Shown here piece after piece: positions 1 through 64,000 of a DNA stretch of 64,000 nucleotides. The position numbers were made by a program, and so were the translations under genes. Below the pieces are notes generated by a model that searched no databases, was not told the DNA's origin, and saw nothing but the letters and a program-made list of their open reading frames with translations. The stretch's first letter is position 1. Every line of letters begins with the position of its first letter. Source of the stretch: Shouchella hunanensis. GTDB lineage: Bacteria > Bacillota > Bacilli > Bacillales > Bacillaceae_D. The DNA lies in the NCBI RefSeq assembly GCF_028735875.1, contig NZ_CP117834.1:124001-188000 (forward strand), in the 5' to 3' direction.

Positions 1-64
1 CTGCATTTAGTCCCAATGGTGTAACAGCACCAATACCTGTAACAACTACTCGTCGTTTCTCCAC
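1..64 (-). CDS. fabF: FabF, 3-oxoacyl-ACP synthase II (N-terminus only, runs off the window)
   Basis: Only the first 21 codons lie in the window. They read MEKRRVVVTGIGAVTPLG, the typical N-terminus of the KAS II condensing enzyme that elongates acyl-ACP with malonyl-ACP in type II fatty acid synthesis. The start is a GTG at 62-64 preceded by AAAGGAG (74-80 on the complementary strand). It sits about 40 bases downstream of fabH in the same orientation, so the two are probably co-transcribed, as in Bacillus. The catalytic Cys-His-His triad is outside the window. Confidence 0.88.
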   Translation of the reverse strand, partial: MEKRRVVVTGIGAVTPLGLNA

Positions 65-107
65 TATAGTTCGCTCCTTTATTTACGTTTAATAATCTAA
101 CTTTTCA

Positions 108-1043
108 TTAACGTCCCCAGCGCAAAGCAACAGAACCCCATACAAGACCTGCTCCAAAGCCTACTAGCACTAGTACATCACCGTCTTTAATTTTCCCAGC
201 CTCAAGTTCCTCTACCATAGCCATTGGAATGGATGCGGATGAGGTATTTCCAAATTTATTTACGGTGACTGACATTTTTTCTTTCGGTAATTCTAATCGT
301 TCACGAGATGCTTCCATAATTCGAATATTCGCTTGGTGAGGAACAAGGAAATCAACATCTTCCTTTGTTAAGCCAGCTTTCGTTAGTGCTCGAATGGATG
401 AATCTCCCATTTGACGAACAGCAAACTTAAATACTTCGCGACCATTCATTTCAATAAATTCATTTTTCTTATTAATATGCATGCCGCCAGATCCATCTGA
501 ACCTAGGTCAAATGCTAGGATACCACGATCTTCTGAGACTGGTCCTACGACACACGCACCTGCTCCATCACCAAATAGAACGGCTGTATTTCGATCGTTC
601 ATATCAGTTACTTTTGTTAACTTCTCCACGCCTATAACAAGAACATGTTGATAAGCACCTGTTTCAATAAACTGTTGTGCTGTAGCAATTCCGTATATAA
701 AACCAGCGCAAGCAGCACTAATATCCATTGCTGCTGCTTTTGTCGCCCCTAAGCGATTTTGTACAATCGACGATACACTTGGAAACGGCATGTCAGGTGT
801 AACAGTTGCAACTAAAATTAAATCAATCTCTTCTGCCTTTACTTCTGCCGATTCAAGGGCTTTTCTTGCTGATTGATAAGCCATTTCTGACGTTTCTACG
901 TCTTCAGCAAAACGTCGTTCTTCAATACCGGTTCTTGTACGAATCCATTCATCTGACGTTTCTAAAAAGGATTCAAAATCTTTATTTGTAACTACTTTTT
1001 CAGGAACAAAGCGTCCCATACCGAGTAAGCCTGCTTTAGCCAT
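108..1043 (-). CDS. fabH: FabH, 3-oxoacyl-ACP synthase III
   Basis: KAS III catalyses the first condensation of fatty acid synthesis, joining an acyl-CoA primer to malonyl-ACP in the cytoplasm; in bacilli its preference for branched primers sets membrane composition. The 311-residue protein has the full Cys-His-Asn triad: C112 in SAACAGF, H236 in PHQANI and N266 in FGNTSS. The length is normal for the family. It leads a fabH-fabF operon whose promoter carries a FapR operator at 1072-1090, so repression by FapR relieved by malonyl-CoA is expected. The ATG start at 1043 follows AAGGGGAATATCC. Confidence 0.96.
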
Positions 1044-1071
1044 GGATATTCCCCTTCCATATCGAACAGAA

Positions 1072-1118
1072 ATTAGTACCTGATACTAATATTAGCAAAC
1101 AATTTAAGAAACTGTCTA
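1072..1118 (-). promoter_or_regulatory. fabH promoter with FapR operator
   Basis: On the minus strand a -35 TAGACA (1113-1118) and -10 TAATAT (1089-1094) are 18 bases apart. An inverted repeat ATTAGTATCAGGTACTAAT (1072-1090) begins right at the -10 box. This matches the FapR operator (TTAGTACC-N-GATACTAA type) that controls Bacillus lipid genes, and its position would block transcription initiation. A second partial TTAGTACTAG lies just upstream of the -35. Confidence 0.82.
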
Positions 1119-1153
1119 GTACTAATTCTATTCAATTAGAATGGAACCCTTTT

Positions 1154-1465
1154 TTAAACGTCATTTAGCCCTTTTAACAGCGCCTCAAACCATTTATCCA
1201 AATCTGTTTTCATCTTCTCTTCCGCTTCATTTGCAGCCGTTTGCTGTTTTATTTTTTCATACGAAGACATAAAAGGTTCGATTTGACCTGTTTTAAATTG
1301 AGCGACTGCATAATAATAGAAGATTTGAATTGGTAAGTGATCCGCTTGCTCTAACATGCCAATAAATGGCGCCATCGTCTCTAGTCCTTTATCATACTCA
1401 CCTTTCTTTATGTATGAAATCCCTTCCTGAACCGGCTTCATAAAGCGCTGCAATGGCTGTGTCAT
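1154..1465 (-). CDS. Small TPR-like hypothetical protein downstream of comZ
   Basis: I do not recognise this 103-residue protein with confidence. It is predicted to be all helical, and the segment from about residue 15 to 75 (IKKGEYDKGL, then FYYYAVAQFKTGQ) looks like one or two TPR-type helical hairpins. Its ATG overlaps the comZ stop codon by four bases (ATGA), so it is translationally coupled to comZ. In B. subtilis the same place, between comZ and fabH, is held by the small gene yjzB; this may be its positional counterpart, but I cannot show homology. No signal peptide or membrane segment is seen. Confidence 0.75.
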   Translation of the reverse strand: MTQPLQRFMKPVQEGISYIKKGEYDKGLETMAPFIGMLEQADHLPIQIFYYYAVAQFKTGQIEPFMSSYEKIKQQTAANEAEEKMKTDLDKWFEALLKGLNDV

Positions 1466-1650
1466 GCTTCTTCGCTATCTTTCTGCCCTAACTCATACGC
1501 TTCATTCATCACTTTGGTAAACAATGCTAACATGGGCTGCAAATCGTCAAATCCTAGTTCAATCCCTTTTCCTTCTAACAATTCTTTAGCCTCTGGCACA
1601 TATTTCATTGCAATCTGCATAAATGCCATGTTTTTTTCTTGTTCAGTCAT
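1462..1650 (-). CDS. comZ: ComZ family competence regulator
   Basis: The 62-residue protein contains FMQIAMKYVPEAKELLE and LFTKVMNEAYELG, the core of the ComZ family. ComZ in B. subtilis lowers transcription of the late competence operon comG. The ATG at 1648-1650 is chosen because AAAAAGGAGGCTG sits at ideal spacing before it; longer readings in the same frame have no ribosome site. In B. subtilis comZ follows med and precedes yjzB-fabH-fabF. Here the downstream order is kept, but med is absent and the upstream neighbour is a divergent prfC. Confidence 0.85.
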   Translation of the reverse strand: MTEQEKNMAFMQIAMKYVPEAKELLEGKGIELGFDDLQPMLALFTKVMNEAYELGQKDSEEA

Positions 1651-1795
1651 CTGTACAGCCTCCTTTTTATCTTTCTTAACGTAACTGATTGTATTTTGAT
1701 TCGCAAGTGAATTGCCCCAATCTAAAAAAGGAAAGTGAAACGGAAAGAAAAACTTGTTATAATAGGTAAATCGACGTTTGGAAATGAGGATGAAC

Positions 1796-3400
1796 ATGAA
1801 CGGAACATTAACAGATAAAATTAATTCAAGACGCACATTTGCGATTATTTCTCACCCAGATGCAGGAAAAACAACGCTTACGGAAAAACTATTGCTTTTT
1901 GGTGGTGCGATTCGTGAAGCTGGAACTGTAAAAGGAAGAAAGAACGCGAAACATGCAACAAGTGATTGGATGGAAATAGAAAAGCAACGTGGGATATCTG
2001 TAACAAGCTCTGTACTTGAATTTTTGTACAACGGCTACCATGTCAATATTTTGGATACACCAGGACACGAAGACTTTTCAGAAGATACGTATCGGACTTT
2101 AACTGCTGCTGATTCAGCAACCATGTTAATTGATGCCGCTAAAGGAGTAGAAGCCCAAACAAAGAAATTGTTTAAAGTGTGTAAGCTTCGCGGTATCCCC
2201 ATTTTTACGTTTATTAATAAATTGGATCGACAAGGTAGAGACCCGTTTGAACTAATGGAAGAACTTGAAAATCTGCTAGGAATTCGATCTTTTCCAATGG
2301 GATGGCCAATTGGGATGGGCCAGTCATTCAAAGCCGTTTACGATCGTGTAAATAAACGTTTAGAACTCTACAACCCAAACAACCCGAAGGATATTGATAT
2401 TATTAGCGTCACTGGTCCAGATGATCCGAAAATTGACGAAGTTGTTAAAGACGAAGGGCTTGTACAGCAATTTCGTGAAGAGTTAGAGCTTCTTGACGTA
2501 GCTGGTGATGAGTACGATTTAGAGCGAATTAACAATGGCGAGCTCACACCTATTTTCTTCGGATCCGCTATTTCTAGTTTTGGAGTACAGACTTTTCTTG
2601 AACACTTCTTAAGCTTATCACCTGCGCCTAGCCCTCGCGATAGTTCTATTGGAACGATCGACCCGATGGAACGCGAACAATTCTCTGGCTTTATATTTAA
2701 AGTACAAGCGAATATGAATGCCAAACACCGTGATCGGGTAGCGTTTTTACGGATAACGTCAGGTACATTTAAGCGAGGCATGTCTGTTAAGCATGTCCGA
2801 ACGAATAAACCATTGAAACTTGCACAGCCTACACAATTTTTGGCGCAAAGTCGGAGCATTGTAGACGAGGCGTATGCGGGTGATATTATTGGCTTATTTG
2901 ACCCAGGGCATTTCCGGATTGGCGACACATTGGTTGAAGGCGATTCATTTGAATTTAGCGAGATGCCACACTTTTCACCTGAGCATTTTTCAGCTATCAC
3001 AGTAAAAGAAGCGCTTAAGCATAAATCGTATGAAAAAGGGCTACAGCAGCTGACAGAAGAAGGGGCTATCCAGCTCTTTCGTACGTATAATAAATACGTT
3101 GAACAACAAATTGTTGGCGTTGTTGGCGTTCTTCAGTTTGAAGTGCTCGAACATCGATTGAAAAGCGAGTATCATGTAGATATTCAAATGAGCCGTCAGC
3201 CATTTTCTTTTGCACGTTGGATTGATGGTGATGAAAAAGAGTTGAGCGTATTTAAAGAAAAACAGCGAAATTTAGTTACAGATCGTGAAGATCGTATCGT
3301 TGCTTTATTTGAAAATGAATTTCAAATGCGGACAGCGCAGGAAAAATACCCTAACCTACAGTTTTATGAAAACTCGTTTTATAAGAAAACCGTTGAATAA
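1796..3400 (+). CDS. prfC: Peptide chain release factor 3 (RF3)
   Basis: RF3 is the GTPase that recycles RF1/RF2 from the ribosome after peptide release. The 534-residue protein begins with the translation-GTPase G1 motif SHPDAGKTT, followed by DTPGHEDFSEDT (G3) and NKLDR (G4). The RF3-specific stretch AKHATSDWMEIEKQRGISV is present, and the C-terminal part matches RF3 domains II-III in length. Four in-frame starts (TTG 1778, ATG 1784, 1790, 1796) precede the conserved region. The last is preferred because TGAGGA ends five bases before it. A TATAAT at 1758-1763 is a plausible -10. The gene is divergent from comZ and convergent with the STAS gene. RF3 is uncommon in Bacillus relatives. Confidence 0.93.
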   Translation: MNGTLTDKINSRRTFAIISHPDAGKTTLTEKLLLFGGAIREAGTVKGRKNAKHATSDWMEIEKQRGISVTSSVLEFLYNGYHVNILDTPGHEDFSEDTYRTLTAADSATMLIDAAKGVEAQTKKLFKVCKLRGIPIFTFINKLDRQGRDPFELMEELENLLGIRSFPMGWPIGMGQSFKAVYDRVNKRLELYNPNNPKDIDIISVTGPDDPKIDEVVKDEGLVQQFREELELLDVAGDEYDLERINNGELTPIFFGSAISSFGVQTFLEHFLSLSPAPSPRDSSIGTIDPMEREQFSGFIFKVQANMNAKHRDRVAFLRITSGTFKRGMSVKHVRTNKPLKLAQPTQFLAQSRSIVDEAYAGDIIGLFDPGHFRIGDTLVEGDSFEFSEMPHFSPEHFSAITVKEALKHKSYEKGLQQLTEEGAIQLFRTYNKYVEQQIVGVVGVLQFEVLEHRLKSEYHVDIQMSRQPFSFARWIDGDEKELSVFKEKQRNLVTDREDRIVALFENEFQMRTAQEKYPNLQFYENSFYKKTVE

Positions 3401-3428
3401 AAAAACCAGCCAAATGGCTGGTTTTTTT
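3401..3428. terminator. Bidirectional terminator between prfC and the STAS gene
   Basis: AAAAACCAGCC-AAAT-GGCTGGTTTTTTT forms a stem with T-runs on both strands. It lies directly after the prfC stop and at the end of the convergent gene. Confidence 0.9.
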
Positions 3429-4176
3429 ACATATGCTTACGAATCATTTCAGCTAAACTACCGTTAAATTGAGTTCGTTTCTGAATATCATTTCCGTGTA
3501 ATAGCTGTGCATGTTCTGGTCTTAAACCGATAACTCGTGTTTCAATTCCCATGATTTGTAGAGCTTGGACTAAACGTAGCAACTCTCTCATCCCTAGGTT
3601 AGTGATGTTACCAACACCACTAAAGTCGAAGAAAAGATAGTCATAATCGGCTTGATACACATTTTTTGAGATGACTCCCTGATTTTGCTTAATTAAATGT
3701 TCATCTAAGTCACCAAAAAACGGTACAAATGCAAGCTCAGCTGATATGGCAATAAACGGAGCTGAAAGTTGTTTAATCATACTTAAAGATTCTTCAAGCT
3801 CTTCTTTTTTCTCAAGCAGTTCAAAGTCTGTCTGTGCCAAGCGTCTGCTTTGCTTTTGAACCTTTTCAATCAGCTCTGTTAAGTTTCCATCTTGTTTAAT
3901 ACAAATAATATGGAAACGCTCTTCGTCCCAATGTGCAAACAATGTATGCAGTACATAAGGAGCTTCTATTGTATCCATATTTAATTCGATCTTCCCGTTT
4001 TCTTGTTTAGAAAGAAAGCGGGTTACTTTATCCACACTTCCTATATCTAAAAGATCGATAAACGAATCAGCTAGTTTAAACGCTTGTTTAGCTACAGTGG
4101 ATCGATTCAAAATTCGATACGTTTCGTCTAACTCAAAATAGGGAACTGGTAAACGATTAATTGCGGACATCCGCAC
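3427..4176 (-). CDS. PAS-like / coiled-coil / STAS protein (RsbR-like)
   Basis: The 249-residue protein has three parts. Residues 10-95 resemble a degenerate PAS fold (YFELDETYRILNRS, then FHIICIKQDG). Residues 100-135 are a charged coiled coil. Residues 138-249 are a STAS domain of the RsbR type (PFIAISAELAFVPFFGDLD, DFSGVGNITNLGM, IGLRPEHAQ). RsbR paralogues form the stressosome that releases RsbT and activates sigma B; their N-terminal domains are the sensors, for example LOV in YtvA. The DITGV motif of RsbR reads DFSGV (184-188), so a phosphorylatable serine remains there. The start overlaps the upstream B12-domain gene by 20 bases, which argues that the two products act together. Confidence 0.82.
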   Translation of the reverse strand: MRMSAINRLPVPYFELDETYRILNRSTVAKQAFKLADSFIDLLDIGSVDKVTRFLSKQENGKIELNMDTIEAPYVLHTLFAHWDEERFHIICIKQDGNLTELIEKVQKQSRRLAQTDFELLEKKEELEESLSMIKQLSAPFIAISAELAFVPFFGDLDEHLIKQNQGVISKNVYQADYDYLFFDFSGVGNITNLGMRELLRLVQALQIMGIETRVIGLRPEHAQLLHGNDIQKRTQFNGSLAEMIRKHM

Positions 4177-4816
4177 TCACCCCTAATTGTCTTTCCTGCC
4201 ATTTAGCTAGTTCTGTTAAGTTTCCAATTAATACGGTCTGATTATTACAGAGCGGACTTAAGTCGTACATTGAGACAAGTCGTCCACCAATTACAATCGT
4301 TGGTTTATGGGGTAATTTTTCTAACGTATCAACATACAAATTCAAACTACGGGCGTGATAGGGAATAGACACTGAAATGGCAATGGCATCGGGCTGCCAT
4401 TTCTTCGCCATCATCTCCGCTTGCTCGAGGGGGACACTTGCTCCTAATAGACGTGTCGTCCAGCCAAGCTCTTCCAATAAACAGGCGCACATTTTGATGC
4501 CTAGATCATGTTGCTCTTGATCTAAACATAGAAACATGACGCTTTTACCGTTTTTAGGCGCTCGCCATTTTCGTATATAATAGTGATAGCGTGTCAATAC
4601 AAAATCGCACGTTGACGTAGCTAAGTGCTCATCAGCAATTGTAATTCGATTCTGTTCCCATAGCCATCCAGTATGAACCATTGCTTTCGTTAATAATTTT
4701 TCATATATCCAAATACTATCATACCCAGCATCAGAAAGGCGACGGACACAATTCCAAGCACGATCTTCATCTCCATCAAGCAAGGCGTCTACTAACACTT
4801 CCCATGACTGCTCCAT
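4157..4816 (-). CDS. Stand-alone cobalamin-binding domain protein, CarH-type photosensory module
   Basis: The 219-residue protein is made only of the two B12-binding sub-domains. The helical cap (residues 1-80) carries W53-x9-E63-H64 (WEQNRITIADEH), the signature of the CarH/LitR adenosylcobalamin photoreceptor family. The Rossmann-like part has E101-x-H103-x-x-G106, with H103 as predicted lower axial ligand; the usual first Asp is Glu. SVS (148-150) and GG (177-178) follow. The MerR-type DNA-binding domain of CarH is missing, so output must go through a partner, most likely the overlapping PAS-STAS gene downstream. GGAGGAGG precedes the ATG at 4816. Cobalamin binding is well supported by motif; light sensing is inference. 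Confidence 0.85.
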   Translation of the reverse strand: MEQSWEVLVDALLDGDEDRAWNCVRRLSDAGYDSIWIYEKLLTKAMVHTGWLWEQNRITIADEHLATSTCDFVLTRYHYYIRKWRAPKNGKSVMFLCLDQEQHDLGIKMCACLLEELGWTTRLLGASVPLEQAEMMAKKWQPDAIAISVSIPYHARSLNLYVDTLEKLPHKPTIVIGGRLVSMYDLSPLCNNQTVLIGNLTELAKWQERQLGVSADVRN

Positions 4817-4917
4817 TAAACGTTCCGCCTCCTCCCAACCATTGTCCTTATTTACCTAGTTTAAGAGTAAAGGTTTTGTCCTACGAACGCAAGTACGAAC
4901 AGCTGCTGGAAAACCAG

Positions 4918-5586
4918 TTATTTTAAGTCATTTTGTCGGATCCACTTTTTTTCTGCCTCCTTGTATGCTCTGCGCCCCTCATCAAGAGACCATTTTGGCG
5001 AAAAAGGGAGAAAGTCCTCATTTTCTTCGTCACTTCCAATTACCGAATACGTCCCATTCTCTTTTTCAATAGCAGCATACACATAATCCACTAAATCGTT
5101 AATGTAAAGCAAATCCCGATTGCCTTGATTTATTTGTTCATCAATATACGAAAACGATAGATTGCTGTGTAATCCGTACGCTTGTGGACTACGCAAAATA
5201 ATAAGAGAGAATGGTGTGGAAGATGCCAATGCCTTTATCTCTTCTTCCATTGTGGTGCGCGTTTCCCCTTTTCTTGTTGTTGATAGATAAAGCAGACGAT
5301 CATGCTGATGTAAGCCAGAAGCAAATGCGAGTACTTCTTCTTTCTTTTCATTATCTGCGACGTACACATAAGTAGCATTATCGCTTAACGGTCTAAACTC
5401 GTTTACGTTTTTATGGATAAACGTAAAGTGTGCATTCCTCCCCATACTCATTTCAATCATTTGTTTTTCCTGTGTCTTTTCTACCATGTGGTCAACAGCG
5501 ACCACTTCCCAACCTTCATCAAGAAATTTCGCGCACACATGACTCCCAATAAAACCCAAACCACCAATAACCGTTAGTTGATTCAT
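4918..5586 (-). CDS. NAD(P)-dependent epimerase/dehydratase-like SDR (YjaV-like)
   Basis: This 222-residue protein starts with a Rossmann nucleotide-binding loop (TVIGGLGFIGSHVCAKFLDE) followed by an acidic VDH, as in extended short-chain dehydrogenases. It is short for that family, about 300 residues being usual, and I do not see a clear YxxxK catalytic pair, so it may be non-catalytic or bind NAD(P) for another role. The neighbourhood (YjzC, YjaU and this gene between argF and comZ) matches B. subtilis yjzC-yjaU-yjaV, so orthology to YjaV is likely. The gene follows the YjaU-like gene by about 30 bases. Confidence 0.8.
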   Translation of the reverse strand: MNQLTVIGGLGFIGSHVCAKFLDEGWEVVAVDHMVEKTQEKQMIEMSMGRNAHFTFIHKNVNEFRPLSDNATYVYVADNEKKEEVLAFASGLHQHDRLLYLSTTRKGETRTTMEEEIKALASSTPFSLIILRSPQAYGLHSNLSFSYIDEQINQGNRDLLYINDLVDYVYAAIEKENGTYSVIGSDEENEDFLPFSPKWSLDEGRRAYKEAEKKWIRQNDLK

Positions 5587-5618
5587 TTTACTAACTCCTT
5601 TCCTTCGTCAGAGCACCA

Positions 5619-6275
5619 TTACGTTGCTGAGATAAAGGTTTGATAAAAACCACTTAGCTCGTTCGCCAACGTGCGAGTTCCAGATAAATTCACTTTCGTT
5701 GACTCTTCTGCGCTGTCTCTTTTCACATGCTGTAAAAACGACTGGACTGGTAAATGGTAGGCTGTAAATAGTTTTGTATCCAAATTTGCTACTATCTTTC
5801 TATCACAATGCTTTAACCCATATTGTCTACTCATTTCTTTTTTAAATCGTTTTAACGTGACCTCGTCATCTTGGTAATGAAGAAAACAGTCTTCTAAGGA
5901 CAAGAGTGGATTAATAAAGGCTGCAGCTCGTATATGAATGTCATCTGAGCAACATAACTGCTGCGCTATAAGCGCCCCTGTTCCTTCCGCACATAAGAAT
6001 ATTTTTTCGTTAATGGTTTCTTGACGCAATAAAAGCTGAATTAAATGTTCAGCATGCTTTACCGCTTTTTTTGAACCCCATTCAGCAATTAAGAGCCCTG
6101 AAGAAAATACGGTATACCCTTTTTTTACAAATGGATCAATAAAGTGCTCAGCATGACCTGAATGGAGGGTTTGATAATCAAGTAACATAAATATGGCATA
6201 GCCGTTAGGCTTCTCCGGAATACAATAGCTATTTTTACAGCCATTTAAGTCAATGTAGCGGACATAAACAGGCAT
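5619..6275 (-). CDS. Degenerate alpha/beta-hydrolase-fold protein (YjaU-like)
   Basis: The roughly 218-residue protein has the outline of an alpha/beta hydrolase. A strand plus nucleophile-elbow region reads KIFLCAEGTGALIAQQL, but where family members have GxSxG this one has A-E-G-T-G, so the nucleophilic serine is gone. A catalytic role is therefore doubtful. The position between YjzC and the YjaV-like gene fits B. subtilis YjaU. Two ATGs are possible (6284 and 6275); the inner one is preferred because AGGAG ends only two bases before the outer one. Confidence 0.68.
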   Translation of the reverse strand: MPVYVRYIDLNGCKNSYCIPEKPNGYAIFMLLDYQTLHSGHAEHFIDPFVKKGYTVFSSGLLIAEWGSKKAVKHAEHLIQLLLRQETINEKIFLCAEGTGALIAQQLCCSDDIHIRAAAFINPLLSLEDCFLHYQDDEVTLKRFKKEMSRQYGLKHCDRKIVANLDTKLFTAYHLPVQSFLQHVKRDSAEESTKVNLSGTRTLANELSGFYQTFISAT

Positions 6276-6370
6276 AGTGTCCATCTCTCCTGAACGATAT
6301 AGATTCGTAATAGCTTATGTTTTTCCAGCAAAAAGTGAAAGCAAATTAGAAAAGAAATTCATCAATCCAT

Positions 6371-6411
6371 AAAAAAAAGCTATACACACCTATTGAAAGG
6401 GTGTACAGCTT
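6371..6411 (-). terminator. Terminator after yjzC / arginine operon
   Basis: On the minus strand AAGCTGTACACCC pairs imperfectly with GGTGTGTATAGCTT across a short loop and is followed by eight T. It ends transcription from argF-yjzC before the YjaU-like gene. Confidence 0.8.
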
Positions 6412-6426
6412 GGTCATGTGAGATGG

Positions 6427-6606
6427 TTATGGCTTACGTTTTTGCGTCCATTTTCGATCATCATTTGTTAATTCTGGAAAAACATCTCCAGCTTGCAAAT
6501 GAACCGATTTTGGACGAGTAACCATACTTCCGGTTTCACCAATTTCGACGTAAATTCCATTATTAGGCGCTTTTTGTCCAGCAGTAAATTGTTTGTTTTG
6601 GCCCAT
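6427..6606 (-). CDS. yjzC: YjzC family small protein
   Basis: This 59-residue protein starts MGQNKQFTAGQKAPNNGIY and continues with VEIGETGSMVTRPKSVHL, the hallmark of the YjzC family. The function is unknown; the family is widespread and small in Bacillales. The ATG at 6604-6606 has AAAGGTGGTGGAG before it. It lies 35 bases downstream of argF, as in B. subtilis, and is followed by a terminator at 6371-6411. Confidence 0.88.
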   Translation of the reverse strand: MGQNKQFTAGQKAPNNGIYVEIGETGSMVTRPKSVHLQAGDVFPELTNDDRKWTQKRKP

Positions 6607-6641
6607 TTCTCCACCACCTTTAACAAAAAGGATTCCCTACA

Positions 6642-7598
6642 CTAGCATCCATTATGTGAAATTACAGAGGCCAAAATAGCTTTTTGAACATGAAGTCGAT
6701 TTTCTGCTTGATCGTATACAACAGATTGTGCACTATCAATGACTCCGCTTGTCACTTCTTCATCTCGATGTGCAGGAAGACAATGCATAAATATCGCCTT
6801 CGAATCAGCTTCAGCCATTAAGCCTTCATTTACTTGATAGGGTTTCAAGTCTTGACTATGTTTGCTTTGCTCGTTTTCATAACCCATACTCGTCCATACG
6901 TCTGTATAGATGATGTCAGCTCCTTTAGCCGCGACGAGTGGATCCTGCTCCACCTTAATGATCGCACCGGTCTCCTTTGCTTGTTCCTTCGCTCGAACGA
7001 AAATTTCGCTATCGACTTCGTAACCATCAGGGCTTGAAATCGTAACATTCATCCCTGTTTTGGCACCCACAGCCATTAAAGAGTGAGCTACATTGTTTCC
7101 ATCACCAACATATACAAGGGTGAGGCCTTTCAAAGCCCCTTTTTTCTCTTTAATCGTCAGAGCATCAGCAAGCGCTTGACAAGGGTGATAGGCGTCTGTT
7201 AAAGCGTTAATAACAGGAACCGTTGCATGGGTTGCAAATTCCTCTACAGTTTGATGTGAGTTCGTTCGAATCATGATGGCGTCAACATAACGAGATAGTA
7301 CATTTGCCGTATCTTTTATTGGCTCTCCTCGACCAATTTGTAAGTCTTTCGGGCTTAAAAATAATGCATGCCCACCTAATTGTGTCATCCCTACCTCAAA
7401 CGACACTCGAGTTCTTGTTGACGCGTTCTCAAAAATCATACCGAGTGATTTCCCGCGTAAAAGTTCGTTTAACTCTCCCTTTTGAGTCGCTTGTTTTAAT
7501 TCACTTGCTTTCATTAATAAATAATCAATTTCCTCGACGGTATAGTCAAGCAAGGTTAACATATGTTTTCCGGTTAAATTGATGGCAGTGCTTTGCAT
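6642..7598 (-). CDS. argF: Ornithine carbamoyltransferase
   Basis: This enzyme joins carbamoyl phosphate to ornithine to give citrulline. The 318-residue protein has the carbamoyl-phosphate loop S60-T-R-T-R64, the HPCQ motif and HCLPAHR, the ornithine-binding loop. The ATG at 7598 is preferred over a start 13 codons upstream because AAAAAGGAGTCGACACT lies directly before it. The start overlaps the end of carB by 25 bases, so translation is probably coupled, and product channelling of carbamoyl phosphate is suggested by the order. Confidence 0.96.
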   Translation of the reverse strand: MQSTAINLTGKHMLTLLDYTVEEIDYLLMKASELKQATQKGELNELLRGKSLGMIFENASTRTRVSFEVGMTQLGGHALFLSPKDLQIGRGEPIKDTANVLSRYVDAIMIRTNSHQTVEEFATHATVPVINALTDAYHPCQALADALTIKEKKGALKGLTLVYVGDGNNVAHSLMAVGAKTGMNVTISSPDGYEVDSEIFVRAKEQAKETGAIIKVEQDPLVAAKGADIIYTDVWTSMGYENEQSKHSQDLKPYQVNEGLMAEADSKAIFMHCLPAHRDEEVTSGVIDSAQSVVYDQAENRLHVQKAILASVISHNGC

Positions 7599-10500
7599 AG
7601 TGTCGACTCCTTTTTCACATTTAATGGGTCTCGCCACTCCGCTATTGACTTTAATCGGAAGGACGGATGATCATAATAATAAAGACTGGCAGCAACGGTA
7701 GCTTGTTCTGTAAAGACCGACAATTGCTGTGCAAGCGCTTGATGGCGATACCTTTCATTGCCTGGTTGCCCTGGTAGTGTTAGGTCAATTAGCGCCTTCG
7801 CGCCAGTTGTTTCAATCCACTTTTCAAATTGGTCCGTTTCAATGGTAAAGCCAGCTTCTTGCAGTAAAGGTGAGACGTATTCTTCTATGCCAGCTTCTAC
7901 CTGTAAGAAAACGGATTTGTTCAGATGATCTTCAAACAATGATGGCAACGTCTCAAATGGTGCACTTACTTTCGCTAGAGCCTCTTCTGGCGTTTCACCG
8001 ATCATTAATAATTCTCCCGTTGATTTCATTTCTGCTCCTAATTTTGGATCAAGACCAGACAATTTCCCGTATGAGAATACAGGTGCTTTAGCCGCAAAGA
8101 AGGACGGCTTCTGTTTTCTTATAGGAAGCTGATCAATGGTTTCCCCTAGCATTAATCTTGTTGCATAAGCAACAAATGGTTCACCTGTTAGCTTTGCGAG
8201 GAGTGGCACTGTACGAGAAGCACGAGGATTTACTTCAATAACATAAATGTCCTCTCCTTGCACAACAAATTGAATGTTAAAAATGCCCTTGAAGGCCATC
8301 GCATCGGCTAGTTTTTTGGCGATGATTTCTAAACGATTCTGAATCGCATTGCTTACACGATAAGGTGGCGTAATAGCCAAACTATCGCCAGAGTGAACGC
8401 CTGCTTGTTCCACATGTTCAAACATACCAGCGACATAAATCTCTTCTCCATCTGTTAACACATCCACATCTATTTCAACACCTTGTACATACGTATCCAT
8501 AAGGAGTGGAAATAACCCTTTATACGGATGATCCTTTAAATAATCTTCCACTTGTTCTTTCGTTTGTAATATGGCCATCCCTTGACCTCCAATAACAAAC
8601 GAAGGTCGCACTAACATTGGAAATGTTGCTTCATCACAATAATCGAACGCTTCCTCTATCGATGAAACGGCCACACCAGGAATCGGTTCCACGCCAATTG
8701 TTGAAAGTAATGTATAAAAAGCATCACGTTCTTCCAGCTCATCTACACAAGCGGAAGAAACACCAAATACATGAATTCCTGCTTGTTCAAGCTCCTTTGT
8801 CAGTTTTATGCCAGTCTGACCACCTAGCGTTACAACAACGCCTTCAACATGTTCATGATTTACAATAGCCACTACATCTTCAAGAGCGAGAGGTTCAAAG
8901 TAAAGGCGGTCTGCGGTCATGTAGTCTGTGCTAACAGTCTCTGGGTTGTTATTAATGATAATGGCTTCATAACCAAGCTCACGAATCGTCTTTGCGCCAT
9001 GAACGGAACAATAATCAAATTCAATCCCCTGACCAATTCGAATAGGGCCTGAACCAATAATGATAATTTTTTTGTTGGGTGAAGGAAGACTTTCATTTTC
9101 GCCAAAGTAGCTTGAATAAAAGTAAGGTGTTTGTGCTTCAAATTCTCCAGCACATGTATCAACCATCTTATAAACAGGTTTGATTCCCATTTCTAGACGC
9201 GTGTCTCTTACTTCCACTTCAGTGACTCCCCATAGATTGGCTACGTTTTGATCGGAAAAACCTGCTTTTTTGTAGTCTTCCATTTGGCTTTTCGTTACAG
9301 ATTGTAAAGAACCGGCCTTCAAATCGTTCTCTACTTCAATTAGGCTTGCAAAACGTTGCAAGAAAAAGCGATCTATTTTCGTTTCTTGATGAAGCTCTTC
9401 AACATTTATTCCACGGCGAAGAAGTTCAAACAGAATAAAGAGGCGACGATCATCAGCTTGACTCATTAACGTCCAAAGGTAGGACGTCTCGTCTTTATCA
9501 AACTCGCCTCTTGCTAAATCTTCAATACCAATCTCCAGTGACCGAATGGCCTTTTGCAGCGCAGCACCAAAAGACCGCTCAATTGCCATCACTTCACCTG
9601 TAGCTTTCATTTGTGTCCCGAGGGTTCGATCAGCTTGATAAAATTTATCAAATGGCCAGCGTGGAAATTTTACAATGCAATAATCCAAGGCTGGTTCAAA
9701 GCTTGCGTACGTGTGACCTGTAACAGGATTTAACAGTTCGTGTAAGTGATAACCAACCGCTAACTTGGCAGCAATACGGGCAATGGGATATCCTGTTGCC
9801 TTTGATGCAAGTGCCGAAGAACGTGAAACCCGAGGATTCACTTCAATTAAGTAATATTGATCACTATGCGGATCAAGCGCAAATTGAATATTACAACCAC
9901 CGATAATGCCTAGCGCGCGAATGATTTTTGTTGAAGCCGAACGAAGCATTTGATAATCCCGGTCAGTCAACGTTTGTGATGGTGCTACAACAATTGAATC
10001 TCCTGTGTGAATGCCAACTGGGTCAATGTTTTCCATATTACAAATCGTAATACACGTATCGTTCGAATCACGCATCACTTCATACTCAATTTCTTTAAAC
10101 CCTGCAATGCTTTTTTCAATCAAGCATTGATTAATCGGGCTCTGTCTAATTCCATTGGCCACAATTGTACGCAACTGATTCACATTCTGGGCAATTCCGC
10201 CCCCGGAACCACCAAGGGTATAGGCAGGTCTAACAATAATAGGAAAATCAATTTTCTCAGAAAAAGCAACGGCTTCTTCAACCGTGTGGATAATGTCACT
10301 TTCAGGGACAGGTTCTTGTAATTCATTCATTAAATCACGGAATCGTTCTCGATCCTCCCCTTTTTTTATTGACTCAATGGGTGTGCCCAACAAGCTCACG
10401 CCATATTTCTCAAGGGTTCCTTCATCATGAAGTTTTAACGCTAAATTTAATCCTGTTTGACCACCAAGCGTAGCCAATAGACCATCTGGTTTTTCTTTTT

Positions 10501-10732
10501 TTATAATATTTTCTACTGTCGCAGCCGTCAATCGTTCAAAATAAACAACATCAGCACAGTGCTCATCTGTCATAACGGTTGCTGGGTTAGGGTTTAGTAA
10601 AATTACGCGAATGCCTTCTTCTTTTAATGCAAGACATCCTTGTGTCCCCGCATAATCAAATTCTGCTGCCTGACCAATCACAATGGGTCCTGATCCGATG
10701 ACTAACACGCTTTTTATGGAATGGTTATGCAT
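7574..10732 (-). CDS. carB: Carbamoyl-phosphate synthase large subunit (arginine pathway)
   Basis: The large subunit uses ammonia from CarA, bicarbonate and two ATP to make carbamoyl phosphate. The 1052-residue protein shows two homologous ATP-grasp halves, each starting with a dinucleotide-like motif (VLVIGSGPIVIGQAAEFDYA near residue 10; KIIIIGSGPIRIGQGIEFDY near 555). Each half carries RPAYTLGGSGGG- or RPSFVIGGQGM-type loops. The last ~130 residues correspond to the allosteric MGS-like domain but are divergent. Its placement in the arg operon, not with pyr genes, indicates the arginine-specific isozyme. It overlaps carA by 8 bases. Confidence 0.97.
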   Translation of the reverse strand: MHNHSIKSVLVIGSGPIVIGQAAEFDYAGTQGCLALKEEGIRVILLNPNPATVMTDEHCADVVYFERLTAATVENIIKKEKPDGLLATLGGQTGLNLALKLHDEGTLEKYGVSLLGTPIESIKKGEDRERFRDLMNELQEPVPESDIIHTVEEAVAFSEKIDFPIIVRPAYTLGGSGGGIAQNVNQLRTIVANGIRQSPINQCLIEKSIAGFKEIEYEVMRDSNDTCITICNMENIDPVGIHTGDSIVVAPSQTLTDRDYQMLRSASTKIIRALGIIGGCNIQFALDPHSDQYYLIEVNPRVSRSSALASKATGYPIARIAAKLAVGYHLHELLNPVTGHTYASFEPALDYCIVKFPRWPFDKFYQADRTLGTQMKATGEVMAIERSFGAALQKAIRSLEIGIEDLARGEFDKDETSYLWTLMSQADDRRLFILFELLRRGINVEELHQETKIDRFFLQRFASLIEVENDLKAGSLQSVTKSQMEDYKKAGFSDQNVANLWGVTEVEVRDTRLEMGIKPVYKMVDTCAGEFEAQTPYFYSSYFGENESLPSPNKKIIIIGSGPIRIGQGIEFDYCSVHGAKTIRELGYEAIIINNNPETVSTDYMTADRLYFEPLALEDVVAIVNHEHVEGVVVTLGGQTGIKLTKELEQAGIHVFGVSSACVDELEERDAFYTLLSTIGVEPIPGVAVSSIEEAFDYCDEATFPMLVRPSFVIGGQGMAILQTKEQVEDYLKDHPYKGLFPLLMDTYVQGVEIDVDVLTDGEEIYVAGMFEHVEQAGVHSGDSLAITPPYRVSNAIQNRLEIIAKKLADAMAFKGIFNIQFVVQGEDIYVIEVNPRASRTVPLLAKLTGEPFVAYATRLMLGETIDQLPIRKQKPSFFAAKAPVFSYGKLSGLDPKLGAEMKSTGELLMIGETPEEALAKVSAPFETLPSLFEDHLNKSVFLQVEAGIEEYVSPLLQEAGFTIETDQFEKWIETTGAKALIDLTLPGQPGNERYRHQALAQQLSVFTEQATVAASLYYYDHPSFRLKSIAEWRDPLNVKKESTLCKALPSI

Positions 10733-11801
10733 ATAGATGATCTCTCTCCTTTAGCGCCACAGTTTGAATAAACTCATCAAAAATGGCGTTTGAATCCATT
10801 GGTCCGGGGCTTGCTTCTGGGTGAAATTGTACTGTCATGATTGGTAAATGCTTGTGCATAAGCCCCTCAACGCTTTTATCGTTCACATTAACATAGCGAA
10901 CGTCAAAATCAGTCTTTTGAATGGATGCCTCGTTTACAACGTAACTATGATTTTGACTTGTCATATAGACTCGGTTCGTTTGATAGTCCAAAACGGGTTG
11001 ATTTGCTCCTCGGTGACCGAACGTTAGTTTTTCTGTTTCACCGCCAAACGCTAAAGCTAAAAGCTGATGACCTAGGCAAATCCCTAATGATGGATACGTA
11101 GTTGCCAGTTCATAGATAGTCGTTAAACAGGATTCTAGTTTTTTGGGGTTTCCGGGACCATTTGAGAAGATCAGTCCATCTGGTTTTAAAGCATCAATGG
11201 CTTCTTTTTTTGTCTCATAAGGCACTACGGTTACTTTCATTCCTTTTGCGACAAGTTCAATGGCAATAGACTGTTTATAACCGTAATCGATAAGAACAAT
11301 GTGTTTTGTTCCTTCCTCGTTGAAGATCTTTTGATCTTTCGTACTGACAAATGGGACAACATCTTTGTGTTCAAGTCCTTCGTTTTCTTTAACTGACTGA
11401 CTAGCGTCTGTTGTCATTGTTGCTTTCATATCTCCATGTTTACGAATACGTTTGACGATTGCTCTTGTATCTACTTGCGTCATATATGGAATGCCATGTT
11501 TTTCTAAGTACATACAAAAGCTCTCTACTTGACTATAATGGGAAGGATTTTCCTCTACTTCAGCTAAAATGACGCCCTCTACTTTCGGACCTTCGCTTTC
11601 AAAATCCCTTTCATTTACGCCATAGTTTCCAATCATTGGATACGTAAAGACAACAATTTGTCCTTTAAATGAAGGGTCACTAACTACTTCTTGATAACCC
11701 GTCATTCCTGTAAAGAAGACAATTTCTCCGTTAACAGGTTCCTTCCCGTGCCACAAACCTTCAAATTGCTCTCCACTCTCTAATAAAACGTACCCTTTCA
11801 C
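10725..11801 (-). CDS. carA: Carbamoyl-phosphate synthase small subunit (glutaminase)
   Basis: The 358-residue protein has the CPS small-chain N-terminal domain and a class I glutamine amidotransferase domain with the nucleophile in GICLGHQLL and the His-Glu pair in QFHPEASPGP. It supplies ammonia to CarB. The start is GTG at 11801 after GAGGTGATAGAGT. A 75-base gap before it carries a possible ARG box, whereas the other junctions of the arginine cluster are 16 bases or less, so carAB-argF may also be started or controlled separately. Confidence 0.97.
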   Translation of the reverse strand: MKGYVLLESGEQFEGLWHGKEPVNGEIVFFTGMTGYQEVVSDPSFKGQIVVFTYPMIGNYGVNERDFESEGPKVEGVILAEVEENPSHYSQVESFCMYLEKHGIPYMTQVDTRAIVKRIRKHGDMKATMTTDASQSVKENEGLEHKDVVPFVSTKDQKIFNEEGTKHIVLIDYGYKQSIAIELVAKGMKVTVVPYETKKEAIDALKPDGLIFSNGPGNPKKLESCLTTIYELATTYPSLGICLGHQLLALAFGGETEKLTFGHRGANQPVLDYQTNRVYMTSQNHSYVVNEASIQKTDFDVRYVNVNDKSVEGLMHKHLPIMTVQFHPEASPGPMDSNAIFDEFIQTVALKERDHLYA

Positions 11802-11816
11802 ACTCTATCACCTCGT

Positions 11817-11856
11817 AAAGAATAAATATTCTTTTTATCGGATAAAAATACATTTA
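11817..11856 (-). promoter_or_regulatory. Candidate ARG box region upstream of carA
   Basis: The minus strand reads ATGTATTTTTATCCGAT close to an AT-rich palindrome AGAATATTTATTCT. Both resemble the AhrC/ArgR box (TGAATAAAAATTCA type). This is the only gap of real size in the arginine cluster. The match is by eye only. Confidence 0.45.
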
Positions 11857-11876
11857 TGTGTAAAAAAAATGCCCGT

Positions 11877-13028
11877 TTATCCGTTTTGTTCAATGTCTGT
11901 TAAAACAGTCTTTAGTATTAGTTGAGCTTCTTTCCACTCTTGTTTCGTTATTGTAAGTGGCGGTAATAATCTAGTTACATGAGCACCTGCAGGCAATAAT
12001 AACAATCCTCTTTCTTCACACCTATGAATAACTTGCTGTGCTTCCACTGTCGTTTCAAGTCCAATAAGGAAGCCACTGCCACGGATGTCTTTCACAATAG
12101 AACATGTGGATAGCTCTTTTTTTAATTCTTTTACCCATTCGTCTGCATGCGTGCGGATCGTTGTCAAGAACGCAGGTTCATAAATGTCTAAAACAGCTTT
12201 TACAATAGCCATTCCTAACGGATTTCCACCGAACGTTGAGCCGTGTGAGCCTGCTTGAAACGATTCAATTAATGGTTTCTTTCCTAACATGGCGCCGACT
12301 GGGAACCCGTTTCCTAGTCCTTTAGCGACCGTCACAATATCCGGATCCAACCGATAGTGTTCATAAGCAAAAAACGTACCTGTTCGACCGATTCCTGTTT
12401 GGATTTCATCAATGATTAGCAAAAGATTGTGTTTTTCTTTAAGGGTGTTGATGGCTTCCACATACGCTTCGTTGATCACATGTACGCCACCTTCTCCTTG
12501 AACAACTTCAATCATAATGGCGGCTGTATCCTCTTGCACGGCTAATTCGAGTGCATCGGTATCGTTAAAATCAACATAGGTAAAGGAAGATAGTAAAGGA
12601 CCGTATCCTTCATGAATAGCGGCTTGACCTGTGGCGGCCATAGAACCTAGCGTTCTTCCATGGAACGATTGCTTCATCGATATAATATGTGACTTGCCAG
12701 TAGCTTTTCTAGCAAGCTTGATTGCTGCTTCATTTGCTTCTGCACCGCTATTGCAGAAAAACACCGCATCACAACTACTTTTTTCAACAAGCTGTTTTGC
12801 TGCTTGTTCTTGAACTTCATAATGGAATAAGTTGGAGCCATGCCATAATAAATCTGCCTGTTTGTGCAATGCTTGCACGATACTTGGGTGATTATGCCCT
12901 AAATTCGTAACGGCGATGCCAGACATAAAATCAAGGTATCGTTTGCCGTCTTGACTGTATAAAAACGCTCCCTTACCTTGGGTTAACTGGATATCTTTCT
13001 TTTTATAAGTAGGAAATAAATAGCTCAT
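11877..13028 (-). CDS. argD: Acetylornithine aminotransferase
   Basis: This PLP-dependent class III aminotransferase converts N-acetylglutamate semialdehyde to N-acetylornithine. The 383-residue protein shows FCNSGAEANEAAIKLARK, the LIIDEIQTGIGRTG cofactor motif and VAKGLGNGFPVG with the Schiff-base lysine. The ATG at 13028 (MSYLFPTY) is preferred because TGGAG precedes it by six bases; an ATG four codons upstream has no ribosome site. It follows argB by 15 bases. Confidence 0.95.
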   Translation of the reverse strand: MSYLFPTYKKKDIQLTQGKGAFLYSQDGKRYLDFMSGIAVTNLGHNHPSIVQALHKQADLLWHGSNLFHYEVQEQAAKQLVEKSSCDAVFFCNSGAEANEAAIKLARKATGKSHIISMKQSFHGRTLGSMAATGQAAIHEGYGPLLSSFTYVDFNDTDALELAVQEDTAAIMIEVVQGEGGVHVINEAYVEAINTLKEKHNLLLIIDEIQTGIGRTGTFFAYEHYRLDPDIVTVAKGLGNGFPVGAMLGKKPLIESFQAGSHGSTFGGNPLGMAIVKAVLDIYEPAFLTTIRTHADEWVKELKKELSTCSIVKDIRGSGFLIGLETTVEAQQVIHRCEERGLLLLPAGAHVTRLLPPLTITKQEWKEAQLILKTVLTDIEQNG

Positions 13029-13043
13029 AATCGACTCCATTCT

Positions 13044-13808
13044 TTATGGGACAAGCGTTCCTTTCTCAATAACCGTGCCACTTTCTACAGTTAATCGCTC
13101 TTTTCCACTTACAATACGCACTCGCTGCAAATGTTCAGAAAGACTATTCAGTGCACCTGTCACTTTAGGAATCATTCCGCCTGTAATGTCCCCTTGTTCA
13201 ATAAATTTCTTAATGTCTATTTCATTTAGTTTAGCTTGTTTCTCGGCTTTAATATAAACACCATCTACATCAGTCACAACAATAAACTCTTCTGCAGCTA
13301 AAGCTTTTGCCACGGATGAAGCAACTGTATCTGCATTAATATTTACTTGCTTGCCACATGCCGTTAAGCCTAACGGAGAAACAACCGGAACCATTTGTTC
13401 ACGAAGTGCCGTTTCTAACACTTCTGTATGAACCATCTTCACATCACCAACTAAGCCTAATCGTTGTTCATCCATTAAAGTTGCATGAATGAAACGGTGA
13501 TCATACCCGTTTAACGAAATCGCGTTCATTCCTAGAGCTTGAAGTTGATTAACAATGGATTGGTTCACCTGATGAAACAAGACATCCTTTACAATCGTTA
13601 GCACCGGTGCAGTTGTCTTTCGTAACCCTTGTTCAAATTCGACTTCAATGTTGGCTTTCTGCAATTGGTCATTAATAGCTGGCCCACCACCGTGAACGAT
13701 AATAAGTTCCTCACCTGAGCGCTGACGCTCAATTAGACCATTGTAAAAATCTTCACTAAGTTCAGCTAGCATGCTTCCACCAATTTTTATAACCGTTCGT
13801 TTGCTCAC
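13044..13808 (-). CDS. argB: Acetylglutamate kinase
   Basis: The kinase phosphorylates N-acetylglutamate in the second step of arginine synthesis. The 254-residue amino-acid-kinase fold starts KRTVIKIGGSML, has IIVHGGGPAIN for substrate binding and VVTDVDGVY near the ATP site. A GTG at 13808 with AGGAGG nine bases upstream is the best start; longer readings in frame run into the argJ coding region without a ribosome site. The N-terminal extension that makes the enzyme arginine-sensitive in some bacteria is absent, as expected when ArgJ recycles acetyl groups. Confidence 0.95.
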   Translation of the reverse strand: MSKRTVIKIGGSMLAELSEDFYNGLIERQRSGEELIIVHGGGPAINDQLQKANIEVEFEQGLRKTTAPVLTIVKDVLFHQVNQSIVNQLQALGMNAISLNGYDHRFIHATLMDEQRLGLVGDVKMVHTEVLETALREQMVPVVSPLGLTACGKQVNINADTVASSVAKALAAEEFIVVTDVDGVYIKAEKQAKLNEIDIKKFIEQGDITGGMIPKVTGALNSLSEHLQRVRIVSGKERLTVESGTVIEKGTLVP

Positions 13809-13821
13809 GTATGATGACCTC

Positions 13822-15051
13822 CTAAGTACGATACCCTGCATTGATACGAACATAGTCATAGGATAAATCACAGCCCCATGCTTTCCCTACTCCTGTACCT
13901 ACATGGAGATTAACTGAAATAACGATCGTTTCTTCATCTGTCATATAAGTCGTTATCGCTTTATCGTTCGTTCCGCATGGTTCGCTTTCCTTTAGCGTTG
14001 CATATGGACCAATAGCAATATCAATTAGATCCGGAGAAATCGTGCAACCACTATAACCAATTGCACAAATAATCCTACCCCAATTGCCATCTTTCCCAAA
14101 TACTGCTGTCTTCACTAAATCGGAACCTACTATTGTTTTCGCTATTATTCCTGCTTCGTCATTGGATTTTGCACCAACTACCTGTACCTCAATAAGCTTT
14201 GTCGCACCTTCTCCATCTCGAGCAATCATTTTAGCAAGCTCTGTTGCACAAAGCTGAAATGCTTCTTGAAAAACAGCCCATTGTGGATGGTCTTGGTTAA
14301 GCTGATTATGCTGCACCTTGTTAGACGCCAAGGCAAGAACCATATCATTTGTAGAGGAGTCACCGTCTACGGTTATTCGATTGAATGTTTTATTTGTTAC
14401 GTCTTTTAATAATTGTTGTAGCTCGTTGCCTTGAATCGTTGCGTCTGTAACTAAAAAACTAAGCATCGTCGCCATATTTGGATGTATCATCCCCGAACCT
14501 TTTGCAACCCCAGCAATACGAACTGCCTGCTCATCGATAACAAATTCTACACAAATTTCTTTTGTTGTCGTATCTGTTGTTAGAATGGCTTCCGCAAAGC
14601 TTGCTTGGCTTTCTGTTAATGATAACGTTTTGATTCCTGTTCTTACTTTCTTCATTGGCAACGGTTCGCCAATCACACCTGTCGAAGAAACAGCCACATC
14701 GGTTTCATTGAGATTTAATTTCTCTGCTACACATTTTTGCATTTCCTCGGCATCAATCATCCCTTGTTTACCCGTACAAGCGTTGGCATTGCCGCTATTT
14801 ACAACGACTGCTTGTAACGTACCTGTAGTTTCAATAAGAGATTTCGTAAGACGAAGCGGCGCTGCTTGGATTTGATTTGTCGTAAATACACCAGCTGCCT
14901 CTGCTACGTTCGAACAATAAATGAGTCCAAGATCAGGTTTTTCTCGTTTTAACCCGCAATGAGTGCCAGCTGTATGAAACCCTTGCACATCGTCAATACA
15001 GCCGTTTTTTATTATGTTTATCTGTTCATGTTGTTGCTCATTTAAAATCAC
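13822..15051 (-). CDS. argJ: Bifunctional ornithine acetyltransferase / N-acetylglutamate synthase
   Basis: ArgJ transfers the acetyl group from N-acetylornithine to glutamate, closing the cyclic arginine pathway; many bacillary versions can also use acetyl-CoA. The 409-residue precursor carries the self-cleavage site in KGSGMIHPNMATML, where the threonine after Ala becomes the N-terminal nucleophile of the beta chain. The start is GTG at 15051 with GGAGG seven bases upstream. The gene follows argC by 13 bases. Confidence 0.96.
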   Translation of the reverse strand: MILNEQQHEQINIIKNGCIDDVQGFHTAGTHCGLKREKPDLGLIYCSNVAEAAGVFTTNQIQAAPLRLTKSLIETTGTLQAVVVNSGNANACTGKQGMIDAEEMQKCVAEKLNLNETDVAVSSTGVIGEPLPMKKVRTGIKTLSLTESQASFAEAILTTDTTTKEICVEFVIDEQAVRIAGVAKGSGMIHPNMATMLSFLVTDATIQGNELQQLLKDVTNKTFNRITVDGDSSTNDMVLALASNKVQHNQLNQDHPQWAVFQEAFQLCATELAKMIARDGEGATKLIEVQVVGAKSNDEAGIIAKTIVGSDLVKTAVFGKDGNWGRIICAIGYSGCTISPDLIDIAIGPYATLKESEPCGTNDKAITTYMTDEETIVISVNLHVGTGVGKAWGCDLSYDYVRINAGYRT

Positions 15052-15064
15052 GGCTTTACCTCCA

Positions 15065-16102
15065 TTACGGATAAATAGGAAGCATCGTTAAACCTGTATG
15101 CTCATCCCATTCATTCATTAAATTCATATTTTGAATGGCTTGCCCTGCAGCGCCTTTGACAAGATTATCAATGACGGAAACAAGGATAACCCGGTTCGTA
15201 CGCTCATCATAAGCGACACCAATATCACAATAATTACTCCCATACACATGTTTGGTCTGAGGAAAATCGCCAATGTCACGAATACGAATAAATGAATGTT
15301 GCTCATATGCTTGTTTCAGACAATCGTAGAGCTTCTTATTAGTGACACCTTCTATTCCTGATGCATAAATGGTCGCCATAATGCCTCGCACCATCGGAAC
15401 AAGGTGTGGCTGGAAGCTTACTTTCACTTCTTCGTTTGTAAATGATGTCAGCTCTTGTTCAATTTCAGGTGTATGCTTATGGGAAGCAACGCCGTAAATC
15501 TTAAAATTCTCATTCATTTCACTGAAATGCGTCATTTGTGTTGGGCTCTTCCCTGCTCCAGATGTGCCTGTCTTTGCATCAATGATAATGGATGTTGGAT
15601 CAATCAATTCTGCTTGTAGTACAGGTCCCAGCGCTAGCAATATTGCAGTTGGAAAACACCCGGGGTTCGCAATGAGCTGTGCCGTTTGGATTGTCTCTTT
15701 ATTCCATTCACTCAATCCATAAGTCGCTTGTTTTATCAATGAAGCAGATGCAGCTTCTCGTTTGTACCAAGTTTCATAGATTGATTGTGAATGTAACCGC
15801 AAGTCCCCCGACAAATCAATGACCCGAATGCCTTGATCTAGTAGCCATTGACTCCACTTGCTTGACACTCCTGGTGGTGTCGCTAAAAAGACCGTGTCTA
15901 CTTGACCACTCAGCTCTGATTCGACTAGTGGCCGAAGCTTATATGTATCGCCATTACGTAAATGAGGATAGTGATTGGTTAACAGTACTCCTTCTTCACT
16001 AGATGTATAAAGATTAATGGAATTTATTTTTGGATGCTGGTTCAAAAAACGGATTAACTCCACCCCTCCGTATCCACTAGCACCGATAATACCAACATTC
16101 AT
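15065..16102 (-). CDS. argC: N-acetyl-gamma-glutamyl-phosphate reductase
   Basis: ArgC reduces N-acetylglutamyl phosphate to the semialdehyde with NADPH. The 345-residue protein starts with GIIGASGYGGVELIRFL (Rossmann loop) and has the active-site cysteine in ANPGCFPTA and the histidine region HKHTPEIEQEL. It is the first gene of the arginine operon. The ATG follows GGGAGTGAGACG, and the promoter with its operator-like sequence lies 40-70 bases upstream. Confidence 0.96.
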   Translation of the reverse strand: MNVGIIGASGYGGVELIRFLNQHPKINSINLYTSSEEGVLLTNHYPHLRNGDTYKLRPLVESELSGQVDTVFLATPPGVSSKWSQWLLDQGIRVIDLSGDLRLHSQSIYETWYKREAASASLIKQATYGLSEWNKETIQTAQLIANPGCFPTAILLALGPVLQAELIDPTSIIIDAKTGTSGAGKSPTQMTHFSEMNENFKIYGVASHKHTPEIEQELTSFTNEEVKVSFQPHLVPMVRGIMATIYASGIEGVTNKKLYDCLKQAYEQHSFIRIRDIGDFPQTKHVYGSNYCDIGVAYDERTNRVILVSVIDNLVKGAAGQAIQNMNLMNEWDEHTGLTMLPIYP

Positions 16103-16140
16103 CGTCTCACTCCCGAATCATTTTCTTTTGATATTTACCT

Positions 16141-16169
16141 ATTATAAATATGAATAAAAATAAATTCAA
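16141..16169 (-). promoter_or_regulatory. Arginine operon promoter overlapped by ARG-box-like sequence
   Basis: The minus strand has -35 TTGAAT (16164-16169) and -10 TATAAT (16141-16146) with a 17-base spacer. The spacer region contains ATGAATAAAAAT (plus strand 16150-16161), identical to the first twelve bases of the Bacillus AhrC box as I recall it, plus a TTGAAT arm. An arginine-dependent repressor bound here would block RNA polymerase. A second AT-rich repeat continues to about 16192. Confidence 0.72.
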
Positions 16170-16314
16170 CTGTATTTTTATTTTATTTATACTCTTTTTT
16201 CATAAGTGGTAAACAGAATTGATTTAAACTGTAATGCTCTAAACACTTTCATTACTTACTCAGGAACCACCTCTCGTATTTCCTTCTTATTGAGATTAAA
16301 TCGTTTAAGCAAAA

Positions 16315-16362
16315 TAAAAAAGCACGATCGGTAACCGCTCTAGTGCGATTGACGATCATGCT
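16315..16362 (-). terminator. Terminator after the Sco gene
   Basis: On the minus strand AGCATGATCG and CGATCGTGCT form a stem around a loop of about 20 bases, followed by TTTTTTATTTT. It ends the ctaG-sco unit before the arg promoter. Confidence 0.78.
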
Positions 16363-16394
16363 CTTCCATTAAAAACGCTGAGAAACGACTTGCA

Positions 16395-16991
16395 TTACTC
16401 ATTTTCTGATACATATCTAATAATATCTTCTAGAATGTCAGCTTGGTTCATTTCAAGTCCATTGTACTTCCTTACAACCTGTCCCTCTTTATTGACTAAA
16501 AAGAAACTTGTGGAATGGATAATATCTTCTGGTGTATCACCATACGCATAAGGTACACGAAAGGCTTCATTTGAAAATGTTTCAAGTTCGTCGATGTCAT
16601 ACCCTGTAAGAAAATCCCAACTTCTAGAACCAACACCGATGTTTTCCGCATATTGCCTTAGTTGCTCAGGTGTGTCTAAAATCGGATCAGCTGTGAAGGT
16701 AATAAACTGAAGAGGATAGCCCTCTGAAGCTAAATCTTGTTGCAATTGATTCATATTTGGCATCATAGTCAAGCATACAGTTGTACAGTTTGTAAATGCG
16801 AAATTAGCAAGCCAATGCTCTCCTGCTACATCATCCGATCCAAATGCTTGCTCATCCTGATTGGTAAACGTAAATTCTGGTACATGAATAGCAGCTTCTG
16901 TTAAATCGAATTCAGATGATTGGCCCATCCCATACATCCAACCGCATCCAGATAATAAAAATAAGGTTATTATACTTATAATCGTTTTCAT
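16395..16991 (-). CDS. Sco/SenC family copper-handling lipoprotein
   Basis: Sco proteins deliver copper to the CuA centre of cytochrome c oxidase at the outer face of the membrane. The protein has a lipoprotein signal ending in LLSGC16, then a thioredoxin-like fold with the copper ligands C69-TTV-C73 and H159 (IIHSTSF). The length (198 residues) is normal. ATG 16991 is chosen because AAGGGTGG sits 5-8 bases before it. It lies 18 bases downstream of ctaG, so the pair probably serves oxidase biogenesis together. Confidence 0.92.
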   Translation of the reverse strand: MKTIISIITLFLLSGCGWMYGMGQSSEFDLTEAAIHVPEFTFTNQDEQAFGSDDVAGEHWLANFAFTNCTTVCLTMMPNMNQLQQDLASEGYPLQFITFTADPILDTPEQLRQYAENIGVGSRSWDFLTGYDIDELETFSNEAFRVPYAYGDTPEDIIHSTSFFLVNKEGQVVRKYNGLEMNQADILEDIIRYVSENE

Positions 16992-17009
16992 CATAACCAC
17001 CCTTCGTCT

Positions 17010-17897
17010 TTAGGATCGAGGAATATCGCTAATAGTTAATTCACCGTCTTGAAGCTTTTCTTTCTTTAACCATTGTTTAAAGACGTAACCAATTGAAATG
17101 CCATACACTATTTCTTGGAATACTTTCATTAGAACACCGGCCAATTGTTGATCTGTTCGTGCATCCAAAAATTGCAATGATTCAGGACTACCGAACGCTG
17201 TTAATAACGCTTCTGGACCTGTTCCACCGGGTAAACAATACGCCATCACATTTGCCCAAATGAGTGGATCCGTATATACAGCATACATTGCATTAGGTGC
17301 GAATATAATCAGTGCACAAGCTGGCGTAATTAATAACCCATTAGCAAAAATATAAAAAATGCGTCGTAATTCTCGAAGCTTGTACGAACTTGGTACAGGC
17401 GCTAGAATAAACCACCACATTAAAGCTGCTGTAAGAAGCAATACCCATTGATAGAGGCTATGTAAAAATGGTGCTTGCATGAGCGTGTCAAACATGAGCG
17501 GAACATGATAAAATGAAAAAAGACCATTAAACAGAAGTAGCGCAGCAACGGGATTCCATATGTAACGTAACGGTCGAAATGCCCATTTGCTTTTGAGAAA
17601 AGTTTCGTACCATTTTGTTGGAATACCGAGTATTAGCAAAGGCACCGCAACAAAATAGGCGAAGACCATTTGTAACATATGAATCGTCATCATGACGTGA
17701 CCAAATACATAAAGTGGACTCCCCCAGCCTAAATAAAGCGCTAGCAAGCCGCTCATAAAAAAGAAACTCTTTTTAACAGAGCCTGTTTTTGTTTTTCGGA
17801 TCAACCAACAATAAAAAATGGCAACTATCACAATGGATACAAGCAATTCCGGTGTCCATAATGCACGGAATCCTAAGCTTGAAGCAAACGTTTCCAT
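17010..17897 (-). CDS. ctaG: CtaG, cytochrome c oxidase assembly factor
   Basis: This is an integral membrane protein of 295 residues with about seven hydrophobic segments, of the caa3_CtaG family needed to form active caa3 oxidase in Bacillus. Typical family features are the histidine-rich segments GHVMMTIHMLQMVFAYFVAVP and FYHVPLMF and the PGGTGPEALL loop. The ATG at 17897 (METFASSL) is preferred to an upstream in-frame start because GGAGGACGCAG directly precedes it. No structural oxidase genes are in the window. Confidence 0.9.
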   Translation of the reverse strand: METFASSLGFRALWTPELLVSIVIVAIFYCWLIRKTKTGSVKKSFFFMSGLLALYLGWGSPLYVFGHVMMTIHMLQMVFAYFVAVPLLILGIPTKWYETFLKSKWAFRPLRYIWNPVAALLLFNGLFSFYHVPLMFDTLMQAPFLHSLYQWVLLLTAALMWWFILAPVPSSYKLRELRRIFYIFANGLLITPACALIIFAPNAMYAVYTDPLIWANVMAYCLPGGTGPEALLTAFGSPESLQFLDARTDQQLAGVLMKVFQEIVYGISIGYVFKQWLKKEKLQDGELTISDIPRS

Positions 17898-18014
17898 CTG
17901 CGTCCTCCTTCCAAGCAGGAACTTCTTATACGTACCTATCATAGCACATCGAGGTCTTATTCCATATGTGCATCCGTGTATTTTTTGTTACTAATTTAAA
18001 TTAAAGGAGAACGT

Positions 18015-18827
18015 ATGTTACCAAGACATTTAATCGCACTAGACTTAGACGGCACGCTACTACCAGGGAACCAGACTATTTCAACACGTACAAAAACAGC
18101 CTTATTAAGCGCTAAAAAGGCTGGACACCTCGTTGCTATCGCAACAGGACGGCCGTATCGCGCAAGTAAACGTTATTATCAAGAACTTAATTTAACAACA
18201 CCCATTATTAATTTTAATGGAGCAAGCGTTCACCACCCACTGGATCAACATTATCCTAAAACAAAGGCCACAATTGATTTGGAAACGAGCCGTCATCTTA
18301 TTAAAACGTGTCAGCAAGTTGGCATTGAGAACATGATGGTTGAAATTGATGATGCTTTTTATATGGCTAAAAATGAAGGGTTCTTCGCTAACTTCCTAAC
18401 AGAAGGTATTGAGCCCATTGCATCTGGAACAGTAGACGACTTACTCACTGCTCCACCAACAGCAATTCTAGTTGAGCCCCTTGTAGATAAAACGTTGGAG
18501 CTACGGGCTGCATTAGAAGGTACCAAGAGCGAGACAACTTTGCAACGTTGGTGGAAAGGGCAAGTGCCGGTGTTAGAAATAGCCCCTAACCATGTCACCA
18601 AGGCTACTGCTTTACAAGAATTGGCTAACCACTATAATGTGTCAACTGAACATATTATCGCTTTTGGGGATGAAGAAAATGATTTAGAAATGATTCAATT
18701 TGCTGGACAAGGTGTTGCCATGGGTAACGCCATCCCTGAACTTAAGGAGATTGCCCACGCGATTACTGACACAAATGAAAAAGATGGGATTGCGAAATAC
18801 ATTGAACAAGCACTTCAACTGAGGTAA
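18015..18827 (+). CDS. Cof-type HAD-IIB phosphatase
   Basis: The 270-residue protein has all HAD motifs: D10-x-D12-GT (ALDLDGTLL), a threonine in IATGRPYRA, a late lysine, and AFGDEENDLEMI. The cap is of type IIB, as in the Cof/YcsE/YkrA sugar- or flavin-phosphate phosphatases of Bacillus. Substrate specificity cannot be read from sequence. AAAGGAGAACGT precedes the ATG. It opens a plus-strand run with the GNAT gene 22 bases downstream. Confidence 0.88.
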   Translation: MLPRHLIALDLDGTLLPGNQTISTRTKTALLSAKKAGHLVAIATGRPYRASKRYYQELNLTTPIINFNGASVHHPLDQHYPKTKATIDLETSRHLIKTCQQVGIENMMVEIDDAFYMAKNEGFFANFLTEGIEPIASGTVDDLLTAPPTAILVEPLVDKTLELRAALEGTKSETTLQRWWKGQVPVLEIAPNHVTKATALQELANHYNVSTEHIIAFGDEENDLEMIQFAGQGVAMGNAIPELKEIAHAITDTNEKDGIAKYIEQALQLR

Positions 18828-18849
18828 CTATTTCTGGGAGGGGACAATC

Positions 18850-19305
18850 ATGATTGACATTGTTGAACTTTCAGCGGATACAACGGCTGAAACAAAAAGA
18901 GAGCTAACCTCTCTCTTTGAAAAACAACTGCATAACATTGCGGGGAAACAAGCCATTACGCAAATTGAAACGCTATTAAACGAAGCCCTACTTCCCCATT
19001 CTCAAACGTATTTCTTTATTGCACGCTATGAAGGAAATGCAGTTGCCTTTGCCTTCTTTAACACAATGACAAGTTTCCAAAAAGGCGGTCAATACATTTG
19101 GTTAAATGAAATTTATGTAGACGAAGCGTATCGGAACCAAGGTATTGCCAAAAAACTGTTGCTCCGCATTATTTACTGGGCAGAGAATCGAAAAATAAAA
19201 GGAATTGAATTGGAAACAGGATTACATAATGAAGCGACAAAAGCATTATACAATTCACTTGGCTTTTATGACGTCGTTTCAAAACGATACTCTTTCCGTT
19301 TTTAA
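18850..19305 (+). CDS. GNAT family N-acetyltransferase
   Basis: The 151-residue protein has the GNAT acetyl-CoA motif RNQGIAKKLL (residues 95-104) after a beta strand IWLNEIYVDEAY, and the C-terminal YNSLGFYDV motif common in the family. The acceptor is unknown. It follows the HAD phosphatase with a GGGAGGGG ribosome site and is closed by a strong terminator. Confidence 0.88.
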   Translation: MIDIVELSADTTAETKRELTSLFEKQLHNIAGKQAITQIETLLNEALLPHSQTYFFIARYEGNAVAFAFFNTMTSFQKGGQYIWLNEIYVDEAYRNQGIAKKLLLRIIYWAENRKIKGIELETGLHNEATKALYNSLGFYDVVSKRYSFRF

Positions 19306-19307
19306 CA

Positions 19308-19360
19308 ATAAGCTATGCGCCTATTTTCTTGAGAACTAGGCGTATAGCTTCTTTTTTTTT
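19308..19360 (+). terminator. Terminator after the GNAT gene
   Basis: AAGCTATGCGCCTA and TAGGCGTATAGCTT pair with one mismatch around a 13-base loop and are followed by CTTTTTTTTT. Confidence 0.92.
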
Positions 19361-19423
19361 ACGATTTTACATAGACTAAAGCAATCTCTTATTTAGTGCC
19401 TTCTGCAAAAGGAGTGTAAGAAC

Positions 19424-20029
19424 ATGTCTGCAATTCCTTGGCCGACAGAATTTCAAGAACTTTCAATCAAAATCACAAAGCGCACACTGCATCAGTTTAT
19501 TAAAAAAATGATGGCAAATGAATATGCTCTTTACTGGCGCTATGATTCAAGCTTTATCTATCTCATTATTGAGTTGGAAGACTTGGTTCATGAACTTCCT
19601 TTCATTCGCAATGATCAGTTTCTAACCCTAAAAGCAAAAAAGCTATATGTTTATGATTCCATTCTTTCTGATGTGATTGAAGAACTCTTACAATCTGAAA
19701 AAGGAACAGGCGTCGTGAAAAGAATGACGGAAGGACCACAGTATGTAACAACATACGAACATGGCGATATTGCCTCTACAGTTGAAATTGAAGGGAGTGA
19801 GCAAGGTATGGCGAATAAAAATGTACCGATGATTCAATATAAAGAGAACGGAAAATCCCTTGGTCCAAAAACAATGATTAATGTAATGAATTTAGAAATC
19901 AATTATATTTTAATGGAGCTGTTTGAAGCAATGGAAGAAAGCAACGAAGAAGCCATCGCTGAACACAAGCACCGTCTGAAAAAATTAGTAAACCGTCGCT
20001 CACAAGTAGAAAAACTTCTTAAACTTTAA
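19424..20029 (+). CDS. Conserved-looking hypothetical cytoplasmic protein
   Basis: I do not recognise this 201-residue protein. It has no signal peptide or membrane segment; the N-terminal half looks mixed alpha/beta (SSFIYLIIELEDLVHEL) and the last 50 residues are a charged helical tail. AAAGGAG precedes the ATG by nine bases, and a terminator follows, so it is a monocistronic gene. It lies just ahead of the helicase pair, but the terminator separates it from them. Confidence 0.7.
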   Translation: MSAIPWPTEFQELSIKITKRTLHQFIKKMMANEYALYWRYDSSFIYLIIELEDLVHELPFIRNDQFLTLKAKKLYVYDSILSDVIEELLQSEKGTGVVKRMTEGPQYVTTYEHGDIASTVEIEGSEQGMANKNVPMIQYKENGKSLGPKTMINVMNLEINYILMELFEAMEESNEEAIAEHKHRLKKLVNRRSQVEKLLKL

Positions 20030-20042
20030 TGCATTTTACCCT

Positions 20043-20066
20043 TAGCACATCATGTGCTTTTTTTTT
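20043..20066 (+). terminator. Terminator after the 201-residue gene
   Basis: AGCACA-TCA-TGTGCT followed by eight T forms a compact intrinsic terminator. Confidence 0.75.
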
Positions 20067-20163
20067 GAGTTTACACCATTTACAGCAAATCATTGGCTAG
20101 GCTTTTTTTTCATCGCTAAAACAGGTAAAATAGAGAGATACTGTTTTATCATGAGGTGAAAAA

Positions 20164-21417
20164 TTGACGAACACCTATCGCCGGTTGCGTACTGAAATGG
20201 AACCGTTTCTAAAAGGAATGAACCGAAAGCTAAAATCATCTCGATACCTCTCCCCTAATCAGATTGAGACATTTGGGCTAGAGGTGAAATCAGAATTACA
20301 ATCATATAAAGAAGACGAACAGTTACAAGGATTCTTTGTCATCATTGATTTTGTCTATGAACAAGCTCAACAAGACGGACAATGGTCTTCCCTTGAACGG
20401 AGGCTTAATCCTTTTTTTGATACAGTCGCTCATTATTTATATACAGCTTACTTTTCTAAATCAAAGAAACTAAAAGCACGCTTTGCAAAAATGTTAGGAA
20501 CGTATGTGGTACAGGCTATGCAAGATGATGACGCCCCTTATGCTCGACTTTTTTCCGCATATATGAAGACTTTCTCAGCGGATCAAATTGACAAACTGGA
20601 TCATTACTTTATTGGACAAGATATGAAAGATGCTTCACGCAGCTTTTGCATTGCGATTAGCTACTTCTATTTATACATCGGTAAAGAATCTCAAGCAATC
20701 ACTTTAATGAAGCAAGCAAGCCCATTAACAGCAAGTGAAGCCGAGGCACATATCGCATTATTAACACAGCGTGAACGATATGAGCAAGTGCTGCGTTGGT
20801 TTGATACCTTCTTTCCAAACAAATCCGACAAACTTGGCACGCTACAAGAGTATTATGATCAGTCAACTTCCTTACATGACTCATCGTCAATTCAGTATGA
20901 AACATGGGATCGGTGGTTAAAAGCCCCTTCTTTTAAACGCTTTAAGACGCTAATGAGTCATTATTCGGCTAAACAAAAGGAGTTAGTGCTCGATTATTTA
21001 TTGCCACATCTAGAGGAACGGCTTTTTAATGAGGCCAATAAACTCGTTTATATACAAATGCTACTTGAAAAGGAAGACTTTGAACGAATTCAGCGCTATT
21101 TCCTTTTGCATGAAACCAACCCATTAGAGTTACATGAGCAGAAACAGCTGCTGTTGCAACGACTTGCTGAAGCGCGACCTGCACTTTCACTTCCTGTGTA
21201 TCACCAGTTTATTATTCGTCTAGCAGAAAAACGCTCACGAAAATATTATGTTGAAGCAGCTGAATATGTTGACAAGCTCGCCTTTATTTATAAGCGGTTA
21301 AATGAACCAAATCGGTACAAGCAATTTAAGCAAACTTTACTGAAACGATATCAATCGTATCGTGCGTTTATTGAGGAGTTGAAACGTCGTGAACCAAACA
21401 TCAATATGGATTCATAG
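20164..21417 (+). CDS. Helical protein upstream of SNF2 helicase; possible SWIM-less YwqB relative
   Basis: The 417-residue protein is almost wholly helical with TPR-like pairs (residues 180-200 and 260-400). Its C-terminus (YVEAAEYVDKLAFIYKRL, then FKQTLLKRYQSYRAFIEEL) resembles the tail of SWIM zinc-finger proteins that are encoded beside SNF2 helicases in Bacillus (ywqA-ywqB). However, it has a single cysteine, in SFCIAIS, and so lacks the CxCxnCxH zinc motif. The start is TTG at 20164 after GAGGTG. The end overlaps the helicase start by 29 bases, so the two are coupled. Confidence 0.72.
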   Translation: MTNTYRRLRTEMEPFLKGMNRKLKSSRYLSPNQIETFGLEVKSELQSYKEDEQLQGFFVIIDFVYEQAQQDGQWSSLERRLNPFFDTVAHYLYTAYFSKSKKLKARFAKMLGTYVVQAMQDDDAPYARLFSAYMKTFSADQIDKLDHYFIGQDMKDASRSFCIAISYFYLYIGKESQAITLMKQASPLTASEAEAHIALLTQRERYEQVLRWFDTFFPNKSDKLGTLQEYYDQSTSLHDSSSIQYETWDRWLKAPSFKRFKTLMSHYSAKQKELVLDYLLPHLEERLFNEANKLVYIQMLLEKEDFERIQRYFLLHETNPLELHEQKQLLLQRLAEARPALSLPVYHQFIIRLAEKRSRKYYVEAAEYVDKLAFIYKRLNEPNRYKQFKQTLLKRYQSYRAFIEELKRREPNINMDS

Positions 21418-24355
21418 TGGCTGGGTGGATCAGTCCTTTTTCATTTGGGCTGAATCAAAGGGACAAACAACTCAAGGAAGAAGCGGGTTTATTTACCCTT
21501 TTCTCTATTCTCCTTTTGAATTAAAGCTCCGACTCTTTCAAACCGATCCGATTTCATTTTATGGCACATTCTTGACGTTATCAAGAGCCATCATTCATGT
21601 TCCTCTCGCTTCACGTGAGTTCCAATCTTATGTGGGCTCGACCATTATTTATCAATCGGCTGATTCATGGAAGACGCATTTTTTTCCTATAGAAGGCATT
21701 GAGCTGTCGCTACAAGAATTTGTTCAGTTTTATCCATTATTCCGTACTTGGAAACATGATTTTCAATTAGCGGATGATTTTCACGTATGGCTTCGTTTTT
21801 TGGATGATGTGTACAGGCTTATTGAAGAAGGTTTTTTTGAACCAAATCAACATGGTCAGTGGATACTAAAGGTGAAGGATAGCTGGTATACAAACTGGAT
21901 GAACGCCATGCCAAAATCGACTTTTTCTATAGCAGCAACTCAAGAGGGGCAACAATTTGCTCAACAAGAAGATGACGATTATGATTTAGCACGAAAAGCC
22001 ATTATGGAAGCGATTATTGATGCCGTAATTCGCAGCATTGTACTTGAAGAAGACGTTGCTCCTGTTTACGATCAATGGCAACAATCCGTAGATGAACCGA
22101 TTCAGCCATTCTTGAAATCATTAAAGAATAGAGAAATAACACCGATGATGAAGCACTGGCACACGCATTCGTTTCAGCACCAACTCGGACTGAAACAGGA
22201 AGAACCATTTAAAACGGCAATTGTGTTAAATGAACCTCAAGACAATCAAGACTGGACCTTGTCTCTTGCTTTAATTGATCGAACGAATCAAGAACAACTT
22301 GTACCGGTGCAGCAGTTGTTAACGGGAGAACACCCATGGTTAACGAATCCAATTCCGCAGTTAAAAAAAGATTTAACCTATGTACAAGATGCGTTTACAG
22401 TACTCTCGGGCTTAAATTTATCTTCACCTACTGTTCATGTTAGCAGTGATGAAGCGTATGAACTCTTTATGCAGCATGAACAGTTTGAGCAAGTGGGCAT
22501 TACATTAATTGTTCCTAATCAATTAAAACAAACACCATCTATTCAAGTGAAGCTCAAAGATTTGCAACAAGAGACGTATAATAGCGTCGATCCACTATTA
22601 AATTGGCAAAGTTTATCGCGATTTGATTATTCTATTATGATCGGTTCTGAAGAAATGAGCCAAGCCGATTTTGAAGCCTATGTCAATGAGCAAAAATCGC
22701 TCCTGAATATTAATAACCAATGGCTCGTTTGGGATCCAAACCTTGCCGAACGACTAAAGCAGTTCCTTGATAAACTACAACATCAGTATACGTACTTAGA
22801 TGCATGGCGACTCGATCAGCAAGAAGAGTTTGATGAGCTAGAAGACATTGATGTATCCATTGAATGGTCGCAAAAAATACAGGAAAAGCTGCCTCATTTA
22901 TATCGAAATGAGCCTAGCATTGTCTCTATTCCTTCTACATTAGAAGGAGATTTGCGCACCTATCAACAGCAAGGGTTCAGTTGGCTGGTTCATTTAAGAC
23001 AAATTGGCTTTGGTGGCTGTCTTGCAGATGACATGGGGCTTGGAAAATCCATTCAGACGATCACGTATATTCTATATGTTCTCGAACAGCAAGAGGAAAA
23101 AAAGGAGCCATTTCTTCTTATTTGTCCCACCTCGTTACTTTATAACTGGGAAGCGGAATGTCAAAAGTTTGCTCCAGATTTAAATGTGTTTATTCATCAT
23201 GGAAATGACCGCCTTCTAGAACAAGATAAGCGACTCTATGAGTACGATCTTATTATTACGTCTTACACACTTGCATTACGTGATGAGAGCATGCTTCACG
23301 CTCATTATTGGAATGGCCTTATCCTTGATGAAGCGCAGCATATTAAAAATAAAGAAACAAAACAGCGTAAAGCGATTCGTAAACTGAACGCGACTCATCG
23401 AATTGCTTTAACGGGAACACCTATTGAGAATCGCTTAACGGAACTTTGGTCATTGATGGATTTACTAAACCCTTCTCTACTTGGAACGTACAAACAGTTT
23501 TATTCAAACTATATTAAACCGATTGAAAAAGATCGAGACGAAGTTCGTCAGCACCAACTAAGAACGGTTATCCAGCCATTTTTACTTAGACGTACGAAAG
23601 AAACAACAGAAGCAGAATTAAACTTGCCAGCCAAGCATGAACGATTAACACACGTTCCTCTTTCTATTGAACAAATTAGCTTATACCAAGCGATTGTAAA
23701 CGATATTGAAGATCAAATTCATACCGTTTCAACAATGGAACGTCGAGCGCTTATATTGCGAACAATCACCCGGCTAAAGCAAGTTTGCAATCATCCAGCT
23801 CAGTTTCTAAAATCGTCCTTAGATGAACATACTTCTGGTAAATGGCAAGCCTTTCAATCATTGATACAAGACATCTATGAACGTGGTGAAAGCACCCTTA
23901 TCTTCACACAATATAAAGAGATGGGTAAGCTGATTCGTACGTATCTAGAAGAAACATACGATGCATCTACTTCTTTTCTTCATGGGGGATTAACAAAAAA
24001 ACAGCGACTTGAAGCCGTTCAAACATTCCAAGAAAGTCAACAGCCTTCTTTCTTTGTTCTATCTTTAAAAGCAGGCGGCGTTGGCTTAAATTTAACAAAA
24101 GCTACAAATGTGATCCACTATGATCGTTGGTGGAACCCTGCAGTTGAAAACCAAGCAACTGATAGAGCATATCGTATTGGTCAAACCGATGATGTGCATG
24201 TCTACAAATTGTTAACAGAGGGTACAATCGAAGAAAAAATAGATCGGATGATAGTAGGTAAACAACATTTAGCCGACGGTATTTTAGCATCTTCTTCACA
24301 AGTAACAGAACTTAGTGATGATGAATTACTAGCGTTGCTACGGTTATCTTCTTAA
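21389..24355 (+). CDS. SNF2-family DEAD/DEAH-type helicase/ATPase (YwqA-like)
   Basis: The 988-residue protein has a long N-terminal region of unknown fold, then a Swi2/Snf2 motor: motif I LADDMGLGKS (about residue 545), DEAQ box LDEAQHIKN (about 645), motif III ALTGTPIENR and motif VI QATDRAYRIGQT (about 920). Such proteins translocate on double-stranded DNA and remodel protein-DNA complexes; the bacterial RapA relative acts on RNA polymerase, while the YwqA type is poorly known. The start is GTG at 21389, inside the end of the preceding gene, with GAGGAG upstream. Confidence 0.92.
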   Translation: MNQTSIWIHSGWVDQSFFIWAESKGQTTQGRSGFIYPFLYSPFELKLRLFQTDPISFYGTFLTLSRAIIHVPLASREFQSYVGSTIIYQSADSWKTHFFPIEGIELSLQEFVQFYPLFRTWKHDFQLADDFHVWLRFLDDVYRLIEEGFFEPNQHGQWILKVKDSWYTNWMNAMPKSTFSIAATQEGQQFAQQEDDDYDLARKAIMEAIIDAVIRSIVLEEDVAPVYDQWQQSVDEPIQPFLKSLKNREITPMMKHWHTHSFQHQLGLKQEEPFKTAIVLNEPQDNQDWTLSLALIDRTNQEQLVPVQQLLTGEHPWLTNPIPQLKKDLTYVQDAFTVLSGLNLSSPTVHVSSDEAYELFMQHEQFEQVGITLIVPNQLKQTPSIQVKLKDLQQETYNSVDPLLNWQSLSRFDYSIMIGSEEMSQADFEAYVNEQKSLLNINNQWLVWDPNLAERLKQFLDKLQHQYTYLDAWRLDQQEEFDELEDIDVSIEWSQKIQEKLPHLYRNEPSIVSIPSTLEGDLRTYQQQGFSWLVHLRQIGFGGCLADDMGLGKSIQTITYILYVLEQQEEKKEPFLLICPTSLLYNWEAECQKFAPDLNVFIHHGNDRLLEQDKRLYEYDLIITSYTLALRDESMLHAHYWNGLILDEAQHIKNKETKQRKAIRKLNATHRIALTGTPIENRLTELWSLMDLLNPSLLGTYKQFYSNYIKPIEKDRDEVRQHQLRTVIQPFLLRRTKETTEAELNLPAKHERLTHVPLSIEQISLYQAIVNDIEDQIHTVSTMERRALILRTITRLKQVCNHPAQFLKSSLDEHTSGKWQAFQSLIQDIYERGESTLIFTQYKEMGKLIRTYLEETYDASTSFLHGGLTKKQRLEAVQTFQESQQPSFFVLSLKAGGVGLNLTKATNVIHYDRWWNPAVENQATDRAYRIGQTDDVHVYKLLTEGTIEEKIDRMIVGKQHLADGILASSSQVTELSDDELLALLRLSS

Positions 24356-24370
24356 AAAGGTGGTATGACT

Positions 24371-24517
24371 GTGAGAGAAGAATTTGAAATGTATTGGAAA
24401 GCAAAAAACAGAGAGCAAGGGGCTAAAGAAGAAACTCTCCCGCAAACGCCTGCAGGCTCACCTGAATGGAAGGCGCTCAAAGAAGCCATTCAACAAAAGG
24501 CAAAAGGAAAAAGGTAG
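24371..24517 (+). CDS. Small hydrophilic protein (48 residues) after the helicase
   Basis: The reading frame encodes 48 residues, MREEFEMYWKAKN near the start and a basic end, with no cysteine or membrane segment. GTG at 24371 lies seven bases after AAAAAGGTGG; an ATG two codons upstream is too close to that site. It starts 15 bases after the helicase stop and ends at a terminator stem, so it is probably the last gene of the helicase operon. The function is unknown. Confidence 0.6.
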   Translation: MREEFEMYWKAKNREQGAKEETLPQTPAGSPEWKALKEAIQQKAKGKR

Positions 24518-24545
24518 GCACTTCATCTGTGCACTACCTTTTTCT
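24511..24545. terminator. Bidirectional terminator after the helicase operon
   Basis: AAGGTAGGCAC and GTGCACTACCTT form a slightly bulged stem, followed by TTTTCTTT on the plus strand. It separates convergent genes. Confidence 0.8.
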
Positions 24546-25046
24546 TTATTCTGATTCACTTATTTCAACTTCTATTGACTTTGTAAACGTACCTGGATCA
24601 CTTAGTGATTCTACAGTACTGTCGTCAACCATTAGCTCTACAGTCATCATATAGGAACCGGCTGGTATATCCTCTGTCGGAATCTCTTCTCTTAAATCTT
24701 GTGTTTCGCCTGGTTCATATGTCTTTTCGGTTACACTTTGTGCAAACATATGCTCATTTGAATAACGGAACACTTCTTCTTCTTGTGCGTTTACAAGGGT
24801 AATTTCATACAGCTGTTGCGAAGGAAACGTTAGTGTCTGGGCTTCCTCTGAATCGTTTTCAATATACATTTCCACATAGAGCATGTCGTCTGAAAGTTGA
24901 TGATCAACTGTAAATAACCACTCACCACTCATCGTTGAATCTCCTCCGGCAGGTATATCTTGATTTTCTTCTTCATCAGCCTGTCCTCCACATGCGGCTA
25001 ACGTAAAGGCAAGTGATATACCTACTAATACATTCCACGTCTTCAT
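24546..25046 (-). CDS. BsuPI-domain lipoprotein
   Basis: The 166-residue protein has a lipoprotein signal ending LAAC19GG and an acidic linker. The following domain is of the BsuPI type (LYVEMYIENDSEEAQTLTFP, then VFRYSNEHMFAQ and YEPGET), named after the Bacillus intracellular proteinase inhibitor. Family members are often surface lipoproteins of unknown role; protease inhibition is not shown. The mature part is very acidic, in keeping with exposure to an alkaline or saline medium. It follows the YitT-like gene by 14 bases. Confidence 0.82.
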   Translation of the reverse strand: MKTWNVLVGISLAFTLAACGGQADEEENQDIPAGGDSTMSGEWLFTVDHQLSDDMLYVEMYIENDSEEAQTLTFPSQQLYEITLVNAQEEEVFRYSNEHMFAQSVTEKTYEPGETQDLREEIPTEDIPAGSYMMTVELMVDDSTVESLSDPGTFTKSIEVEISESE

Positions 25047-25060
25047 CGCAATCCCTCCTA

Positions 25061-25882
25061 TTAATCTTTCCGGAACAAACCAAAGATACTAGCCGTTTCT
25101 ACAATATTGGTAAATGCTCCCGGATCAACTTCCTCCACAATATTTTTCAACTCATACAATTCGTATCGTGTTAACACGATAACGAGCATTTCTTTTTCTT
25201 CAAATGTATAGCCGCCTTTTGCAGGTATACGAGTAATTCCCCGTGTAAGCCGCTGATGAATGGCTTTATTTAACACGTCCGCATTTTTCGTCACGATCAT
25301 AGCTGTTAGCTTTACATACCTTGTATGGATGGCATCAATAAAGCGTGATGTCACATAAATGGAAATAAGGGTAAATAACGCTTTTTCTGGATCGAGCATG
25401 ACACCTGAAGCAATGACTATGATCGAATTTAAAATAAAGAAAAAGCTTCCAACAGGACGGTCGGAAATACGGGCTAACACGAGTACGATAATATCAAGTC
25501 CGCCAGAAGAAGCGCCCCATTTAAGTAATAATCCTGCACCTGCTGCAGCGATAACACCTCCGAAAACGGCATTAAGCATGATGTCTTCAGAAAACGCATA
25601 GACAGGCAACACTTCCAAGAAAATGGTTGTTAAAACAACACTTGCAAAGCTATAAATGGTAAAGCTTTTCCCAACCTTTAACCAACCTAGAATAGCAACG
25701 GGTATGTTTAGTAACAGCAATAATATCCCTGTTGATAGTGGCACGATATACGATAAAAGCTGTGCAACACCTGTAAAACCACTCGCAAAAACATCCGCTG
25801 GTATAAAAAAGAAGTTTAAAGAACTGGCTAACAGAAATGAGCCAATGACAACAATAAAAATTTTACCGATTTCACGATTCAT
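25061..25882 (-). CDS. yitT: YitT family membrane protein (DUF161/DUF2179)
   Basis: The 273-residue protein has five to six membrane segments with FFFIPADVFASGFTGVAQL near the N-terminus and WGASSGGLDIIVL in the middle, then a soluble C-terminal DUF2179 domain (YELYELKNIVEEVDPGAFTNI). This is the YitT family, several members of which occur in each Bacillus; the substrate is unknown. Its start overlaps the end of the hydrolase gene by 11 bases. I assign the YitT name by family, so it could be another paralogue such as YqfU or YpjC. Confidence 0.82.
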   Translation of the reverse strand: MNREIGKIFIVVIGSFLLASSLNFFFIPADVFASGFTGVAQLLSYIVPLSTGILLLLLNIPVAILGWLKVGKSFTIYSFASVVLTTIFLEVLPVYAFSEDIMLNAVFGGVIAAAGAGLLLKWGASSGGLDIIVLVLARISDRPVGSFFFILNSIIVIASGVMLDPEKALFTLISIYVTSRFIDAIHTRYVKLTAMIVTKNADVLNKAIHQRLTRGITRIPAKGGYTFEEKEMLVIVLTRYELYELKNIVEEVDPGAFTNIVETASIFGLFRKD

Positions 25883-26654
25883 ACGAGAGGGTCACCTTGT
25901 CCTGATTCGTGCTTTGTTTCTCGAACCAAGCAGATGCATCAAGAATCGCCTTTCGCGTAATCTTATGGTCGGCTCCTTTTTCAGCAAAAAACGTAATGTT
26001 TGCATTGTTCACATCAGGAGCGTCTTTTAGCTGTTTTAGAAAGCTTTCTGCAAATGAATACGGAACCGTCTCATCCTCAGTTCCGTGCCAAATGTAAAGC
26101 TGGCGCCCCTTTAAAACACTGACATCTTTTGAAAGATCATCGATTCTAACTTGGTCCAAGACATGTTTCTTTTGCTCTTCTGTTAGATGTGTACCTCGCT
26201 GAGCAGCTACTTCAAACATGAGTTTTGAAAATTCCTCATATTGCGGTGCACCCATAAATAAGCATGCCTTTTTAATCCACTCGTATCGCGCTAATAGACC
26301 ATACGACGTAATCGCCCCCATTGAGGTTCCGCCAATATAGAGTTCATCTTCTTGTACAGCGTAACGCTCAACAACGCCTTCTACTAAATCAGGGAATTCT
26401 GTAATCGATTGTTGAACAACTGTCCAGAAATGGTGGTAAGGATCATGTGTACCTTCTCCTCGGGTTCCATGATAGAGCGCGTCTGGCAAAATAACTCGAA
26501 ACCCTTGTTTGGCAATCGTATAGGCAATGTGTAAATTGTGTTCTTTGGCACTCGTTACACCGTGATAAAAAAACAACGTTGGTTTCTCATCGGAACCTTC
26601 TTCCTCTACAACTAGCATTGGCACAGTATGTATCATGTCTTCTTGTATAATCAT
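25872..26654 (-). CDS. Alpha/beta hydrolase, YitV-like esterase
   Basis: The 260-residue protein has the oxyanion strand FFYHGVTSAKEHN, the nucleophile elbow GGTSMGA, and late Asp and His residues (WHGTEDETVP, KGADHKIT). It resembles B. subtilis YitV, and its coupling with a YitT-like gene supports that. The substrate is unknown. The ATG at 26654 follows AGGAGTGAAAAA. Confidence 0.87.
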   Translation of the reverse strand: MIIQEDMIHTVPMLVVEEEGSDEKPTLFFYHGVTSAKEHNLHIAYTIAKQGFRVILPDALYHGTRGEGTHDPYHHFWTVVQQSITEFPDLVEGVVERYAVQEDELYIGGTSMGAITSYGLLARYEWIKKACLFMGAPQYEEFSKLMFEVAAQRGTHLTEEQKKHVLDQVRIDDLSKDVSVLKGRQLYIWHGTEDETVPYSFAESFLKQLKDAPDVNNANITFFAEKGADHKITRKAILDASAWFEKQSTNQDKVTLSYES

Positions 26655-26670
26655 TTTTTCACTCCTACGC

Positions 26671-26696
26671 TCAAAAAAGCTACCTTGTTAGGCAGC
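26671..26696 (-). terminator. Terminator upstream of the YitV-like gene
   Basis: On the minus strand AGGCTGCC-TAACAA-GGTAGCTTTTTT gives a stem with one G-T pair and a T-run. It ends the 86-residue gene. Confidence 0.72.
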
Positions 26697-26707
26697 CTTT
26701 ACATTCA

Positions 26708-26968
26708 TTATTGATATCGCTCATTGTAACGCTGAACGCTGTACAAAGAACCCTCATCCACCATTTTACTATCTTCTGAAAAAGGCCTTGGATTGCCTAA
26801 TTGGAACGCTTTGATTTTTTCTTCTTTTGTTTTACCTGTTACTTTGTTAAGAAAGTCTGTCCCTTTCTCTTTTAACTCAGCTCGTTTGTCACCATCCACT
26901 AAGTAAACGGTTAATGCTCCTGCCACAGCGGCTGATGCTACTGCAACAACAGTTTTTTTTGCGTCCAT
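26708..26968 (-). CDS. Small membrane-anchored protein, YtxH-like layout
   Basis: The 86-residue protein has a hydrophobic N-terminus rich in Ala and Val (residues 6-24, VVAVASAAVAGALTVYL) followed by a charged helix (KRAELKEKGTDFLNKVTG). That layout resembles small YtxH-type general-stress proteins, but I cannot assign a family. GAGGGG precedes the ATG, and it stands alone between a stem-loop at 27045-27080 and a terminator at 26671-26696. Confidence 0.65.
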   Translation of the reverse strand: MDAKKTVVAVASAAVAGALTVYLVDGDKRAELKEKGTDFLNKVTGKTKEEKIKAFQLGNPRPFSEDSKMVDEGSLYSVQRYNERYQ

Positions 26969-27044
26969 TATGAAAAACCCCTCTCTAACATAATCAGCTT
27001 TCGTCTCTTATAATATGTTCCCAAGTAGGGTGGTTCATAAACCT

Positions 27045-27080
27045 AATAAGGAACTCTTCCAACAGAGTCCCTTATTTTTT
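27045..27080. terminator. Stem-loop after the rhodanese gene, probable terminator
   Basis: AATAAGGAACTCT and AGAGTCCCTTATT form a 13-base stem with one mismatch. The T-run is better on the plus strand than on the minus strand, which the adjacent genes use, so function as a minus-strand terminator is only probable. Confidence 0.45.
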
Positions 27081-27082
27081 AC

Positions 27083-27460
27083 TTATTTTTCATAGAGTTC
27101 GGCAGATTCTTTTACAATCCATTCTTGACCGAATGTTTGCTCACCATCCCACTCTAACATGCCGCCTTCATAATTACGGACATTTAGAAACCCTTGTTCT
27201 TTCATATATTTAGCTGTATGTTGACTTCTTCTCCCACTACGACATACTAGGATATAACTTTTTGCCTCATCCATCTTTGGAAGCATTGTGGGCATCTCGT
27301 TCATCGGAATTAACGGAACACCTGGAATATGCCCGTCTTCGTATTCCGTCACTTCTCTTACATCAATGACGATCGGTTCCTGATTTGGTTGTTTGTTTGT
27401 TAATTCATCTTTTAATTCTGCTGTTGATAATTGGATAACACCATCTTCTACTTTACTCAT
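27083..27460 (-). CDS. Single-domain rhodanese
   Basis: The 125-residue protein is one rhodanese fold with VIDVREVTEYEDGHIPG and the active-site loop VCRSGRRSQHTAKYM carrying the persulfide cysteine. It probably carries sulfane sulfur in the cytoplasm; the partner is unknown. AATAGGAGGCTACG precedes the ATG. The 182-residue membrane gene lies 20 bases upstream in the same orientation. Confidence 0.9.
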   Translation of the reverse strand: MSKVEDGVIQLSTAELKDELTNKQPNQEPIVIDVREVTEYEDGHIPGVPLIPMNEMPTMLPKMDEAKSYILVCRSGRRSQHTAKYMKEQGFLNVRNYEGGMLEWDGEQTFGQEWIVKESAELYEK

Positions 27461-27480
27461 CGTAGCCTCCTATTTTTTTC

Positions 27481-28029
27481 TTATTCAATTGACATCTCAA
27501 TATGCGGGAATGACTCACGCACTTGCGTTAACGTCACTTCTTCTGCTTGTAACTGCTCGAAGGCAGATAACACAACACCATCAATATAGTCGGATACGTT
27601 AATCGTGCCGTCTGAGCGCACATAGGCTTCATCATTTTCAGCTATTTCATAAAGAGGCTGAAAAGATTGGATACGAAAACCGATTGTTCTTCCTTGTATG
27701 TCTCGCGTGTAGTCTCTAGTATCAATGGCATGTACGCGAAAAACCGAGGAAAGATGGATATAGCGCACTTGTTCACTTTCCACATGTTTTTCTTGATCAC
27801 TAGCAATTAATACATCCCCACCGTACGCAGCAGGTGTAAACACAGACATAATAAAATAAAGCGTTAAGGCCATTAGAAAGACTAGAAAAGAGCTTGTCCG
27901 TTCTCTTGCTTTTGTATACACACCTTTTTTCTGAATACTACGATGAACAATGACAAGCGTTACCGCAAGTAGAACAATGCTAATCCCAATAATGACAAAT
28001 TGAAACCATCCTTCTGATAAAATAACCAT
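27481..28029 (-). CDS. Hypothetical protein with two N-terminal membrane segments
   Basis: I do not recognise this 182-residue protein. Two hydrophobic segments (about residues 9-28 and 46-66) form a hairpin followed by an extracytoplasmic or cytoplasmic domain of about 110 residues with no cysteine and an acidic bias. No strong ribosome site precedes the ATG at 28029 (weak AGAGAG), so the start is uncertain. Confidence 0.65.
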   Translation of the reverse strand: MVILSEGWFQFVIIGISIVLLAVTLVIVHRSIQKKGVYTKARERTSSFLVFLMALTLYFIMSVFTPAAYGGDVLIASDQEKHVESEQVRYIHLSSVFRVHAIDTRDYTRDIQGRTIGFRIQSFQPLYEIAENDEAYVRSDGTINVSDYIDGVVLSAFEQLQAEEVTLTQVRESFPHIEMSIE

Positions 28030-28146
28030 TTAAAACGACTCTCTTTCTCGTACAATGATGTTGTTAAGTCATTTTTTATCGTACCATAAGAGCGGTCATT
28101 AACAAACGAAAAAGGATAGAAACTGTTAAATCTATTCATCTTGTCG

Positions 28147-29592
28147 TTACATAGGCATATTACCGCTATGCCTTTTAATTTCTGTACGTTTATGATGTAA
28201 ACAAGCAAAACGATTAATTAAATACATCCGTGTGTCTCGAGGGCGAATCACATCATCAATATAGCCTTGTTCTGCTGCTTCATAAGGAGAATCAGACCGA
28301 TTCGTTTTCGCTTCAGCCAAAATGGTTTTTGAGCTTTGATGACCCATTACCGCAATAGAAGCCTGTGGCCAAGCCGCGACAAAATCTGCTCCAATCCCTT
28401 TGCTATTTAACGCGACAAAGGCTCCTCCATACGCTTTTCGAAGAATCACAGTAATCTTTGGAACCGTTGCCTCTGCAAAGGCATAAATAAGCTTAGCACC
28501 GTGGCGCAACAACCCTTTACATTCTTGGTCCTTTCCGGGTATAAATCCACTAACGTCCTCTAAGACGAGAATAGGAATTGAAAAACAATGACAGAAACGA
28601 ACAAACCTTGCGCCTTTAACACTCGCATTAATATCTATGCATCCCGCTAAATGTACCGGATTATTCGCTACTACTCCAACTGTTTCACCATTCAAACGAA
28701 TAAAAGCGGTAACCATGTTTTTCGCATAGCCTTTTGAAAGTTCGAATAATTGCTGCTCGTCCGCTAAACAAGTAATGACGTCTTTTACATTGTAAACATC
28801 GCAGTCACTTTTCGGAAGGCAAGCCTCAATCTCTTGTAATTTGTCATCATGTCCAATTCTTGTATTCGTCTCTTGTAAATAGGATAAAAATGTGCGCACT
28901 TGGTCAAATGCTTCCTGTTCCGTTTCAGCAACAAAATGAGCTAGCCCGCTTTTTGTTCCGTGTACATCCGTACCACCTAACTCTTCACTCGTCATCGTTT
29001 CTCCACTTATTGCTTGCAACACCTTTGGTCCTGTAATAAACATTTGGCTTATTCGTTTTACCATAAAAATGACGTCGCTTAATGCTGGAGAGTATGCAGC
29101 ACCGCCTGCACATGGGCCAAGCATAATCGAAAGCTGAGGGACTTTTCCAGAATAGTGTACATTTCGCTTAAAAATCTCTCCATAACCATGAAGTGCTTCA
29201 ATGCCTTCTTGAATCCGTGCACCACCTGAATCGATTAAGCCAATGATTGGCATCTGTTTTTCGTATGCAAAATCCATTAATGAACAGATTTTCTTTGCAT
29301 GCATGGCGCCTAATGTCCCTCCAGCTATGGTGAAATCTTGGGCATATAAACAGACATGCTGACCATTGATTTTACCAATTCCGGTAATAACACCATCGCC
29401 AGGAAAACGTTCTTTGCCAGTAGCAAATCGGAAAAGTTCAGAGAAACTGTTTTTATCAAGAAGTTGATCAATTCGTTCCCGTGCTAACAACTTTCCACGT
29501 TGATATTGTGCTTGTTGTTTGTCCTTTCCACCACCAAGCCTGATCGTCTCCAAGCGCTCTTCAAACTCGGTTTGTTCATTTTGCAGGTCCAT
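28147..29592 (-). CDS. Acyl-CoA carboxylase carboxyltransferase (PccB/MmdA type)
   Basis: The 481-residue protein has the two crotonase-like halves of biotin-dependent carboxyltransferases: GGTLGAMHAKKI and LIDSGGARIQEGI in the first, GFIPGKDQECKGLLRHGAK and RKAYGGAFVAL in the second. It transfers carboxyl from biotin to an acyl-CoA such as propionyl- or methylmalonyl-CoA. No biotin carboxylase or biotin carrier gene is adjacent, so its partner lies elsewhere. ATG 29592 is preferred because AAAAAAGGGCGG lies at proper distance; upstream in-frame ATGs (29598, 29643) do not fit as well. Confidence 0.88.
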   Translation of the reverse strand: MDLQNEQTEFEERLETIRLGGGKDKQQAQYQRGKLLARERIDQLLDKNSFSELFRFATGKERFPGDGVITGIGKINGQHVCLYAQDFTIAGGTLGAMHAKKICSLMDFAYEKQMPIIGLIDSGGARIQEGIEALHGYGEIFKRNVHYSGKVPQLSIMLGPCAGGAAYSPALSDVIFMVKRISQMFITGPKVLQAISGETMTSEELGGTDVHGTKSGLAHFVAETEQEAFDQVRTFLSYLQETNTRIGHDDKLQEIEACLPKSDCDVYNVKDVITCLADEQQLFELSKGYAKNMVTAFIRLNGETVGVVANNPVHLAGCIDINASVKGARFVRFCHCFSIPILVLEDVSGFIPGKDQECKGLLRHGAKLIYAFAEATVPKITVILRKAYGGAFVALNSKGIGADFVAAWPQASIAVMGHQSSKTILAEAKTNRSDSPYEAAEQGYIDDVIRPRDTRMYLINRFACLHHKRTEIKRHSGNMPM

Positions 29593-29653
29593 TTCCATCC
29601 GCCCTTTTTTAGCATCTGGTTGTAATGTAACCAGAATGAACAAACCTATGCGT

Positions 29654-30496
29654 TTAGCCCTTCCGCAATACAGGTAGCGTCACACAACGAAAGGAACCAC
29701 CTGATTTAATAATTTCTGAAAAATCGATTTCAATAATGGTGTACCCTCTAGCTCGTAACGCTTCATTTGTTTTCTTGTTTTGTGGCAAGGCAATCACTCG
29801 TTTTTTTCCAATTGATAAAACATTGACACTCAGATAAAATTGCTCTTCTTTCGAAACCTCAATACAATCATACCGATCCGTTATCTTTTTTAAAAACGAC
29901 GGTTCAATGGCATCAGGGTAAAGTAACGCTTCATGATCAGATACTGGCTGAAACACGCAGTCAAGATGAAGAAATTTATGATCAAATGGAATCCATTCAA
30001 ATTGTTTTTCTTCGTGATTTGCTTTTAACGTGTCAATACTATTTTGCGACGTACGACCGCTCGCTCCTACAAAAACAACATCTTTTGTGACAATAACGTC
30101 ACCACCTTCAATCGTTCCTTCATGTAGTGAATAGAATGGGCGTCCAATAGATTGTAGAAAGGATTTTAATTTCTTTTCTTCCCCTTGCCTAACCGCACTT
30201 TCCATCCGACCGACGTAAAGTTTATTCCCAATTGTAAAACCACTATCACGCATAAAGATTTGTTCAGGAAATGCTTCATTCGGAGGCAATACTTTTACAT
30301 CAATTCCCTCTTCTCTCATCGTATCCACAAGTGTCTGATGCTGCTTGCAAGCGAGCGCTTGGTCAATATTTTCATTCATATACTTTCGCTGTGTTTCGTT
30401 AATCGGTTCTTTAATCGTCATAAATTCTGGCTCGCACACGAGAACTTCTTTTAATGGATCAAACTCAGTATTACAATACACTTTTTCATTTTCCAT
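29654..30496 (-). CDS. DDAH / amidinotransferase family guanidino-group enzyme
   Basis: The 280-residue protein has the pentein-fold pattern of dimethylarginine dimethylaminohydrolase: FMRDSGFTIG, EGGDVIVTKD, the histidine in HLDCVFQPV and the catalytic cysteine near the end in FRCVTLPV. Enzymes of this family hydrolyse or transfer guanidino groups of arginine derivatives to give citrulline-type products. It resembles B. subtilis YkgA in type. GGAGC precedes the ATG. Whether the substrate is methylarginine, arginine or another guanidine is not decidable here. Confidence 0.88.
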   Translation of the reverse strand: MENEKVYCNTEFDPLKEVLVCEPEFMTIKEPINETQRKYMNENIDQALACKQHQTLVDTMREEGIDVKVLPPNEAFPEQIFMRDSGFTIGNKLYVGRMESAVRQGEEKKLKSFLQSIGRPFYSLHEGTIEGGDVIVTKDVVFVGASGRTSQNSIDTLKANHEEKQFEWIPFDHKFLHLDCVFQPVSDHEALLYPDAIEPSFLKKITDRYDCIEVSKEEQFYLSVNVLSIGKKRVIALPQNKKTNEALRARGYTIIEIDFSEIIKSGGSFRCVTLPVLRKG

Positions 30497-30592
30497 AAGT
30501 GAAAAGCTCCTATCTTTTGATACAATCCTTTATTAAGATTTGCATAAGCCATTGAAAAAATCAATTTTTTCCATTATATTTTTATATATTCG

Positions 30593-30635
30593 TATACCTA
30601 CAACTAGGTGTATAATAAAGAAGGTAATCTTACCT
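30593..30635. repeat. Two adjacent palindromes between the DDAH and IDEAL genes
   Basis: TATACCTA-CAAC-TAGGTGTATA (30593-30614, two-base bulge) is followed by the near-perfect palindrome AGGTAATCTTACCT (30622-30635). A TATAAT (30611-30616) joins them. The surroundings are very AT-rich. They look like operator sites, but I know of no regulator for them. Confidence 0.5.
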
Positions 30636-30670
30636 AATTTATACAGTATATCCGATATTAAAATGAAAAG

Positions 30671-30699
30671 AATCAGACCAAATGTATTGGTCTGATTGT
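30671..30699 (-). terminator. Terminator after the IDEAL-domain gene
   Basis: AATCAGACCAA and TTGGTCTGATT form a perfect 11-base stem around five bases, followed by CTTTTCATTTT on the minus strand. Confidence 0.82.
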
Positions 30700-30995
30700 T
30701 AATGAAAAGTCAGAAATAAATTGTAGCCATTTTCTGAAATGGTTTTACCGTATTTATGACGCTCGATGTGAGAGGAGAGCTCTGAAGAAAGAATGTGGAA
30801 TTGTTCTTTATCACGGTTTTCCAAAGCAAGATCAATTTGTTTTCTTAAGTATTGTTCTTTAAAGTAGTAACTAGAATAAGCAAGAACAGCACGTGCATAA
30901 AGTGATTGAACCGTCAAATCAGTACGAACTTCTAAACTATTAATGATTTGCAACTGCTTTAGGACATTCTTATCAATGGCAAATGGCTCTTTCAT
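30699..30995 (-). CDS. Small IDEAL-domain protein
   Basis: The 98-residue protein ends in an IDEAL domain (YLRKQIDLALENRDKEQFHI, then LSSEL), a short helical motif found in Bacillales proteins such as YpiB and in competence-related regulators. The N-terminal 45 residues are helical and unassigned. The ATG follows GGAGGGAGAAT. It diverges from asnB with 155 bases between them. Confidence 0.82.
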   Translation of the reverse strand: MKEPFAIDKNVLKQLQIINSLEVRTDLTVQSLYARAVLAYSSYYFKEQYLRKQIDLALENRDKEQFHILSSELSSHIERHKYGKTISENGYNLFLTFH

Positions 30996-31027
30996 TATTC
31001 TCCCTCCATCTGTTATGATGATATCGT

Positions 31028-31056
31028 TTGATTTACGTATTATTTACCCTTAATAG
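31028..31056 (+). promoter_or_regulatory. Candidate asnB promoter
   Basis: TTGATT (31028-31033) and TAATAG (31051-31056) are 17 bases apart, about 95 bases before the asnB start. The leader between them and the start contains a short GGGC/GCCC hairpin followed by ATTTTTTATT (31074-31103). Confidence 0.5.
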
Positions 31057-31150
31057 TATGGTCATAAACCTTAGGGCTATGGATGTTCCGGCCCATTTTT
31101 TATTGATGATAGGAAAATTTATATCCAATTTATGCGGAGGTGCCTCACTA

Positions 31151-33034
31151 ATGTGTGGTTTTATAGGAGAACTGTTACACAAACATAATGAAACTAATCA
31201 TGCAAGCGACCAAACCTGGAATGAAGCCTTAGAAGTTATTCATCATCGTGGACCAGATCAAACTGGTGAATATAAAGATGGCTTTGTTCGCCTTGGCTTT
31301 AAACGTCTTAGCATTATTGACTTAGAGAATGGCTCTCAACCATTTTCTTACGAAGATGACCGCTACCAGATGGTCTTTAATGGTGAAATTTATAACTATA
31401 TTGAGCTTCGTGAAGCATTACAGGAACAAGGTGTTACCTTTCATACTCATTCCGACACAGAAGTGTTAATTGCTCTTTTTGCCCATGAAGGAAAAGACAT
31501 GATTAAAAAATTGCGCGGTATGTTCGCGTTTGCGATTTGGGACACTGAAGAAAAAACGCTTTTCTGTGGTCGTGATCGATTTGGTATTAAGCCATTTTAC
31601 TATATGCGTGATAATGGTCGAATTCACTTTGGCTCAGAGCAAAAATCATTGATGCCATACATTCAAGAAATTGAAGTGAATACGGAATCGTTGCAACACT
31701 ATGCTACTTTTCAATATGTACCAGAGCCAAATACATTAACAACAACGGTTGAGAAATTGTTGCCTGGACATTGTTTAACCATCGATCAGAATTTATCAAT
31801 TGAAGTAACAAGCTACAGTGATCGCTCTTTTTATCAACAATCTCGCAACCAGTCTCTTGAATCATTAGTGACAGAAACAAAAGAAGTACTAATAAATTCT
31901 GTCGAAAAACATATGCGCTCGGATGTACCAGTCGGTTCGTTTCTTTCTAGTGGCATTGACTCTACAGCGATCGTTGCGATGGCAAAAGAGCAGCACCCTG
32001 ACTTATTAACATTCACAGTTGGTTTTGAAACACAAGGCTATAGTGAAATTGATATTGCTCAAGACTCCGCTGACAAATTAGGTGTCCGCAATATTTCTAA
32101 GATTATTACACCCGAAGAATTTTTACATGAACTTCCGAAGATCATGTGGCACATGGACGAGCCAGTTGCTGATCCAGCAGCAGTCCCTCTCTATTTTGTG
32201 GCAAAAGAAGCAAGTAAACATGTAAAAGTAGTTTTATCCGGTGAAGGGGCAGATGAGCTATTTGGTGGCTACCGAATTTATCGTGAGCCTTTAGACTTAA
32301 AATTCTTTGATAAAGTTCCTAAGAGCCTTCACCCTGCATTAAATCGTCTTGCACACCGTCTGCCATCTGCTGTTAAAGGACGAGGATTCTTGTTAAGAGG
32401 AACAACGCCGATAGAAGAGCGTTATGTCGGAAATGCCTTTATCTTTAATGAAGAGGAAAAAAGAGAGTTATTTCACTCTTACAATTCATCTCATCCTTAC
32501 ACAAATGTTACACGCCCACTTTATGATGCTGTGCGTGACTATGATGATTCTACGAAAATGCAGTACGTTGATATGCATACATGGCTTGCAAGCGACATAC
32601 TTGTTAAAGCAGACCGTATGACAATGGCTCATTCTCTCGAATTACGCGTACCATTTCTTGATAAAGAAGTGTTTGAATTTGCGCGTGCACTTCAAACCGA
32701 CTTTAAGCTTGCCAATAAAACGACAAAATTTGTTTTGCGCGAAGCTATGAAGGAAATTGTTCCTGAGTCCATTGTATCTCGAAAAAAATTAGGCTTCCCA
32801 GTTCCAATTCGTGTTTGGTTAAAAGACGAGCTGTACAGTTGGGCTGAGCAAACGATAAAAACGAGCGGAGCTGACGAATACTTTAATAAAGACTATTTGC
32901 TAAGAATGCTTGAAGACCATCGTCAAGGAAAAGCAGACTACAGTCGAAAGCTATGGACAGTGCTTTGCTACATGATGTGGCATGACTTACATCTTGCGCC
33001 AACGAATGAGACGGCAATTAAAAACGTTATGTAG
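31151..33034 (+). CDS. Glutamine-hydrolysing asparagine synthase (AsnB/AsnO type)
   Basis: The 627-residue enzyme makes asparagine from aspartate, glutamine and ATP. The ATG at 31151 is the right start because the next residue must be the nucleophile cysteine (MCGFIGEL). GGAGGTG lies nine bases upstream, and an upstream in-frame extension would bury the cysteine. The glutaminase domain covers about residues 1-200 (RGPDQTGEY, NGEIYNY), and the synthase domain has the PP-loop FLSSGIDST near residue 265 and SGEGADELFGGY. Bacillus has three paralogues; position next to YisL and Yit-type genes suggests the AsnO (YisO) one. Confidence 0.92.
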   Translation: MCGFIGELLHKHNETNHASDQTWNEALEVIHHRGPDQTGEYKDGFVRLGFKRLSIIDLENGSQPFSYEDDRYQMVFNGEIYNYIELREALQEQGVTFHTHSDTEVLIALFAHEGKDMIKKLRGMFAFAIWDTEEKTLFCGRDRFGIKPFYYMRDNGRIHFGSEQKSLMPYIQEIEVNTESLQHYATFQYVPEPNTLTTTVEKLLPGHCLTIDQNLSIEVTSYSDRSFYQQSRNQSLESLVTETKEVLINSVEKHMRSDVPVGSFLSSGIDSTAIVAMAKEQHPDLLTFTVGFETQGYSEIDIAQDSADKLGVRNISKIITPEEFLHELPKIMWHMDEPVADPAAVPLYFVAKEASKHVKVVLSGEGADELFGGYRIYREPLDLKFFDKVPKSLHPALNRLAHRLPSAVKGRGFLLRGTTPIEERYVGNAFIFNEEEKRELFHSYNSSHPYTNVTRPLYDAVRDYDDSTKMQYVDMHTWLASDILVKADRMTMAHSLELRVPFLDKEVFEFARALQTDFKLANKTTKFVLREAMKEIVPESIVSRKKLGFPVPIRVWLKDELYSWAEQTIKTSGADEYFNKDYLLRMLEDHRQGKADYSRKLWTVLCYMMWHDLHLAPTNETAIKNVM

Positions 33035-33055
33035 TAAAAACTTGCTTACAGCAAA

Positions 33056-33092
33056 AAACAGCTCATGGAAAGAGTTCCATGAGCTGTTTTGT
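33056..33092. terminator. Bidirectional terminator between asnB and cheW
   Basis: AACAGCTCATGGAA and TTCCATGAGCTGTT form a perfect 14-base stem with a four-base loop, then TTGTTT on the plus strand. Confidence 0.92.
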
Positions 33093-33099
33093 TTATCGT

Positions 33100-33546
33100 T
33101 TAGGAGGCTAGACATTCTGTTTCCAAAAACGCTAGAAAAGCTTGTAAATCGATAATCGTTACAAAACGATCGCCCATTTGCACGAGCTGCTTTGAAAACG
33201 AACGATCCATACTTTGTTCCTGTAGATCTTGAAAAGCCCCTTCTTCTACTTGAACAATATCGCTTGCTTCTTCCACCAATAGGGCTACGTTTTTATCTTC
33301 CCATTTACACACAAGTAATCGTGTATGTATAGTACCTTCTGTCTTTTCCTGCTCGAATACGTTCTTCATATCGACTACTGCAATAAGTTCGCCTCTTACA
33401 AGTATGACTCCTTCAATAACCGTCGGCGTATTTGGAACAGTCGCGATGGTTTTGAGCCTTTCAATGGATAGGAGCTGGCTAAGTGGTAGCCCGTATTGCT
33501 GCTGTCCACTAGTAAAAACAATGATTTTCTCTAGATTATTGCTCAT
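33100..33546 (-). CDS. CheW chemotaxis coupling protein
   Basis: CheW links CheA kinase to chemoreceptors at the cell poles. The 148-residue single CheW domain has typical beta-barrel motifs (IIVFTSGQQQYGLPLSQLLS, GVILVRGELIAVVDM). The start overlaps the end of cheA by 11 bases, so the two are coupled. No receptor or response regulator gene is adjacent. Confidence 0.9.
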   Translation of the reverse strand: MSNNLEKIIVFTSGQQQYGLPLSQLLSIERLKTIATVPNTPTVIEGVILVRGELIAVVDMKNVFEQEKTEGTIHTRLLVCKWEDKNVALLVEEASDIVQVEEGAFQDLQEQSMDRSFSKQLVQMGDRFVTIIDLQAFLAFLETECLAS

Positions 33547-35482
33547 GATAAGCCCTCCATTGATTCGTGAAAAATAAAGAAGTGTCTACAACCATAGCAA
33601 TATTTCCATCGCCAAGAATCGTTGCCCCTAATAATCCTTTTGTTGTCTTCAATAAATGACCGAGAGTTTTAAGGACAATTTCACTATGACCAATAAAATC
33701 GTCTACACGAAGAGCGACGAGCTTGTCTTTTTGATATAAAACCACAACGGACCATTCCTCTTCCTCTAAAGGATCTTGTGCACCAACAAATGCTTGAAGA
33801 GAATAAAGCGGAATAAACTGTCCTCGAACGTGTATCATGGCTTGATCTTGCGAATACTGAATCGCCTCTTGTCTGACTGTTGCTGTTTCCAAAACAGCTG
33901 ATACTGGAATAGCATATGGCCGGTTGTCTACTTGAACGAGTAAGGCTTCCATAATCGACACAGTAAGAGGTAAGGAAATCGAAAAAGTAGATCCTTTCCC
34001 TGCTGTTGAATAAACATCAATGGTACCGCCGATTTTTCCTAAATTTGTTTTTACAACGTCCAAGCCAACGCCTCGACCTGACAAGTCAGTCACTGCTTCG
34101 GCCGTACTAAATCCTGATTGAAACAGTAATTGATAAATGTCTTCATCCGCTCGCTGCATAGCTTCTTCTTCAGAAAGGAGATTTAACTTAAGAGCTTTTT
34201 GCAATACTTTCTCGCGGTTTATACCGCCTCCATCATCTTCAATCTCAATCGCTACTCGACTACCCTTGTAAAATGCCCTTAACGTTATCGTACCTTTTTC
34301 CTTTTTTTGTTGTGCTAAGCGCTGTTCTTTTTGTTCAATTCCATGGTCAATGGAGTTTCGTAACAAATGCAAGAGCGGGTCGCTTAATTCATCAATTAAC
34401 GCTTTATCAATTTCTGTTTCTCCACCCTCAATAACAAAATCGATGTCTTTCTTTACCTCTTTAGCGATTTTGCGGACCATTTTTGGAAACCGCGAAAAAA
34501 TCGTGTCGAGTGACATCATTCGAATGGATAACATAACCGATTGAAGGTGGCTTATGCTTCGATTAATTTTTTCAGTTGTTGTCGTCAAGTCTACATCGTC
34601 CACTTTTTTGGATAACTCTTCTAAACGGCTCTTTTCGACAACAAGCTCCTCAAATAAATACATAAGCTCATCAAGCTTACCTAACTGAACACGGATTGAT
34701 TTTTGCGTTTTTTCTTCTCTGGCTTCTTGCTTACGTTGCTCAGGAACGGCTGTGGGTGTCTGTTGCTGTATCGTAAAATCTTTAACGTCTACATGAGTGA
34801 TTTCTGTTAGCGATCCAACCGATTGAACAATTTCATTAGTTTCTACACCTGTAGCTGCAACTACTTGAAAGGTCTTTTCAAATAATCCTTCTTCAAGCGC
34901 CTCTGTGTAAGGGTTTGTGTACAGAATTTCACCTAGCTTACTGATTTCACTGATGACCATGTATGCACGCACACCTTTTAGCATCGCTTGTTCATCAACA
35001 CTAACGGTAATCGTCTTAACCGAGATCCCTTCTTGAACGGCCTGTTCAATAATACGCAACGTATGTTCATCCATCTCTTGACTCGTAGATGTTTGTTGAC
35101 CTGAACCTTGGTTAATCGCATCTAATTGCTGTTTAAGCTCTGGTGTGTGTGAGAGCTCGATACCTTGTTCGGCAACAGATTCAATTGAGCTATCTAAAAA
35201 ATCAACGATGGCGTAAAAAAAATCGACATAGTGATCAGTTAAGCGTACTTTTTCCGATCGTAAATCATCAAGAACATTCTCAAATTGATGGGTGAGCTCT
35301 GCCATAACGGTAAAGTTCATCGAAGCAGCCATCCCTTTTATTGTGTGTGCTGATCGGAAAATATCATCAAGGGTTTTCCCTTGATGTTCTTCTTGTGCTA
35401 ATTTTGGTAAATGCTCATTTATAAGTGAAAGGTGTTCAAGACTTTCATCAATAAACATGGACACATAACGGTTTTGACTCAA
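33536..35482 (-). CDS. CheA chemotaxis histidine kinase
   Basis: The 648-residue kinase has all CheA modules: an HPt domain with the phosphoryl-accepting histidine in SAHTIKGMA (about residue 46), a CheY/CheB-binding region (about 140-240), a dimerisation helix pair, the ATPase with LLRNSIDHGIE, EDDGGGI and GRGVGLDVVK, and a C-terminal CheW-like domain. TTG at 35482 is preferred as the start because GGTGGAG ends six bases before it. CheA outside a che/fla operon, paired only with CheW, suggests either relocation of the main set or a dedicated second set. Confidence 0.92.
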   Translation of the reverse strand: MSQNRYVSMFIDESLEHLSLINEHLPKLAQEEHQGKTLDDIFRSAHTIKGMAASMNFTVMAELTHQFENVLDDLRSEKVRLTDHYVDFFYAIVDFLDSSIESVAEQGIELSHTPELKQQLDAINQGSGQQTSTSQEMDEHTLRIIEQAVQEGISVKTITVSVDEQAMLKGVRAYMVISEISKLGEILYTNPYTEALEEGLFEKTFQVVAATGVETNEIVQSVGSLTEITHVDVKDFTIQQQTPTAVPEQRKQEAREEKTQKSIRVQLGKLDELMYLFEELVVEKSRLEELSKKVDDVDLTTTTEKINRSISHLQSVMLSIRMMSLDTIFSRFPKMVRKIAKEVKKDIDFVIEGGETEIDKALIDELSDPLLHLLRNSIDHGIEQKEQRLAQQKKEKGTITLRAFYKGSRVAIEIEDDGGGINREKVLQKALKLNLLSEEEAMQRADEDIYQLLFQSGFSTAEAVTDLSGRGVGLDVVKTNLGKIGGTIDVYSTAGKGSTFSISLPLTVSIMEALLVQVDNRPYAIPVSAVLETATVRQEAIQYSQDQAMIHVRGQFIPLYSLQAFVGAQDPLEEEEWSVVVLYQKDKLVALRVDDFIGHSEIVLKTLGHLLKTTKGLLGATILGDGNIAMVVDTSLFFTNQWRAYHEQ

Positions 35483-35497
35483 TGGATTCTCCACCTT

Positions 35498-35529
35498 AAA
35501 AAAAGAATACGAGGAGATTTACCCTCGTA
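35498..35529 (-). terminator. Terminator directly upstream of cheA
   Basis: On the minus strand TACGAGG-GTAAATCT-CCTCGTA is followed by TTCTTTTTTT, ending 16 bases before the cheA start. It probably stops read-through from the YisL gene. A sigma-D-like promoter would start transcription inside its first arm. Confidence 0.82.
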
Positions 35530-35533
35530 CTCT

Positions 35534-35561
35534 TTATCGGATTGGTTTGGTTAGAAGTTTA
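35534..35561 (-). promoter_or_regulatory. Candidate sigma-D promoter of cheA-cheW
   Basis: The minus strand reads TAAA (35558-35561), 16 bases, then TCCGATAA (35534-35541). The sigma-D consensus of Bacillus motility genes is TAAA-N15-GCCGATAT, so six of the eight -10 positions match. It is placed about 50 bases before cheA. A sigma-A-like TTGCAC/TAATAG pair lies further upstream. Confidence 0.6.
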
Positions 35562-35656
35562 TAGTATTGTTTATTTCAGCGAGAGACTCTCTTATTACCT
35601 ATTATGTGAGACAAAACGTTAAGTGCAACTAATCACGTACCCATGAACTATTACCA

Positions 35657-36025
35657 TCACCGTCCATTTACGCCAAGTAACCATACTGTTAAACTAGCAA
35701 ACACAACAATACTCATATGTATGGAAAAACCTGCATAGTCTTGACGCTTTAAAGCCATTCTGCTCGTTTCAAAAAAGAAAAACATCAGCAAGGCAATGGC
35801 ACCTTTTACGGCATAATAAGGCATAAATTGATACATATATAGACTAACACTACCCGTTAAAAGCAAAAGAATTTGCGTAACACGAACAAACAGAGCGACT
35901 AATGTACGCCCAGTTCGAATGTCTCTCCAAGTTAGCAATAGCCAGATAGCAGCCCCGATAAAGAACAGTGGCCAAACGTGATTATGAAACGACAAATACG
36001 GTAAAAAGGTTTGGGCAGGAATCAC
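35657..36025 (-). CDS. yisL: YisL family membrane protein (DUF1516)
   Basis: The 122-residue protein has four membrane segments and the family's N-terminal histidine pair (SFHNHVWPLFF). The best start is GTG at 36025 with AAGGAGGG six bases upstream, which gives the length usual for YisL (about 118); longer readings have no ribosome site. The function is unknown. It lies between the Pst operon end and cheA and has a terminator on either side. Confidence 0.78.
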   Translation of the reverse strand: MIPAQTFLPYLSFHNHVWPLFFIGAAIWLLLTWRDIRTGRTLVALFVRVTQILLLLTGSVSLYMYQFMPYYAVKGAIALLMFFFFETSRMALKRQDYAGFSIHMSIVVFASLTVWLLGVNGR

Positions 36026-36080
36026 GCAATGCCCTCCTTCAGCTGTAGAATAAGAATACCTACTCAGTATAGCATAAAAC

Positions 36081-36108
36081 AAAAAAACGAGAGCAAAGAA
36101 CCCTCGTT
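36081..36108 (-). terminator. Terminator of the pst-phoU operon
   Basis: AACGAGGG and CTCTCGTT pair over six bases around a short loop and are followed by TTTTTTTG on the minus strand, starting at the phoU stop codon. Confidence 0.8.
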
Positions 36109-36754
36109 AGTTTAAATCAAAATGGTGACCATTCGCTTCATAAATAATCCATTCTGATAAATTCGTTGCATAGTCAGCAATACGCTCTACATAACGAGCG
36201 ATAAAAGCTAACTGAGTCGTTCCTTCCACATTTTGTTCGTTCACATCTTGTCTAAATAAGCGTTTAATAAATTTCCCGAACTGCTCATCAATAAGGTCAT
36301 CTTCTTTCGCCAATTGCTGTGCAGCAATGACATCTTTTTCTTTATAAGCGATTAGCGCTTTTGCAACCATTGCCCGGGCATCCTTTGCTAAAGTCGTTAA
36401 CTCAGTTAACGTTGCCTCGTCGACATCTGAAAGTCGTCTTGACACTTTAGCCATATCGACTGCTAAATCCGCTACGCGTTCTAAATCACCGCTAATTTTC
36501 ATCACAACGATCAGCTTGCGTAAATCACCTGCAACTGGTTGTTGTCTAGCAATAATATCAAAAACTTGTTCGTTTAATTCTAGCTCTCGCTTATTGATCT
36601 TTTTATCATTTGCGATAATCGCTTCTACTTTTGTCGTATCACGATGCTCAAACGATTGAATGGCTTCGTCTAGCTGTATGAGCGTACGTTCACCTAATTC
36701 TTGAATATGCGATACAGTTTCCTCAAGCTGTTGAACAAACATGCTTCGTAACAT
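36107..36754 (-). CDS. phoU: PhoU, phosphate transport regulator
   Basis: PhoU is a two-lobed helical protein that restrains Pst uptake and, in many bacteria, Pho signalling. The 215-residue protein shows the repeated PhoU motif with DLERVADLAVDMA and VERIADYATNLSEW, the metal-cluster acidic segments. GGAGCGAACCAA precedes the ATG. It is the last gene of the pst operon, 12 bases after pstBB. B. subtilis lacks phoU in its pst operon, so the gene content here differs. Confidence 0.94.
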   Translation of the reverse strand: MLRSMFVQQLEETVSHIQELGERTLIQLDEAIQSFEHRDTTKVEAIIANDKKINKRELELNEQVFDIIARQQPVAGDLRKLIVVMKISGDLERVADLAVDMAKVSRRLSDVDEATLTELTTLAKDARAMVAKALIAYKEKDVIAAQQLAKEDDLIDEQFGKFIKRLFRQDVNEQNVEGTTQLAFIARYVERIADYATNLSEWIIYEANGHHFDLN

Positions 36755-36766
36755 TTGGTTCGCTCC

Positions 36767-37543
36767 TTATCCAAATTGACCTGAAATATAAGCTTCTGTC
36801 CGCTTATGTTCCGGATTTGAGAAGATCTTACGTGTATCGTCCATTTCAATCAGTTCACCCATATAGAAAAAGGCGGTTTTGTCCGAGATGCGAGCGGCTT
36901 GCTGCATGTTATGTGTGACAATGACAACCGTATAGGTCCCTTTTAAATTGGAAATAAGTTCTTCAATTTTTGTTGTTGAAAGCGGATCTAATGCACTCGT
37001 CGGCTCATCCATTAACAGGACTTCAGGTTTCGTCGCAAGAGCTCGTGCAATACATAGACGCTGTTGCTGCCCTCCAGACAACCCCATTGCGTTTTTGTTT
37101 AATCGATCTTTTACTTCATCCCATAAAAAGGCACCTTTTAAGCTTAATTCAACACGTTCATCAAGCTCTTTTTTCTTCCGAACACCATGCACTCTGGGCC
37201 CGTAGGCTACGTTTTCGTAAATGGATTTTGGAAATGGATTAGGCTTTTGAAACACCATGCCGACATGCTTTCGTAATTCTGCTAGATCCATTGAAGAATG
37301 CAGAAGATTATCCTGCCGATAATTTAATTCCCCTGACATTCGAATTGTTGGATTTAAACGTGACATTAAGTTCAATGTTTTAATAAATGTTGATTTACCA
37401 CACCCTGAAGGACCGATAATGGCTGTCACTTCTTTTTCATGTAAATCGAGATTAATATTTTTCAAAGCATGGTTTTGGCCGTACCATAAATTAAAGTCTC
37501 TCACGCTGTAGACTGATTTTATTTCCTCTAATGTCGCCACCAT
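36767..37543 (-). CDS. pstB: Phosphate ABC transporter ATPase (second PstB)
   Basis: The 258-residue ATPase has Walker [14 protein letters not shown], the signature [14 protein letters not shown] and Walker [14 protein letters not shown], followed by the PstB-typical [20 protein letters not shown]. It is a close paralogue of the gene just upstream, as in the pstBA-pstBB pair of B. subtilis. ATG 37543 is chosen because AAGGAGGAGA is at the right distance; an in-frame TTG further upstream overlaps the ribosome site itself. Confidence 0.94.
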
Positions 37544-37559
37544 AGCAAATGTCTCCTCC

Positions 37560-38363
37560 TTACCCAAATCGACCAGAAATATAAGCCTCTGTTTGTTTAT
37601 GATCAGGGTTACTAAACAACTTTTCTGTTGGATTCGTTTCGATTAGTTCACCATTATAGAAAAACGCCGTTCGATCAGACACTCGTGAAGCTTGCTGCAT
37701 ATTGTGTGTCACGACAACAACTGTATATTGTTTTTTGAGTTCAATCATTAATTCTTCTACTTTAGCAGTAGCAATTGGGTCGAGTGCTGATGCAGGCTCA
37801 TCGAGTAAAATAACCTCAGGCTTTAATGCTAACGTTCTGGCAATACATAAGCGCTGTTGCTGTCCACCTGAGAGTTCAAGTGCTGAATCATGCAAGCGAT
37901 CTTTTACTTCATCCCATAGCGCAGCTTTTGTAAGAGATTCCTCAACAATGTCTTTCCACTGCTTTTTCGGCACACCGTGAAACCGTAAGCCATGAGTCAA
38001 GTTATCGTAAATGGACTTTGGGAATGGATTCGCTTTTTGAAATACCATTCCGATTTCCTTCCGCAACGCTACAACGTTGACGTCGTCACTTAATAAGTTC
38101 ACTTCCTCATACATCATGTTCCCAGTTACTCTTGCCGATGGAATTAAGTCGTTCATTCGATTAATACTTCGCAAGAACGTCGATTTCCCACAGCCTGAAG
38201 GACCTATTAATGCCAGGATTTCATTCCGATGAACAGCTAAATTTAAGTTTTTCACAGCATGGTTTTCACCATAATAGATATTAATATCTTCTGCTTTTAG
38301 TAACGTTGGTGCAGTCATCATTTCTGTTTGTTCCACTTCTTTTTGAACGGTCAGCGTCGACAT
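37560..38363 (-). CDS. pstB: Phosphate ABC transporter ATPase (first PstB)
   Basis: The 267-residue ATPase drives phosphate import through PstCA. It shows Walker [28 protein letters not shown] and [13 protein letters not shown]. An N-terminal stretch of about 25 residues precedes the ABC domain. ATG 38363 lies six bases after AGGAGG. Tandem PstB paralogues suggest a heterodimer or use under different conditions; which applies here is not known. Confidence 0.94.
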
Positions 38364-38373
38364 CAAATTCCTC

Positions 38374-39261
38374 CTATTTTGCAGACGTTAATTTTTTGTG
38401 TACGTAGCGTCCTAGTAATCGAGCTACTAAGTTAAATAAGAGAACCGCAATGATAAGAACGAGAGCCGCGCCATCGGCAATATCTCTTGCATCAGGAACA
38501 AGCCCTTGTGTATTCACTTTCCAAATGTGTACTGCAAGAGTCTCTGCTGGTCGAAACACATTAAGAGGTGATGTTTCTGATAACGGGTTGAAGTTCGCCC
38601 AATCTAGCCTTGGTGTTGTCACACCTGACGTGAAAAGTAAGGCTGCTGCTTCACCAAACACACGACCTGCAGATAAAATCACTCCTGTCAAGATGCCGGG
38701 AAACGCTGCTGGTAAAATAATGGTTCGAATGGTATCCCAATGCGTAATTCCTAATGCCAAACTTGCTTCTTTTTGCTCTCTTGGTACGCTCGTAATAGAA
38801 TCTTCCACAACACGAACCATTACTGGTAGATTAAATACTGTTAATGCAAGAGCTCCACCTAATATAGAGTAGCTCCACCCTGTTAGTTGAACAAAGACAA
38901 GTAAACCAAACAAGCCAACAACAATGGAAGGCAATGACGCCAGCACTTCAATACAAGTACGTATAAAATCTGTCACTTTCCCTGGTTTAGCGTATTCAGC
39001 CATATAGATGCCGCCGCCTAAACCGAGCGGTACAGTGAATAACATGGTTAATACTAAAATGTAAAATGAATTAAATAACTGTGGTCCAATTCCTCCACCT
39101 TCTCGGAAAGAGCTAGGTGGGCTTGTTAAAAAGTCTAAATCAAGCTGGCTAAAACCACGTACTACTATATAACTAATTAAACCGGCTAATACGGCAACGA
39201 TCACAAGTGCAATCATCGTAAATACTGACGTTGCTAATCGATCTGTCCATCGTTTATTCAT
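38374..39261 (-). CDS. pstA: PstA, phosphate permease subunit
   Basis: The 295-residue protein has six membrane segments and the binding-protein-dependent permease loop [20 protein letters not shown] that contacts the ATPase. The start ATG overlaps the pstC stop by four bases. With PstC it forms the phosphate channel. Confidence 0.95.
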
Positions 39262-40187
39262 GAAAAACGCCTCCTAGATGACAAGAAACGAACGATGATA
39301 ATGAACAAATAAGACATAACAAGCAAAATTAATCCGAGCGACCAAAGCACATTGTTTTCTGTACTACCTGGTACCGTATGCCCCATGTTTAATGTAATAA
39401 TCGTCGTTAATGTTGCGGTTGGATCAAGTAAAGACTCAGCAATTGTGCGAGAGTTTCCGATAACCATTTGTACTGCAAGGGCTTCACCAAATGCTCGAGC
39501 CATCCCTAGCACTACAGCGGTTAATAACATAGGTGTTGCTGCTGGTACAATCACACGCCGAATCGTCTGCCATCTCGTCGCACCGAGTGCCAATGACGAT
39601 TCTCTCATCCCATTTGGTATGGACCGAAGAGCGTCTGTTGCTATGCTTGTAACAGTTGGTAAAATCATGATGGATAACACGATCATTCCGGCTAAAAGAC
39701 CAAATCCTTGGCCACCAACATTTTCTCGGATAAATGGAACAATGAGAGTTAAACCGATAAACCCGTATACAACAGAAGGAATACCAACTAATAACTCTAC
39801 TGCTGGTTGAAGAATTTTCCGACCCCAGCTTGGTGCAATTTCTGTCATATAGATAGCGGCACCAATTCCTAAAGGTGCAGCTACAAGCGCAGCTAAAATG
39901 GTGACGGCAAATGAGCCCACAATAAATGGTAGAGCGCCGTATACCGGTCCACCTTGCTCTGCACTTCTTGATGGGTTCCATTCTAAACTTGTTAGAAATT
40001 GTATAGGGCTAACTCCATCAGCTACAAATGCTTGTATCCCACGCAAAACGAGAAAAAGCGTAATGGCTAATGTTGTTAAAATAATAATGGCCGCACATGT
40101 ATAAACAACAAGTTTTCCAGTGCGTTCTTTTTTTATCGTTTTTTTCTTGTCTAGCAAACGGTCTGCTACAGATTGGGTAGCTGGCAT
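39258..40187 (-). CDS. pstC: PstC, phosphate permease subunit
   Basis: The 309-residue protein has six membrane segments and the EAA-type loop ESSLALGATRWQTIRRVIVP. ATG 40187 (MPATQSV) is preferred because AAGGAGGAAGAAGTTC directly precedes it; a longer reading adds ten basic residues without support. It follows pstS after a 91-base gap holding a terminator-like hairpin. Confidence 0.95.
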   Translation of the reverse strand: MPATQSVADRLLDKKKTIKKERTGKLVVYTCAAIIILTTLAITLFLVLRGIQAFVADGVSPIQFLTSLEWNPSRSAEQGGPVYGALPFIVGSFAVTILAALVAAPLGIGAAIYMTEIAPSWGRKILQPAVELLVGIPSVVYGFIGLTLIVPFIRENVGGQGFGLLAGMIVLSIMILPTVTSIATDALRSIPNGMRESSLALGATRWQTIRRVIVPAATPMLLTAVVLGMARAFGEALAVQMVIGNSRTIAESLLDPTATLTTIITLNMGHTVPGSTENNVLWSLGLILLVMSYLFIIIVRFLSSRRRFS

Positions 40188-40233
40188 GAACTTCTTCCTC
40201 CTTGATCTTCTCCTCAATGAAAATCAATGTTTG

Positions 40234-40270
40234 AAAAAGAGACTCGACTTGTGGAAGCAAAGTCTCTTTT
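40234..40270 (-). terminator. Partial terminator between pstS and pstC
   Basis: On the minus strand AAAAGAGACT pairs with AGTCTCTTTTT around a 16-base loop, followed by the T-rich end of the second arm. Between genes of one operon it probably attenuates, giving more pstS than pstCAB mRNA. Confidence 0.75.
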
Positions 40271-40278
40271 ATTTATCT

Positions 40279-41208
40279 TTATTTTGCTGTTTCGTTTCCT
40301 TCGGCATCTCTTTCCACTTGCATACCGGTTTCTGGAATATAACCCATTTCTGGAATGACGCCATCTTGAACCGTTTCACTGAATAAGAAGTCGATAAACG
40401 CTTTTGTTAACCCTTCCGGTTCCCCATTTGTATAAGAGTGCATATATGCCCAAATTGGGAAGTCCCCAGACATAACATTTTCGTCTGTTTGTTCGACTCC
40501 ATCTACCGACAATGGAAGCACAGAACCTTGATCATCATAATAAGAAAATGCAAGGTATCCAATCGCTCCTGGTGTCTCGCTAATAATTTGACGAACGGTA
40601 CTTGATGAGTCTTCAGTAATGGCATCTGAAGAAGGTTCATTTCCTTCTAAGCCGTATTTTACAAATGTATCTCTCGTTCCTGAAGAATCTGGACGATTTA
40701 CAAGAACGATGTCTTGATCAGCACCACCAATTTCACTCCAATTTGTTACTTCTCCTGTAAAAATATCAATCATTTCTTCTGTTGAAAGATCGTCTACTCC
40801 TACTTCAGGGTGAGCGGCTGGTCCCATTCCAACAACTGCAATTCGGTGATCAACCAAGTTGGAAGCATCAATATCATCTTTCTCTTCTGCAAATACGTCA
40901 GAATTTCCAATCTCGACCTGTCCACTTGCAATGGAAGAAAGACCTTGACCAGAACCTCCAGCTTGTACAGAAATACTCGCTTCTAAATTCTCTTCCATGA
41001 AGACTTCACTTGCTGCCGCCACGAGCGGTTCCATTGCACTAGAGCCAGCTACGAGAATGCTCCCTGATACTTCTTCGCTGTTGGTATTCTCATCAGCTCC
41101 ACCGGTTGATGCATTGTCTCCTCCTGTATTTGCTCCATCGTCTGACCCACATGCAGCTGCTGTTAATAGAAAGGCTGCGAAAACGGCTCCAAGGTTTAGC
41201 TTCTTCAT
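40279..41208 (-). CDS. pstS: PstS, phosphate-binding lipoprotein
   Basis: The 309-residue protein has a lipoprotein signal ending TAAAC20GS, an acidic low-complexity linker, and then the periplasmic-binding fold with phosphate-contact motifs AGSSAMEPL, GGSGQGLSSI and NRPDSSGTRDTF. It captures phosphate outside the membrane for PstCA. Upstream PhoP repeats predict induction by phosphate starvation. The mature protein is markedly acidic. Confidence 0.95.
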   Translation of the reverse strand: MKKLNLGAVFAAFLLTAAACGSDDGANTGGDNASTGGADENTNSEEVSGSILVAGSSAMEPLVAAASEVFMEENLEASISVQAGGSGQGLSSIASGQVEIGNSDVFAEEKDDIDASNLVDHRIAVVGMGPAAHPEVGVDDLSTEEMIDIFTGEVTNWSEIGGADQDIVLVNRPDSSGTRDTFVKYGLEGNEPSSDAITEDSSSTVRQIISETPGAIGYLAFSYYDDQGSVLPLSVDGVEQTDENVMSGDFPIWAYMHSYTNGEPEGLTKAFIDFLFSETVQDGVIPEMGYIPETGMQVERDAEGNETAK

Positions 41209-41257
41209 CTGTTTTATTTCCCCCTATTTGTTGAGCGGTATCGTTCTTACAAGCCCA

Positions 41258-41311
41258 AGTATAGTTGTAAAGTATTAAGTTCATTTATGGCTCATGTAAA
41301 GCTTTTGTAAA
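41258..41311 (-). promoter_or_regulatory. pst operon promoter with four PhoP repeats
   Basis: The minus strand has TTTACA, TTTACA, CATAAA and TTAATA at an exact 11-base period (41306-41311, 41295-41300, 41284-41289, 41273-41278). A -10 TATACT (41258-41263) follows. PhoP of Bacillus binds direct TT(A/T)ACA repeats with this spacing, so control by PhoPR is expected. Confidence 0.85.
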
Positions 41312-41376
41312 AAGCATGAAGGTGGCATTTACAAACATTTGCACATTCAGGCTACGTATCTTGACTCTTCCAGCAC

Positions 41377-41413
41377 AAAAAAGCACATGGCGCTTAACTT
41401 CTCCATGTGCTTT
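41377..41413 (-). terminator. Terminator after the DinB gene
   Basis: AAAGCACATGG and CCATGTGCTTT form a perfect 11-base stem followed by TTTTGTGC on the minus strand. Confidence 0.88.
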
Positions 41414-41425
41414 CATACATTTTGT

Positions 41426-41902
41426 TTATCTTGATTGTTCTTTCGTAGGTCCGTATAGACCAGGAACTGTTAAACCTGCTTGACGAAGTAGGACTGTCAT
41501 TTGACCACGATGATGGGCTTGGTGATTTATCAGTAAACGCAACATCGCTCCTTTTGTCAAGGTTGCTCCTAATGCTTGAAGTTCTTCCTCCATAAATGCA
41601 TCTGAATTCACCTGCTCCACAGCGTGTAACAACGCTTGGCTGACACGTTCATAAGAATCTTTCATTACACTTGCACTACTAGGCTGTTTGTCGGAAAGGT
41701 CCACATCCAGATTAAGACCGAGCTGCCCAACAAAAAAGACAGGCGAAGTAGTCAAATGCCAGCCTAGCCAACCCAATGTATTATGCCCCTCTTCAATGGC
41801 TTGTCCTAACTTCTCGTCTGATAGGGCATTTAATACTGCTAGTGTTAACTGAGACTCCTGTTTCCACTCTTGAATAAAATCGTCAACTTTACGATACATC
41901 AT
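41426..41902 (-). CDS. DinB/YfiT-type metal-dependent protein
   Basis: The 158-residue four-helix protein has the three metal-binding histidines of the DinB superfamily: GWHL in the second helix and HQAHHRGQM in the last. Family members include thiol-transferases for bacillithiol, but many are of unknown role. The ATG at 41902 lies six bases after AAGGAG; an upstream in-frame reading of 18 residues has no ribosome site. It follows the amidase gene in the same direction. Confidence 0.85.
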   Translation of the reverse strand: MMYRKVDDFIQEWKQESQLTLAVLNALSDEKLGQAIEEGHNTLGWLGWHLTTSPVFFVGQLGLNLDVDLSDKQPSSASVMKDSYERVSQALLHAVEQVNSDAFMEEELQALGATLTKGAMLRLLINHQAHHRGQMTVLLRQAGLTVPGLYGPTKEQSR

Positions 41903-41971
41903 GTCCAACTCCTTTTTTCTATCATATAGTAGTATAGTAAAAAGCATCTCATCCATTCAAGCAAGACGAAC

Positions 41972-43435
41972 TCAACCTTGCCAACGTTCACTTTGCTCAA
42001 GGGTTAAAGCTAAACGAAATAATAACGATTCGTTCCCTTTTGCTGCCATCGCTTGAACGCCAATCGGCATTCCTGCTTTTGTTTTGTAAACTGGCAAACT
42101 GATGGCCGGTTGACCTGTTAAATTAGCCAGTTGTGTAAACGGTGTGTACGTCAAACTTGGTAAAAACATTTCATATACAAACGCTAGTTGCTCTTTTGCA
42201 GCCAGCTGCTGAATTTGCTCTTTCATCTTTCTTTCATCAGCAGCAGAGGGGGTCAATTCACCAATCTTTGGTGCGATGGAAGCGGCACTAGGCGTAAAAT
42301 AAAGATCATAGGTTTCGTGGAATTCCATGGCAATTGCCGCATGCTGATCCCAAGTTGTTAAGCTATTGGCATAATCAGCGGCTCGAACATTTTTTCCAGC
42401 TTCCGCTAATACAAAAGACTCTGTCTCGAAATCCTCTTCATGTAATTGACGATTTAAAGATTGTTCTAGTCGCTGCCGTACGTTTGCCATCTCTCCTGCA
42501 TTCATCAAATAATATTGCTCCATTAATGAGCGCCCATCAATTGCCGGCGTCGCCTCTTCAACGTAATGACCTAAAGAATCAAGATATTGAATCGTTTCCA
42601 TAAGTGCTTGCTTTGCTTCGCTAGAAACAGGCGTCCCGACTGGCGAAGTGTACGAATAAGCAATTCGTAATGGAGAGAGTCGTTTAGATAAAGATCGCTC
42701 AAATCCCTCTTCAAAAAGCGGTGTATGAAAAGCGGCTTCTGGTTGATGAATTTGCAGGACATCCAATGAGCGAGCACTATCACGAACAGAGCGACTGAGT
42801 ACAAAGTCAATTGCTGCTCCTTGCCACTGCCTTCCGACTCCTGGTCCAACTGGCGTTCGTCCTCTCGTTGGTTTTAAACCAACAAGGCCACTAAAAGAAG
42901 CGGGAATGCGAATGGAACCACCACCATCACTGGCACCTGCAATTGGTACGATTCCACTTGCCACAGCAGCTGCAGCTCCACCGCTCGACCCACCTGGAGA
43001 ATAGGATTCATTTAGTGGATTTTTGGTTGCACCGTATAATTTCGGTTCAGTAATATTCTTCAATCCAAATTCCGGAGAATTCGAGTAGCCCATCATACAA
43101 AAACCGGCTTTTTGAAGTCGTTTGGTGTAGTGGCTTGTCTTTGTCGCAATAGATCCTTTTAACAAACCACTTCCTCCATTCATTTCTTCTCCTTCGAGCG
43201 CTTGCGATGAATTTTTCAATAAAAAAGGAACGTGATAAAACGGTTCATTGTGGTTTACTGTCTCCAGTTCGTTAAAGACCTTTTCTTCTCGAGTTGAAAG
43301 AACGGCATTTAACTGTTGATTCGTTGCAATTCCGTCCAAGCAAGCTTGCAACACCTCAGTCGGCTTTACTTTTCGTTCTTTTACTAATGAGCTTAGCCCT
43401 ACACCATCGTACTGCTTGTATTCATTAAAATTCAC
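41972..43435 (-). CDS. Amidase signature family hydrolase
   Basis: The 487-residue protein has the Ser-cisSer-Lys triad of the amidase family: K74 in FLLKNSS, S151 in SPGGSSGG and S174 in DGGGSIRIPASF. It hydrolyses an amide of unknown identity; the sequence resembles 6-aminohexanoate cyclic dimer hydrolase-type members rather than GatA, which would sit with gatB/gatC. The gene is followed by the DinB gene and preceded by a glutamine-amidotransferase-like hydrolase, so the group may process amide-linked compounds. Confidence 0.9.
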   Translation of the reverse strand: MNFNEYKQYDGVGLSSLVKERKVKPTEVLQACLDGIATNQQLNAVLSTREEKVFNELETVNHNEPFYHVPFLLKNSSQALEGEEMNGGSGLLKGSIATKTSHYTKRLQKAGFCMMGYSNSPEFGLKNITEPKLYGATKNPLNESYSPGGSSGGAAAAVASGIVPIAGASDGGGSIRIPASFSGLVGLKPTRGRTPVGPGVGRQWQGAAIDFVLSRSVRDSARSLDVLQIHQPEAAFHTPLFEEGFERSLSKRLSPLRIAYSYTSPVGTPVSSEAKQALMETIQYLDSLGHYVEEATPAIDGRSLMEQYYLMNAGEMANVRQRLEQSLNRQLHEEDFETESFVLAEAGKNVRAADYANSLTTWDQHAAIAMEFHETYDLYFTPSAASIAPKIGELTPSAADERKMKEQIQQLAAKEQLAFVYEMFLPSLTYTPFTQLANLTGQPAISLPVYKTKAGMPIGVQAMAAKGNESLLFRLALTLEQSERWQG

Positions 43436-43483
43436 GTTAGATACCTCCTTTTCTTCAGTATAAAAGAACGCACATCATTTTGC

Positions 43484-44176
43484 TTATGATGTGCATGCAT
43501 GAATAAAGGCTTGAAACAATTTTTTCGACTGCTCATCTGTCAAATTTTCCGGGTGCCACTGAACACCAATTTGAAAAGGGTGAGATTGATGTTCAATTGC
43601 TTCAATTACACCGTCATTCGTCCAAGCAACCGCTTGAAAAGGAAATGATACATTGCGGACAGCTTGATGGTGAAAACTATTCACGTACATAGTCGTGCAG
43701 TTAACAATTGATTCTAATTTCGACGATGCCTTTAGTTGAATTTGGTGACTTCTATATTCCCTAGGTGCTCGTTGACGATGTTGCACGAGTTCTCCTTCAT
43801 ATTGTGTGTGTAAGTCCTGATACATATCGCCTCCGGCTGCAATAGTTAAGATTTGCATGCCACGACAGATACCCAATATTGGCTTTCCTTCAGCTAAAGC
43901 CGCTTTCGCTAGTTCGTATTCAAACTGATCCCGCTCGGGGGTAAGATCGCCTAAATCCGGGTGTGGATCTTCATTAAATAACATCGGGTTAATGTCCCCG
44001 CCTCCTGTTAATAACACGCCGTCTACTGTTTTTATGTAGTGCCATGCTTTGTCAGGCTCAATGTTTGGTAAGACAACCGGAAGTACAGTTTTACCATTTA
44101 TCGACGAGATATTGTCGATGGCTGTACTCAGTCTTCCTTCTTCAACAATAGATGAGGTAATTCCAATTAGAATCAT
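43484..44176 (-). CDS. Class I glutamine amidotransferase-like gamma-glutamyl hydrolase (peptidase C26)
   Basis: The 230-residue protein has the nucleophile C104 in LGICRGMQ and the His-Glu pair in QWHPENL, with the FLLTGG-like strand GVLLTGGGDINP. This is the PuuD-like family that cleaves gamma-glutamyl-GABA or related gamma-glutamyl compounds. ATG 44176 follows AAAGGAGGCTTGCAA. It diverges from the FAD oxidoreductase gene; the two may form one amine or amino acid catabolic unit. Confidence 0.88.
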   Translation of the reverse strand: MILIGITSSIVEEGRLSTAIDNISSINGKTVLPVVLPNIEPDKAWHYIKTVDGVLLTGGGDINPMLFNEDPHPDLGDLTPERDQFEYELAKAALAEGKPILGICRGMQILTIAAGGDMYQDLHTQYEGELVQHRQRAPREYRSHQIQLKASSKLESIVNCTTMYVNSFHHQAVRNVSFPFQAVAWTNDGVIEAIEHQSHPFQIGVQWHPENLTDEQSKKLFQAFIHACTS

Positions 44177-44200
44177 TTGCAAGCCTCCTTTATTACTTAC

Positions 44201-44266
44201 ACTATGCGTAGCCTTAAAAATGATGTCAAGGGCACAATTGACATTTCCTACTGAATTCGCTACGCT
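44201..44266. promoter_or_regulatory. Back-to-back divergent promoters
   Basis: Minus strand: TTGACA (44224-44229) and CATAGT (44201-44206), spacer 17. Plus strand: TTGACA (44238-44243) and TACGCT (44261-44266), spacer 17. The two -35 boxes form an inverted repeat with eight bases between, so a single regulator could affect both genes. Confidence 0.62.
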
Positions 44267-44306
44267 TTTCTAATGATCGTTTGAACAGAAGTGAGGCATT
44301 TTATTT

Positions 44307-45422
44307 ATGAAGCGAATTGTGATTCTTGGTGGTGGAATTGTTGGAAGTTCCACAGCTTTTCATTTAGCAAAACAAGGCTATGACGTCATTCTAATAGATA
44401 GCCGTCATCCCCATCGTGCTACAAATGCTGCAGCCGGCATTGTTTGTCCGTGGCTATCAAAAAGAAGAAATCAAGCATGGTACCAATTAGTAAGACGAAG
44501 CGCAGCTTATTACCCATCGTTTGTGAAATCATTAACAGCATTTGGTGGAGAAGAGACTGGATTTAAGCGTACTGGAGCCTTATGGATACATGAAAAAAAA
44601 GAGAATGTTTTAGAAACTATTGAGCGTGCAACAGAGAAGCGTCGGGAGGCACCGGAAATTGGTTTGCTCACTTATCTTGAAGGGGAAGAGCTACAGGAGC
44701 ATTTCCCTCTTCTCCACTCAGAGTATTACGGTGTCTTAGTAGAAGGGGCAGGTCGTGTAGATGGTCAGCTGTTAACAAACTCAATTCAGCAAGCTGCTCA
44801 AGCCCTCGGTGCTTCAATTCTTCACGATGAGGCATCTGTAAAAGAGCATGAGGATGGTCGAATTGCCGTCGTTACAAGTGCTGGCGAACTCGACTATGAT
44901 GAACTTATTATTACGAATGGTGCCTGGGTAAAACCGCTTTTCGAATCAACCTCGATGACAATCGATATTCGGGATCAAAAAGCACAAATTGTCCATATGC
45001 AAATTGATGCAGATACATCTCGTTGGCCAGTTGTTATTCCTCCTGGAAATCAATATCTTCTCGCTTTCGAAGGAGGAAAGATTATCGCAGGTTCTACTTA
45101 CGAAAATCATACAAACTTTGAACCGTCTATAACCGTTGACGCCGTTCATACAATACTTCATGAAGCACTGTCTGTCGCTCCTGGTTTAAAAGCAGCTACA
45201 TACATTGATACAAAAGTCGGCTTCCGTCCAGTTGCCCCTCACCATATGCCATTGTTCGGAAGACTACCGAACCAAAAAACAGTATGGATTGCAAATGGAC
45301 TTGGATCTACAGGTCTTACTGCTGGTCCATATATCGGCTATGCACTTGCTGAATCTGTCGCTAATCGAGAAGTACCGCTCTCTCCATCCCTGTTTGATGT
45401 AGCATCTATTATCAAGCACTAA
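44307..45422 (+). CDS. FAD-dependent amino acid oxidase/dehydrogenase (DAO family)
   Basis: The 371-residue protein begins with the FAD motif IVILGGGIVGSSTAFHLAK and an acidic residue (LIDSR) binding ribose, and ends with the second FAD site GLGSTGLTAGPYIG. It resembles glycine oxidase and D-amino acid dehydrogenase small-chain enzymes. The substrate cannot be assigned. No strong ribosome site precedes ATG 44307 (weak GTGAGG), so its translation may be low. Confidence 0.86.
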   Translation: MKRIVILGGGIVGSSTAFHLAKQGYDVILIDSRHPHRATNAAAGIVCPWLSKRRNQAWYQLVRRSAAYYPSFVKSLTAFGGEETGFKRTGALWIHEKKENVLETIERATEKRREAPEIGLLTYLEGEELQEHFPLLHSEYYGVLVEGAGRVDGQLLTNSIQQAAQALGASILHDEASVKEHEDGRIAVVTSAGELDYDELIITNGAWVKPLFESTSMTIDIRDQKAQIVHMQIDADTSRWPVVIPPGNQYLLAFEGGKIIAGSTYENHTNFEPSITVDAVHTILHEALSVAPGLKAATYIDTKVGFRPVAPHHMPLFGRLPNQKTVWIANGLGSTGLTAGPYIGYALAESVANREVPLSPSLFDVASIIKH

Positions 45423-45449
45423 GTCCAGTCCATACGCTGGGCTTTTTTT
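45422..45449 (+). terminator. Terminator after the FAD oxidoreductase
   Basis: AGTCCAG and CTGGGCT pair with one G-T around an eight-base loop and are followed by seven T. Confidence 0.78.
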
Positions 45450-45496
45450 GCTTACAGATTGTGTCATACGGGTATGGTATGAATGGAGGTGTTAGG

Positions 45497-45940
45497 ATGA
45501 GCTACTACAAACAAATGGATAAACATGCGAATCATCGTAAATCCCCTGAAAAGTATTTAGTAGGCAGAGGCGAGCAAGGGGTCTTAATGGTTGAACCCTA
45601 TAAAAGTGAAATTTTACCTCATTGGCGCTTTAAAACACCTGATATCGCTAAGGCTTCTGCAGAGAAAATATACGAACAGTTTCTCCAATATCAAAAGGAG
45701 GAAGATTTCGTAGGTATGGACATGGCAAGAAAATTTCTGCAAATGGGCTATACGAGGGCAAGACGATATGCCAATTATCCAGGTGGAAAAAAATACGATC
45801 AAGATGGTCATTTAAATAAACGAGATATTGATGAAGAAAAGGCAAAAGCAGCACGTTATTTTGAAGAAAAGTGGAAAATAGTTCGAGAAGATAAAGACTA
45901 TTTAAACATGAAAAAACAGCATCAAGACCGTTATGGATAA
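45497..45940 (+). CDS. DUF4385 family protein
   Basis: The 147-residue protein has the conserved blocks of DUF4385 (VGRGEQGVLMVEPYKSEILP, then PHWRFKTPDIA and DFVGMDMARKFLQMGYTRAR). The function is unknown; it is basic, rich in Tyr and Lys, with no membrane segment. ATG 45497 is the start because GGAGG ends seven bases before it; an in-frame upstream ATG precedes this ribosome site. It is convergent with the UDG-like gene, stops separated by one base. Confidence 0.85.
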   Translation: MSYYKQMDKHANHRKSPEKYLVGRGEQGVLMVEPYKSEILPHWRFKTPDIAKASAEKIYEQFLQYQKEEDFVGMDMARKFLQMGYTRARRYANYPGGKKYDQDGHLNKRDIDEEKAKAARYFEEKWKIVREDKDYLNMKKQHQDRYG

Positions 45941-45941
45941 C

Positions 45942-46565
45942 TTACAAAATGGTCAAGAGCTGTTTTAAACGTTTCATGTCAGCTAGTATCGTTTCTTTAA
46001 TGGCCGGTCGGTAAAAAATAGAAGAAGGATGATACGTCGGAAAGATGATTGCCCTATTATCTCGTATGTACGTACCCTCTAATCCATAGGAAAGCAGTTT
46101 TGTGCAAAAAGGTTTTCCATGTTGCTCGCTTACCTTAAACGGAGAACCAGCTAAGCGTTCCAAAGCTATTCTGCCCAACGTAACAATGACTTCAGGCTGA
46201 ATAGAAGCAATCGTTTCATCTAGAAGAACTGCATGCGCGGCAATCTCCCTTTTTGTTGGCGTACGATTTCCGCGTTCTTGTATCGGCTTGTTTTTGCTTT
46301 TTCGATCTGTTTTATAAGGCCTACTACGAACAGTACTTGTCACATAAATCTCCTCACGACTTAGACCGATTAACTGTAAGTACGCTTCAAAACTTTGTTC
46401 AGATCGTCCCGAAAAAGGTTTTCCCGTCACTAATTCCGTTCGTCCTGGTGCTTCCCCAACAAATAGAACACGCGCCTTTTCATTGCCTTCCCCATGTAAA
46501 AACCCCTCGCAAGGGAAAGGCTGCATTCCTCGTTGTGCGTCTCGTATTAATTCCTTTTTGAGCAT
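45942..46565 (-). CDS. Uracil-DNA glycosylase superfamily protein
   Basis: The 207-residue protein has motif A GEAPGRTE (residues 37-44), typical of family 4-type uracil-DNA glycosylases, and FPTYHPSSIF as motif B. Family 4 enzymes hold a 4Fe-4S cluster with four cysteines; this one has only two or so (CEGF near 19 and one near 150), so the cluster is absent. It may be a glycosylase of another branch or a non-catalytic relative. The start is coupled to a small gene ending six bases upstream. Confidence 0.83.
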   Translation of the reverse strand: MLKKELIRDAQRGMQPFPCEGFLHGEGNEKARVLFVGEAPGRTELVTGKPFSGRSEQSFEAYLQLIGLSREEIYVTSTVRSRPYKTDRKSKNKPIQERGNRTPTKREIAAHAVLLDETIASIQPEVIVTLGRIALERLAGSPFKVSEQHGKPFCTKLLSYGLEGTYIRDNRAIIFPTYHPSSIFYRPAIKETILADMKRLKQLLTIL

Positions 46566-46571
46566 TGTTTC

Positions 46572-46706
46572 TTAGCCTCTTTTAGTCTTTAATTGGGCTT
46601 GTAAGAGCGCTAACTTCGTAATGCATCGTTTACGCTCTCCATCGCTTGTTGCGCACCATATCATTTGATGCAATGTGTGAAGCTGGTTTTGATCTCGGCT
46701 TTTCAT
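46572..46706 (-). CDS. Small protein (44 residues) upstream of the UDG-like gene
   Basis: The frame encodes 44 residues, MKSRDQNQLHTLHQMIW and a basic helical tail, with two cysteines (WCATS and RCITK). GAGGAAG lies nine bases before the ATG. Its stop is six bases from the UDG-like start, and its last codons hold that gene's ribosome site. It may be a real small gene or a leader aiding translation; there is no family evidence. Confidence 0.45.
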   Translation of the reverse strand: MKSRDQNQLHTLHQMIWCATSDGERKRCITKLALLQAQLKTKRG

Positions 46707-46734
46707 AGAAACCTACTTCCTCTTTTTCGTCTTA

Positions 46735-47883
46735 TTACCTAGTATAGACCGCTTCACCATTTATAATCGTCTGTTCTACTACAGTGTCAATCGCTAATGG
46801 ATGACCACTCCAAATCACAATATCGGCATCTTTACCGCTTTCAATGGTTCCTACTCGATGTTCTAACTGAAGATGTTCTGCTGCATACACCGTGATGGCT
46901 TTCAAAAGTGTATGTTCATCAATCCCATGCTTTCGCGCATACCCTGCAGTCGTTACTAAATGTTCAATTGGAATAACTGGATGATCTGTTGTGATGGTAA
47001 ACGGAACACCTGCGTCTGCAAAACCTTTCACCGTATCCCAGCTCTTATTAGCAAGTTCTTGCTTAGACCGTGCAGAAAATGTCGGTCCAATCGTAAAACG
47101 AAAGCCACTATCAAGCAGTTCTTTTTCAACGAGATGACCTTCTGTTACATGCTCAATGGTTATTTCAATCGAAAATTCTTTTGCTATCCGAATGGCTGTC
47201 ATAATATCATCTGCTCGATGTGCATGAATGCGCATTGGTATGTCACCCTTAAGAACTGGCAACAGTTGTTCCATCCCCAAATCCCTCGTCAATAATTCAC
47301 CTTTAGCTTTTCGATTATAGTAATCCTGTGCATGCATTAGTTCTTGACGAAGAACAGCAGCAACCCCCATTCTCGTTATAGGCATTTTTCCTTTTGCCCC
47401 GTGAACTGATTTCGGATTCTCTCCTAAAGCGGCTTTCATCGCTGATGGTGCTCTAACAATCATTTCTTCTACAGAACGACCAGTTGTCTTGATTACACAC
47501 GTTTCGCCACCAATCACATTCGCGCTCCCTGGAAGAACCTGAACGGTTGTCACACCCGCTTTTCGCGCATCAAAGAAGCCACTATCACTTGGGTCAATCC
47601 CATCAAGAGCTCGTACTTCTGGTGTACACGGTTTAGTGATTTCGTTAAAATCATGACCCGCTTTTCCCACATCTTGTGCGTAAACACCTAGATGAGTATG
47701 AACGTCTATAATTCCAGGTGTAACCCAGCCTCCATTTGCATCGATGATCACGCAATCTTCTTTGCTATTAACCTTCGTTGCAACATCAATGATTTGATGT
47801 CCTTCTAGTAAGATTTCAACAGATTCTTCTTCTGTCTTAACACCTGACCAGACTTTACCGTTCCTTATGACTGTTTGTTTCAC
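46735..47883 (-). CDS. Metal-dependent amidohydrolase (imidazolonepropionase-like)
   Basis: The 382-residue protein has the metal-binding HTHLG after GIIDV, histidines in RIHAHR and TIEHVTEG, and the aspartate in TTDHPV, typical of the amidohydrolase superfamily with an imidazolonepropionase-like arrangement. The substrate is unknown. The start is GTG at 47883 because GGGGAGGATAAA precedes it; a longer frame starting 12 codons upstream lacks a ribosome site. It is transcribed toward the small gene and the UDG-like gene. Confidence 0.88.
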   Translation of the reverse strand: MKQTVIRNGKVWSGVKTEEESVEILLEGHQIIDVATKVNSKEDCVIIDANGGWVTPGIIDVHTHLGVYAQDVGKAGHDFNEITKPCTPEVRALDGIDPSDSGFFDARKAGVTTVQVLPGSANVIGGETCVIKTTGRSVEEMIVRAPSAMKAALGENPKSVHGAKGKMPITRMGVAAVLRQELMHAQDYYNRKAKGELLTRDLGMEQLLPVLKGDIPMRIHAHRADDIMTAIRIAKEFSIEITIEHVTEGHLVEKELLDSGFRFTIGPTFSARSKQELANKSWDTVKGFADAGVPFTITTDHPVIPIEHLVTTAGYARKHGIDEHTLLKAITVYAAEHLQLEHRVGTIESGKDADIVIWSGHPLAIDTVVEQTIINGEAVYTR

Positions 47884-47942
47884 TTTATCCTCCCCTTTCT
47901 CTATACTAGTTCGACGCAAAAAAACCGCTGCCTTCTTTTTGG

Positions 47943-48230
47943 CTAACGGTGGGAATCCTCCATTTTTTCTTGTAGTTCTTTAATGAGTTGTTCGGCGCCT
48001 TCTTTACTCAAACAAATACTACCATTTGCGAGTTTAATATTTTCATCCGAACTCTCCCCAGTAATTAAGCACGCACTGTAGGGCTGATATTTCTCAAGTA
48101 CAATTTGATCTCCATCAATTAAAATAGCAAGAGGTGTTTTAATTTCAATATTTAACATGCTTCTTAACTCTTTGGGAATCACAATTCGGCCTAACTGATC
48201 TAACTTTCTAACAATACCTGTTGATTTCAC
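47943..48230 (-). CDS. AbrB/Abh family transition-state regulator
   Basis: The 95-residue protein matches AbrB along its length: KSTGIVRKLDQLGRIVIPKE at the DNA-binding swapped-hairpin domain, and SKEGAEQLIKELQEK at the C-terminal tetramerisation part. AbrB represses post-exponential genes until Spo0A shuts it off. It is either AbrB or the paralogue Abh. The start is GTG 48230 with AGGAGGAG upstream, and two Spo0A boxes lie within 110 bases of it. Confidence 0.9.
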   Translation of the reverse strand: MKSTGIVRKLDQLGRIVIPKELRSMLNIEIKTPLAILIDGDQIVLEKYQPYSACLITGESSDENIKLANGSICLSKEGAEQLIKELQEKMEDSHR

Positions 48231-48249
48231 TTTTTTAACTCCTCCTTGA

Positions 48250-48334
48250 TTTGACGAATTCCTAATTTTACCTATTTATTCACCACTCTAGTTTACTTCA
48301 TCTTTTCCTGTTTTAACAGTGTGTTTCGACAAAA
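48250..48334. promoter_or_regulatory. Two Spo0A boxes upstream of the AbrB gene
   Basis: TTTTGTCGAAA (minus strand, 48324-48334) and TTTGACGAA (plus strand, 48250-48258) match the 0A box TGTCGAA/TGACGAA. They flank a possible promoter with -10 TAAACT. This is the arrangement expected if phosphorylated Spo0A represses the gene. Confidence 0.65.
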
Positions 48335-48418
48335 TTAGTGTTAAGTCGCATCGGAATTCCAAAAGCTGCTAGCTTATCTAGTACTTTTTAATCATTTTCG
48401 CACAGCTGTTTTTTCAAC

Positions 48419-48446
48419 AAAAAAAACCTTGCGTATGCAAGGTTTT
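48419..48446 (-). terminator. Terminator after rpmA
   Basis: AAACCTTGC-ATAC-GCAAGGTTT followed by TTTTTGTTG on the minus strand, starting at the rpmA stop codon. Confidence 0.92.
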
Positions 48447-48723
48447 ATGCTGGATATACACTAACTTGTTTACGATCACGACCAACGCGCTCGTATTTAA
48501 CAACACCGTCTACTTTCGCAAAAAGAGTGTCGTCTCCACCTTTACCAACGTTTGTTCCAGGGTAAACGCGTGTACCTCTTTGACGAACAAGGATTGATCC
48601 TCCCGTTACCGTTTGACCATCAGCACGCTTTGCGCCTAGGCGTTTAGAACGAGAATCACGACCGTTTTTCGTACTACCTACTCCCTTTTTCGATGCGAAA
48701 AATTGAAGGTCCATTCTTAACAT
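48445..48723 (-). CDS. rpmA: 50S ribosomal protein L27 (precursor)
   Basis: The 92-residue protein begins [20 protein letters not shown]. In Firmicutes L27 is made with an N-terminal extension that the protease Prp removes after the LQFF motif, exposing ASKKG for the ribosome's peptidyl-transferase region; the motif is intact here. ATG 48723 follows AGGAGGTGACGAT. It ends the rplU-prp-rpmA operon. Confidence 0.97.
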
Positions 48724-48727
48724 ATCG

Positions 48728-49069
48728 TCACCTCCTGTCGGTTTCAATACTCATAAATGAGCGATATGATTGTTCCATTGAATGAAGAGAAAGTTCCATC
48801 CCTTTCAAAAGCAATTGAACTTGATCATATGTTTTTGTATCCAGATTTTCTGGAACTTCACAGTGTAAATAACCACCTTCTGAACCAGCCAAATCAACAA
48901 CAAGATCAACACCACATAACGAATGAACAGCATTTATCGCTCCAATGGAAACAGCAGAAGCACCTGCACAAACAATATCTTGTCCATGAGGACCTGCTTC
49001 AGCATGTCCGCTCATCGTAAACATGGTAATATTCTCTTCTTGATCATGGTGAAATTGAATACGTATCAT
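48728..49069 (-). CDS. prp: Prp, cysteine protease that matures L27 (YsxB)
   Basis: The 113-residue protein has the catalytic pair H22 (GHAEAG) and C34 ([10 protein letters not shown]) of the Prp family. It cleaves the nine-residue extension of L27 encoded four bases downstream, so enzyme and substrate are co-expressed. Length and position between rplU and rpmA are as in other Firmicutes. Confidence 0.95.
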
Positions 49070-49074
49070 CGGGC

Positions 49075-49383
49075 TTAGCCGTTAATTTTACCAATTACAA
49101 CTTTTGTATACGGTTGACGATGACCTTGCTTACGACGGTAGTTTTTCTTCGCTTTCATTTTGTATACGATGATTTTCTTATTACGTCCGTGTTTTTCAAC
49201 CGTTCCCGTAACAGATGCACCTTCTACGAATGGAGCGCCGACTTTTGCTGAATCGCCACCTACAAATAGGACTTTATCAAAGCTTACTTCTGCTCCAGCC
49301 TCAGCATCTAGTTTTTCAACGTAGATCTCTTGACCTTCTTGAACTTTGATTTGTTTACCACCAGTTTCAATAATTGCGTACAT
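49075..49383 (-). CDS. rplU: 50S ribosomal protein L21
   Basis: The 102-residue protein begins [18 protein letters not shown] and has the conserved C-terminal [32 protein letters not shown] precedes the ATG. The 5' leader is a structured L21-type RNA, and a strong sigma-A promoter overlaps the end of rng, so the ribosomal genes can be transcribed independently of the genes upstream. Confidence 0.97.
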
Positions 49384-49385
49384 TT

Positions 49386-49498
49386 CTGCACCTCCTCATA
49401 ACATAAGACTCGCCATTTTAGGCAGGAGCGTATCCGTTTAACACCTAATCCGCGCGGTTGTAAGTTCATTGGGTGCCACCAAATCACTAACACACATC
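49386..49498 (-). ncRNA. L21 leader (cis-regulatory RNA of rplU)
   Basis: The leader between the promoter and rplU contains stretches able to pair and the typical Bacillus L21-leader feature order: TGGTGGCACCCAATG, then ACCGCGCGGATTAGGTG and CGCTCCTGCC near the ribosome site. This fits the autoregulatory RNA known before rplU in Bacilli. Assignment is by resemblance; a covariance-model search would be decisive. Confidence 0.7.
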
Positions 49499-49528
49499 AT
49501 CATAGCACAGTTTCGAATTCACTGTCAA
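49499..49528 (-). promoter_or_regulatory. rplU promoter
   Basis: TTGACA (49523-49528) and TATGAT (49499-49504), spacer 18, on the minus strand. The -35 overlaps the stop codon of rng. Confidence 0.78.
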
Positions 49529-51009
49529 TCATTGTTCGTAAGGGTTTTAAGTCGTTTTTTTGCAGCCTGTTCGTCACCTTGAAACAGAATATCATATGGC
49601 TTTTCGACTGGCAGTTGGTTTGTGCTTAGAAAAATAATACTTGAATTCAACCAATACTCTAATCGCTTTAATACAGCTTCATCGTTTTCATGAAATAGAT
49701 GAACTAGCTCTGGACGAGCTTGAATAAGCATGCACTCAGCACCTCGTTGCTGGGCTAATTCATTTTCCAGTTGAAAAGCAAAGCCATGATTCGTAAGAAT
49801 GCGTCCACTGCCTTGGCAAGTTGGACAAGTTTCCTGCAACATATCTGCCATCGGTAACGATGCTTTTCGGCGTGTCAGCTCTAGCATGCCTAGCTTCGTA
49901 AAACCCTTTACACTTGTTTTAACATGGTCCTGAAGTAACTCTTTTTCAACTCGCTTCAAGATGTCTCGTTGTGCTTTTTCGCTTTCCATTTCGATAAAAT
50001 CGATTAAAATCATACCGCTATAATTTCGTAAGCGTAGTTGTTTACAAATTTCCACTGCTGCTTGCTGGTTTACTTCAAAGGCCATTTGGGGTTTTGTTGC
50101 TTTTTTAGTGTATTTTCCTGAGTTTACATCTACAACAGTAAGCGCCTCTGTTTCATCAATGATTAAATAGCCACCATTCTTCAACCATAGATGGCGTCGT
50201 AACGCTTTGTGAAGCTGACCTGAAACAGATAAGAAAACATCTTCACTTCCTACTGTAAGTCGAACCCTTTCCTTCAGTGATGCAGGTAGGAGTTGTTTCA
50301 ACATTTGAAAATCATCATAATCGTCAACAATCCATTCATGAAGCTCATCGTTCGACTGGCGTTTTATCAATTGCTCAATTAAAGATGAACCTTGGAACAG
50401 TTGTGACGGAACTTGTGACTGATTTGTCTGTGTTCTCTTCCATAGTGCTCTTAGAAAACGCATTTCCTCTTCAATATCGGCTAGTGTAGCTTTTTCACCT
50501 TGCGTTCTTACAATAACGCCCTCTTCGCCTTGTAGAAAAGAAGTAACGTGCTCAGCTAGAGATTGGCGCGTCTCTTCTTCACGAATCTTCTTTGATATGG
50601 ATACGCCGTGCCCTTCTGGTAAGTAAACAAGCGCATGTCCTGGTAGCGAAATTATTTCTGTTAGTCGAGGCCCCTTTGTTCCATCGCTTTCTTTCGTTAC
50701 TTGCACGATAATCTCGGTACCTGCTTTTACATATTGGTTGATTGACCGCTCCTCGTTCCCTTGACGAGCATCCCTTTGAAAAGCTAACAACTCGTCTCGA
50801 TGAAGAAAACCGTTCTTTTCGCCACCGATTGACACAAACGCAGCCTGCATGTTTGGCATCACTTTTTCGACTTTCGCTTTAAAAACAGATCCAACTAGAT
50901 TAGGAATAAACTCGCTCTCGATATACCACTCTACTACTTTTTCATGATCGTCAATAACGACCGCTTCTCTTTTCAATGCTGTTTTTTTCATTCTTATTGT
51001 TTTGGCCAT
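49525..51009 (-). CDS. rng: RNase E/G family ribonuclease
   Basis: The 494-residue protein starts with the S1 RNA-binding domain (LVGSVFKAKVEKVMPNMQAAFV) and has the RNase E/G catalytic core with the two acidic motifs (LTVVDVNSGKYT, then IIDF-like LIDFIEME) and the zinc-link TCPTCQGSG. It cuts single-stranded RNA 5' of AU-rich sites in mRNA decay and rRNA maturation. B. subtilis lacks it and uses RNase Y and J. ATG 51009 with AAAAGGAG ten bases upstream is the preferred start. It is placed between spoIVFB and rplU, where B. subtilis has no gene. Confidence 0.92.
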   Translation of the reverse strand: MAKTIRMKKTALKREAVVIDDHEKVVEWYIESEFIPNLVGSVFKAKVEKVMPNMQAAFVSIGGEKNGFLHRDELLAFQRDARQGNEERSINQYVKAGTEIIVQVTKESDGTKGPRLTEIISLPGHALVYLPEGHGVSISKKIREEETRQSLAEHVTSFLQGEEGVIVRTQGEKATLADIEEEMRFLRALWKRTQTNQSQVPSQLFQGSSLIEQLIKRQSNDELHEWIVDDYDDFQMLKQLLPASLKERVRLTVGSEDVFLSVSGQLHKALRRHLWLKNGGYLIIDETEALTVVDVNSGKYTKKATKPQMAFEVNQQAAVEICKQLRLRNYSGMILIDFIEMESEKAQRDILKRVEKELLQDHVKTSVKGFTKLGMLELTRRKASLPMADMLQETCPTCQGSGRILTNHGFAFQLENELAQQRGAECMLIQARPELVHLFHENDEAVLKRLEYWLNSSIIFLSTNQLPVEKPYDILFQGDEQAAKKRLKTLTNND

Positions 51010-51078
51010 TCGTATACTGCTCCTTTTTCCTACCTTCTTATTGTAAAGGATGCAAAAAGAAGACACAATCATGTCTAG

Positions 51079-51921
51079 TTATCTCTTATTCAATTCGTCT
51101 ATGGTCACGTGCGCTCCTTTTTGAAAGTAGACGTCTAACACTGCCGCTAATGAGTAAGTGGTTCGAACATGATTCTCTACTAATACAACAGTGTGTAAGT
51201 GATTTTTTCTAATCTTCTCACTCACTACTCTAAGCGTCGTTTCTTTCTCAACATAAAGATTCGACCTTTTTGTTGAGGTTTGATCGTCTAATTTAGCCAT
51301 TAAAAAACGTATAAATCGATAATTCCGTTGGCGATAATCTAAAATCAAGGTGAGGATCAAGAAAGAGAAAATCATGATGAGATTTAACTTGAGCATAAAA
51401 ATTAGTACAACAAAGAAACCAATGAAAAGCAGGATAAGTGACGTTAACCGTGTTGCTCTCATTGCCAGTTTATAAGGCAGGAAAGCACTGTACAGAAGAT
51501 GGACAAGTCTCCCGCCGTCAAGGGGATGAATGGGAATTAAATTAAAGAGTAAAATGGCCATGTTGTGACTGATAAATAGTTGATGGTCTTGTACCATCCA
51601 AACGTCTGTCGTGTGTAAAAGGAAATAGGAAAGCCCCATCATCCAAGTATGTTGTAAGGGGCCCCAACAGACAATCCATGCCTCTTCTCTAGCAGGTCGA
51701 ATGCCTTTAGGTTCTAAAACAGCGGCTCCACCGAAAGGCAGTAGTTCAATTTTAATAACGTCCCAATTAAACCGCCGCGCCATCCATACATGACCCATTT
51801 CATGGACAAAAACGATGAATAAGAGCATGAGCACTTCTTTAAAACGCCCACTTAACACACCCATTGCAATAATGACCCAAAAAAACGGGTGGATGTGTAT
51901 TTTTTTTAGAAAATTAATCAA
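51079..51921 (-). CDS. spoIVFB: SpoIVFB, intramembrane metalloprotease for pro-sigma K
   Basis: SpoIVFB is the S2P-like protease in the outer forespore membrane that releases sigma K. The 280-residue protein has the zinc motif H40-E-M-G-H44 in a membrane segment, the third ligand region NLIPIHPLDGGRL, and a C-terminal tail corresponding to the CBS domain. The start is TTG at 51921, overlapping the end of spoIVFA by eight bases with no strong ribosome site, so it depends on translational coupling. Confidence 0.93.
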   Translation of the reverse strand: MINFLKKIHIHPFFWVIIAMGVLSGRFKEVLMLLFIVFVHEMGHVWMARRFNWDVIKIELLPFGGAAVLEPKGIRPAREEAWIVCWGPLQHTWMMGLSYFLLHTTDVWMVQDHQLFISHNMAILLFNLIPIHPLDGGRLVHLLYSAFLPYKLAMRATRLTSLILLFIGFFVVLIFMLKLNLIMIFSFLILTLILDYRQRNYRFIRFLMAKLDDQTSTKRSNLYVEKETTLRVVSEKIRKNHLHTVVLVENHVRTTYSLAAVLDVYFQKGAHVTIDELNKR

Positions 51922-52633
51922 AGTTCATCACAGTGCTAGGGTCAATGTACTCACCATTTTCTTTTAATGCGAAGTAGAACAATCCTGCCTGCTCTTCATC
52001 CGCTTCTAGGATCGTACCAATTGCCGATCCTTTTGATAAAATATCATACGGGCGTACATGAACATCATCTAGCATTCCATAAACAGATACAGTTCCGTCT
52101 TGATGCTGAAGCTCAACCACTTGCCCAAGTGACTCTTCATCTTCATACAAATTAATGACATGACCGCCTTTCACTGCCTTTACAACTTCTTCAACACCTG
52201 TTTCAAGTAGAATGCCCTTTCGATCTTCTGAGAAGCTTTCTTTAATACTACCTGAAGCAGGTAATGCATAATTGACAATGTCATCACTACCTTCTTGTGC
52301 CCTTTGATCAGGCAATAGTTCCAATGGTGAACCAAATACACTTTCAAAATAAGAAGAAACAGCCGCAAATTGAAAATGTTCTTCAAAAGAATGATTGACG
52401 AATGCTTGAACACTTTCCGCTTGCTTATGATTAGCATCATAGGCGATTCCGATTGCAAAGAACAAACAACCTGATAGAATCGCTTGCAGCGCAAATTTAT
52501 GAAAGCGAGAAGAGGTTGGCTCCTTGTCTTCTAACCGTTGAAATGGCATTCGGTCCTCTACTTGTTTAGGGTTGTCTTCTTTTTGCTTCTGCATGGAAGC
52601 AATTTGTTTTTCAATTTGTTTTCGTCGATCCAC
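51914..52633 (-). CDS. spoIVFA: SpoIVFA, inhibitor/stabiliser of SpoIVFB
   Basis: SpoIVFA holds SpoIVFB and its inhibitor BofA in a complex until SpoIVB signals. The 239-residue protein has one membrane segment (about residues 48-65) and a C-terminal LytM/M23-like domain with VVKAVKGGHVINLYEDEE and YGMLDDVHV; metal-binding histidines of active M23 enzymes are missing, as in known SpoIVFA. The start is GTG at 52633 after AAGGAGGGCTTAAAG. Confidence 0.9.
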   Translation of the reverse strand: MDRRKQIEKQIASMQKQKEDNPKQVEDRMPFQRLEDKEPTSSRFHKFALQAILSGCLFFAIGIAYDANHKQAESVQAFVNHSFEEHFQFAAVSSYFESVFGSPLELLPDQRAQEGSDDIVNYALPASGSIKESFSEDRKGILLETGVEEVVKAVKGGHVINLYEDEESLGQVVELQHQDGTVSVYGMLDDVHVRPYDILSKGSAIGTILEADEEQAGLFYFALKENGEYIDPSTVMNFD

Positions 52634-52672
52634 CTTTAAGCCCTCCTTAACGTGCGAAACACACTTTCTTTC

Positions 52673-52701
52673 ATCGTATGACTTGTCCTGTTCATCTATT
52701 C
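52673..52701 (-). promoter_or_regulatory. Candidate sigma-E promoter of spoIVFA-spoIVFB
   Basis: On the minus strand GAATAGA (52695-52701), 14 bases, then CATACGAT (52673-52680). The sigma-E -10 consensus is CATACAAT with a -35 of GAATAAT type and this spacing. It is 40 bases before the spoIVFA start and agrees with mother-cell expression in B. subtilis. Confidence 0.68.
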
Positions 52702-52752
52702 AGATTAATACTAAAATAAATAGGGAATAGATTCTCAAGAAGGAGTGGTAAT

Positions 52753-53670
52753 ATGGAAAAAAGGAAACTTGGACAATCGTCCCTATACATCAGCAAGATG
52801 GGATTAGGTGGAATGTCTCTTGGAACAAACATAGAAACCGCTAAATCCATCATTGATGAAGCACTTGATCTAGGCGTTAATTACTTGGATACTGCGGATT
52901 TGTATGATTATGGGCAAAATGAAAAGATTATAGGAGAAGCAATTAAAGGAAAGCGGGACCAAGTCATTCTTGCGACAAAAGCTGGCAATCGGTTTACACC
53001 AGGAAAAGAAGGCTGGGAATGGGACCCTTCTAAGTCTCATATAAAAGATGCCGCTAAAAATAGTCTTTCACGTTTGAACATTGACTATATTGATTTGTTT
53101 CAGCTACACGGTGGAACCATTGAAGACCCTATCGACGAGACGATCTCTGCTTTCGAAGAATTGAAAAAAGAAGGATACATTCGCGAGTATGGTCTTTCTT
53201 CCATCCGTCCAAATGTCATTAAAGAATATGCGGAGCGCTCTGGAATCGTCTCCATTATGATGCAGTACAGCATCCTTGATCGTCGTCCAGAAGAATTATT
53301 CCCTTATTTAGAGGAGAAACCTATTAGCGTTGTTACTAGAGGGTCATTAGCAAAAGGCATCTTAACAAATCGAGCATTGCAACAGGTGAAAGCAGCTAAA
53401 GATGGCTATTTATCCTACTCTTCAAAAGAGCTAGCACAATTAAGAGATGTTCTTCAACAAAACTATGGGCACACCCACTCATTAAATGGACTTGCCTATC
53501 ACTACTGTTTATCACACTCACCTGTTGCAAGTGTCGTAGCAGGGGCAAGCAGTATAGAGCAAATTCGACAAAATGTAAAAGCTGTTACAGACGAATCATT
53601 AGCACAAAAAGAGTTGGAGAATATCGCACGCATTGCAAAACAAGATGTTTATGAACAGCATCGTATGTAA
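52753..53670 (+). CDS. Aldo/keto reductase
   Basis: The 305-residue TIM-barrel protein has the AKR pattern YLDTADLYDYGQNE with the catalytic Asp/Tyr, the lysine in ATKAGN, the histidine in FQLHGG, and an NADP-binding end VVAGASSIEQIRQN. It reduces an unknown aldehyde or ketone. GAAGGAGTGGTAAT precedes the ATG. It is divergent from spoIVFA and convergent with bioY, so it interrupts the min-spoIVF neighbourhood seen in B. subtilis. Confidence 0.9.
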   Translation: MEKRKLGQSSLYISKMGLGGMSLGTNIETAKSIIDEALDLGVNYLDTADLYDYGQNEKIIGEAIKGKRDQVILATKAGNRFTPGKEGWEWDPSKSHIKDAAKNSLSRLNIDYIDLFQLHGGTIEDPIDETISAFEELKKEGYIREYGLSSIRPNVIKEYAERSGIVSIMMQYSILDRRPEELFPYLEEKPISVVTRGSLAKGILTNRALQQVKAAKDGYLSYSSKELAQLRDVLQQNYGHTHSLNGLAYHYCLSHSPVASVVAGASSIEQIRQNVKAVTDESLAQKELENIARIAKQDVYEQHRM

Positions 53671-53697
53671 AAAAAGACCGTGGCCCCGGTCTTTTTC
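53669..53697. terminator. Bidirectional terminator between aldo/keto reductase and bioY
   Basis: AAAAAAGACCG-TGGCC-CCGGTCTTTTTC forms a short strong stem with T-runs on both strands. Confidence 0.85.
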
Positions 53698-53699
53698 TC

Positions 53700-54233
53700 T
53701 TAAATGGCTGGAACTGCTCGTAGTACTCGAAGCGTTATAAAAGTCGCAAGAATGGCTTTTAAGACATCTCCAGGTACAAAAGCTAGTGTCATTCCAAATG
53801 CTTCTTTTATTGAAACACCAGTAGTAGCCGCTAAATAGCCAGCACCACATATGTATAGTAAACCTAATCCAAATAGAAGATTTACACAAAATACGTTAAA
53901 AAACGTTCTCTTTTTCATTCTTGACACAACGTACCCTACACTTAGCGCGACAAGCATCCAGCCAATGATGTACCCCCCAGAAGGACCGAAAAGTACTCCA
54001 ACCCCACCTCTTCCACCAGCAAGCAAAGGAAGGGAGCATGCAACAAGGAAAACAAATAATAATACGGCTAAAAATCCTCGTTTTGCACCAAGTAGACCAC
54101 CAATAATCATTGGCGCAATGGACTGTGCTGTAATTGGCACAGGCGATATCGGTAACGGAATTGGAGGTATCGCTCCAAGCACTGCCATTACAGCTGTCAT
54201 CATTGAAATTTTTGTTAAATCTTGAATCCCCAT
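53700..54233 (-). CDS. bioY: BioY, biotin ECF transporter substrate-binding subunit
   Basis: The 177-residue protein has six membrane segments and the BioY features PISPVPITAQSIAPM and GGRGGVGVLFGPSGGYIIG. It binds biotin and partners with the shared EcfAT module, which is elsewhere. A BirA operator lies upstream, so repression in biotin-replete cells is expected. The likely start is ATG 54233 after GTGGGGTAAGTCGA. Confidence 0.94.
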   Translation of the reverse strand: MGIQDLTKISMMTAVMAVLGAIPPIPLPISPVPITAQSIAPMIIGGLLGAKRGFLAVLLFVFLVACSLPLLAGGRGGVGVLFGPSGGYIIGWMLVALSVGYVVSRMKKRTFFNVFCVNLLFGLGLLYICGAGYLAATTGVSIKEAFGMTLAFVPGDVLKAILATFITLRVLRAVPAI

Positions 54234-54281
54234 TCGACTTACCCCACTCTTTTTTCTTATACATTAGCTGAAGAACGCCCT

Positions 54282-54313
54282 ATTGTCAACTTAATTTATA
54301 AACGGTTAACAAT
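54282..54313. promoter_or_regulatory. BirA operator upstream of bioY
   Basis: The inverted repeat ATTGTCAAC (54282-54290) and GTTAACAAT (54305-54313) is separated by 14 bases, like the BirA box of Bacillus biotin genes. On the minus strand the arm contains TTGACA, followed 17 bases later by TAATGT, so it overlaps a candidate promoter. It also lies close to the divergent MoaC-like gene. Confidence 0.82.
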
Positions 54314-54387
54314 CATGACAATCTTGACGTAGACCGGTTCTGTCGATTATGATTACGGTAACAATCTGTCGAGAAAAGAGGGGTAGG

Positions 54388-54843
54388 ATGAGGCGAAGGC
54401 AAGAAGTTGATTCTAGTGGCTTTATTGATATTTCATCAATGAATGCAATAAAACAGCATGCTTATGCAAAATCAAGCGTTCAAATTGATAAAGAGCTCTA
54501 CGAAAACTTTCAAAATGGCGATTTACGGCATAAGCATATTTTAGAGAACGCACGTTTTGCTGGGATCATGGCTGCTAAAAACACATCAACGCTTCTGCCA
54601 AATAACCACCCAAAAGAACTAACGTACATAGCGATACAGTTTAACTGGGAAGTCAATTCAGGCAGCTGGGATTTAATTATAGAGGTAGAGGCAAAAGCAA
54701 AGCACCCTTTGCCGATTCACACAGAAGCGATGGCGGCAGCTTCTATTGCCGCATTAACTGTTTATGATTTATGTCAGCACGATGCGCAATCGATTGTGCT
54801 AGGACCTACTTATCTTTCTCGGAAAGGCAACCAAAGAGCGTGA
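54388..54843 (+). CDS. Divergent MoaC-like protein
   Basis: The 151-residue protein aligns by eye with cyclic pyranopterin monophosphate synthase (MoaC): FIDISSMNAIKQHAYAKSSV, ENARFAGIMAAKNTSTLLP, NNHP and AAASIAALTVYDLCQ. Compared with E. coli MoaC it retains a lysine (K49) near the K51 site, the histidine of the CHP motif (H74), one glutamate (E113) and D127. The cysteine before the histidine is Asn, the first Glu of VEMEA is His111, K131 is Gln130, and the GKSGG end is lost. No other moa gene is near. Catalysis is therefore doubtful. The start ATG 54388 follows GAGGGGTAGG. Confidence 0.7.
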   Translation: MRRRQEVDSSGFIDISSMNAIKQHAYAKSSVQIDKELYENFQNGDLRHKHILENARFAGIMAAKNTSTLLPNNHPKELTYIAIQFNWEVNSGSWDLIIEVEAKAKHPLPIHTEAMAAASIAALTVYDLCQHDAQSIVLGPTYLSRKGNQRA

Positions 54844-54860
54844 ATCGCTCTTTTTTCTTT
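54833..54860 (+). terminator. Terminator after the MoaC-like gene
   Basis: AAGAGCG-TGAAT-CGCTCTT followed by TTTTCTTTTG on the plus strand, overlapping the stop codon. Confidence 0.85.
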
Positions 54861-54987
54861 TGTTTAACGCATTTCCCTAAACCGATTTAAAAAGCGATCG
54901 TCCCATTAGGTAGTAGCAAGCAAAAGCCCTTTCTTTTTGTAGAAGCTCATCAATTCGATCCATCTTCAAATTAGAAGTCTCTAAAAA

Positions 54988-55041
54988 CAAAAAAAAGCTA
55001 ACCCCATTAAAGTCTGATACATGACCTTAATGGACTCAGCT
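54988..55041 (-). terminator. Terminator of the mre-min operon
   Basis: AGCTGAGTCCATTAA and TTAATGGGGTTAGCT form a long stem with an internal mismatch, then eight T on the minus strand, just after minD. The remaining bases to 54860 hold no gene that I can support. Confidence 0.72.
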
Positions 55042-55057
55042 CCGTTTCTACTTTTCC

Positions 55058-55861
55058 TTATCGAACACCAAACAAACGTTTGATCTTTGTAAACATTGTT
55101 GTCGATTCTTCAATTGACATTAAAGGAATCGTTTCTCCAAGAATTCTACGTGCTATATTTCGATAAGCAATAGATGCTTTGCTCGTTGAATGTAAAGCAA
55201 TCGGTTCGCCTTTATTAGAATGCTTTATCACTTGATCATCATCGAGCACAATGCCAATTAAATCAATTGCAAGGATCTTCGTAATTTCGTCTACATCGAG
55301 CATTTCACCATTTTTCACCAAGTGCGTTCGAATTCGATTAATTACCAAACGAGGACGTTCAACGTTCTCCTGTTCAAGAAGACCGATAATACGATCCGCG
55401 TCTCTTACAGACGAGACTTCTGGCGTGGTAACAACAATCGCTTTATCTGCACCGGCTACCGCATTACGAAAGCCATGCTCAATCCCAGCTGGACAATCAA
55501 TAATCACAAAGTCGTATTCTTGTTTTAATTCATCTACAAGATGCTTCATTTGCTCTGGTAAAATGTCCGTTTTATCTTTCGTTTGTGCTGCAGGAAGTAA
55601 GTACAGATTCCCGTCGAAACGTTTATCTTTAATCAATGCTTGGTGCAAGTCACAGTTACCTTCCACGACATCAACTAAGTCAAAGATGATCCGATTTTCT
55701 AAACCCATCACAACATCTAAATTCCTTAAGCCAATATCCGCATCAATTAAGCATACTTTTTTTCCTTCTAGAGCAAGCGCAGTTCCAATGTTTGCAGATG
55801 TAGTTGTCTTTCCTACACCGCCCTTACCACTTGTAATTACAATTGCATCGCCCACGCTCAT
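55058..55861 (-). CDS. minD: MinD, septum-site ATPase
   Basis: MinD is a membrane-associated ATPase that recruits MinC to block division away from mid-cell. The 267-residue protein has the deviant Walker A TSGKGGVGKTTTSANIG, LIDADIGLRNLD and the VTTPEVSSVRDADRI loop. It ends with a basic, amphipathic tail (FTKIKRLFGVR), the membrane-targeting sequence. AAAGGGGAT precedes the ATG. It is last in mreBCD-minCD. Confidence 0.97.
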   Translation of the reverse strand: MSVGDAIVITSGKGGVGKTTTSANIGTALALEGKKVCLIDADIGLRNLDVVMGLENRIIFDLVDVVEGNCDLHQALIKDKRFDGNLYLLPAAQTKDKTDILPEQMKHLVDELKQEYDFVIIDCPAGIEHGFRNAVAGADKAIVVTTPEVSSVRDADRIIGLLEQENVERPRLVINRIRTHLVKNGEMLDVDEITKILAIDLIGIVLDDDQVIKHSNKGEPIALHSTSKASIAYRNIARRILGETIPLMSIEESTTMFTKIKRLFGVR

Positions 55862-55887
55862 ATCCCCTTTCTTTCGTACGATCCAAA

Positions 55888-56574
55888 TTAAGAAACCGCT
55901 TCGGCCTCTTTTAATCCTCTACTCTCTACATCAAATAAACGTTGCACTTTTGTCAAGGTCATTTCACCGCTCGTACTGTCGATAAATACCGCCTGCATCT
56001 CAGCATCTTCAATTGTTTTATCAGCAAAATGAAGCATATGTTCATGAATATGTAAGCTTGTTGGAGACATATGGCTCGCACAAATAAAGGCACTCGTATC
56101 ACCGTTATAACCGGCGTGAGCCTTCCCTTTTAACGCCCCCATAATGTAGATATTGCCAGTAGCCATTAAACAGCCACCCGGATTCACATCACCAATTAGA
56201 AGGACATTTCCTTTCATTTTAACGATTTGACCAGACCGAATCATTCTCGTTAAGGTTGCCGTCTGTACTTCCTCTTGCATCGCTTTTGCCTTTTCAACCG
56301 TCACAACATTCGAATGATAGTGATGGACGCGCAAATGGCTATTCGATGTAATAATGGATTCAATCGTTTCCTGATCGGATTTAGTTAATAATCGATTACC
56401 TAAATCAATTTGTACGTAAACAATTGGATCATTCTTCTCGCTTTTATAGTAATCAGATGATAATTTCTCACGAAGATCTTCTATTAACTGATCAAATGAA
56501 CAACGATCATCTAACAAAAAGATCAAACCATCTTTTGTTCCTTTTATTGTAACGAGTGATTTCACTTGTGACAT
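55888..56574 (-). CDS. minC: MinC, septum-site inhibitor
   Basis: MinC inhibits FtsZ assembly. The 228-residue protein has the N-terminal domain (VTIKGTKDGLIFLLDD) and the C-terminal beta-helix domain (GNVLLIGDVNPGG, GNIYIMGALKGKAHAG) that binds MinD. ATG 56574 (MSQVKSL) is preferred because GAGGTGAAATAGGG lies before it; a longer frame of 15 residues has no site. Confidence 0.95.
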   Translation of the reverse strand: MSQVKSLVTIKGTKDGLIFLLDDRCSFDQLIEDLREKLSSDYYKSEKNDPIVYVQIDLGNRLLTKSDQETIESIITSNSHLRVHHYHSNVVTVEKAKAMQEEVQTATLTRMIRSGQIVKMKGNVLLIGDVNPGGCLMATGNIYIMGALKGKAHAGYNGDTSAFICASHMSPTSLHIHEHMLHFADKTIEDAEMQAVFIDSTSGEMTLTKVQRLFDVESRGLKEAEAVS

Positions 56575-56640
56575 CCCTATTTCACCTCTACTAACTCCCA
56601 TTGTAACAATACATTCCACGTTTAATGCATAATTCCTGCT

Positions 56641-57165
56641 TTAACGATTGCGAAAGCTTGCTTGCTCATTTACATGGTTCGCTAATTTTCTAAACGGTAA
56701 CACTAATAATATGGCTAGTGCACTGTTTAAAACGAGTGTTGGTAGCAAACGGTCGAGAAGGAAATCCCCACCCGTCATCGTCGTTACACTTAGAATATAA
56801 AACAGACCATATTGAAAATATTCAAAGAGAAAAACAGCTATTGTACAAAGTAAAACTGCCCAAAGCGCCGATTCTTTTACCGCTTTTAACGGAACTGCTG
56901 ATAGATAGCCTAAACAAGCAAATCCAAACATATAGATCCCTAAATAATTCGTAAATACAACATCATAAAGGAGACCAAAAGCAAGTCCATAAATAAGCGC
57001 AACTTGCTTGCCTGAATATAAACCAATTAAGACAATGGTCATTATAACTAACCTTGGAACGACATATTGTGTCGCTTCTGTATAGTTAGCCAGCATATAA
57101 GGAAGAAGAGAGCCTTCTAAAATGAAAAGAAAAACGAGTACAATGGAAAAATAGGTCCGACTCAT
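56641..57165 (-). CDS. mreD: MreD, rod shape-determining membrane protein
   Basis: The 174-residue protein has five to six membrane segments and the family motifs IVLVFLFILEGSLLPYM and GLAFGLLYDVVFTNYLGIYM. It works with MreC and RodA/PBP2 in lateral wall synthesis. It overlaps the end of mreC by four bases. Confidence 0.93.
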   Translation of the reverse strand: MSRTYFSIVLVFLFILEGSLLPYMLANYTEATQYVVPRLVIMTIVLIGLYSGKQVALIYGLAFGLLYDVVFTNYLGIYMFGFACLGYLSAVPLKAVKESALWAVLLCTIAVFLFEYFQYGLFYILSVTTMTGGDFLLDRLLPTLVLNSALAILLVLPFRKLANHVNEQASFRNR

Positions 57166-58064
57166 TCTTCCTCACCCTCTTCATCACCCAAGCCCTCTTC
57201 GCCTGAATCCATGCTAGGTAAATGTCTTTGAACAACGAAGACGTAGTCGAGTTTTGAAAAATCAGCAGTTGGATGAATATAGATATTCTGAGATAGGCCA
57301 AATTCATCTACTTCCACTCTCTCTACTTCACCGATTAATAAGCCTGAAGGGTAAACATCGCCTAAACCAGATGTTGTTACCGTTTCCCCTTCGCTAATCG
57401 GCACGTCGATATCCACTTTTCGCATAATCAATAAATCTTCTGCGACATCGTACCCTTCAATAAAGCCCATAGCTGGATCCTCATCTTCTTCCTCAATGAG
57501 CACTTGTGCTGACACTAAATTAGTTGGGTCATTATCACTTAATAACTGCACAAAAGAAGTAAACTTACTTGCATCAGTCACTTTCCCAACCAATCCACCT
57601 TGTGAATCGATAACAGCCATATCACCTGTCACTTCATCTCTCTGACCGCGATTAATGCCAATATACTGCTCCCATGCATCAGGTGAACGATTAATTACAA
57701 CAGCCGATATACGAGAGTAGTCGCTAAGAGTCTCGTCAATATCTAACATCCCTCTTAGACGTTCGTTTTCTTCATCCAACAAATCTTTTTGAACAGATAA
57801 CTGTGCGTATTCCTCTAATCGTGTGCGTAGTAATTGATTCTCATCGTATACATGAATGATCTCACTTACATTTTCATAAATCCCACCAATAAAATGCGCG
57901 GGTGCAGACACTAAGTTCTGAACCCAACCAATGGCATCACGCATAATTTGTTCTGGTTGAGATAAATTCCGGTCGTCTCTCATCGTGTAGCCAATTAACG
58001 CCATTAAAATGATAATACTTACTAATAAAACAATGAGCTTCTTGTTAGAGAAAAAAGATCGCAT
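57162..58064 (-). CDS. mreC: MreC, rod shape-determining protein
   Basis: The 300-residue protein has a short cytoplasmic start, one membrane segment (about residues 10-27), a coiled coil (about 70-110, VYDENQLLRTRLEEYAQL) and the paired beta domains (VVINRSPDAWEQYIGINRG, VGKVTDASKFTSFVQLLSD). It scaffolds the elongasome outside the membrane. The C-terminal tail is unusually acidic (GEEGLGDEEGEEE). Confidence 0.95.
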   Translation of the reverse strand: MRSFFSNKKLIVLLVSIIILMALIGYTMRDDRNLSQPEQIMRDAIGWVQNLVSAPAHFIGGIYENVSEIIHVYDENQLLRTRLEEYAQLSVQKDLLDEENERLRGMLDIDETLSDYSRISAVVINRSPDAWEQYIGINRGQRDEVTGDMAVIDSQGGLVGKVTDASKFTSFVQLLSDNDPTNLVSAQVLIEEEDEDPAMGFIEGYDVAEDLLIMRKVDIDVPISEGETVTTSGLGDVYPSGLLIGEVERVEVDEFGLSQNIYIHPTADFSKLDYVFVVQRHLPSMDSGEEGLGDEEGEEE

Positions 58065-58075
58065 TCTCTATCCCT

Positions 58076-59107
58076 CTATTTCCAATTTGATCGAGCTGAA
58101 CCTGCTTTTGTACGGAATAAATGAATATTTTCCAGTGCGCGTCCTGTGCCAATCGCTACACAATCAAGTGGGTCTTCAGCCACAATAACAGGCATATTTG
58201 TTTCTTCACTTAACACTTTGTCCAAATTCTTCAGTAATGCTCCTCCACCTGTTAAGACAATACCACGATCCATTATGTCGGCGGCTAACTCAGGTGGTGA
58301 CTGCTCAAGTGTATCTTTAACTGCTTCAATAATCGTTTCCACTGTGTCCGAAAGCGCATTGGATATTTCACCTGACGTTACCGTAATCGTCTTCGGAAGT
58401 CCAGTTAAAAGATCTCGACCACGAATATCCATATCCTGACTTTCTTCGTCGTCAGCGCTTGCTGAACCAATTTCAAGCTTTAATGTTTCGGCTGTACGTT
58501 CCCCAATCATTAGATTGTAAGTCTTTTTCACATATTGAATAATGGCATCGTCCATCTCATCGCCAGCTACGCGAATGGATTGACTTGTTACAATTCCGCC
58601 TAATGAAATAATGGCGACTTCTGTCGTACCACCACCAATATCAACTACCATACTACCGGTTGGTTCCCAAACTGGTAAGTTTGCACCAATTGCAGCCGCA
58701 AAAGGCTCTTCTAGCGTGTATGCTTCTTTTGCGCCTGCTTGTTTTGTTGCGTCCTCTACAGCTCGTTTTTCAACTGCTGTAATACCAGACGGCACGCACA
58801 CCATGACAGCTGGTTTGCGGCTAAACATCGAACTATTTTTCATTGCTTGTTGAATAAAATGCTTAAGCATTGTTGCAGTAGTATCAAAGTCAGCAATGAC
58901 ACCATCTTTCATTGGTCGAACCGCTACAATATTCCCTGGCGTACGACCAATCATTTTCTTTGCGTCATTTCCCACCGCTTGGATTGAATTCGTGTCTGTA
59001 CGTAGTGCTACAACAGATGGCTCTCTAAGCACAATTCCCTTTCCTTTTGTGTAAACGAGTGTATTTGCTGTCCCTAAATCAATTCCAATGTCTCTATTTC
59101 CAAACAT
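58076..59107 (-). CDS. mreB: MreB, bacterial actin, rod shape-determining protein
   Basis: MreB filaments orient wall synthesis. The 343-residue protein has the actin-fold nucleotide motifs [33 protein letters not shown] and [11 protein letters not shown]. The ATG at 59107 (MFGNRDIG) matches family N-termini. An in-frame extension of 23 basic residues reaches ATG 59176, and a strong GGGAGGAA lies inside that extension rather than before 59107, so the true start is uncertain. It begins the mreBCD-minCD operon. Confidence 0.95.
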
Positions 59108-59269
59108 GTATGTATACTGTCTCTTTCGCTTTCTGTACAAGCGACCTAATAAATAGACAGATTCCTCCCTTTGCATTCACGTAGGTTCGTGGTTTTTCAT
59201 TCTATTTATAATGGATGTGCATGCTTTCGCTACATTTCGACATTACTATAACGCAAACTCATACCCTTT

Positions 59270-59275
59270 ATTATA
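59270..59275 (-). promoter_or_regulatory. Possible -10 of the mreB operon
   Basis: A minus-strand TATAAT at 59270-59275 lies 95-170 bases upstream of the possible mreB starts, just beyond the radC terminator. I see no good -35 at 17 bases, so this is a weak call. Confidence 0.35.
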
Positions 59276-59288
59276 TCGAATTGTAAGC

Positions 59289-59317
59289 AAAAAAAATAGC
59301 CTTAAAGTTCCCTAGGC
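59289..59317 (-). terminator. Terminator after radC
   Basis: On the minus strand GCCT and AGGC close a short stem (59299-59317) followed by TATTTTTTTT. The stem is short but the T-run is strong. Confidence 0.5.
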
Positions 59318-59349
59318 AAAAAAAAGTGATTCCATGGTTATTGATAATT

Positions 59350-60039
59350 TTACATACTTATAAATCCACGTTCTTTTAAACTCACATAATGAGTTTCATC
59401 ACCAATGATAATGTGATCCAAAAGTGAGATGCCAAGTATTCTTCCAGCTTCATTCAGTCTTTTCGTTACACTAATGTCTTCTGGACTAGGAGAAGGATCA
59501 CCACTCGGATGATTGTGAAGACAAATAACAGCAGCGGATGACGTACGCAATGCCTCTTTAAATACCTCTCGTGGATGGACGATGCTCGCATTTAAACTTC
59601 CAATAAAGACTGTTTTTTGTTTTATTACATAATTTTTGGTATTTAAATAAAGTACGACAAAATGCTCTTGATGAATGCCGATTAGATCATCGGCCACGAT
59701 CTGAACCGCATCATCTGGAGAAGCAATGACTCTTTTTTGTCCTTTTCCTTCTCGGTTTATTCGTTTACCAAGTTCCATTGCCGCTGCAAGTTCAATTGCT
59801 TTTGTTACTCCTATCCCTTTAATGAGCCTCATTTCTTCAAGTGATGATTCACTTAAAGCAGTTAATGTTTTATAAGTAGAAAGCAATTGAGCTGCAACCT
59901 GCAACGCCGAGTATTGCTTTGTACCTGAACGGAGCATAATGGCAAGGATTTCTTGATTTGAAAGGGCTTTCGCCCCCTCACGGAGGAATCGTTCTCGGGG
60001 ACGCTCTTGAAGAGGGACATCGCGAATAATAATGGACAC
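59350..60039 (-). CDS. radC: RadC family JAB1/MPN-domain protein (YsxA)
   Basis: The 229-residue protein has an N-terminal helix-hairpin-helix part (MRLIKGIGVTKAIELAAA) and the JAMM metal motif LHNHPSGDPSPSPED. The family is widespread and its biochemical role is not settled; the older link to DNA repair is doubtful. The start is GTG at 60039 with AAAGGAGCTACGTAC upstream, giving the family length; longer readings overlap maf. It follows maf by 13 bases. Confidence 0.92.
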   Translation of the reverse strand: MSIIIRDVPLQERPRERFLREGAKALSNQEILAIMLRSGTKQYSALQVAAQLLSTYKTLTALSESSLEEMRLIKGIGVTKAIELAAAMELGKRINREGKGQKRVIASPDDAVQIVADDLIGIHQEHFVVLYLNTKNYVIKQKTVFIGSLNASIVHPREVFKEALRTSSAAVICLHNHPSGDPSPSPEDISVTKRLNEAGRILGISLLDHIIIGDETHYVSLKERGFISM

Positions 60040-60052
60040 GTACGTAGCTCCT

Positions 60053-60634
60053 TTATTTAGAGATTTTAGGGAAAATGCGAAAGGTAGCGAGAGCTTGAAT
60101 GGTTTTAACAACTGGTAAACCAACAACTGTGTAATAATCACCTTTTATCTCTGAAACAAACATGGCACCTAAGCTTTGAATGCCATATCCACCCGCTTTA
60201 TCACACCATTCATCTGTTTCTAAATATTGCTGCAGAAGTTCATTTTGAATCGATGTCATTGTCACGTAGGTTGTTTGAGAGAAAAGAATGGACTTTTCAC
60301 GCTGAAAAAGCGCAACTCCGGTAGAGACACTATGAGTTGAATCCGACAATGAAAGTAACATTTCTTGTGCCTCTTGCTTTGATTGTGGCTTTCCCAGATG
60401 GTTGCCATTATGAGACACAATTGTATCAGCAGCTAACACAACGTGATCCGGGAATTGTTTCGCAACAACACTGGCTTTTCGACGTGCAAGAATACAGACC
60501 GCTTCTTCGGTTGATTGTTTACCATCTAGTGATTCGTCTACCTCGCTTGCATAAACAGAAAATGGAATGTGGCATTGTTTAAGGAGTTCACTTCGCCTTG
60601 GGGAACTAGAAGCTAATAGAAGGGGATGGATCAT
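60053..60634 (-). CDS. maf: Maf, nucleoside triphosphate pyrophosphatase
   Basis: Maf proteins hydrolyse dTTP, UTP or modified nucleotides and affect septum formation when in excess. The 193-residue protein shows LLASSSPRRSELL, VLAADTIV and GGYGIQSLGAMFV, the complete family pattern. It opens a maf-radC unit ahead of mreB, in the same order as B. subtilis. Confidence 0.95.
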   Translation of the reverse strand: MIHPLLLASSSPRRSELLKQCHIPFSVYASEVDESLDGKQSTEEAVCILARRKASVVAKQFPDHVVLAADTIVSHNGNHLGKPQSKQEAQEMLLSLSDSTHSVSTGVALFQREKSILFSQTTYVTMTSIQNELLQQYLETDEWCDKAGGYGIQSLGAMFVSEIKGDYYTVVGLPVVKTIQALATFRIFPKISK

Positions 60635-60723
60635 AAAGCACCTCTACTTTTTCTTTTTATTGTACAGGTGTTAGAAGTAGTTTACCAATAGTAAAGAGGA
60701 AAAAACAACAACAATTTAAAAGA

Positions 60724-60758
60724 AGACGAAAAACCTGATGATGTAAGGTTTTTCGTCT
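60724..60758. terminator. Terminator after the S9 peptidase
   Basis: AGACGAAAAACCT and AGGTTTTTCGTCT form a perfect 13-base stem; on the minus strand TCTTTTAAATT follows. The gap 60635-60877 holds no other feature that I can support. Confidence 0.82.
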
Positions 60759-60877
60759 CTATAATACTTCTTCTGTTTCGTTAAATTTAACAGAGTTCTG
60801 CTATCCTACATTCTATTTAGCTACGTATCTTCTCAACATACCGTAATATAAATTTAAGTATGAAAGAAGTTGACTTA

Positions 60878-62827
60878 TTACGAAAGATACTCTTCGAACC
60901 AACCTAGAATAGCTTCTAATCGCTTCACACGGAGACTCGGTTTTCCACTTCTGGACAATTCATGATTCGCTTCAGGAAAACGAATAAACCGTGTTTGTTT
61001 GCCTAATCGTTTTAATGCGATAAATAGTTGCTCTGCTTGCTCTATTGGACATCGAAGGTCATTCTCACCGTGCAAAATAAGCAAAGGTGTTTCCACATTG
61101 GCAACATATTTTATAGGAGAATGTTGCCAAAGAGTCTCCATCTCATCAAGCTCAGCTTTAATTTGCCAGTCAGAAAAATAATACCCTATGTCACTAACGC
61201 CGTAAAAGCTAATCCAGTTTGAAATCGAACGTTGCGTAACAGCTGCTTTAAATCGATTGGTATGACCAACCGCCCAATTCGTCATAAACCCACCGTAGCT
61301 TCCGCCAGTCATACCAAGCCTAGACTCATCAACCCAACTATTTGTTTTAACGACATCGTCAAGAATGTCCATAAGATCCTGAAAATCGCCTCCACCGTAA
61401 TCGCCGCGAACAGCATCAACAAAGGCTTGTCCATAACCATGGCTTCCTCTCGGATTTGTATAAAGCACACCGTATCCTTTTGCCGCCAACATTTGAAATT
61501 CATGAAAATACGTATTCGCGTACATCGCATGTGGTCCACCGTGCACTTCTAAAATCAACGGATACGTTTGACCTTCTTCGTAAAAAGTCGGTTTCATTAA
61601 CCAGCCCTCTACAAATGAACCATCTTCCCGGCTAACATTTACTTTTTCAGGAACACTAACTTGGAATTCTTCTTCAAATGCTTCATTAAACGTTGTTAAA
61701 CGGTTTAATGCCTTGTCTTTATTGCTTACATGATAACATTCACTTGGCTCCACAACAGAACTATGGGTTACAATGAATTCATCTTGATAAAAATCAAAGC
61801 CGTTTATATGTGCATCCGTGTTAGTCAGCTTTTGCTGATCACCATTTAGAGAGAATCTCCATACGTTTACTGCCCCTTCGCTGGAAACCAACGTATATAG
61901 CGACTGACCATCGTTAGAGAAACGCAATCGATTTGATCCTGTTTGCTGTAAAAAGTCTCCAATTGCTATATCGCCAATAAAATGATCGACATTTTCTGTT
62001 AGATTTAGTGTTTCCACAGTACCGGTGCGATAAATGTTTATCTTTGGAAGAGTCGCATTCTCATATTCCCGTTGATGGCTCAATAAAGCAATTGTCTGTC
62101 CATCTGGCGACACAGCTCCGCCAGTAATCACTTGAACTTCTTTCGTCACTTGCCGCTCCTGCTTCGTATCCATATTAATAAGGTAGGCGTGTGCGCTAAA
62201 TGAGAAATCACGGTTTTCCGCTCGATCACTCGCAAAAAGAATGTGACGGGAGTCTCCCGAAAAGTCTAATAACTGACTATCATATTGATCAGTAGTTAGC
62301 CACTGTTGTTTGTCTGTCCTTAAATCAACGCTTCCAATGCGCATCACTCGATCGTCATGCAGACCACGCTGGTCAGACTTATATTTCATTTGATCAATAA
62401 CAAGCGGCTCTGGTTTTTGTCGTGCTTGTTCATTTTCTTCGGACTCTTTAAAAAACGTTGAATACGCGACTGTTGCTCCATCGGGGGCCAGCATATAAGA
62501 AAGAATCCCATGTTCCTCATACGTTACTTGCTTGGCATCGGCCAAGCCCTGCTTTAAGAATACTTGGTTTTTTCCTTCGCGATTGGATAGATATGTATAG
62601 CCATCACCACTTGGTAGCCACTGAGGCGCCACATGCTTACCTTTTTCTTGGGTTAATTTAGTTTGTTTACCTGTCTTTATGTCTATTACATATAAATGAG
62701 ATTGATAAGTATTCTCGTGCTCATCTAAGTTCGTCACGACAAGGATTGCTTTTGTTCCATCAGGAGAAACAACTGGATTCGTTACCGTGCTTAATTGATA
62801 TAAAGATTGTGCCATTAACTCTTTCAC
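60878..62827 (-). CDS. S9 family (acylaminoacyl/prolyl oligopeptidase-like) peptidase
   Basis: The 649-residue protein has an N-terminal beta-propeller with WD40/TolB-like repeats (VVSPDGTKAILVV, AVSPDGQTIALLS) and a C-terminal alpha/beta hydrolase with the serine in TGGSYGGFMTNW, aspartate in HGENDLRCP and histidine in PEANHEL. No signal peptide is seen, so it is cytoplasmic and likely degrades oligopeptides. The start is GTG at 62827 after GGAGGTTTATCGA. It sits between spoIIB and maf, which are adjacent in B. subtilis, so it appears inserted there. Confidence 0.92.
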   Translation of the reverse strand: MKELMAQSLYQLSTVTNPVVSPDGTKAILVVTNLDEHENTYQSHLYVIDIKTGKQTKLTQEKGKHVAPQWLPSGDGYTYLSNREGKNQVFLKQGLADAKQVTYEEHGILSYMLAPDGATVAYSTFFKESEENEQARQKPEPLVIDQMKYKSDQRGLHDDRVMRIGSVDLRTDKQQWLTTDQYDSQLLDFSGDSRHILFASDRAENRDFSFSAHAYLINMDTKQERQVTKEVQVITGGAVSPDGQTIALLSHQREYENATLPKINIYRTGTVETLNLTENVDHFIGDIAIGDFLQQTGSNRLRFSNDGQSLYTLVSSEGAVNVWRFSLNGDQQKLTNTDAHINGFDFYQDEFIVTHSSVVEPSECYHVSNKDKALNRLTTFNEAFEEEFQVSVPEKVNVSREDGSFVEGWLMKPTFYEEGQTYPLILEVHGGPHAMYANTYFHEFQMLAAKGYGVLYTNPRGSHGYGQAFVDAVRGDYGGGDFQDLMDILDDVVKTNSWVDESRLGMTGGSYGGFMTNWAVGHTNRFKAAVTQRSISNWISFYGVSDIGYYFSDWQIKAELDEMETLWQHSPIKYVANVETPLLILHGENDLRCPIEQAEQLFIALKRLGKQTRFIRFPEANHELSRSGKPSLRVKRLEAILGWFEEYLS

Positions 62828-62880
62828 TCGATAAACCTCCTTTTTTGTAAAGTATATCGAAATCTTTCGGAAGACGAAAG

Positions 62881-62907
62881 AAAAAAGATGTCAAATGACA
62901 CCTTTTT
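62881..62907 (-). terminator. Terminator after spoIIB
   Basis: AAAGGTGTCATTTGACATCTTTTTT on the minus strand forms a stem with one mismatch and a T-run. It separates spoIIB from the S9 peptidase. Confidence 0.75.
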
Positions 62908-62918
62908 AATGGCACTGG

Positions 62919-63989
62919 CTATTCTTCATTAATAAATGTTACTACTTCTTCATATTGGACAATGAGCTGAAGTAACTGTTGTTGTATGTGATAAAGCGCA
63001 TCGTTTTCGTTAGATTCATGATAGGTATTCAGTTCTTTTACAGCCGAAAATAATGTATCCGCATACTGCAAACTTTTTTCACGAGCTTGCTCATTCATTT
63101 GTGAAAAAGCTCTATCACGAGAATCGCGCAAATGCTCAACAGACTGATTTAATTGTGCTATATTCTCCTCGCTAATGGAACCGCGTTCGTTCGCCACAAT
63201 GAATTGGGAAGAAACGTTATTCAAAAACTGATAGACTGCATTCGCGCTCGTGTACCAATTTGCAGCATCTTCTCCACCGACTGACACTTCACCACCCTCT
63301 ACTGTATACGTCTTCACATATGTCTCCTGTCCCTGTTCACCGTAATGCTCGCTTAGTTCTGTACCCCTTGCTTGATCATTAGCTACTCCTAAAAACATAT
63401 ATTGCGTTTCCTCACCTGGTATGAGTACGGCAGGCAGCCCTTTTTCTTTTGTCTCTAATACAACTTTTTCAGCTGTTTCCATATCTGTGAATGCGGCTCC
63501 TTGAACAACGTCCACGTGTAAGCTTGGAAAGGAGACATCTGTATAGACCGTTGCTTGAGCAGGAATAACAGCCTCGCCATACGCCGTGTCATCGTTTAAA
63601 AAGAATTGGAAGACAACAATACCAAGTCCTAGTCCAACAACAATAGCAGACATAACAGCACCAACAATTGGCCAAGGAATGGACAGCTGGATTTTATTTT
63701 TTCGATTTTTAGGAGGGAGCTTTGGTCCTTTAGAGCGGTCACCATCATCCCAAAAAGGCTCATTTCCAGATTTTTTCACATTTAATTTTTCAGTGAAGTC
63801 CACAACTTTATCTTCTTCTGGTTGTAAATCGTCATTATCTTGTGGCGTTGAATGGTTTTTTTGAAATACTGAACGATCCCAGCTAATCACTTCAATCGGT
63901 TCTGAGTCTTCACTTTTGGGTGCAGGACGACTGTTTTTTTTCATTGATTGCGGGAACTTAAAATTCATCGAATGCTTTTGATCACTCAT
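62919..63989 (-). CDS. spoIIB: SpoIIB, SPOR-domain sporulation protein
   Basis: SpoIIB localises to the polar septum and aids its dissolution at engulfment. The 356-residue protein has an acidic, disordered N-terminal region of about 105 residues, one membrane segment (about 107-130, WPIVGAVMSAIVVGLGLGIV), and then a SPOR-like domain (SLHVDVVQGAAFTDMETAE, MFLGVANDQA) followed by a helical tail. Length and position ahead of maf fit SpoIIB. GGTG precedes the ATG near the window edge. Confidence 0.86.
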   Translation of the reverse strand: MSDQKHSMNFKFPQSMKKNSRPAPKSEDSEPIEVISWDRSVFQKNHSTPQDNDDLQPEEDKVVDFTEKLNVKKSGNEPFWDDGDRSKGPKLPPKNRKNKIQLSIPWPIVGAVMSAIVVGLGLGIVVFQFFLNDDTAYGEAVIPAQATVYTDVSFPSLHVDVVQGAAFTDMETAEKVVLETKEKGLPAVLIPGEETQYMFLGVANDQARGTELSEHYGEQGQETYVKTYTVEGGEVSVGGEDAANWYTSANAVYQFLNNVSSQFIVANERGSISEENIAQLNQSVEHLRDSRDRAFSQMNEQAREKSLQYADTLFSAVKELNTYHESNENDALYHIQQQLLQLIVQYEEVVTFINEE

Positions 63990-64000
63990 AAGTAAACACC

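Follow-up and report, generated by a model that had tools for sequence, protein, structure and literature searches.

A photocobilin-like B12 protein and its PAS-STAS partner in Shouchella hunanensis: a conserved gene pair and candidate split light receptor

Introduction

To our knowledge, the input signals of the stressosome are mostly unknown, with blue light perceived via YtvA as the clear exception. An overlapping gene pair on the chromosome of Shouchella hunanensis raises the question whether cobalamin, and light perceived through it, could reach the same signalling complex, as one gene encodes a B12-binding protein (P0001) and the next a PAS-STAS protein (P0002). The pair lies in a window of 64,000 nucleotides, i.e., the whole stretch of DNA that was analysed. 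The first-pass annotation, made from the letters of this window, had interpreted the pair as a split photoreceptor in which the B12 domain signals via the STAS protein, an arrangement for which it knew of no described system. If true, this would add a second chromophore-based input to the stressosome, via B12 and probably bilin. It would also represent a photocobilin divided among several proteins, one of them a plug-in PAS adaptor, a design of potential use in optogenetics, and it would make light effects, be it on sigma B or, in kinase-type relatives, on kinases, dependent on the B12 supply. Besides, the remaining window features a ribosomal protein L21 leader (positions 49396-49469, minus strand; Rfam, 51.3 bits), and positions 14000-64000 otherwise appear by eye as ordinary chromosome with genes for arginine biosynthesis, pst phosphate transport, and CheA-like, MinD, MreB/MreC and RadC-like proteins.

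Gene anatomy of the pair

The features of the two genes are given below in positions of the window.

4157..4816, minus strand: P0001, stand-alone cobalamin-binding protein of the CarH/photocobilin type, 219 aa, predicted from sequence
4595..4798, minus strand: helical B12-binding_2 domain, P0001 residues 7-74 (Pfam PF02607, 51.2 bits, above cut-off)
4271..4540, minus strand: Rossmann B12-binding domain, P0001 residues 93-182 (Pfam PF02310, 44.6 bits, above cut-off)
4625..4660, minus strand: W53-x9-E63-H64, adenosyl-pocket marks of CarH and photocobilins (read from the sequence; role according to the available part of PMC10979010)
4499..4516, minus strand: E101-x-H103-x-x-G106, cobalt-ligand histidine motif, kept in 80/80 loci
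3427..4170, minus strand: P0002, PAS-coiled coil-STAS protein, 247 aa (alternative start GTG at 4176)
3892..4170, minus strand: predicted PAS domain, P0002 residues 1-93
3766..3888, minus strand: signalling helix, P0002 residues 95-135 (structure model; block pLDDT 52-78 in the helix)
3430..3765, minus strand: STAS domain, P0002 residues 136-247 (Pfam, NCBIfam and model; RsbR/YtvA-type LSAP at residues 135-138)
4157..4170, minus strand: overlap of the P0001 and P0002 genes, 14 bases (20 if the start is GTG 4176)
4178..4184, minus strand: Shine-Dalgarno-like AGGGGTG for P0002 starting at ATG 4170 (by eye)

The genes overlap as the first-pass annotation had stated, but the 20 bases given there assume the GTG start, whereas the ATG preceded by AGGGGTG leads to 14 bases. 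This is likewise the commonest value among 80 relatives if start codons are picked by a simple rule.

The B12 protein is closest to photocobilins

A Pfam search over the whole 219 residues of P0001 revealed cobalamin domains alone, with neither a DNA-binding domain, the MerR type included, nor a globin domain. The lack of a DNA-binding domain had been proposed before, as had the two motifs W53-x9-E63-H64 and E-x-H-x-x-G, which are indeed present and conserved. In a profile scan of genome contigs, 311 relatives were obtained and the best 80 taken for comparison (L048-L127); G50, W53, E63, H64, E101, H103, G106 and P129 are each kept in all of them and G125 in 79. The signature of light-responsive cobalamin domains, described in the available part of PMC11796333 as GxxW, EH, GxxH and GxxxP, is found in P0001 for three of the four motifs (G50xxW53, E63H64 and G125xxxP129); GxxH reads Q100, a position occupied by G in 25 of the 80 relatives.

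Judged by sequence comparison, photocobilins and not CarH are the closest solved relatives of P0001. A PDB search with P0001 alone placed the photocobilin 8j2w first with 70.9 bits (CarH 28.8, AerR 20.0), and a search with the family profile resulted in 85.1 bits for 8j2w, 42.9 for CarH and 32.5 for AerR. The NCBIfam CarH model scored 45.9 bits on P0001 against a cut-off of 400. W53 is followed by Glu54 (the 80 relatives have E in 73 cases, Q in 6 and L in 1), which corresponds to CarH His132, the histidine of the bis-His light state. A light state of the CarH bis-His type is thus not expected for P0001, and one of the photocobilin type is the better expectation. According to the accessible part of PMC10979010, the photocobilin light state is devoid of CarH's bis-His cobalamin, while the photocobilin Trp stacks on the adenosyl ribose and the Glu-His pair links across the dimer.

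The first-pass annotation had also considered that the B12 domain might belong to a methyltransferase corrinoid protein with a nearby partner. This identity is hardly tenable: NCBIfam corrinoid models do respond to P0001 with 16-30 bits, but the best reaches 29.6 against a cut-off of 215.3 and the others lie lower, all far under cut-offs of 215 and more. In addition, the conserved neighbours are sensory, and no methyltransferase was recognised by eye among the open reading frames of window positions 1-14000. These comparisons support that the B12 domain of P0001 carries light-responsive marks, unlike a methyltransferase corrinoid protein. The genome itself features a Cob_adeno_trans gene (169.7 bits), so that adenosylcobalamin (AdoCbl) can probably be made from imported B12.

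The PAS-STAS partner resembles YtvA and RsbR

The description of the second product as an RsbR-like protein of PAS-like, coiled-coil and STAS parts was borne out. P0002 scored 23.8 bits with Pfam STAS (cut-off 22.6), and its residues 120-230 matched the NCBIfam model YtvA_fam with 61.9 bits, under the cut-off of 250. The structure model features an N-terminal PAS domain followed by the long helix 95-135 and the STAS domain; over the whole chain, YtvA is the best fold match, and the STAS domain is also closest in sequence to YtvA and RsbR. In the model, the non-haem globin N-terminal domain of the RsbR type is replaced by PAS. A flavin-binding Cys motif of LOV domains (NCRFLQ-like) was not found by eye in P0002. 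E157 and N191 occupy the positions of RsbR's two phosphorylated Thr, at which 71 relatives have T in 1 and 5 cases and S in 6 and 3 cases, respectively. As P0002 lacks both Thr, like YtvA, its role would be that of a modulating subunit.

Both genes form one unit across the order

In all of the 80 best loci, a gene starting no more than 90 bases from the B12 stop codon shares the N-terminal domain of P0002. The C-terminus of this partner is STAS in the same frame in 71 loci and a different one in 7 (L071, L097, L114, L117, L120, L122 and L125); in L069 STAS follows in a second, shifted frame, and the partner of L116 is interrupted. Since the best 80 are the closest relatives, an order-wide sample of 397 genomes was searched with each profile too, at E <= 1e-25 for the B12 gene and E <= 1e-6 for the PAS domain. 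With a reach of 177 sampled genomes for the B12 gene and 176 for the PAS domain, both were found in 170, only the B12 gene in 7, only the PAS domain in 6 and neither in 214, counts which are phylogenetically non-independent. Fisher and binomial values disregard shared ancestry and carry no weight here. The co-occurrence search suggested by the first-pass annotation thus turned out positive. Among the matches listed, 126 of 150 PAS domains adjoin a B12 gene and 24 are without a listed neighbour. Of 145 B12 genes, 19 lack a listed PAS neighbour, and most of these belong to genomes with several B12 copies; the missing neighbours stem in part from the extent of the listing. The distribution supports the view, at the level of sequence, that the B12 gene and the PAS partner gene are one unit, conserved across the order beyond chance. 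The same overlapping pair occurs in a genome of another order of the class (G589, L152), and one genome (G018) has kept both genes at separate loci (L028 and L146). Alkalihalophilus pseudofirmus OF4, a laboratory alkaliphile, has two copies of the pair (L064 and L124).

Besides, genome G156 features a PAS-kinase of the same family (L145:3012-4160, plus strand) and no B12 gene match, so the adaptor can persist after loss of its B12 partner. Four further genomes (G120, G200, G225 and G353) hold several B12 genes each, one adjoining photoglobin and another the PAS partner; a division of labour between these copies is possible.

The output of the PAS partner is exchangeable

Output types were assigned by the length of the open reading frame for the 150 listed PAS domains (240-310 aa as STAS, at least 365 aa as kinase, 180-230 aa as short), with examples checked directly. 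Among the 138 genomes typed this way, 119 have the STAS, 14 the kinase and 12 the short type, some of them more than one. The kinase type is exemplified by L143 (genome G101), with the gene order B12, PAS-histidine kinase, monooxygenase and photoglobin and with Pfam matches of the partner to HisKA (32.9 bits) and HATPase (81.5 bits). This kinase (L143:3090-4196, plus strand) reads AEELRRP versus AHEIRNP in relatives, by which the phospho-acceptor His seems lost, with the ATPase domain still there. In another kinase-type locus (B12 gene L144:3009-3713, PAS-kinase L144:3658-4800, plus strand), EY stands in place of the EH of the B12 domain, which may have lost its adenosyl pocket or its light response.

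The short partners align with the kinase dimerisation region and are without an ATPase domain (hhalign of 7 short and 3 kinase sequences; probability 91, E 1e-6, 49 columns). None of the 7 short partners has a His at the position of the kinase phospho-acceptor, and the three from Alicyclobacillus have one shifted by a single position. In all 7 short-partner loci, the ones listed above with a different C-terminus, the pair adjoins a gene for a giant protein of 1184-1273 aa belonging to one cluster. The CheB motif GASAGG is present in the giants of 6 of these loci and in no gene of the other 73, and Pfam identified CheB, CheR, PAS, HisKA and HATPase domains in the giants of L071 and L114. The kinase-stump partner may dock on a CheB-CheR-PAS-kinase giant. 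As STAS, kinase and short partners are built on the same base, the constant part consists of B12 domain and PAS adaptor, and the output is a plug-in.

Photoglobin and haem monooxygenase as companions

Directly upstream of the pair, photoglobin, a protein of the bilin-globin fold, is encoded in 44 and an IsdG-like haem monooxygenase in 42 of the best 80 loci, as called by a simple open reading frame caller that may have missed some genes. Across the order, photoglobin occurs in 152 of the 177 B12 genomes versus 8 of the 220 others, and 25 B12 genomes are absent from its match list. Among the matches listed (77 for photoglobin, 87 for B12), 57 photoglobin genes are linked to a B12 gene, 15 are unlinked and 5 could not be assigned. 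As photoglobin and haem monooxygenase usually accompany the pair, bilin is a likely second chromophore; enzymes of the IsdG family can also form products different from biliverdin. In S. hunanensis itself, the monooxygenase-photoglobin pair resides at another locus, with the photoglobin gene at 3.311 Mb; in this photoglobin, Thr replaces the Cys that is nearly invariant among relatives, and a covalently bound bilin is thus not expected there. Two light-type STAS inputs may exist side by side in this genome, as a LOV-STAS gene (YtvA-like, with NCRFLQ; L129:5443-6240, plus strand, at about 3307442-3308239 of the genome) ends approximately 2.4 kb upstream of these two genes. The haem monooxygenase gene is preceded, at a distance of 14 bases, by the end of a gene that by eye resembles acyl-CoA dehydrogenase (L129:7521-8666, plus strand), with which it possibly forms an operon.

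These companions also bear on two readings in which light is not the signal. Every AdoCbl-dependent assembly doubles as a B12 sensor, and the B12 domain could report the cobalamin supply (AdoCbl bound or not) through the PAS-STAS partner. We regard this as unlikely, although worth keeping in mind, because the gene travels with a bilin-globin needless for a plain B12 sensor and because Trp and Glu-His of the adenosyl pocket, assigned in the part of PMC10979010 available on photocobilins, are invariant in all 80 relatives. Likewise, the domain could act as a redox or oxygen sensor via cobalamin, or sense haem breakdown, with light being incidental. The linkage to the haem monooxygenase (42/80 loci) and the general redox activity of cobalt after loss of the adenosyl group fit this idea, but the conservation of W and EH and the proven light sensing of photocobilin relatives (PMC10979010, in part) make it very improbable.

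Connection to the stressosome and sigma B

The genome features an rsbR-S-T-U-V-W-sigB-rsbX operon (names by resemblance) with the gene order of B. subtilis, and P0002 is one of the 15 STAS matches of the genome at E up to 0.1. RsbT was found in 309 of the 397 genomes and, by partner type, in 118 of 119 genomes with STAS, 3 of 7 with kinase only and 11 of 11 with short partners only; given the latter, RsbT presence is not STAS-specific. Of 72 genomes compared, i.e., those with both PAS and RsbT among the matches listed, 27 have the pair at a distance of 6.4-8.6 kb from rsbT; all 27 belong to two families (13 and 14), so this linkage perhaps reflects two independent events only. Next to rsbR, S. 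hunanensis has a rhomboid-acpS-LolA stretch, which was also seen in 10 of the 80 named loci. No clear sigma-B promoter was found upstream of the pair, with the strict motif in 1 of 79 versus 11 of 1580 background windows and the loose motif in 8 of 79 versus 88 of 1580.

A light receptor could instead deliver its STAS output to another partner-switching pathway, either a second RsbT/RsbS-like set or one of the SpoIIAA/SpoIIAB type. STAS is a general output that serves other pathways too, and the same N-terminal unit occurs on histidine kinases as well. Furthermore, in two loci (L060 and L085) the region upstream of the B12 gene holds an RsbT-like gene at a distance of about 5.9-6.0 kb (79.5 and 156.6 bits) and a further STAS gene closer by, possibly a second partner-switching set. 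Nevertheless, the STAS domain of P0002 is closest to YtvA and RsbR with LSAP kept, RsbT accompanies nearly every STAS-type genome, and the locus is near rsbT in two families, so we consider a different pathway improbable, though still deserving attention.

Proposed mechanism

The first-pass idea of a split photoreceptor signalling via STAS persists in modified form. It agrees with the pair being one unit, with the light marks and with RsbT (present in 118/119 genomes, nearby in 27/72), but photocobilins are closer than CarH, photoglobin and haem monooxygenase are usual companions, and a histidine kinase can replace STAS. We consider it probable that P0001 and P0002 form the centre of a receptor of the photocobilin type in split form, with the sigma-B stressosome as output. 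According to its invariant motifs, P0001 would bind AdoCbl and, in the dark, be kept by W53 and E63-H64 in a state that depends on adenosyl and is probably a dimer. By analogy with photocobilin and CarH relatives, light would break the Co-C bond, and the loss of adenosyl would change the P0001 assembly. Instead of DNA, P0001 would dock on the PAS domain of P0002, as suggested by the constant pairing and by PAS being the fixed part of an otherwise exchangeable partner. In analogy to the YtvA-like architecture, the change could then pass along the helix to STAS, which would reside among RsbR paralogues in the stressosome, alter the release of RsbT and thereby affect sigma B; the STAS type, the RsbT co-occurrence and the rsbT linkage point to these last steps. 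In most relatives, the IsdG-like monooxygenase and photoglobin would probably add bilin and extend sensing towards red, while in S. hunanensis a bilin input could come from the distant locus only if photoglobin meets P0001.

A broader proposal, which we hold tentatively and with slightly less than even confidence, is a widespread four-part receptor of Bacillales with two chromophores. Bilin made by the monooxygenase would be passed to photoglobin, the AdoCbl domain would be coupled to it, and the PAS partner would lead to STAS, to a histidine kinase, or via the stump to the CheB-CheR-PAS-kinase giant, providing sigma B with a green-to-red input distinct from YtvA.

Comparison with known systems

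The family-defining photoglobin paper reportedly notes that photoglobin genes neighbour genes for B12 and signalling domains, and it may show some of these operons. The B12 and PAS-STAS pair appears in no title or abstract opening among the matches listed for stressosome/STAS with cobalamin and for the photoglobin and photocobilin literature. Within the scope of these matches, the first-pass statement of knowing no described system holds for the pair itself, but a possible link of photocobilins to STAS/SpoIIE proteins in Saccharothrix, from a STRING-type analysis, is in print in the available part of PMC10979010. The seen portion of PMC11796333 (SignatureFinder) names HTH, DGC, bilin domain, GAF and MEDS as fused outputs, and the word STAS is absent from its main text. 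PMC10151467, to the extent available, reports associations of globin, B12 protein and haem oxygenase, and PMC8508746, in its available part, concerns other proteins.

The photocobilins SasPcob and AbPcob (PDB 8j2w, 8j2x and 8j2y) share the B12 domain with W-x9-EH and E-x-H as well as the bilin-globin partner, and their stand-alone forms are proposed to act via protein contacts. In contrast to their fused photoglobin, B12 domain, globin and output are here separate proteins, sometimes at separate loci, with the output on the PAS partner protein. CarH/LitR proteins have the AdoCbl-pocket residues and the two-part cobalamin domain in common with P0001, which is however without the MerR-type DNA-binding domain and has Glu54 where CarH has His132. 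AerR/AppA-type anti-repressors are likewise a case of a cobalamin domain acting on a PAS-holding partner (PpsR/CrtJ), but the similarity of AerR is weak (20.0 bits for the single sequence, 32.5 for the profile) and that partner is a transcription factor.

The BBAG-2 clusters likewise have a globin gene and a B12 gene apart from each other and together with an enzyme of haem degradation; they differ by a classical haem oxygenase, in cluster or genome, and by their occurrence in Myxococcales and other groups; a STAS partner is unmentioned in the available part of their description (PMC10151467). On the output side, YtvA/RsbL (LOV-STAS) and the RsbR paralogues share with P0002 the PAS-class domain, the helix and STAS with LSAP. 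As in P0002, the phosphorylated Thr are missing in YtvA, and the LOV-STAS protein of S. hunanensis has K and A at these positions. Unlike YtvA/RsbL, the PAS domain of P0002 is without the LOV flavin-Cys motif, and the chromophore would sit on a separate protein. Altogether, the pair is a genuine sensory unit, both widespread and coherent, which is closest to photocobilins and YtvA and constitutes a split form with a PAS adaptor.
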